IMG/VR virus record: IMGVR_UViG_3300042402_005518
Coordinates: 1 to 20,572 of that record
Strand: one strand, 5' to 3'
DNA length: 20,572 nucleotides
Source of the DNA: a virus
Shown: positions 1 through 20,572 of the stretch, one piece after another
Layout of the letters: the number at the start of each line of letters is the position of its first letter
Numbering within the stretch: the stretch's first letter is position 1
Made by a program: the position numbers and the translations under genes
Notes under the pieces: model-generated
Told to the model about the DNA's origin: nothing
The model's database searches: none
The model's input: only the letters and a program-made list of their open reading frames with translations

Positions 1-39
1 CAACTTGAAAAAAGTTATTTTTTTGGGCACAATAACCCA

Positions 40-73
40 ATAAAAATAAAAAACCCCTCGGTTAGGAGGGGTT
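40..73 (-). terminator. Rho-independent terminator closing the head-gene block
   Basis: On the minus strand an 8-bp perfect stem (AACCCCTC / GAGGGGTT, 52-73) with a 6-nt loop is followed by a T-rich tract (51 down to 40). It begins 4 bases past the stop of the small gene at 78-290, so it probably ends the leftward morphogenesis transcript. Confidence 0.85.
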
Positions 74-77
74 AGTG

Positions 78-290
78 TTACTCTTCAATAACTTCGTCAA
101 TCTTACTTTCGGATACCGAGGTGATTCGCCAATCATGTTGAAACCCTTGATATCTTGAAGTTACCTTCGCTTCTACATCGGTAACTGAGAAGGCTTTTAC
201 GAGTTTTTCTTCTCTAATTTTTTTAATTTTACCTGACTCTTCATCGGGTAAATCGTAAGTGATTTTTGCTACAAAATATTTTTCGTCCAT
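78..290 (-). CDS. Small protein resembling the N-terminal part of DUF4494 proteins
   Basis: This 70-residue soluble protein has no signal peptide or membrane segment. Its pattern (YFVAKITYDL, a charged turn, then KLVKAFSVTDVEAKV and a WRITSV strand) resembles from memory the start of DUF4494 proteins of Bacteroidota, which are usually longer. The family has no assigned function that I know. The gene is last in the leftward head operon, 10 nt after the prohead protease, and is followed at once by a terminator. The ATG start fits the spacing; there is no Shine-Dalgarno sequence. The CDS call is firm, the family link tentative. Confidence 0.75.
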   Translation of the reverse strand: MDEKYFVAKITYDLPDEESGKIKKIREEKLVKAFSVTDVEAKVTSRYQGFQHDWRITSVSESKIDEVIEE

Positions 291-300
291 GATATGTAAT

Positions 301-1011
301 TTATTTGGTTAAATAATCGGACAATTTCTTCATTAAGTCAACCGATTTGTCTATTGACCCTTGAGATTTTCTTTGTGTCTCTTCGTCCAAATTTTCTTCA
401 AAATTCTTTCTTTCTTCAGGGTCGGTAAATAAATAAGCACCTGGTGTGGATGGTGAAGATACCAAGTCAAAACAGATTAATTCAAAATCGTCTTGTACTT
501 CATTTCTGTCTCCAACCTTTTTTAAAGAACCAACTCCACGAGAAGATATACCTAAAGTAACCCCTTGTCTTAATAAGTTAGCCGCTTGGTCACCCTTTGT
601 AGAGACAATCCCTCTTTCATGAAAACCTGGTGAGGTTAATAACTTTAATTTACCCATTAAAATAATACCGTCCCACCAAACATCCGTAATTATGTGAGAT
701 ACACGGTCTAAGTCAATCAATGATGACTCAGGGTGATTTAATTCAGAAAGAGATGTTCCTTTTTGAATCATCTTTTTATAGTTGTCTGATTCTCTTTTTA
801 AAATTCTTTCGGGGTAAATTCTTCCGTTTCTATTTGGTGTGTTGTATTTTTGTAATACGGCATAAAACTCAAACGGCTTTGAATGGTCTAACATATCTTT
901 CTTCATTTGTTCCATCAAATGGATATTGTTATTTTCGTTTGGGGATAGGTATCCCGCATCGTATTCAATTAATATACCACGCCCTGTGTCGTTAGGTCCT
1001 AATATCTTCAT
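301..1011 (-). CDS. 21: Prohead core protease, T4 gp21-like
   Basis: This is the maturation protease that in T4-like phages cleaves scaffold and capsid proteins inside the prohead. At 236 residues it is close to T4 gp21 in length. Family signatures are visible: a catalytic-His block ELNHPES (His93), a nucleophile block LGISSRGVG (Ser156 or Ser157) and the ICFDLVSSPSTPGA block (Asp182 is the likely third residue). The charged C-terminal tail from about residue 198 may be an inhibitory or targeting tail. The position downstream of terminase, portal and core-type genes repeats the T4 order 17-20-67/68-21; scaffold (22) and major capsid (23) would be expected further left, outside the window. A TATTTATA element lies 10 nt before the ATG. 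Which serine is catalytic cannot be settled from this one sequence. Confidence 0.92.
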   Translation of the reverse strand: MKILGPNDTGRGILIEYDAGYLSPNENNNIHLMEQMKKDMLDHSKPFEFYAVLQKYNTPNRNGRIYPERILKRESDNYKKMIQKGTSLSELNHPESSLIDLDRVSHIITDVWWDGIILMGKLKLLTSPGFHERGIVSTKGDQAANLLRQGVTLGISSRGVGSLKKVGDRNEVQDDFELICFDLVSSPSTPGAYLFTDPEERKNFEENLDEETQRKSQGSIDKSVDLMKKLSDYLTK

Positions 1012-1021
1012 AACTTTTACT

Positions 1022-1029
1022 TATAAATA
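1022..1029 (-). promoter_or_regulatory. TATTTATA element 10 nt before the protease gene
   Basis: The coding strand reads ATATATTTATA, then 10 nt, then ATG. It matches the element 10 nt before the gene at 10175-11050. It contains TATATTTA, one base from the Bacteroidota -7 box TAnnTTTG. Confidence 0.5.
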
Positions 1030-1039
1030 TATTGGAACA

Positions 1040-1483
1040 CTAAATAAATGCTTTTTCAGTTTTAGAAACGGTAAAATCAAAATTGGGGTTTTTCTTCATA
1101 TTTTCTTGATATACAAATTTTGCAATCATTTTTAATTTGTCTTTTAGTTCGTTTGATTTAAAATCCATTTCTTTTTTCATAAAAAAAGTCATTTCCAAAT
1201 TCATAAAACTTTTTTTGTCTAATTGAATTCCACTTGTTCGTAAATCCAAATCAACAATATAATTTGGTTGGAATGTTTCTAAATCAACAATGTCTAATAT
1301 GTTGTGTTTTATGTTTCTACTTAAGTTTGCAACCACACGATTCCAATTATCACTTGAGATTACGGGGGTTGCCCATGTTTGAATATTTAGATAAACCGAT
1401 TTCAAATTTTTAGAGTCCACAGTACCATACGTCACCTTAATAGAATCAAATCCTATTATCTTTGAGGTTTTTCCTTTTTTCAT
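1040..1483 (-). CDS. Conserved-type phage protein of unknown function in the head block
   Basis: I do not recognise a named family. From the ATG chosen here the protein has 147 residues, rich in beta-type segments at first (IIGFDSIKVTYGTV, VYLNIQTWATPV) and with a Lys-rich helical C-terminal third. The open frame extends upstream to an ATG at 1525, but that extension (MYIFKNKHFICTKL) is coded by very AT-rich sequence and looks like leader; the start at 1483 gives MKKGKTSK, a more usual N-terminus. It lies between the core-type gene and the protease, the place of gp67/gp68 in T4, so a head-assembly role is possible. It faces the bS21 gene across a 95-nt divergent spacer. Confidence 0.72.
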   Translation of the reverse strand: MKKGKTSKIIGFDSIKVTYGTVDSKNLKSVYLNIQTWATPVISSDNWNRVVANLSRNIKHNILDIVDLETFQPNYIVDLDLRTSGIQLDKKSFMNLEMTFFMKKEMDFKSNELKDKLKMIAKFVYQENMKKNPNFDFTVSKTEKAFI

Positions 1484-1566
1484 TAATTTTGTACATATAA
1501 AATGTTTATTTTTAAAAATATACAAACAGAATGTATTTCAGTCAAACTTTTTTTAAATTATGGTTG

Positions 1567-1574
1567 TATTTAAT
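1567..1574 (+). promoter_or_regulatory. TATTTAAT element 4 nt before the bS21 start
   Basis: On the plus strand TATTTAAT is followed by 4 nt and the ATG at 1579. The portal gene has the same octamer 3 nt before its ATG. This geometry supports 1579 over the upstream ATG at 1531 as the start of bS21. Confidence 0.45.
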
Positions 1575-1578
1575 TTAT

Positions 1579-1773
1579 ATGCTAAAAGTTGAAATTAACA
1601 AAAATATCGGATTAGAAAAGGCCTTAAAGATTCTCAAAGGTAAGGTTATTAAAACCAAACAAAATGAAGAATTAAGAAAACGTACTGAGTATGTAAAGAA
1701 AACTACTCAAAAAAGAGAGAAAATGAAAAAGGCCAAATTTAAACAATCCATACAATTAAAAACACAATCATAA
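1579..1773 (+). CDS. rpsU: Ribosomal protein bS21 homologue
   Basis: bS21 binds the small ribosomal subunit near the 3' end of 16S rRNA, next to the anti-Shine-Dalgarno sequence. From the internal ATG the protein has 64 residues, the normal size for the Bacteroidota form, and keeps the family layout: a short beta start (MLKVEINKNIGLEKALK), then a long basic helix (LRKRTEYVKKTTQKREKMKK) and a basic tail. The frame is open from an ATG at 1531, but those 16 extra hydrophobic residues are foreign to bS21. The gene lies on the plus strand inside the minus-strand head operon and its stop overlaps the convergent gene's stop (TCATAA, 1768-1773). bS21 genes are known in several phage lineages. In flavobacterial ribosomes bS21 takes part in hiding the anti-Shine-Dalgarno sequence, so a viral copy could change initiation; that effect is inference. 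Confidence 0.88.
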   Translation: MLKVEINKNIGLEKALKILKGKVIKTKQNEELRKRTEYVKKTTQKREKMKKAKFKQSIQLKTQS

Positions 1774-2472
1774 CCCCTCGTATAAGTTCTTCAACTTAAC
1801 GTAGTTATACTTGTTGTATTCTTCTTGTTTTACAAACGAGATTGTTTCGTTAATCTTGTGTCTCATTAAATCATCGTGATTACCCTCAGACAAGACATCT
1901 AACTTGTCCAAAGTCTTTTGTTTGTATCCTTCAAACAAACCATTCAATTCCTCATCACCTTTTCCCAAAATGTCTTTTAAATTACTTTTGGTTGATTCAT
2001 CTAAAGATTCAATATAGTTCTTAATAACATTCTTTCTAATTATTTCTACTGAAGACAAAGGAATATTTAAACTTTCTTTTTGAATTGGTTTTTTAATTAG
2101 AGACTCAACAATTTGTGACTTGGCCAAAATCTTCTCTTTTAATTTTAATGGGTCAGTATTAACCAAATCATCAATTTTAGAGTATCTGTTTTCACATACT
2201 GTTGATAATATCCATTTGTCAAAACTTGCAGTTTTTACAACTTTTGATAATTCTTTAATTTGAGAAACTGATTCATTCACATATTCCTCGGCAAACGATT
2301 TATCAAATCCTTGTTCTTTTGATAACTCAGAATACAAAAAATAAATTTTTGACAAATCTTTATTCTCCAAAACTAATTTTTGGAATTTTTTTATATCCTC
2401 AGAAAGGGTCTTATCAATGTAAGATTCTGATAACAAATATTCTACTTTACTAAATTTTTCTCCAAAGTTCAT
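1768..2472 (-). CDS. Helical, charged protein in prohead-core position
   Basis: No named family is recognised. The 234-residue protein is almost entirely charged helix (Lys, Glu, Asp, Ser, Leu), with no cysteine cluster, signal peptide or membrane segment; examples are DIKKFQKLVLENKDLSK and RKNVIKNYIESLDESTK. It follows the portal gene by 11 nt and precedes the protease, where T4 has the small core proteins gp67 and gp68. A role as prohead core or portal-associated protein is inferred from position and composition only. TATTTATT lies 3 nt before the ATG. Its TGA stop overlaps the TAA stop of the convergent bS21 gene. Confidence 0.8.
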   Translation of the reverse strand: MNFGEKFSKVEYLLSESYIDKTLSEDIKKFQKLVLENKDLSKIYFLYSELSKEQGFDKSFAEEYVNESVSQIKELSKVVKTASFDKWILSTVCENRYSKIDDLVNTDPLKLKEKILAKSQIVESLIKKPIQKESLNIPLSSVEIIRKNVIKNYIESLDESTKSNLKDILGKGDEELNGLFEGYKQKTLDKLDVLSEGNHDDLMRHKINETISFVKQEEYNKYNYVKLKNLYEGL

Positions 2473-2475
2473 GAT

Positions 2476-2483
2476 AATAAATA
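2476..2483 (-). promoter_or_regulatory. TATTTATT element 3 nt before ATG
   Basis: The coding strand reads AATATTTATTATC then ATG at 2472. It is one of the copies with 3-4 nt spacing. Confidence 0.45.
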
Positions 2484-4337
2484 TTATGAGTTTAACAATC
2501 TATCCAATTCACCATCCATATCACCTAAAGATTTTCTCCCTTTACCCAAGTCCAAATAATCATTGGGGGTTAAAAAATCACCTTCTAATAGAATGTTATA
2601 GTTATTTCCCTTTCCTTCAGGAACTGTTTCTCCTCCCGGAGGTGGTGGTGGGGGTCCTCCTAATTCCTCACCTGAAGGTGGTCCACCAAGTTCTCCTCCC
2701 AAAGGTGGCGGTGGTGGTGTTCCAAAATCACTACCTCCAAAGTCACCTCCACCACCAAGTTCTGCACCTGGTGTTGGAACCGCTCCACCTGTTTGACCAC
2801 TAAGTTGACCATAAAGTTTGTCAACATTATCAAATAATCCGGTCTTACTAATAACCGCAGCAGTGTTTTGTAATTCGGCGGAAACCGCTCTTTCTAATCT
2901 TTGTTGTTGTAAATCCAACTTAATTTCTTCATCTGAGAATCCAAGTATGTGTTTCTTAGCCCATGATTGAGATGTTGGTGCGATACCTTCAATTGCGGTA
3001 GTTGCGTCTTTATACAATAACATTTTTTCTTTCCAAACATCAATTGCCAATAATTCGGCTTGTTTTGATGGATTTGTCAACCCTAATGTAAAGTTACCCA
3101 ATTCATCTTCAAAACCTAATAAAAACAAGTGAACAATAGCCACCTTGTTTAATTCGGCAATCATTGATTTTTGAATTCTATTAATCGTTCTTGCGAAACG
3201 AATATCCAATAATGACAAGTTTTTACCATCACCTACCGTCTCCTCAAATCCTAAGAATGCTTTTGGAATTCTTAATGCGGTTAACAATTTCTTTTGAATA
3301 TATTCAATATCCGCAATCTCCGATAAGTTTTGAGCTCCCGGTAAAGTGTCAATAGGACTTGGTGCTGACGGGTCACGAACAGGAACAAAGAAATCTTGGT
3401 CAACCGCCATTTGGTTGTATCTCATATCCACGTTACCTGTTTTTGAATCCGTAACTTGGTCTCTTTTAAAGTTATTAGCAAATTTCTGAACGTAAGGTTG
3501 AACGTCTTTATCATCCATGTTACCAACGTAAACTTTGAATACACGTCTTTCAGGTGCTCTTGATGTTCTATAAATTAACATCGCATCTTCCGCTAACACT
3601 AATTGTTTCCAAGTTCTACGTGCCTTTTCTAACATAGAAGTTCCGTATGGTAATCTTCTATCATCACCCAACAAACGGAAGTGAGCAATTTCCCACGACT
3701 GATATTCCATTTGTTTATTTTTCCAAGCAAATTTCAGGGCTTTTTGTTCATTTTGTCCCGTGGCAACCGTATTTGGTGTCATACCTCTTTCAATACGTTC
3801 CATTTCAATGTTTGGTAATTGGAAAGAACCTACAACTCCTTTTTCAGGGTCAAGTTTCAAAAACACAAAATTGTCACCATACTTACATACGTTTCTTGTC
3901 CACATTTGTAAGTTAGTGTTAACATCCAATACATTGTTAAATAAATCAGTCAAAATAGATTTAATTCTTTTTGATTCAGAATAAATCTGTAACAAATATC
4001 CGTTTTCATCTACTGTTGTAGACTCTTCAGCGTACGCATCCAAAGCCGCAGAGATTTCGGGAGTATACTCCATACTCTCATAATCATAAAATGCTGATAG
4101 TCTAGTTGGTTCGTAATAAACGGCTTGTTGGTAAAGATTATTTTCTATCTTTGCCCACTGATTAGAAAGAAATGCGGTTTGTTGTGCTTGGAGTTTTTCT
4201 AACTCGTATTGTCTTTTATCAGTAGTTCTAAGTAATTCTTTTTTATCGTACTTGTAGACAGGGGCATCTTGACCCAAAAGGGAATCAGGTCCAAAGGTTT
4301 GGGTTAACCTCTGCCATATAGTCATATTATCGCTCAT
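2484..4337 (-). CDS. 20: Portal vertex protein, T4 gp20-like
   Basis: The portal is the dodecameric ring at one capsid vertex through which DNA is packaged; it nucleates the prohead. The 617-residue protein has the gp20 layout: an N-terminal region with a Tyr/Glu-rich segment (YDYESMEYTPEISAALDAYAEE, about residues 85-106, quoted here only in part by position), a wing/stem region with RAPERRVFKVYVGNMDD, and a conserved segment with IQKKLLTALRIPKAFLGFEE and DIRFARTINRIQKSM. T4 gp20 has about 524 residues; the extra length is mainly a Gly/Pro-rich tail from residue 517 that includes runs of five and six prolines, then an acidic end. The gene comes 26 nt after terminase. A TATTTAAT element lies 3 nt before the ATG. 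Confidence 0.93.
   Translation of the reverse strand: MSDNMTIWQRLTQTFGPDSLLGQDAPVYKYDKKELLRTTDKRQYELEKLQAQQTAFLSNQWAKIENNLYQQAVYYEPTRLSAFYDYESMEYTPEISAALDAYAEESTTVDENGYLLQIYSESKRIKSILTDLFNNVLDVNTNLQMWTRNVCKYGDNFVFLKLDPEKGVVGSFQLPNIEMERIERGMTPNTVATGQNEQKALKFAWKNKQMEYQSWEIAHFRLLGDDRRLPYGTSMLEKARRTWKQLVLAEDAMLIYRTSRAPERRVFKVYVGNMDDKDVQPYVQKFANNFKRDQVTDSKTGNVDMRYNQMAVDQDFFVPVRDPSAPSPIDTLPGAQNLSEIADIEYIQKKLLTALRIPKAFLGFEETVGDGKNLSLLDIRFARTINRIQKSMIAELNKVAIVHLFLLGFEDELGNFTLGLTNPSKQAELLAIDVWKEKMLLYKDATTAIEGIAPTSQSWAKKHILGFSDEEIKLDLQQQRLERAVSAELQNTAAVISKTGLFDNVDKLYGQLSGQTGGAVPTPGAELGGGGDFGGSDFGTPPPPPLGGELGGPPSGEELGGPPPPPPGGETVPEGKGNNYNILLEGDFLTPNDYLDLGKGRKSLGDMDGELDRLLNS
2619..2789 (-). repeat. Gly/Pro-rich low-complexity tail of the portal gene
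   Basis: Residues 517-573 of the portal are built from GG, ELGG, PSGEELGG and PPPPP blocks. The degenerate repeats make an unstructured, probably flexible stretch. The plus-strand open frame here is only its shadow. Confidence 0.7.
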
Positions 4338-4340
4338 ATT

Positions 4341-4348
4341 ATTAAATA
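4341..4348 (-). promoter_or_regulatory. TATTTAAT element 3 nt before the portal ATG
   Basis: The coding strand reads TTATATTTAATAAT then ATG at 4337; TATATTTA within it is one base from TAnnTTTG. Confidence 0.45.
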
Positions 4349-4363
4349 TAATTTGATATTCAT

Positions 4364-6139
4364 TTATCTAAACCCCATTCCTCCAAAGACCCATCTATAA
4401 TCTTGATAATCTTGTCTGGTTGGTTGATTTCTATAAACATTTTTATCGGATTCCCTATCATTGAATACAGGTATGTTAGGATTAAAACTTGTTACGTCTG
4501 AATTGTCATGAGAGTTTACCGCCCAAGATTCTAACATAACTTTTGTTAAATCGTCCACCTTTTTCAATTGAGCGAATGATAACTCACTTACGTAAATTCC
4601 CATCGCCAAACTCATTAATAAGTCATCATGTTGACCTTTCATGTGGTCAGGTCTTCCATTAAGATAAACAAATGTGTTCATCTCATTTAACAGTCTCAAT
4701 GAGTAAATCCTAAACCCATGTCTAATCGCTTCTTCAAAGGCACTGATAATTTGAACACGTTTTGAGTTAAAGTTAATACCGGGTATTTTGTCGGCGGTTT
4801 TTGGGTCAAATTTCCATTTATTCCCCATCTCAACACCATCCACATATAAATCTCTGTAACCTAGTTCTTGGAGTTTTCTTGATGTGGCAACACCCATACC
4901 GCCTGTAATATCAACAACAATATATGCCGAATACATGGTGGCCCATTTGTATGCAATTTCCGCCAACATATCAGGTGGTGTCTTTCCAACATATTCCAAA
5001 ACCTGTTCTCTTTCATCAAAATCTATGATTTGGATAGATGAAAAATCTTCAGAGTCTCCACGAGATACGTCTACACCCATTACATATTTGTGCCCCATTT
5101 GTGGTTCTTTCCATATCCATAAACTATTTGCCATCATTTTAGATGATGGTTCTTTAATCATGGTTTCAGATAATTTTTGTAGAAGGTTTGAGTCAAATAC
5201 GTTATCACCCGAACCCAAGAAATTACACTCTAACTCCTGAGATATTTTTCTTTTATCATACTTTAACTTTTTAACCATTGACTCAAACCATGCCGAACAT
5301 GGCTTGTATCCTTTGTCAATAAGTTCTTTAACATATTCAATGTCCCTTTGATACGGGTCACCGCTCAAATCAAGTATCTCTGTGTTTGGATAATTGTTTC
5401 TATCTAATAAAAAATCAACCAAACTGTCCGTCTTAACCATTTGTAAGTCTCGAGTATAACGTGGGTCACGGTACCAATACATGTCGGATACCTTGAATTC
5501 GTTTACTCCTTTAGAGGCTTGTTCGTAGATACTATAGTAAATTGGGTCGTATCCGTTTGGTGTTGAAATAACTATCACTTTACCACCTGTAGAAAGTGAC
5601 GCCATACAAGCCGCCCAAAAATCATCATCGGCATCAATGTACGCCGCCTCGTCAAATATAAGTATGGTTGGGGTATAACCACGAAGTGCATCTTTTGATG
5701 TTGCAACGGCTTTTACTTCACATTTGTTTGTTAGTTTGAAGTGTCTTGCGGCGTTCTTTTCAGGTGAGAAACCAACATTAACCCATTTTGGCCATTGTTC
5801 GGTAAATTCCCTAACTTTGTTTGCCATTTCCACCGCAGTATCCAATTTGTTGGCGATTATCAATATTTTTTCGGGTTTGTTTTTGTTTGCAAACACCAAT
5901 CTTTTTGATACCCAAGCTGCGGTAACTGTAGATACACCAGCCTGACGATATTTTAAAGCAATATTTTCATTGTAAGAATCATAATCCTGAATCAATCTAA
6001 CTTGGTCAGGAAACAATTCTAACGGAACGTATTTTGATTGAGTGTTATCGTAAGTATGTAAATACGTTTTTAGTGCGTATGGTGTATTCTTAATACACCT
6101 TGCAGTTTCTAAAAGTAATTGTTCTTTAGTTATAGCCAT
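4364..6139 (-). CDS. 17: Terminase large subunit, T4 gp17-like
   Basis: This is the DNA-packaging motor: an ATPase that pumps DNA into the prohead through the portal and a nuclease that cuts the concatemer. The 591 residues (T4 gp17 has 610) show the ATPase Walker A KYRQAGVST (63-71), Walker B TILIFDEAAY with Asp163-Glu164, and the coupling motif ISTPNG (191-196). The RNase H-like nuclease domain follows with metal-binding acids in GVDVSRGDSED (Asp357), IVVDITGGMG (Asp410) and QHDDLLMSLAMG (Asp505/506). No intein or frameshift is seen. An intrinsic terminator hairpin, with a TATTTATT element in its centre, lies directly before the ATG. Confidence 0.97.
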   Translation of the reverse strand: MAITKEQLLLETARCIKNTPYALKTYLHTYDNTQSKYVPLELFPDQVRLIQDYDSYNENIALKYRQAGVSTVTAAWVSKRLVFANKNKPEKILIIANKLDTAVEMANKVREFTEQWPKWVNVGFSPEKNAARHFKLTNKCEVKAVATSKDALRGYTPTILIFDEAAYIDADDDFWAACMASLSTGGKVIVISTPNGYDPIYYSIYEQASKGVNEFKVSDMYWYRDPRYTRDLQMVKTDSLVDFLLDRNNYPNTEILDLSGDPYQRDIEYVKELIDKGYKPCSAWFESMVKKLKYDKRKISQELECNFLGSGDNVFDSNLLQKLSETMIKEPSSKMMANSLWIWKEPQMGHKYVMGVDVSRGDSEDFSSIQIIDFDEREQVLEYVGKTPPDMLAEIAYKWATMYSAYIVVDITGGMGVATSRKLQELGYRDLYVDGVEMGNKWKFDPKTADKIPGINFNSKRVQIISAFEEAIRHGFRIYSLRLLNEMNTFVYLNGRPDHMKGQHDDLLMSLAMGIYVSELSFAQLKKVDDLTKVMLESWAVNSHDNSDVTSFNPNIPVFNDRESDKNVYRNQPTRQDYQDYRWVFGGMGFR

Positions 6140-6170
6140 AAAAAAACCCTATATTAATAAATATAGGGTT
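6140..6170 (-). terminator. Terminator hairpin abutting the terminase start codon
   Basis: An 11-bp perfect inverted repeat (6145-6155 / 6160-6170, arm AACCCTATATT) with a 4-nt loop is followed on the minus strand by seven T's that run into the terminase ATG at 6139. It starts 6 nt after the stop of the upstream gene. Stem and U-tract have the form of a rho-independent terminator, though the lower stem is AT-rich. Confidence 0.72.
6156..6163 (-). promoter_or_regulatory. TATTTATT element inside the terminator hairpin
   Basis: TATATTTATT lies at the hairpin apex on the coding strand, 16 nt before the terminase ATG. A transcript starting just after it would carry only the 3' arm and so could not form the terminator. 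Confidence 0.35.
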
Positions 6171-6176
6171 CTGTTG

Positions 6177-7667
6177 TTATTTAGATGGGCCAATCCCCAT
6201 ACTACTTAGGAAATCATCTAAATCATCAAATCCATCATCACCATCGTCTGTTGGTAATGTTGGAGTTTCGTCATCTCCGTAGTCTTCATCGTCTTCATCA
6301 TCATCCTCGGTATCCATACCCTCTCTCGCCTTTTTAGCTTGAGCTAAAATATATTCAAATTCTCTCTTTGCCTTCTCATTATCTCTTGGATTTTCAGACA
6401 AAACATTTTTTACAAGTAATAAAAACTCTTCCGCTGGTTTTCTGTAGAAATACATTTTAAACCAGTTGTGTAAATCTCCAGCATCCTCAGCAAATATTTC
6501 ATCAGGTAAAAGAGTTCTCATTTTTTCAACCATCTTAGGTCCTAATCTTAATTGGTCAGGCTCAGCCATCATTGTATCTGTTTGTCCCATAACATCGGCC
6601 GCAGTAACAGGGTCTTCAGGTAATCCAAATTTAGCCAATGCCGATTCAACAGCCTTACCTAACTCGTGAACCATAATAACAAACGTTGTTGCCCTAACAG
6701 TAAGTTTTACTTGTGGTTTTGGACACCAATTTGTGTCATCATCTTCAGGATTAACTTGTGATTGAACCTGAGGTGATTGACATAAATAATCAACACCGTT
6801 ATAACTAACAATATCACGTTTATTGTATGTTTGACCAGCATTCCACTCAGGATATCCCTCTTCTTCGTCAAAATTAGCCTCAGCAGAACCTCCCGCACCT
6901 TGACCTGAAGAAGACATTGCTTGAATCATGTCGTCCATTGACCAATACAACAAATCATTTGTCGCCATAATTTTGGCGTAGGTTCTTTGTAAGTCAGGGT
7001 CTATGGCATCTAATGCCGATTTTACACTTGGGTCTAATATAATCCAATGGAATTTTTTAGCACTTCCTTGAATTAACGCATTTATAATTTGTCTTTTGTG
7101 TTTTTCTAATTCAAAATCCTCATCGGTTCTTTCCATTTCAAAAGATGGAAAAGAAAAATCAGGTGTTTCATTCTCTTCTTCTTCATCCTCATCATCGTCA
7201 GGTTGTTGTTGACGTGTTTCAGGTCTTGTTCTAAATTGTGATGCAGGAATACCATACAAATCAACAAATTCAACATCAAATAAATAAGAACAATCGTCAA
7301 TATTATATTCTTTTTGAATTATATCTATCGCAAAATTTACTAACCTGTTCATCGTTTCAGGATTACCCATCTCAAGACGTATTACTTTTTGAACGTCATT
7401 CATCATTTCCATTGCTAACATTCTAATAACAGATTCTGATGATAGATTTTGTCTTCCTGTAAATCTACGAGCCATTTGAATAACTTCAGCAAAACGTTGA
7501 CTAGCGTTCTTTTCCAAATAAGAAGATTCTCCCGGTACTTGTGGAATTGCAGGGTTACCTTGGAAAATAGTTTCTCCTGCCGCCAATCTTTGTTGGATAC
7601 CTGGTGATGGTCTTTCTGGATTATCTCCAAAATCCATCGGTGCTTCAGTTCTTAATTTTTTTACCAT
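6177..7667 (-). CDS. Presumed virion protein with an embedded carbohydrate-binding-like module
   Basis: I do not recognise the whole 496-residue protein. It has a helical N-terminal domain (about 50-145), an acidic linker (156-170), a second helical region (185-252), a Gly/Ser linker, a module at 272-316 resembling a type 5/12 carbohydrate-binding (chitin-binding type 3) domain, a helical domain at about 321-435, and a very acidic tail (445-496) with many Asp/Glu. Flexible acidic linkers and position directly before terminase suggest a structural protein. HELGK at about residue 334 resembles part of a zinc-protease motif but lacks the second His. The start lies 1 nt after the stop of the gene upstream, so the two are probably translationally coupled. 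Confidence 0.82.
   Translation of the reverse strand: MVKKLRTEAPMDFGDNPERPSPGIQQRLAAGETIFQGNPAIPQVPGESSYLEKNASQRFAEVIQMARRFTGRQNLSSESVIRMLAMEMMNDVQKVIRLEMGNPETMNRLVNFAIDIIQKEYNIDDCSYLFDVEFVDLYGIPASQFRTRPETRQQQPDDDEDEEEENETPDFSFPSFEMERTDEDFELEKHKRQIINALIQGSAKKFHWIILDPSVKSALDAIDPDLQRTYAKIMATNDLLYWSMDDMIQAMSSSGQGAGGSAEANFDEEEGYPEWNAGQTYNKRDIVSYNGVDYLCQSPQVQSQVNPEDDDTNWCPKPQVKLTVRATTFVIMVHELGKAVESALAKFGLPEDPVTAADVMGQTDTMMAEPDQLRLGPKMVEKMRTLLPDEIFAEDAGDLHNWFKMYFYRKPAEEFLLLVKNVLSENPRDNEKAKREFEYILAQAKKAREGMDTEDDDEDDEDYGDDETPTLPTDDGDDGFDDLDDFLSSMGIGPSK
6720..6854 (-). other. CBM5/12-like domain inside the gene at 6177-7667
   Basis: Residues 272-316 read as YPEWNAGQTYNKRDIVSYNG, then VDYLCQSPQ, a short acidic loop and NWCP. 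The spaced W-x2-G-x2-Y-x3-D-x-V-x-YNG-x2-Y ... NP ... W pattern is typical of small chitin-binding type 3 / CBM5/12 modules. It is flanked by linkers and could be an inserted surface-binding module. Confidence 0.6.
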
Positions 7668-7668
7668 T

Positions 7669-8496
7669 TTACTTTCCTAATAATTGATTCAAAGCGGATA
7701 TAAACATTGATTTATAATCTTGAGCTCTTGGTTTTTCTTTTGGAGTTTCCTTTGGTGGTTGATATGGATTTGGTTTACTTGGTTTTACACCCGGTTTTGT
7801 TTTTGGTGGTGCGGTTCTTGGTTTTACTGCCGGTTCTGCTGCTTCCATAGGATTTGATTTTTTGGAAGTATACATTTTTCCAACCGGTTTGTCCAATTTT
7901 TTGAAACTAACCAATTGCATATTTTCATTAATATGTTTTTTTACCAATTTAATAATGTGAGACTCTAATAAAGATTCGTAAGGGTTGTTACCTTCTTTGA
8001 TAGATTTTTTTACGTCTTTAACACATCTTTCGTATTTCGCCATTTGCGGTTTAGACCAATCACTTCTTTCAGTCGTTCCAAACTCTTTACCCATTTGTGA
8101 TGTACAAACTGCCCAAGGATTGTCTTTTGATTTTTTCTTGTTTTCTAAAATATCAAAACCATCCGCAGCATTATTATAACCATCGTTACTAGATGGACCA
8201 TTGTCATTTCCAACACTATTACCAGCGTAAGGGTCAAAACCACTTTCTTTTTCAGCGGAATCGTCTAAATCGGCATCTTCACCCATTTCTGTCATAGTCA
8301 CATTAATCCCTTTATCATTTAAATCTTTTGCGATTTGCGATGCATTTGGGTTTTTACTACTGACCATAGTTGTTGCCTTTACTTGTTCCCCCAAATATTT
8401 GGTATATAAATTATCAACTTGTTTATCAGATAGGTTGATTAAAAATTTTGATGGTAAACCATTTTCCATCAAAAAAGATATTTTTTTAGTTCTCAT
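7669..8496 (-). CDS. Low-complexity phage protein, unknown, Pro/Lys-rich C-terminus
   Basis: The 275-residue product is not assigned to a named family. It starts at the ATG inside ATGAGAACTAA, which overlaps the preceding gene's stop by 11 nt; an upstream TTG at 8514 is in frame but less likely. Parts seen are a short N-terminal region (FLINLSDKQVDNLYTKYLGE), an acidic Asn/Gly/Ser-rich linker (about 70-115), a compact segment with NPWAVCTSQMG and YERCVKDVKKS (two cysteines 40 residues apart, a pattern I have seen in other phage proteins), a helical segment, and a basic Pro/Lys-rich stretch ending in a short helix. Translational coupling to both neighbours suggests a role with them, probably in the particle. 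Confidence 0.78.
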   Translation of the reverse strand: MRTKKISFLMENGLPSKFLINLSDKQVDNLYTKYLGEQVKATTMVSSKNPNASQIAKDLNDKGINVTMTEMGEDADLDDSAEKESGFDPYAGNSVGNDNGPSSNDGYNNAADGFDILENKKKSKDNPWAVCTSQMGKEFGTTERSDWSKPQMAKYERCVKDVKKSIKEGNNPYESLLESHIIKLVKKHINENMQLVSFKKLDKPVGKMYTSKKSNPMEAAEPAVKPRTAPPKTKPGVKPSKPNPYQPPKETPKEKPRAQDYKSMFISALNQLLGK

Positions 8497-8884
8497 AGAT
8501 TTCTTCTTTTTCAAAATGTAATAACAAATCTCTTTCGTATAATTTGTCTTTTATTATTTTTTCCGAATCACCAAATTTGAAAACTAATCTTTTTTCGTTT
8601 TCACATGACTCATCGGTTTCCCACGCTAACGCTATTACATCTTCCATTGCGTCTGTAATAGCAAAATAGTCGGAGTTCTGAACCAATTCTAAAGTAATAT
8701 TAGAGTTTTTCAAAATTCCGACATTTTTTACATAAGGCAATTCGGGGGGTTGTGGTGCTCCGTGAGCCGGTTTCTTGTCCCACTCTTCCCCCCAAACATC
8801 ATACTCCTCACTAAAGATAAATTCATATATATTGTCACCCTTATAATTGGGTCCTAAACTATTCACATAGATTAGATGACTCAT
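8486..8884 (-). CDS. Conserved-type phage protein, unknown function
   Basis: This 132-residue acidic protein begins with strand-type sequence (SHLIYVNSLGPNYKGDNIYEF) followed by FSEEYDVWGEEWDKKPA, and later contains DYFAITDAMEDVIALAWE. I associate this arrangement, with a Trp-rich EDVWGEDW-type block and a helix ending in ALAWE, with unnamed proteins of T4-like phages of Bacteroidota, but no function is known to me. Its ATG overlaps the previous stop (ATGA) and its own stop overlaps the next ATG, so it sits in a tightly coupled three-gene set (8881-10149, this gene, 7669-8496). Confidence 0.82.
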   Translation of the reverse strand: MSHLIYVNSLGPNYKGDNIYEFIFSEEYDVWGEEWDKKPAHGAPQPPELPYVKNVGILKNSNITLELVQNSDYFAITDAMEDVIALAWETDESCENEKRLVFKFGDSEKIIKDKLYERDLLLHFEKEEIYEN

Positions 8885-10149
8885 AAAATTTCGCCTTTTG
8901 GAGTTACTTTAATTTGAATTCCTTCATTTTCAAAAATCAAATTATTCTTATTAGTTTTTCCTAATAATTTGTAATCTGAATTTTCTTTTATGATAAACTC
9001 AGAAGCCAACTCTTGCTCAACAGTTTCACTCAATTTTTTGATTGATGAAATAGTTTTTTTAACGTGGTTCTTTTTATCAATATGCTTTTCAACCTCAACA
9101 TTCTTTTTAAATTTCTTTTCCGATTCGGTAACCGTAAAGTAAGACTTGAGTACTTTGTCAACTTTAGATTCAGCAAAAACTGAATCCATTATTTTGGATA
9201 CTTTGGTAGTAAATGGATGGTTGCTTCCTGGTTTGTAACCACTCTCAGGACCACCTTCTTCTTCCAATTCAGCCATTTCTCCAGTTGGTTCTGCTGGTGT
9301 TTCGGTATCATCAATACCCAAATCAGATAAGTCTGGCATTGCATCTCCTTCATCACCCATTGGTTCTTCGTCACCCATCATTGGTTCTTCACTACTTTCA
9401 GGTGCTTCTTCCAATCTATCCATAATGTCTTGTCTATCATTTTCATCTAACAAAGAAAGATTCAATGCTGACAACACAGAATTTATTACGTATTTAACGT
9501 CATCCGAAGTCATTCCTTCAGAATCGTTAACAACTCTAATTTTTTGACCTAATTTACCTGTCAATTTTTGAATGGTTTTCATGGTAACCTCTTCTTCATC
9601 GTCAGGTTCTGATGCATCAATGTCCGACATTGGTTCATCAACTGAATCGTCACCACCTAACTCAGGCATATCAAGATTCATATCTTCACCACCCTCAGGT
9701 TCCGCCGCAGGTGCAGGTGCTGGTGGAGGTAACTCCGCCGCAGGTTCTGCAGATGGTTCAGGTGCTGGAGGTGTTGGAGTTTTTAAAACAAACTTTTTTT
9801 GTTCACCAAAAAGTGAAACCTCTTCTTCATTTTCATGAATAACGTTCATTTCTTTTGCCAACAAATTTAATCTTTTCAACGCTTGAGAATAACTACTATA
9901 GTATTTTCTGTTTTTCATTGGTTCTGTATAGTCCAATGATTCGTTTACTAATTTTTTAATAATGTATCCCACTTTTTCTTTAACGATGTGGTATTCATTA
10001 CCATCCGCTAAAATTCTTGAGAATTCATCTTTTGCCGTTTCATTTATATTACTAGGACTGACTTCTTTGTATCTAGCAATCTCCATGATTCTTGCTAGTT
10101 TGTCTTGTCCTTGAAGTTTTTCACTTCCTATTGGTTTTAAATCTGCCAT
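8881..10149 (-). CDS. Acidic, multi-segment scaffold-like or structural protein
   Basis: This 422-residue protein has no recognised enzyme motif. Segments in order are a helical N-terminal region (1-115), a Pro/Ala-rich linker (123-155), an acidic stretch (155-190), a folded-looking helical segment at 190-248 (KTIQKLTGKLGQKIRVV and VINSVLSALNLSLLDEND), a second acidic stretch (247-308) rich in Glu, Asp and Met, and a basic, helical C-terminal region (320-422). Alternating acidic disordered and helical parts fit a scaffold, a prohead-core or a virion-internal protein, but this is inference. The plus-strand Ser/Gly/Ala-rich open frame over the linker is a shadow. The gene follows the Thr-Pro repeat gene by 25 nt and overlaps the next gene by 4 nt. 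Confidence 0.8.
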   Translation of the reverse strand: MADLKPIGSEKLQGQDKLARIMEIARYKEVSPSNINETAKDEFSRILADGNEYHIVKEKVGYIIKKLVNESLDYTEPMKNRKYYSSYSQALKRLNLLAKEMNVIHENEEEVSLFGEQKKFVLKTPTPPAPEPSAEPAAELPPPAPAPAAEPEGGEDMNLDMPELGGDDSVDEPMSDIDASEPDDEEEVTMKTIQKLTGKLGQKIRVVNDSEGMTSDDVKYVINSVLSALNLSLLDENDRQDIMDRLEEAPESSEEPMMGDEEPMGDEGDAMPDLSDLGIDDTETPAEPTGEMAELEEEGGPESGYKPGSNHPFTTKVSKIMDSVFAESKVDKVLKSYFTVTESEKKFKKNVEVEKHIDKKNHVKKTISSIKKLSETVEQELASEFIIKENSDYKLLGKTNKNNLIFENEGIQIKVTPKGEIL

Positions 10150-10174
10150 GATATATTATTTTTTTGATATTATT

Positions 10175-11050
10175 TTAGTTGTTTAGTCCGTTAGGTCCTC
10201 CAATAGCAACCGCATTCATTTGTACAATTGATATGTTTTCTTGAGCGTTTGATGCTACAGGATGTGGAACTGTTGTTGGTGTAAAAGTAAATCCTGTGAG
10301 ACCTTCATCAGGACAAACAATACACATAAAATATTCAGTACCCTCTTCAATTGTGTAGAAACTTGTTAATGAAGGTGTTGGTGTAGTTGTTGGTGTTGGT
10401 GTTCTTGTTGGTGTTACTGTTTTTGTAGGTGTAATAGTCGGTGTTACACTAATTGTTGGAGTAACTGTTGGTGTTCTAGTAACCGTTGGTGTCACCGTAC
10501 GTGTTGGTGTTACAGTTGGTGTAGTTGTTGGTGTTGGTGTTTTAGTTGATGTTACCGACGGTGTTACAGTTGGAGTCACCGTGCGTGTAGGTGTGATACT
10601 TGGAGTTATACTTGGGGTTGGTGTAACTGTTGGGGTTTTAGTAACAGTTGGCGTTACAGTACGTGTAGGAGTAACTGTAGGGGTTTGAGTCCTTGTTACT
10701 GAAGGTGTGGGGGTTTGTGTTCTTGTTGGTGTAACTGTTGGGGTTCTTGTAACTGTTGGTGTTACCGTTCTTGTTGGGGTAATTGAAGGTGTTGGAGTAA
10801 CAGTTGATGTTGGTGTCGGGGTTGGTGTTGGGTTATCCGCAAGACAATCAGGACAACTATTTACGAATGAATCTGCGGTTAGAACTGTAAGAGGGAAGCC
10901 ATATGTTGTTATCGCACCAACGGTAAAACATCCAGGAGGAGTATCACCAGGAAAAGTTAAATAATATACTTGATTACCTATAACGGGTAATGAACCAAAA
11001 TCTGCTGTATAATCGCCCGAGGTACAACCGGAAATAAATCTTATTGCCAT
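10175..11050 (-). CDS. Thr-Pro-repeat virion-type protein with Cys-rich ends
   Basis: The 291-residue protein consists of an N-terminal Cys-containing beta-type domain (1-73; Cys9, Cys41, Cys66, Cys69, with [16 protein letters not shown] and CPDCLADNP), a linker of about 156 residues made almost only of Thr and Pro with Val, Ser, Arg and Ile (74-229, [15 protein letters not shown] type), and a C-terminal domain of 62 residues with CIVCPDE. There is no signal peptide. Mucin-like TP linkers occur in phage fibres and adhesins as extended spacers, so a surface fibre, head decoration or receptor-contact role is plausible but not shown. TATTTATA lies 10 nt before the ATG. Confidence 0.8.
10364..10831 (-). 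repeat. Degenerate short tandem repeat coding for a Thr-Pro linker
   Basis: About 470 bases of ACnCCn-type repeats (GGTGTTACTGTTGG-like units on the plus strand) encode alternating Thr-Pro. Units are imperfect with varying third bases, so this is an old or selected array and probably prone to slippage. Confidence 0.85.
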
Positions 11051-11060
11051 AATTTTACTA

Positions 11061-11068
11061 TATAAATA
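11061..11068 (-). promoter_or_regulatory. TATTTATA element 10 nt before the TP-repeat gene
   Basis: The coding strand reads TATATTTATA, then TAGTAAAATT, then ATG at 11050. Element, spacing and the AGTAAAA stretch resemble those before the prohead protease. Confidence 0.5.
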
Positions 11069-11091
11069 TACTGATAATACCGAATATTTAC

Positions 11092-11844
11092 TTATTCTTC
11101 TGTTTGTTCAACAGATAACTTTTTATCTACAAACTCAGTTTCAAAATTTTTTAATTTCTCAATGTATCCATTTCTCCTCAAATATTTGAACACTAAATTC
11201 TCGTAGGATTGTTCTCCACCTTTTCTTAAACCGTCAGTTCTGTATTTTTTTAACTTTTCGTCAATAACTTTTATTATTTTTTTAGCTCCCTCAATATCCT
11301 CATCTTCAGATTGGTCAATAACCAAATCTATTTGGTCCATCCAACCTTTTATCTTTTTTCTTAGGGTATCTTTATCAATTTTAAAGTCTTCTTTTTCAGG
11401 AACAGAAACCCACTCGTCAAACATAATTGAATAGGTTCCTTGCGAAAATCTTGGGACAGAATTGTCCTCAATATACATTTCAACATCATAACCTCTAACT
11501 TTAATGTTATGTGTGTTGTTGAATAAGGTTTTTTTAATTTTAAAAAGTTCTTGATATAAAGGAATATCCTCTTTATCAAATTGGTTTAAATCAACAATAA
11601 TATGGACATCGGCATCAGAAAACTTTGACCAATTGTAATTTGCCAAAGAACCGGGCATTACAATATCCGAAAAGAAAAAGTCAATTTTAATGTATTCAAT
11701 GAATTCTTGTGCCGCTCTTAAAAGAGCCTCACGAACCTCAGGTTGCATCTTTGGCGTATTCTCACCCTTTGGTGTATACCAAATTTTAGGATTTAATTTA
11801 TCCTTTGGTTCAAACGATTTAATAATTTCTTCTTGTGAAGCCAT
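11092..11844 (-). CDS. Nucleotidyltransferase-fold protein
   Basis: The 250-residue protein has the signature of the DNA polymerase beta-type nucleotidyltransferase superfamily: [10 protein letters not shown] (Gly65-Ser66), then [11 protein letters not shown] with the paired metal-binding Asp77 and Asp79, and a likely third carboxylate in [10 protein letters not shown] (Asp120 or Glu122). The rest is helical and charged, with a tail rich in Lys/Glu. It is soluble, with no second domain. Enzymes of this fold transfer nucleotides to RNA, proteins, small molecules or other nucleotides; the substrate cannot be read here. It lies in the minus-strand operon before the TP-repeat gene (41-nt gap) and 12 nt after the KTSC gene. 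TATTTATT lies 4 nt before the ATG. Confidence 0.82.
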
Positions 11845-11848
11845 CTTT

Positions 11849-11856
11849 AATAAATA
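11849..11856 (-). promoter_or_regulatory. TATTTATT element 4 nt before ATG
   Basis: The coding strand reads GTATTTATTAAAG then ATG at 11844. It overlaps the last codons and stop region of the KTSC gene just upstream. Confidence 0.4.
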
Positions 11857-12099
11857 CTACAATTTTGAGTATTTGTATTTCTTGGCTATTTGGGTGTTAA
11901 AATAAGTCCCTTGTGATTCTGCTCCTCTTAATTTAACATACTCTACATGAGGAACATCTATATATTTGTATTGAGCACCATTTTTAAATTCGGCGATTAA
12001 ACTGCTGTCCGCAGTATCATAAATTGTTTTTACTAAATTAGACGAGTTAATCTCGTTAATAATTTTAGTTCCTTCTATTGTTTGACTTTTAATTCCCAT
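11857..12099 (-). CDS. KTSC-domain small protein
   Basis: This 80-residue protein matches the KTSC domain pattern over residues 20-77: SSNLVKTIYDTADSSLIAEF, then a NGAQYKYIDVP turn, VEYVKLRGAESQGTYF and a final NTQIAKKYKY. KTSC domains are small, named for a Lys-Thr-Ser-Cys pattern that is only partly kept here, and occur alone or fused to RNA-related proteins such as lysyl-tRNA synthetase; their function is not well defined. The gene follows the unknown gene at 12103-12435 by 3 nt and precedes the nucleotidyltransferase gene by 12 nt, so the three form one unit. Confidence 0.8.
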   Translation of the reverse strand: MGIKSQTIEGTKIINEINSSNLVKTIYDTADSSLIAEFKNGAQYKYIDVPHVEYVKLRGAESQGTYFNTQIAKKYKYSKL

Positions 12100-12102
12100 A
12101 AT

Positions 12103-12435
12103 TTAATCTTCGTTATCCATAAAATCGGGTATTTTACCTTTTTGTAAAGGATATTCGTCATTAATCGTTTTTAATTTATCCAAAAGATATTCTTTAAATT
12201 CGTCCAAATTGTCGTTTGATAAAAGTCCATATTTTTTTAGTTGTTCTTGCAAATTAGACATATCGGAAATGGTCTTTGCTCTCATATTATAAATCGTACC
12301 AGGAATTCTAATTCCTTTTTCTAACTGCCATTCCTCTACGTTGAAATCTTGTAAAGTTTTTCGCATCTCAATGTACGACTGTAAAAATTCTTTATCGGCT
12401 CCTGTACGTTCAATATATTTCTTCCAAATCTCCAT
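12103..12435 (-). CDS. Small charged helical protein, unknown
   Basis: The 110-residue product is not recognised. It is mostly helical and charged (EIWKKYIERTGADKEFLQSY, then NLQEQLKKYGLLSNDNLDE) and ends in an acidic tail DFMDNED, with no cysteine or membrane segment. It is the first gene after a strong terminator and starts only 14 nt beyond the terminator T-tract, with a TATTTATA element in between, so it likely begins a new transcript. Its stop is 3 nt from the KTSC gene start. Confidence 0.78.
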   Translation of the reverse strand: MEIWKKYIERTGADKEFLQSYIEMRKTLQDFNVEEWQLEKGIRIPGTIYNMRAKTISDMSNLQEQLKKYGLLSNDNLDEFKEYLLDKLKTINDEYPLQKGKIPDFMDNED

Positions 12436-12439
12436 AAAT

Positions 12440-12447
12440 TATAAATA
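12440..12447 (-). promoter_or_regulatory. TATTTATA element between terminator and ATG
   Basis: The coding strand reads TTTTTTCATATTTATAATTT then ATG at 12435. The element is the only sequence between the upstream terminator's T-tract and the start codon, which argues for promoter function. Confidence 0.55.
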
Positions 12448-12449
12448 TG

Positions 12450-12476
12450 AAAAAACCCCCAATTGTGTTGGGGGTT
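12450..12476 (-). terminator. Rho-independent terminator after the UVR-motif gene
   Basis: A 9-bp perfect stem (AACCCCCAA / TTGGGGGTT, arms 12454-12462 and 12468-12476), a 5-nt loop and six T's on the minus strand form a strong intrinsic terminator, 6 nt after the stop of the gene at 12483-12959. Confidence 0.93.
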
Positions 12477-12482
12477 GGAACA

Positions 12483-12959
12483 TTAAGATTTTAATTCTTT
12501 AATCTTGTCTCGTAGTTTTATCGCTTCTTCAAAGTCTTGTTTGTCAATTGCAATCTTTAATTCAACTTCCAATTTATCAATGTGGGCCTTATTGATTTCC
12601 GTTCTTTTGATTTGGTCTCTTAATTGAGCCGCTTTTTCAAAATCTTGGTTTTCAACACATTTCTCCAACTCGTTTTTTAATGAAGATAACGTATCATTAC
12701 CTTTTTTACTTGGTTTGTTAGGTAATCCACCAAGGTATGTTGTAGTGACAGTGTATCTAGTACCATTTGGTGATATGTATGTTGTTTTAATCCATTCACC
12801 ATCTTCAGTTTCGACTTCTTCTTTTTTAACTTTATCTTCCAAAGAAGATTCGGTAGTTGAATGTAAATCATAGTTTAGGGTTTCATCCATCATTTCGTTT
12901 AACTCATCCATCATTTGTTTTAATGATTTTCCGTAATTTTTTCCAAATAAATTGAACAT
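12483..12959 (-). CDS. Small protein with two UVR motifs, possible Clp partner
   Basis: The 158-residue protein has an N-terminal segment (MFNLFGKNYGKSLKQMMDEL), a middle beta-type region (WIKTTYISPNGTRYTVTTTY, 56-75) and two C-terminal UVR motifs, at about 93-118 (LEKCVENQDFEKAAQLRDQI) and 130-155 (ELKIAIDKQDFEEAIKLRDK). UVR motifs are helical hairpins that mediate protein contacts in UvrB, UvrC, McsA and the middle domain of ClpC. There are no zinc-finger CxxC pairs, so it is not a full McsA. It is divergent from the ClpC-like gene, whose middle domain carries a related motif (KYEEAAELRNKEKKV), so an adaptor or regulator role is a reasonable inference. A link to DNA repair is the alternative. 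A terminator follows. Confidence 0.82.
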   Translation of the reverse strand: MFNLFGKNYGKSLKQMMDELNEMMDETLNYDLHSTTESSLEDKVKKEEVETEDGEWIKTTYISPNGTRYTVTTTYLGGLPNKPSKKGNDTLSSLKNELEKCVENQDFEKAAQLRDQIKRTEINKAHIDKLEVELKIAIDKQDFEEAIKLRDKIKELKS

Positions 12960-12984
12960 ATTTTTTTACTTTAATTTTTTAGTT

Positions 12985-13010
12985 TATCTTTGTATCGGTA
13001 AATATACAAA
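12985..13010 (+). promoter_or_regulatory. Upstream TAnnTTTG box overlapping an inverted repeat
   Basis: TATCTTTG at 12985-12992 matches the Bacteroidota -7 box, without a good TTG at -33. It overlaps the inverted repeat TTTGTAT (12989-12995), 8 nt, ATACAAA (13004-13010). It may be a second promoter for clpC with an operator, or chance in AT-rich DNA. Confidence 0.35.
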
Positions 13011-13032
13011 ACTGTGCCAAACAAGTAAACCT

Positions 13033-13064
13033 GACATTTTGTCAGTATTTATAGACAAATTGTC
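13033..13064 (+). promoter_or_regulatory. Two GACA-N3-TGTC palindromes 21 bp apart before clpC
   Basis: GACATTTTGTC (13033-13043) and GACAAATTGTC (13054-13064) are each perfect half-site palindromes (GACA...TGTC), spaced two helical turns centre to centre and ending 4 bp before the -33 TTG of the clpC promoter. The layout is that of paired operator or activator sites on one DNA face. A TATTTATA (13046-13053, plus strand) lies between them. Confidence 0.55.
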
Positions 13065-13068
13065 ATAG

Positions 13069-13098
13069 TTGAATTATTAAATAAAAATACTATCTTTG
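13069..13098 (+). promoter_or_regulatory. Bacteroidota-type promoter of clpC
   Basis: TTG at 13069-13071, a 19-bp spacer and TATCTTTG at 13091-13098 fit the Bacteroidota primary-sigma consensus (TTG / TAnnTTTG). The ATG follows 4 nt after the -7 box, so the transcript would be leaderless or nearly so. Confidence 0.75.
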
Positions 13099-13102
13099 TA
13101 AT

Positions 13103-15112
13103 ATGATTGAATCTATGGACGATAACGACAACATTAAACCATCCTCAAAACGTGGTAGCTCATCAACACCAGTATTGGACAACTTTTCTAAAGACCTTAT
13201 TAAATCAGCGTCTGAAGGTAAGTTGGACCCCGTAGTTGGTAGAGAACAAGAAATTCAACGAATTGCCCAAATCCTATCTCGTAGGAAGAAAAACAACCCA
13301 ATCATCATTGGTGAACCAGGTTGTGGTAAAACAGCAATCGTAGAAGGATTGGCTATGAAAATTTTTAACGGTGATTGCCCACGAAACCTTTTGAACAAAC
13401 GAATCGTTTTGTTGGACATGACCTCAATTGTTGCGGGAACCAAATACCGTGGACAGTTTGAGGAACGTTTGAAAGTAATCATTGACGAACTTTCTAAGAA
13501 TCCTGACATTGTAATTTTCATTGATGAAATTCACACCATCGTTGGTGCTGGAAATGCTTCAGGTTCTATGGACGCATCAAACATCTTTAAACCCGCACTT
13601 GCTCGTGGAGAGATTCAATGTATTGGGGCAACAACATTGGACGAGTATCGTACTAACTTTGAAAAAGATGGGGCTTTGGAACGTCGATTCCAAAAAGTCG
13701 TAGTTGACTCACCATCTAAAAAAGAGACCCTCATTATTCTCAAAAACTTGAGAAGCAAATATGAGTCTTATCACAAAGTAAGTTATTCTGATGAAGTACT
13801 TGAACTATGTGTTAACCTTGCTGACCGATACATCACAGACCGTGAGTTTCCCGACAAAGCGTTCGACATTATGGATGAAGTTGGTGCCCGTGCTCAAGTT
13901 GAAGCAAAAGTTCCTGAAAGTATTGAAAAGTTGACCTCGGCTCTTCGTGAGATTGGTGAGAAGAAAAAAGAAGTGGTAAAGAAACAAAAGTACGAAGAGG
14001 CTGCTGAGCTAAGGAACAAAGAAAAGAAAGTTGCCGCCAAATTAGAGGCGGAGAAAGAAAAGTATGAACAAGAAATCTCTGAAAAGAAAAGAGAAATCTC
14101 GTTGGAACTTGTCTTGGATGTCGTTTCTTCAATGACAAAAATTCCTGTGTCAAAAATCTCTGTTGATGACAAAACAAACTTAATTGGTTTGGATAAGTCA
14201 TTAATGGATAACGTTATCGGACAAGAAGAAGCGGTTACCAAAATCGCAAAATCAATCCGTAGAAACCGATTGGGTATTAAAGACCCAAATAAACCCATCG
14301 GTTCATTTATTTTCTTGGGTTCAACAGGTGTAGGTAAAACTCACTTGGCAAAACAACTGGCAAAACAAATCTTCGGTAATGAGAACAACCTCATCCGTGT
14401 GGATATGTCAGAGTTCCAAGAAAAACATACCATTTCCAAATTGATTGGAGCCCCTCCAGGTTATGTTGGTTATGATGAAGGTGGACAATTAACTGAACAA
14501 GTTAAGAATAAACCTTATTCAGTAATCCTTTTTGATGAAGTTGAAAAGGCGAACAAAGAAATCTTCAATACATTGTTACAGATGTTAGACGAAGGTCACC
14601 TGACCGATTCTTTGGGTAGAAAAATCAATTTCAAGAATTGTTTGATTATTATGACATCAAACTTGGGTGTAAAAAAACTTCAAGATTTTGGAAACGGTAT
14701 TGGTTTCAATACTTTATCAAGTTCATCAACTCAAGAAGAGTACAAACGTCAGATTCTCCAAAAAGAGATGAAGAACTATTTCTCTCCTGAGTTCTTGAAC
14801 CGTATTGATGAGGTTATTGTATTCAATTCTTTGAAACAACCTGAAATTGAACAAATTGTTCGTCTTGAAATGTCAAAATTGGTTAATCGTTTGGAGGAGT
14901 TGAAATTACACTTCGTTTGTGACGAGTCAATGATTCAACACATTGCCAAGGTAGGTTTTGATGAGGCGTTTGGTGCACGACCAATTAAAAGAGCTATTCA
15001 GGATGAAGTAGAAGACTTTATCTCAGAAGAATACTTGGTGGGTAATGTTGTGGAAAACGAACATTATATCCTAAAGTATGATGAATCAATCAAAATAGAA
15101 AAGGGGTCATAA
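13103..15112 (+). CDS. clpC: ClpC-like AAA+ unfoldase lacking the N-domain
   Basis: ClpC unfolds proteins and feeds them into the ClpP peptidase. This 669-residue copy has both AAA+ modules: D1 with Walker A GEPGCGKT (70-77), pore loop KYRGQF (115-119 region) and Walker B IVIFIDE (136-142); D2 with Walker A GSTGVGKT (406-413), pore loop GYVGY (453-457) and Walker B VILFDE (474-479). Between them is a short ClpC-type middle domain with a UVR-like motif (QKYEEAAELRNKEKK, about 295-309). IGF at 533-535 is at the ClpP-docking loop. The roughly 150-residue N-domain is replaced by a 25-residue Ser-rich start, hence the length below the usual 810-850. The flanks (TPVLDNF, LDPVVGRE, ILSRRKKNNP) are close to Bacteroidota ClpC, which suggests acquisition from a host. 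No clpP is in the window. It has its own promoter and terminator. Confidence 0.95.
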   Translation: MIESMDDNDNIKPSSKRGSSSTPVLDNFSKDLIKSASEGKLDPVVGREQEIQRIAQILSRRKKNNPIIIGEPGCGKTAIVEGLAMKIFNGDCPRNLLNKRIVLLDMTSIVAGTKYRGQFEERLKVIIDELSKNPDIVIFIDEIHTIVGAGNASGSMDASNIFKPALARGEIQCIGATTLDEYRTNFEKDGALERRFQKVVVDSPSKKETLIILKNLRSKYESYHKVSYSDEVLELCVNLADRYITDREFPDKAFDIMDEVGARAQVEAKVPESIEKLTSALREIGEKKKEVVKKQKYEEAAELRNKEKKVAAKLEAEKEKYEQEISEKKREISLELVLDVVSSMTKIPVSKISVDDKTNLIGLDKSLMDNVIGQEEAVTKIAKSIRRNRLGIKDPNKPIGSFIFLGSTGVGKTHLAKQLAKQIFGNENNLIRVDMSEFQEKHTISKLIGAPPGYVGYDEGGQLTEQVKNKPYSVILFDEVEKANKEIFNTLLQMLDEGHLTDSLGRKINFKNCLIIMTSNLGVKKLQDFGNGIGFNTLSSSSTQEEYKRQILQKEMKNYFSPEFLNRIDEVIVFNSLKQPEIEQIVRLEMSKLVNRLEELKLHFVCDESMIQHIAKVGFDEAFGARPIKRAIQDEVEDFISEEYLVGNVVENEHYILKYDESIKIEKGS

Positions 15113-15126
15113 GACCCCTTTTTTTT
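15101..15126 (+). terminator. Rho-independent terminator of clpC
   Basis: Stem AAGGGGTC / GACCCCTT (15101-15108 and 15113-15120) with loop ATAA and a following T-tract. The clpC stop codon TAA is in the loop, so the last codons form the 5' arm. Confidence 0.93.
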
Positions 15127-15140
15127 ATTCTTAAAGCATT

Positions 15141-15166
15141 AAAAAAGGGACCGAAGTCCCTTTTTT
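15141..15166 (-). terminator. Rho-independent terminator of the M20 peptidase gene (bidirectional form)
   Basis: Arms AAAAAAGGGAC (15141-15151) and GTCCCTTTTTT (15156-15166). On the minus strand the loop is TTCG closed by C-G, a stable UUCG tetraloop, followed by six T's. It can also act on the plus strand as a backup for clpC. Confidence 0.92.
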
Positions 15167-16005
15167 TAGTAATATCCGTATCTATCGTAATTATTGTATC
15201 TTGGTTTTTCGTATTTATACTCCTGTTTGGTATTCCCAAGACGTTCTATGATGGTTTTACACACATCAATACCTCTTTCAACATCATCTAAGACAACATA
15301 TTCGTGTGGGGTATGGTAGTTGTAGTAACCAATAGAAATATTCACACAGGCAAAGTCAAACTTCATTTTTAACATAGCCACGTCAGTGTATGGGTGAATT
15401 TTATATTCGTAATATTCCATCTTCTCTTTGAATACTGAATCAATAACGTTGAAGAATTCACTTTCACGGTCAAACAATCTTACACCATGACATACTTCAG
15501 TAATCATATAGTTCTCAGGTCCGTCAAACTGAATGGTATAACCAACATTTGAGAAGAACTCTTCGTTTGCCTTTTTTGAACCGTGACAACCTGTTTCTTC
15601 AGAAACAAACAACGCCACTTTAATGTGGGGTAAATCCTCCAAACAAACCAAACAACCAAATACGCCGGCTTTGTCGTCACCACCAATTCCCGATGGTTGA
15701 CCATCGTCGTCATACGCTTTTAATGCCAATTTGTTTTGATGTTGGAAATCCATTTTCATTTCTTCTAAAATGTTAATGGGTTTCATTCCCCAATGTACGG
15801 TGTCAGTATGAGCAACCACACATGGAAACGGTTGACCTTCAAATTCAGGTGAAGTTTTTGTCACATATACGTTCTTGTGTTCGTCAACAAAAAAATCGTA
15901 GTTTTTCTCTGTCAAGTAATTTTTCAAAAACTCAACCATTTTATCTTCCTTGTAAGTACAAGTTGGGACGGATAATACATCCTTTAGTAATTGTAATCTT
16001 TCCAT
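15166..16005 (-). CDS. M20-type metallopeptidase (tripeptidase/aminopeptidase-like)
   Basis: The 279-residue enzyme carries the metal-site motifs of the M20 peptidases: VVAHTDTVH (His66, Asp68), SGIGGDDKAGVFG (Asp110 bridging, then Asp111-Lys112), FVSEETGCHGS (Glu136-Glu137), FDGPEN (Asp161) and YHTPHEYV (His231/His234). PepT-like tripeptidases have GxDDKAG in this place, so small peptides are the likely substrates. It is shorter than typical M20 enzymes (about 400 residues), so the inserted dimerisation domain is probably lost; M42 is the alternative. The start is the ATG at 16005; an in-frame TTG at 16023 lies upstream, within the promoter. The C-terminus is Tyr/Arg/Asn-rich. It may finish degradation of Clp products, an inference from gene neighbourhood. 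Confidence 0.88.
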   Translation of the reverse strand: MERLQLLKDVLSVPTCTYKEDKMVEFLKNYLTEKNYDFFVDEHKNVYVTKTSPEFEGQPFPCVVAHTDTVHWGMKPINILEEMKMDFQHQNKLALKAYDDDGQPSGIGGDDKAGVFGCLVCLEDLPHIKVALFVSEETGCHGSKKANEEFFSNVGYTIQFDGPENYMITEVCHGVRLFDRESEFFNVIDSVFKEKMEYYEYKIHPYTDVAMLKMKFDFACVNISIGYYNYHTPHEYVVLDDVERGIDVCKTIIERLGNTKQEYKYEKPRYNNYDRYGYY

Positions 16006-16012
16006 TTGTATG

Positions 16013-16020
16013 CAAAGATA
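16013..16020 (-). promoter_or_regulatory. TAnnTTTG box before the M20 peptidase gene
   Basis: TATCTTTG on the minus strand lies 7 nt before the ATG at 16005, in the 22-nt gap after the upstream gene. It is identical to the clpC -7 box. No clear TTG at -33 was found. Confidence 0.55.
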
Positions 16021-16027
16021 CAAAAAA

Positions 16028-17893
16028 TTATCTAAAAAGTTGATAATTGTATAATAAAGTTACAAATTCTTCAAATGAAGGTTTGTATTTTTTTTGTGAA
16101 CTTCTACCTCCCCCTAGAGGTTCAACAGACACCTCAACAGAAGAATCGTTAAAATCAATATCGTCAACTCTGAAAACAAAAGTTTTATCTGCAGGTAATG
16201 AATACCAATTACCCAAACTAATCCCTCTTTTATCCAAAAACCTCATAAAATTTTCATACTTCTCATTTCTTTCTTGGAAATCACCAGTATCCTCATCACC
16301 CAATTTATCTATCATTGATTCAATTAAACTATCAAATCTTCTTTCAACATCTTCAAAATAGTTTTCTTCATCACCATCTTTTTTATTCCAAATATTGTAT
16401 GATAAATCATTTAACTCATAAGGAGCTTCAACGGCAACGTCACCAGAGTTAACATATGCGGATAATGAACCAAATATTGATTCTGAAGGGTTTGTTTTTA
16501 ATAGTTTAACCAAATTATCTCTTGTAAACGCATATTTGTAAAAACAATTAAGAGATTCCCCACCCACGTTATAAAATATATTACAATATTCGTCTCTAAG
16601 ATAGTTTGATATTGACGCCTCCGATTCACGGTTTCTACTCATTGTAATTTCATCAAGAATATCATTAACCGCTCTATCAAATGCCGTTTCCAAGAAACTA
16701 TTGAACTCAGATGGCATATCTTCAAGTTTTTTGGTTAATAAATCTTTTCTATATTGTGGAAATAATTTAATGGCTAAATCCTTAATTTGTTCGTCTTGTT
16801 CTTTTGTTGAATAATTCCAAAGGTATCCTTCCTTCCAATCTTCTTCAGTGGTATATCTATCGTGAAATTCCCAAGAACCGCCATAATAACTTAGAACATT
16901 ATCAATCAACGCTCTATCATATTCGCTAATTTCCCACATATCCCAAAATTCATGAGGTGGTTCAAATGCTAAAGTAACAACAATGTCTTCTTTATCATCT
17001 TGACTTAGTACCCTAATACTATTAATCATCTCATCAGGATATTGAAAGTTCCACGAAAATGTGTCTTTTACTTCAGGAATTGTTATTGATTCCAAAAAAT
17101 TAATTGTTTGGGTTGAACCAAGTTCGGAACCAAAGTACTTTTCCATTTCAGGATATAAATCCAACAAATAACCCAAGTTTGTCTTATCATCATTTTCTTT
17201 CCAAACAAGAATTGGTGAACCTTTTCTATGTGGTATTTGAACTGCCAATTTTGGTCTTTGTCTTGTTCTGTCAACCAAATAATATAAATCGTAATTTTGA
17301 GTTTCTCTTTGGAAGTGTCCTGGTGATTCTTTTGCGGTTGTACACCATCTTGTGTTGGCACCATAATAACAAGATGCTGCATGTGTCTTAATTTTAAAAA
17401 GTAATACTTGTTTGTTAGGTGTCTCATACACCAATTCCGCACCCGATTTGGCTTCTCTTTCTATTTCTCTTCTTGATTTTTTTGTATTAACATAATCCCT
17501 AACATATTTTAATAAACGAATGTCCCAAGAATTAATATCTTTAATCTGTGCGGGATTAATAGATGAAATCATTGATAACAAATTTGACGAAACATTGTCC
17601 GCCTTAGCATCCTCATAAATTGAGTCCAAATCATCTATTGATAATTTGTTGTAGTTTTTTTCCCACCAACCAATGTTGTCAAAATAATCAAATATCCTAT
17701 TTTCATTACCCCAAGATTTTAACACAGGATATAAGTCATCAAAATATCTATTGATGTATTCAATATATTTGGAACCTGTTGGGTCAGACCTTAACGCAGC
17801 ATCAATATATGTTTCCGCTTCAGGATACTTTGTTAACAGTTGTTTTTTAATGTCTTCCTTTCTTCCTTCTAAAATTATATCGGTCAACTTCAT
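16028..17893 (-). CDS. Large unknown phage protein with a YGANTRWCTT motif
   Basis: The 621-residue protein is not assigned. The N-terminal 150 residues are helical and begin with MKLTDIILEGRKEDI, a start style seen in other phage proteins here. A compact segment at about 152-255 holds HAASCYYGANTRWCTTAKES (171-190), then Tyr-rich strands and PKLAVQIPH. Short G-x-x-T-x-WCT motifs recur in large unnamed phage proteins, but I know of no tested activity. The remainder is acidic, rich in Asp, Glu, Tyr and Trp, ending in a basic segment (GGGRSSQKKYKPSFEE). No Walker motif, signal peptide or membrane segment is seen. TATTTATA lies 8 nt before the ATG. Virion-internal protein or host-directed factor are both possible. 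Confidence 0.85.
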   Translation of the reverse strand: MKLTDIILEGRKEDIKKQLLTKYPEAETYIDAALRSDPTGSKYIEYINRYFDDLYPVLKSWGNENRIFDYFDNIGWWEKNYNKLSIDDLDSIYEDAKADNVSSNLLSMISSINPAQIKDINSWDIRLLKYVRDYVNTKKSRREIEREAKSGAELVYETPNKQVLLFKIKTHAASCYYGANTRWCTTAKESPGHFQRETQNYDLYYLVDRTRQRPKLAVQIPHRKGSPILVWKENDDKTNLGYLLDLYPEMEKYFGSELGSTQTINFLESITIPEVKDTFSWNFQYPDEMINSIRVLSQDDKEDIVVTLAFEPPHEFWDMWEISEYDRALIDNVLSYYGGSWEFHDRYTTEEDWKEGYLWNYSTKEQDEQIKDLAIKLFPQYRKDLLTKKLEDMPSEFNSFLETAFDRAVNDILDEITMSRNRESEASISNYLRDEYCNIFYNVGGESLNCFYKYAFTRDNLVKLLKTNPSESIFGSLSAYVNSGDVAVEAPYELNDLSYNIWNKKDGDEENYFEDVERRFDSLIESMIDKLGDEDTGDFQERNEKYENFMRFLDKRGISLGNWYSLPADKTFVFRVDDIDFNDSSVEVSVEPLGGGRSSQKKYKPSFEEFVTLLYNYQLFR

Positions 17894-17901
17894 AATAATA
17901 T

Positions 17902-17909
17902 TATAAATA
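17902..17909 (-). promoter_or_regulatory. TATTTATA element 8 nt before the 621-aa gene
   Basis: The coding strand reads GTATTTATAATATTATT then ATG at 17893. It lies back to back with the tmRNA promoter. Confidence 0.45.
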
Positions 17910-17910
17910 C

Positions 17911-17941
17911 TTGGAATATATTTATAGTTATACTATATTTG
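17911..17941 (+). promoter_or_regulatory. Bacteroidota-type promoter of the tmRNA
   Basis: TTG (17911-17913), a 20-bp spacer and TATATTTG (17934-17941) fit TTG / TAnnTTTG. The predicted start, near 17945-17948, is about 12-15 nt before the mature 5' end, leaving a short leader for RNase P to remove. Confidence 0.7.
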
Positions 17942-17959
17942 TAGTGTTCTTTGAAATAT

Positions 17960-18339
17960 GGGGGTGACTGGAATCGACAGGTATTGTTGGTTGACGGGTG
18001 CACGTATGAGCTGAATTAACTCATTAAAAACTGATTTAAAAAATTAGACGGCAACGTTTTAAATAATATGGCTGCTTGCGGTTTGTTCCGTGAAGAGTCT
18101 TCAGTTGTAGCCTAATCGCTATAACACTCAGGTCGGGAGACATATAACCTAGGAACAGAAGTCTTTAGAGGTGTGGTTTCTATCTTAAAAGAAACAAGTG
18201 GAGGATTAGTTCTCAGTAAACCGAACCACTATAAAATAAGGGAATTGTGAATTTCGGAACATTAGCAAATGTTGACCTAAACGTGTAGTACCTTTCGGTC
18301 AAGGTATTCTGGACGAGGGTTCGATACCCTCCACCTCCA
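17960..18339 (+). ncRNA. ssrA: tmRNA (transfer-messenger RNA)
   Basis: tmRNA frees stalled ribosomes by acting first as alanyl-tRNA, then as mRNA for a degradation tag. Seen here: a 5' end GGGGGTGACTGGAATCGACAG typical in its parts of tmRNA; an acceptor stem pairing GGGGGTG (17960-17966) with CACCTCC (18332-18338, one G-U); a T arm GAGGG-TTCGATA-CCCTC (18315-18331); and discriminator A at 18339, with CCA not encoded. The resume site is TTAGAC before GGC at 18050. The tag frame reads GNVLNNMAA, then CGLFREESSVVA, and stops at TAA 18113-18115: 21 residues, longer than the usual 9-10 of Bacteroidota. About 380 nt in length, it has its own promoter and terminator. No smpB is in the window. Molecule identity is certain; the tag end depends on the frame. 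Confidence 0.97.
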
Positions 18340-18343
18340 CAAA

Positions 18344-18374
18344 CAAAAAAAGTCAGTTATTAACTGACTTTTTT
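18344..18374. terminator. Bidirectional terminator after the tmRNA
   Basis: AGTCAGTTA (18351-18359) pairs with TAACTGACT (18361-18369), flanked by A's on the left and T's on the right. It can stop tmRNA transcription rightward and that of the 119-aa gene leftward. Confidence 0.88.
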
Positions 18375-18392
18375 CATTATAATAAGTTTTAC

Positions 18393-18752
18393 TTAGAAAC
18401 AACCTGCATAACCCAAGTACTTCTGTTTGTTGTATTTTTCAAGAATCTGAACAACCTCTTTTGGGTCAGGTTTTGATTTACCTTCAGAAAATCTTTTAAT
18501 TTCTTCAACGGCTCTTTCACCATTTCTGTCATGGTCTTTCATTAAGACTTGAATCAAGGCCACCAATCCACCGGCTTGTTTTTTAGGTCCACCAAAACAA
18601 TTTTCAGGAACTTTTATTTCCTCTTTCTTTTTTTCTTTAGTTTGTTTTGCTGGTGCAAGACCATTCATTGCTTCGGCAGGTGCGGCCATTGACATTTGTT
18701 CCTCTAAAACCCTACCCAAACTTTCATGTATAATTTTTTTCAAATCTTTCAT
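18393..18752 (-). CDS. Small unknown phage protein (119 aa)
   Basis: The product is not recognised. It starts with an amphipathic helix (MKDLKKIIHESLGRVLEEQM), the same start style as several other genes here, followed by an Ala/Pro/Lys-rich linker (22-48), a segment ENCFGGPKKQAGGLVALIQV and a charged helix, and ends YLGYAGCF with a near-terminal cysteine. No membrane segment is clear. Genes with this N-terminal style are common in marine T4-like phages and often unnamed. It stands alone on the minus strand between the tmRNA terminator and the divergent lipoprotein gene, with TATTTATC 4 nt before its ATG. Confidence 0.78.
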   Translation of the reverse strand: MKDLKKIIHESLGRVLEEQMSMAAPAEAMNGLAPAKQTKEKKKEEIKVPENCFGGPKKQAGGLVALIQVLMKDHDRNGERAVEEIKRFSEGKSKPDPKEVVQILEKYNKQKYLGYAGCF

Positions 18753-18756
18753 AATT

Positions 18757-18764
18757 GATAAATA
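18757..18764 (-). promoter_or_regulatory. TATTTATC element 4 nt before ATG, with a second copy upstream
   Basis: The coding strand reads ATATTTATCAATT then ATG at 18752. A further TATTTATA lies at 18778-18785 on the same strand. Confidence 0.45.
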
Positions 18765-18814
18765 TCTTTAATTTCTTTATAAATATCTCGGTTTTTCGCT
18801 TTTTCTTTTATATT

Positions 18815-18822
18815 TAATTTTG
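18815..18822 (+). promoter_or_regulatory. TAnnTTTG box before the lipoprotein gene
   Basis: TAATTTTG lies 21 nt before the ATG at 18844, giving a predicted leader of about 15 nt. No clear TTG at -33; a T-rich run is there instead. Confidence 0.5.
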
Positions 18823-18843
18823 TATAATTGTTAAACACACACT

Positions 18844-19044
18844 ATGAAAAAATTATTTATTGTATTCGGAATTGTAACTATGACAGCATTTGCTTCATGC
18901 TCTAACTCAACAGAAACATCTATTGACGACTCTACCATTATGGATAGCGTATCAGTAGACACTTGTGCTAATGACTCAACTTGTAAAGATTCTTGCTCTA
19001 AGGAGACAGAAGTTAAAGAAGTTAAAACTGTTGGTGCAAAATAA
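18844..19044 (+). CDS. Small Cys-rich lipoprotein
   Basis: The 66-residue precursor has a classic lipoprotein signal: MKK, a hydrophobic core LFIVFGIVTMTAFAS and Cys20 in the lipobox FASC. The mature part is 47 residues, acidic and Ser/Thr/Asp-rich, with three further cysteines in DTCANDSTCKDSC (41, 47, 51), and a Lys/Glu/Val-rich end. It would be lipidated and anchored in the host envelope, inner or outer membrane, by the host Lgt/Lsp path. Small phage lipoproteins can block superinfection or act in lysis; which applies here is not visible. It could also be a remnant of host origin. It stands alone on the plus strand with a TAnnTTTG box and a strong terminator, so it is probably expressed separately from the virion genes. 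Confidence 0.88.
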   Translation: MKKLFIVFGIVTMTAFASCSNSTETSIDDSTIMDSVSVDTCANDSTCKDSCSKETEVKEVKTVGAK

Positions 19045-19068
19045 TAATAAGTTACATTGACCTTAATT

Positions 19069-19096
19069 AACCCTCATCGGAAGATGGGGGTTTTTT
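19069..19096 (+). terminator. Rho-independent terminator of the lipoprotein gene
   Basis: Arms AACCCTCATC (19069-19078) and GATGGGGGTT (19083-19092) pair over 10 bp with one wobble, loop GGAA (a GNRA tetraloop), followed by a T-tract. Confidence 0.92.
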
Positions 19097-19098
19097 AT

Positions 19099-19422
19099 TT
19101 AAAATGGTTCAATCACTTTTTTACGGAAACCAAATTCCCAATTTGAACCGTATGAATTATATTTTAAATTAAAAACCTTATCAGTTCTATTAATTATTTT
19201 CTGTTTTAATTCTTGAAGGTCTTGTTTACTCAACTCATCATCCAAGTTATTAATTAAGACTATTATAATTGTTTGTTCACCTCTATCCTTACCATTAACA
19301 AGTCCTGAACCATAATACGTATGACGTTTTCCAAATAACACATCATCAACTCTATCAAATGTTGACATAATATATTGTTTAATAATGTCTTCTTTTCTAT
19401 CTTCACTAATAATGTATTTCAT
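19099..19422 (-). CDS. Small unknown phage protein (107 aa)
   Basis: The product is not recognised. It begins with MKYIISEDRKEDIIKQYIMS, like other proteins in this genome that start with an amphipathic helix, and continues with alternating strands and helices: a turn GSGLVNGKDRG, a hydrophobic strand QTIIIVLIN, a Lys-rich helix ELSKQDLQELKQKIINR, and a final NWEFGFRKKVIEPF. This layout could be a small alpha/beta fold, but no family is claimed. It lies 45 nt after the M23-fold gene and stops 3 nt from the lipoprotein terminator. TATTTATA is 4 nt before the ATG. Confidence 0.78.
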   Translation of the reverse strand: MKYIISEDRKEDIIKQYIMSTFDRVDDVLFGKRHTYYGSGLVNGKDRGEQTIIIVLINNLDDELSKQDLQELKQKIINRTDKVFNLKYNSYGSNWEFGFRKKVIEPF

Positions 19423-19426
19423 ATTC

Positions 19427-19434
19427 TATAAATA
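19427..19434 (-). promoter_or_regulatory. TATTTATA element 4 nt before ATG
   Basis: The coding strand reads TTATATTTATAGAAT then ATG at 19422, and contains TATATTTA. Confidence 0.5.
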
Positions 19435-19467
19435 TAATAAATTAACCTGTATTAAAAGATGGGTTTT

Positions 19468-20067
19468 TTATTTTAACAACTCTTTGATTCTTTCAACCTC
19501 TTCAAAAAGACTTGACGCCAATCCGATTGGTGTAAGGACACCAATTGCGGCTTTTGTTATTTTTGTTGCAAAATCATCATCACTCGTTTCTTTAGAACCC
19601 ACAGGTTTGATTTCTTTTTCTTTTGGCTTATTTACGGTTACTTCTGAATCAGAACCTTTAATAGACCCATCAGATTGTATTAATGAAGATATATATTTAC
19701 CAAAAGGTAATGCAACATGTAAATAACTACCCATTTGGTTAGGTGATTGTGCGACCTTACCCAATTTTTCACCAACATGAATTTTGTTTCCAACTCTAAC
19801 TTTAACTCCAGATAAATTACAATAAAATATTGTTGGGTATTCACCTCTACCCAAAATTTCAATAGAAGTTCCAAACAAATGACCATCACCTGTTTTTAAA
19901 GTTTTTATTTTTGTTACAGTACCATCTGTAATGGAGTACACATCAGTGTCTGATTGAGTTGTCAAGTCCCAAGCATTTTCAGTTTTCCAATTGGAACCTT
20001 TATGTCCAAATGGTCCATTTTCGTAACCACCTAATCCCCATCTGAAACTATTACCTAAAATATTCAT
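19468..20067 (-). CDS. M23 (LytM)-fold protein with catalytic residues lost
   Basis: M23 peptidases cut peptidoglycan cross-bridges with a zinc site. Residues 25-125 of this 199-residue protein follow the fold: NAWDLTTQSDTDVYSITDGT (31-50), GTSIEILGRGEYPTIFYCNL (66-85), VRVGNKIHVGEKLGKVAQSP (90-109) and GSYLHVALPFG (113-123). By alignment with the HxGxD, YxHL and HxH motifs, the first zinc His is Glu30 (Asp34 is kept), the YxHL His is Asn84, and HxH has become YLH (115-117). Two catalytic His are missing, so it is probably a non-catalytic wall-binding or structural domain, as in NlpD and EnvC. A Lys/Glu/Ser linker and a C-terminal amphipathic helix follow. No signal peptide. It starts 7 nt after the gene at 20075. 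Confidence 0.8.
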   Translation of the reverse strand: MNILGNSFRWGLGGYENGPFGHKGSNWKTENAWDLTTQSDTDVYSITDGTVTKIKTLKTGDGHLFGTSIEILGRGEYPTIFYCNLSGVKVRVGNKIHVGEKLGKVAQSPNQMGSYLHVALPFGKYISSLIQSDGSIKGSDSEVTVNKPKEKEIKPVGSKETSDDDFATKITKAAIGVLTPIGLASSLFEEVERIKELLK

Positions 20068-20074
20068 AATCCTT

Positions 20075-20572
20075 TTACATTAAATATCCCTTAAGTGAGT
20101 TTGCATCACGTTTGAAATCATCAATCATTTCCTCATTGAAGTCCTCATCATCCACATACTGAACAGGAAGTTCTGATATTACCCAATCCATTGCCAAAAC
20201 GGCAATTGGGTGTTGGTTGTTATCGAAAATAGGAACCGCAACATGTGCCCACGTAGAATATTGTTTGAATAAACTTTTCATTATTATGTCATCAACAACT
20301 TCGTCCACATCATAAAAAAATGTTTCGTATTTTAACGTTTTTGTTGCGTACCATGTTAAATTACTTACCAAATAATTTTGGAATTTGTCGGCGATTCGTT
20401 GTAATCCATCAGAACATCTTTCATATGTTATGGACACTTTTTGCATTGGTGAATTAGTGTAAAAAGTTCCACCGTTGTGAAACTGAGTAATAAAGACTCT
20501 GTCCGCATTATACTTTCTTTTAATTTCCTTTAAAGTTGCGTGAATAAGTTCGTCTTTTTGAATTTGGTCAAC
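20075..20572 (-). CDS. GAF-like protein, 5' end beyond the window
   Basis: The reading frame stays open from an ATG at 20446 to the window edge (42 further codons), and those codons give strong sequence: YNADRVFITQFHNGGTFY followed by MQKVSITYERC. The gene therefore starts outside the window. The pattern of a strand ADRVFITQFHNGG, a KVSITYE strand, then a helix and TWAHVAVPIFDNNQHPIAVL resembles GAF-type sensor domains, and I have seen the HNG / KVSITYE pairing in phage proteins. An acidic helix ends the protein. No ligand can be read. It precedes the M23-fold gene by 7 nt, so they are probably co-transcribed. Whether other domains lie upstream is unknown. Confidence 0.72.
   Translation of the reverse strand, partial: VDQIQKDELIHATLKEIKRKYNADRVFITQFHNGGTFYTNSPMQKVSITYERCSDGLQRIADKFQNYLVSNLTWYATKTLKYETFFYDVDEVVDDIIMKSLFKQYSTWAHVAVPIFDNNQHPIAVLAMDWVISELPVQYVDDEDFNEEMIDDFKRDANSLKGYLM

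Follow-up and report, generated by a model that had tools for sequence, protein, structure and literature searches.

A bS21 gene on the reverse strand amid the genes for the terminase large subunit (TerL), portal protein, protease, and capsid protein has been described for Bacteroidetes jumbo phages by Chen et al. (2022, PMC9723584). RNA data revealed late, not early, expression of the phage bS21, and the region was not transcribed as a single operon. The aromatic residue 54 was conserved in the phage proteins, the N-terminal half was divergent, and it was proposed that phage bS21 replaces the host bS21 and favours phage transcripts. Two outgroups without bS21 also lacked a neighbouring gene, bS21_CN. 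The cellular protein has been characterized in Flavobacterium johnsoniae (McNutt et al. 2023, PMC9976891). Its Tyr54 stacks on the strand carrying the anti-Shine-Dalgarno (anti-SD) sequence, and in vitro the protein yield from an SD template was threefold higher with Y54A ribosomes. The host genes are SD-less, and the host ribosomes already ignore the SD motif. The host rpsU gene, which encodes bS21, is subject to SD-based autoregulation, and bS21-free F. johnsoniae ribosomes make more bS21. A further phage-encoded bS21, from the Pelagibacter phage HTVC008M, enters E. coli ribosomes (Mizuno et al. 2019, PMC6375957), but both phage and host group differ from the present case, and the host is not a member of the Bacteroidota.

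The stretch of viral DNA analyzed here (20,572 nt, IMG/VR record IMGVR_UViG_3300042402_005518; the window) is a further member of the group of Chen et al., so that the arrangement of its bS21 gene is already published. The genomes of that study have about 300 kb; the window is a 20.6-kb fragment, and a near-relative contig, G001, has 268.7 kb. As in clades a-e of the published phages, bS21 lies opposite to TerL, portal, and protease and between two hypothetical genes, residue 54 is aromatic, and a Clp-type gene is also present. The residue in the window is Phe54, with one case in the published set and 6 cases among the 74 distinct proteins compared here. The host probably belongs to the Bacteroidota, the host evidence being that for the related phages (PMC9723584). 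The features of the locus are as follows:

301..1011, minus strand: prohead protease (PF03420, 81.6 bits)
1040..1483, minus strand: N2, alpha/beta protein divergent from bS21, function unknown (AlphaFold2 pLDDT 90; present in 144 of 146 bS21 loci)
1504..1546, minus strand: divergent promoter-like element of N2, with TTTGAC (1546-1541), TATATTTTT (1522-1514), and AATAAAC (1510-1504), compared in 52 relatives
1567..1572, plus strand: TATTTA box, promoter-like, 12 nt before the bS21 ATG (TATTT[AGC] at 12-13 nt in 31 of 52 leaders)
1579..1773, plus strand: viral bS21 of 64 aa, with a Phe corresponding to Tyr54 of F. johnsoniae (PF01165, 31.5 bits; PDB bS21 matches; dN/dS 0.055-0.077; 146 viral loci)
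1768..2472, minus strand: N1, all-helical protein between portal and bS21, function unknown (AlphaFold2 pLDDT 83; beside bS21 in 146 of 146 bS21 loci)
2484..4337, minus strand: T4-type portal protein (PF07230, 268.5 bits)
4364..6139, minus strand: terminase large subunit (PF03237, 45.6 bits; PHROG 2)

The Pfam match of the bS21 gene (E 1.5e-7) was above the cut-off of 27 bits and spanned nearly the entire domain (profile positions 2-51 of 55). The bS21 chains in the PDB also matched the open reading frame, including that of F. johnsoniae (7JIL, E 1.3e-4), and the dN/dS values, obtained against four close relatives (L008, L009, L010, and L012), showed strong purifying selection. The identity given in the original prediction was thus borne out, as was the resemblance to flavobacterial bS21, and the protein retains at position 54 the aromatic type of residue that stacks on the anti-SD strand. 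The TIGR00030 score of 26.7 bits was just below the equivalog cut-off of 28.95, as expected for a divergent viral copy, and by the rule of this model the protein classifies as a divergent family member and not as an equivalog of cellular bS21. An alternative start at 1531 was dropped, because the N-termini of all relatives align with the methionine at 1579. A collection of cultured phages yielded only two relatives of the window, both weak and partial.

Two scans of viral contigs were performed, and the best 80 loci with a bS21 query and the best 80 with a portal query were kept. In all 146 viral loci with bS21, the gene was antisense to terminase, portal, N1, N2, and protease, whichever were present; these counts describe the top matches kept, including some copies and overlapping records, and are not natural frequencies. 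The predicted location on the opposite strand was therefore confirmed, portal, terminase, and protease all being on the minus strand and bS21 on the plus strand. It had also been said to lie between prohead genes, which is correct by position, but its direct neighbours N1 and N2 belong to no known family. Profile searches with both proteins gave no family, a PDB search with N2 gave no significant match, and the AlphaFold2 structure predictions did not lead to a named function. The term operon turned out to be loose, as promoter-like motifs precede several genes of the head region and the region is not one transcription unit in the published phages (PMC9723584). The location is also not unusual, as had been thought, but is the fixed place of bS21 in the published group and in the viral loci scanned. 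The stop codons of the convergent genes N1 and bS21 overlap within 6 bp (1768-1773), so that there is no space for a terminator between them, and the transcripts may overlap.

Further genes of the window include one for a low-complexity, possibly surface-exposed protein with Thr-Pro repeats (TPTPTVTPT...; 10175-11050, minus strand) and one for a ClpB/ClpA-like ATPase of 669 aa (13103-15112, plus strand), in which a GIGF stretch resembles a ClpP-binding loop. Divergent from the latter is a gene whose small product has two UVR motifs, as in Clp adaptors (12483-12959, minus strand; PF02151, 65.5 bits). This pair is a candidate for the protease removing host bS21 that was imagined by McNutt et al. 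(PMC9976891).

The bS21 gene is preceded by its own promoter-like box. For TATTT[AGC] at 12-13 nt, found in 31 of the 52 non-redundant bS21 leaders, the null mean was 0.8 and the highest value in 300 null runs was 4, and on the other strand TTTGAC-N16-21-TAnn[TC]TT preceded N2 in 40 of the 52 relatives, against a null of 0.05; these nulls do not correct for common descent, although conservation is poor at some positions between the boxes. The element before N2 resembles the Bacteroidota promoter, and its AATAAAC part was present in 42 of the 52 relatives. Taken alone, the TATTTA copy of the window matched a strict late-gene motif weakly (p about 0.05). The matrix for this motif explained only 23% of the bS21 leaders and had been built from its own pattern, and the looser TATTT box was used instead. 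In the 268-kb relative, 97 of 345 ORFs had TATTTA[AT] 8-30 nt ahead of them, most often at 12 nt; a control interval gave 10 and the reverse complement 18. It also preceded the protease gene in 34 of 36 and N1 in 62 of 65 relatives. In the window and in G001, TATTTAT was found mostly 12-24 nt before the ATG of many genes, in an orientation opposite to that of the T4 late box TATAAATA. TATTTAT is perhaps a late promoter of these phages. The box before bS21 is promoter-like in sequence and position, but it could be something else. As a -10 element, it would leave the bS21 mRNA with almost no leader.

No SD motif is present between this box and the bS21 start codon. The original prediction that the phage genes lack SD motifs was supported: an SD core was found in 0 of 23 window genes (mean pairing energy -0.82, compared with -1.07 for shuffles) and in 9 of 345 ORFs of the 268-kb relative (median -1.5, mean -1.72, compared with a shuffle mean of -1.34). 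The bS21 leaders follow this pattern. The 71 distinct viral bS21 leaders had a median of -1.2 kcal/mol, did not differ from shuffles (p 0.09), and in no case contained the classic 5-nt SD core. In contrast, the rpsU leaders of Flavobacterium have an extended SD motif, with a median of -19.7 kcal/mol (42 distinct leaders), and 35 of 50 leaders in a wider Bacteroidota sample were at or below -8. The window leader, at -2.7 kcal/mol, has no such extended motif. Judged by its leader, the viral bS21 gene is without the SD switch by which the host controls its own rpsU copy. This is the most useful addition made here to the published picture; a literature search retrieved no report of SD-bearing host rpsU leaders versus SD-less viral bS21 leaders, though one may exist. 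The SD-less leader may be a default rather than a selected trait, because the genes of these phages hardly use SD motifs.

On the protein level, the viral copy shares with Flavobacterium rpsU (PMC9976891) the family and the type of the C-terminal residue contacting the anti-SD, whereas residues 20-28, the SD-less leader, and the TATTT box of its own set it apart. At residue 54, all 80 Flavobacterium-like loci have Tyr, and the 74 distinct viral proteins have Tyr (58), His (10), or Phe (6), the ring being retained also by Phe and His. K40, R46, K51, A52, and Q56 were kept or nearly kept. Residues 18-31 differ from the host across the viral proteins, as noted by Chen et al., and the difference is systematic at residues 20-28, where the host has KRKFDKTGT and most viral proteins have K[GS]KVIKTKQ. 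A comparison of the residues facing the anti-SD sequence had been suggested; of these, the aromatic residue 54 was kept. In a tree of only 64 columns, the viral proteins formed one clade (100/99; stem of 0.85 changes per site), which was placed nearest to the Flavobacteriaceae with weak support. A basal position in the tree was taken by the bS21 of locus L217 (8908-9084, minus strand), which resembles that of the window in the C-terminal half (NTTKKREKMKKAKY) and differs in the N-terminal half; recombination is possible.

Not all relatives have the gene. Among 70 loci of the portal scan with both N1 and N2, bS21 was present in 66 and absent in 4 (L219, L222, L224, and L237), and it was not found elsewhere on these four contigs, which may be fragments. 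In L222, L224, and L237 the promoter-like element of N2 directly follows the N1 stop codon, whereas in L219 a hairpin and a T-run lie between the N1 stop and this element. As L219 and the L222/L224 pair are located in two separate places within bS21-bearing groups of the portal tree, the simplest account is that bS21 was precisely lost at least twice. Therefore, the basic life cycle does not require bS21, and N1 and N2, which persist in these relatives, are not strictly tied to it, in contrast to the bS21_CN of Chen et al.

The bS21-less relatives also bear on the proposal that exchange of host for viral bS21 tunes ribosomes to SD-less viral leaders. The SD energies of the bS21-less G002 and G005 were like those of the bS21-bearing G001, G007, and G008, and the TATTTA frequencies were also similar (0.30 and 0.21 compared with 0.23-0.28). 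SD-less leaders were thus ruled out as an explanation of viral bS21, because related bS21-less phages of two lineages are equally SD-less, and host ribosomes ignore the SD motif already; the proposal is unsupported. Shorter late leaders in bS21 phages were considered as well. TATTTA at 11-13 nt is scarce in G002 and G005, but it is also infrequent in the bS21-bearing G008 (9 of 36), and in many bS21 phages TATTTA lies at 21-24 nt in the N1 leader, so that this idea was dropped. A shifted mRNA preference might rest on a feature other than SD-less leaders.

We therefore turn to what the viral protein might do in the host. On balance, we lean towards the view that a late-made viral bS21 enters the host 30S subunit, keeps the anti-SD hidden, and escapes the host feedback loop, which should in turn depress host rpsU. 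This view joins the present observations (homology, selection, context, losses, the SD-less viral versus the SD-bearing host leader, and the conserved promoter-like boxes) to late expression, Tyr54 stacking, and host autoregulation as published (PMC9723584, PMC9976891). Late in infection, the protein would be expressed from a promoter of its own, though its gene is antisense to the head genes, and would take the bS21 site through its conserved C-terminal half, presumably displacing host bS21. The aromatic residue 54 would keep the anti-SD strand tucked away, and the changed residues 18-31 might modify the surface close to the mRNA as it enters. Unlike that of host rpsU, the synthesis from the SD-less mRNA would not depend on bS21-free ribosomes. 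Because of this missing SD motif, viral bS21 would build up independently of the feedback loop, and it may depress rpsU translation as it refills the ribosomes that lack bS21. A stronger form, to be regarded as tentative, is a feedback lock, in which filling of the bS21-free ribosomes by the SD-less viral copy would shut off SD-dependent rpsU synthesis and render the replacement of host bS21 self-sustaining.

Two other explanations are both rather unlikely in our view. A shift of mRNA choice towards phage transcripts by the altered N-terminal helix and linker, as in the original prediction and in Chen et al., would agree with the differences at residues 18-31 and with late co-expression with the head genes (PMC9723584), but no tested leader feature separates bS21-bearing phages from G002 and G005, and the host genes are likewise SD-less (PMC9976891). 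To a similarly low degree of probability, viral bS21 might work like that of the host and simply top up the pool as host synthesis declines in the late phase of infection. bS21 is among the last proteins added to the 30S subunit and can dissociate, the C-terminal positions and the aromatic residue 54 are kept under strong purifying selection, and a supply that helps but can be done without is compatible with repeated loss; yet the fixed viral signature at residues 20-28 hints at more than simple replacement of the host protein. A non-ribosomal role with reuse of the ribosomal fold, e.g. in RNA binding or in head packaging, a possibility raised by Chen et al. (PMC9723584), would suit the fixed place among the head genes but is highly improbable, as conservation extends to the C-terminal positions linked to anti-SD contact, most notably residue 54.

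The ribosomal protein that viruses encode most often is bS21, and its role in phages is putative. Through the natural losses, phages carrying the gene can be compared with matched ones that lack it, and the difference between SD-bearing host rpsU and SD-less viral leaders turns a vague idea of takeover into one that is directly testable with the existing F. johnsoniae reporters.
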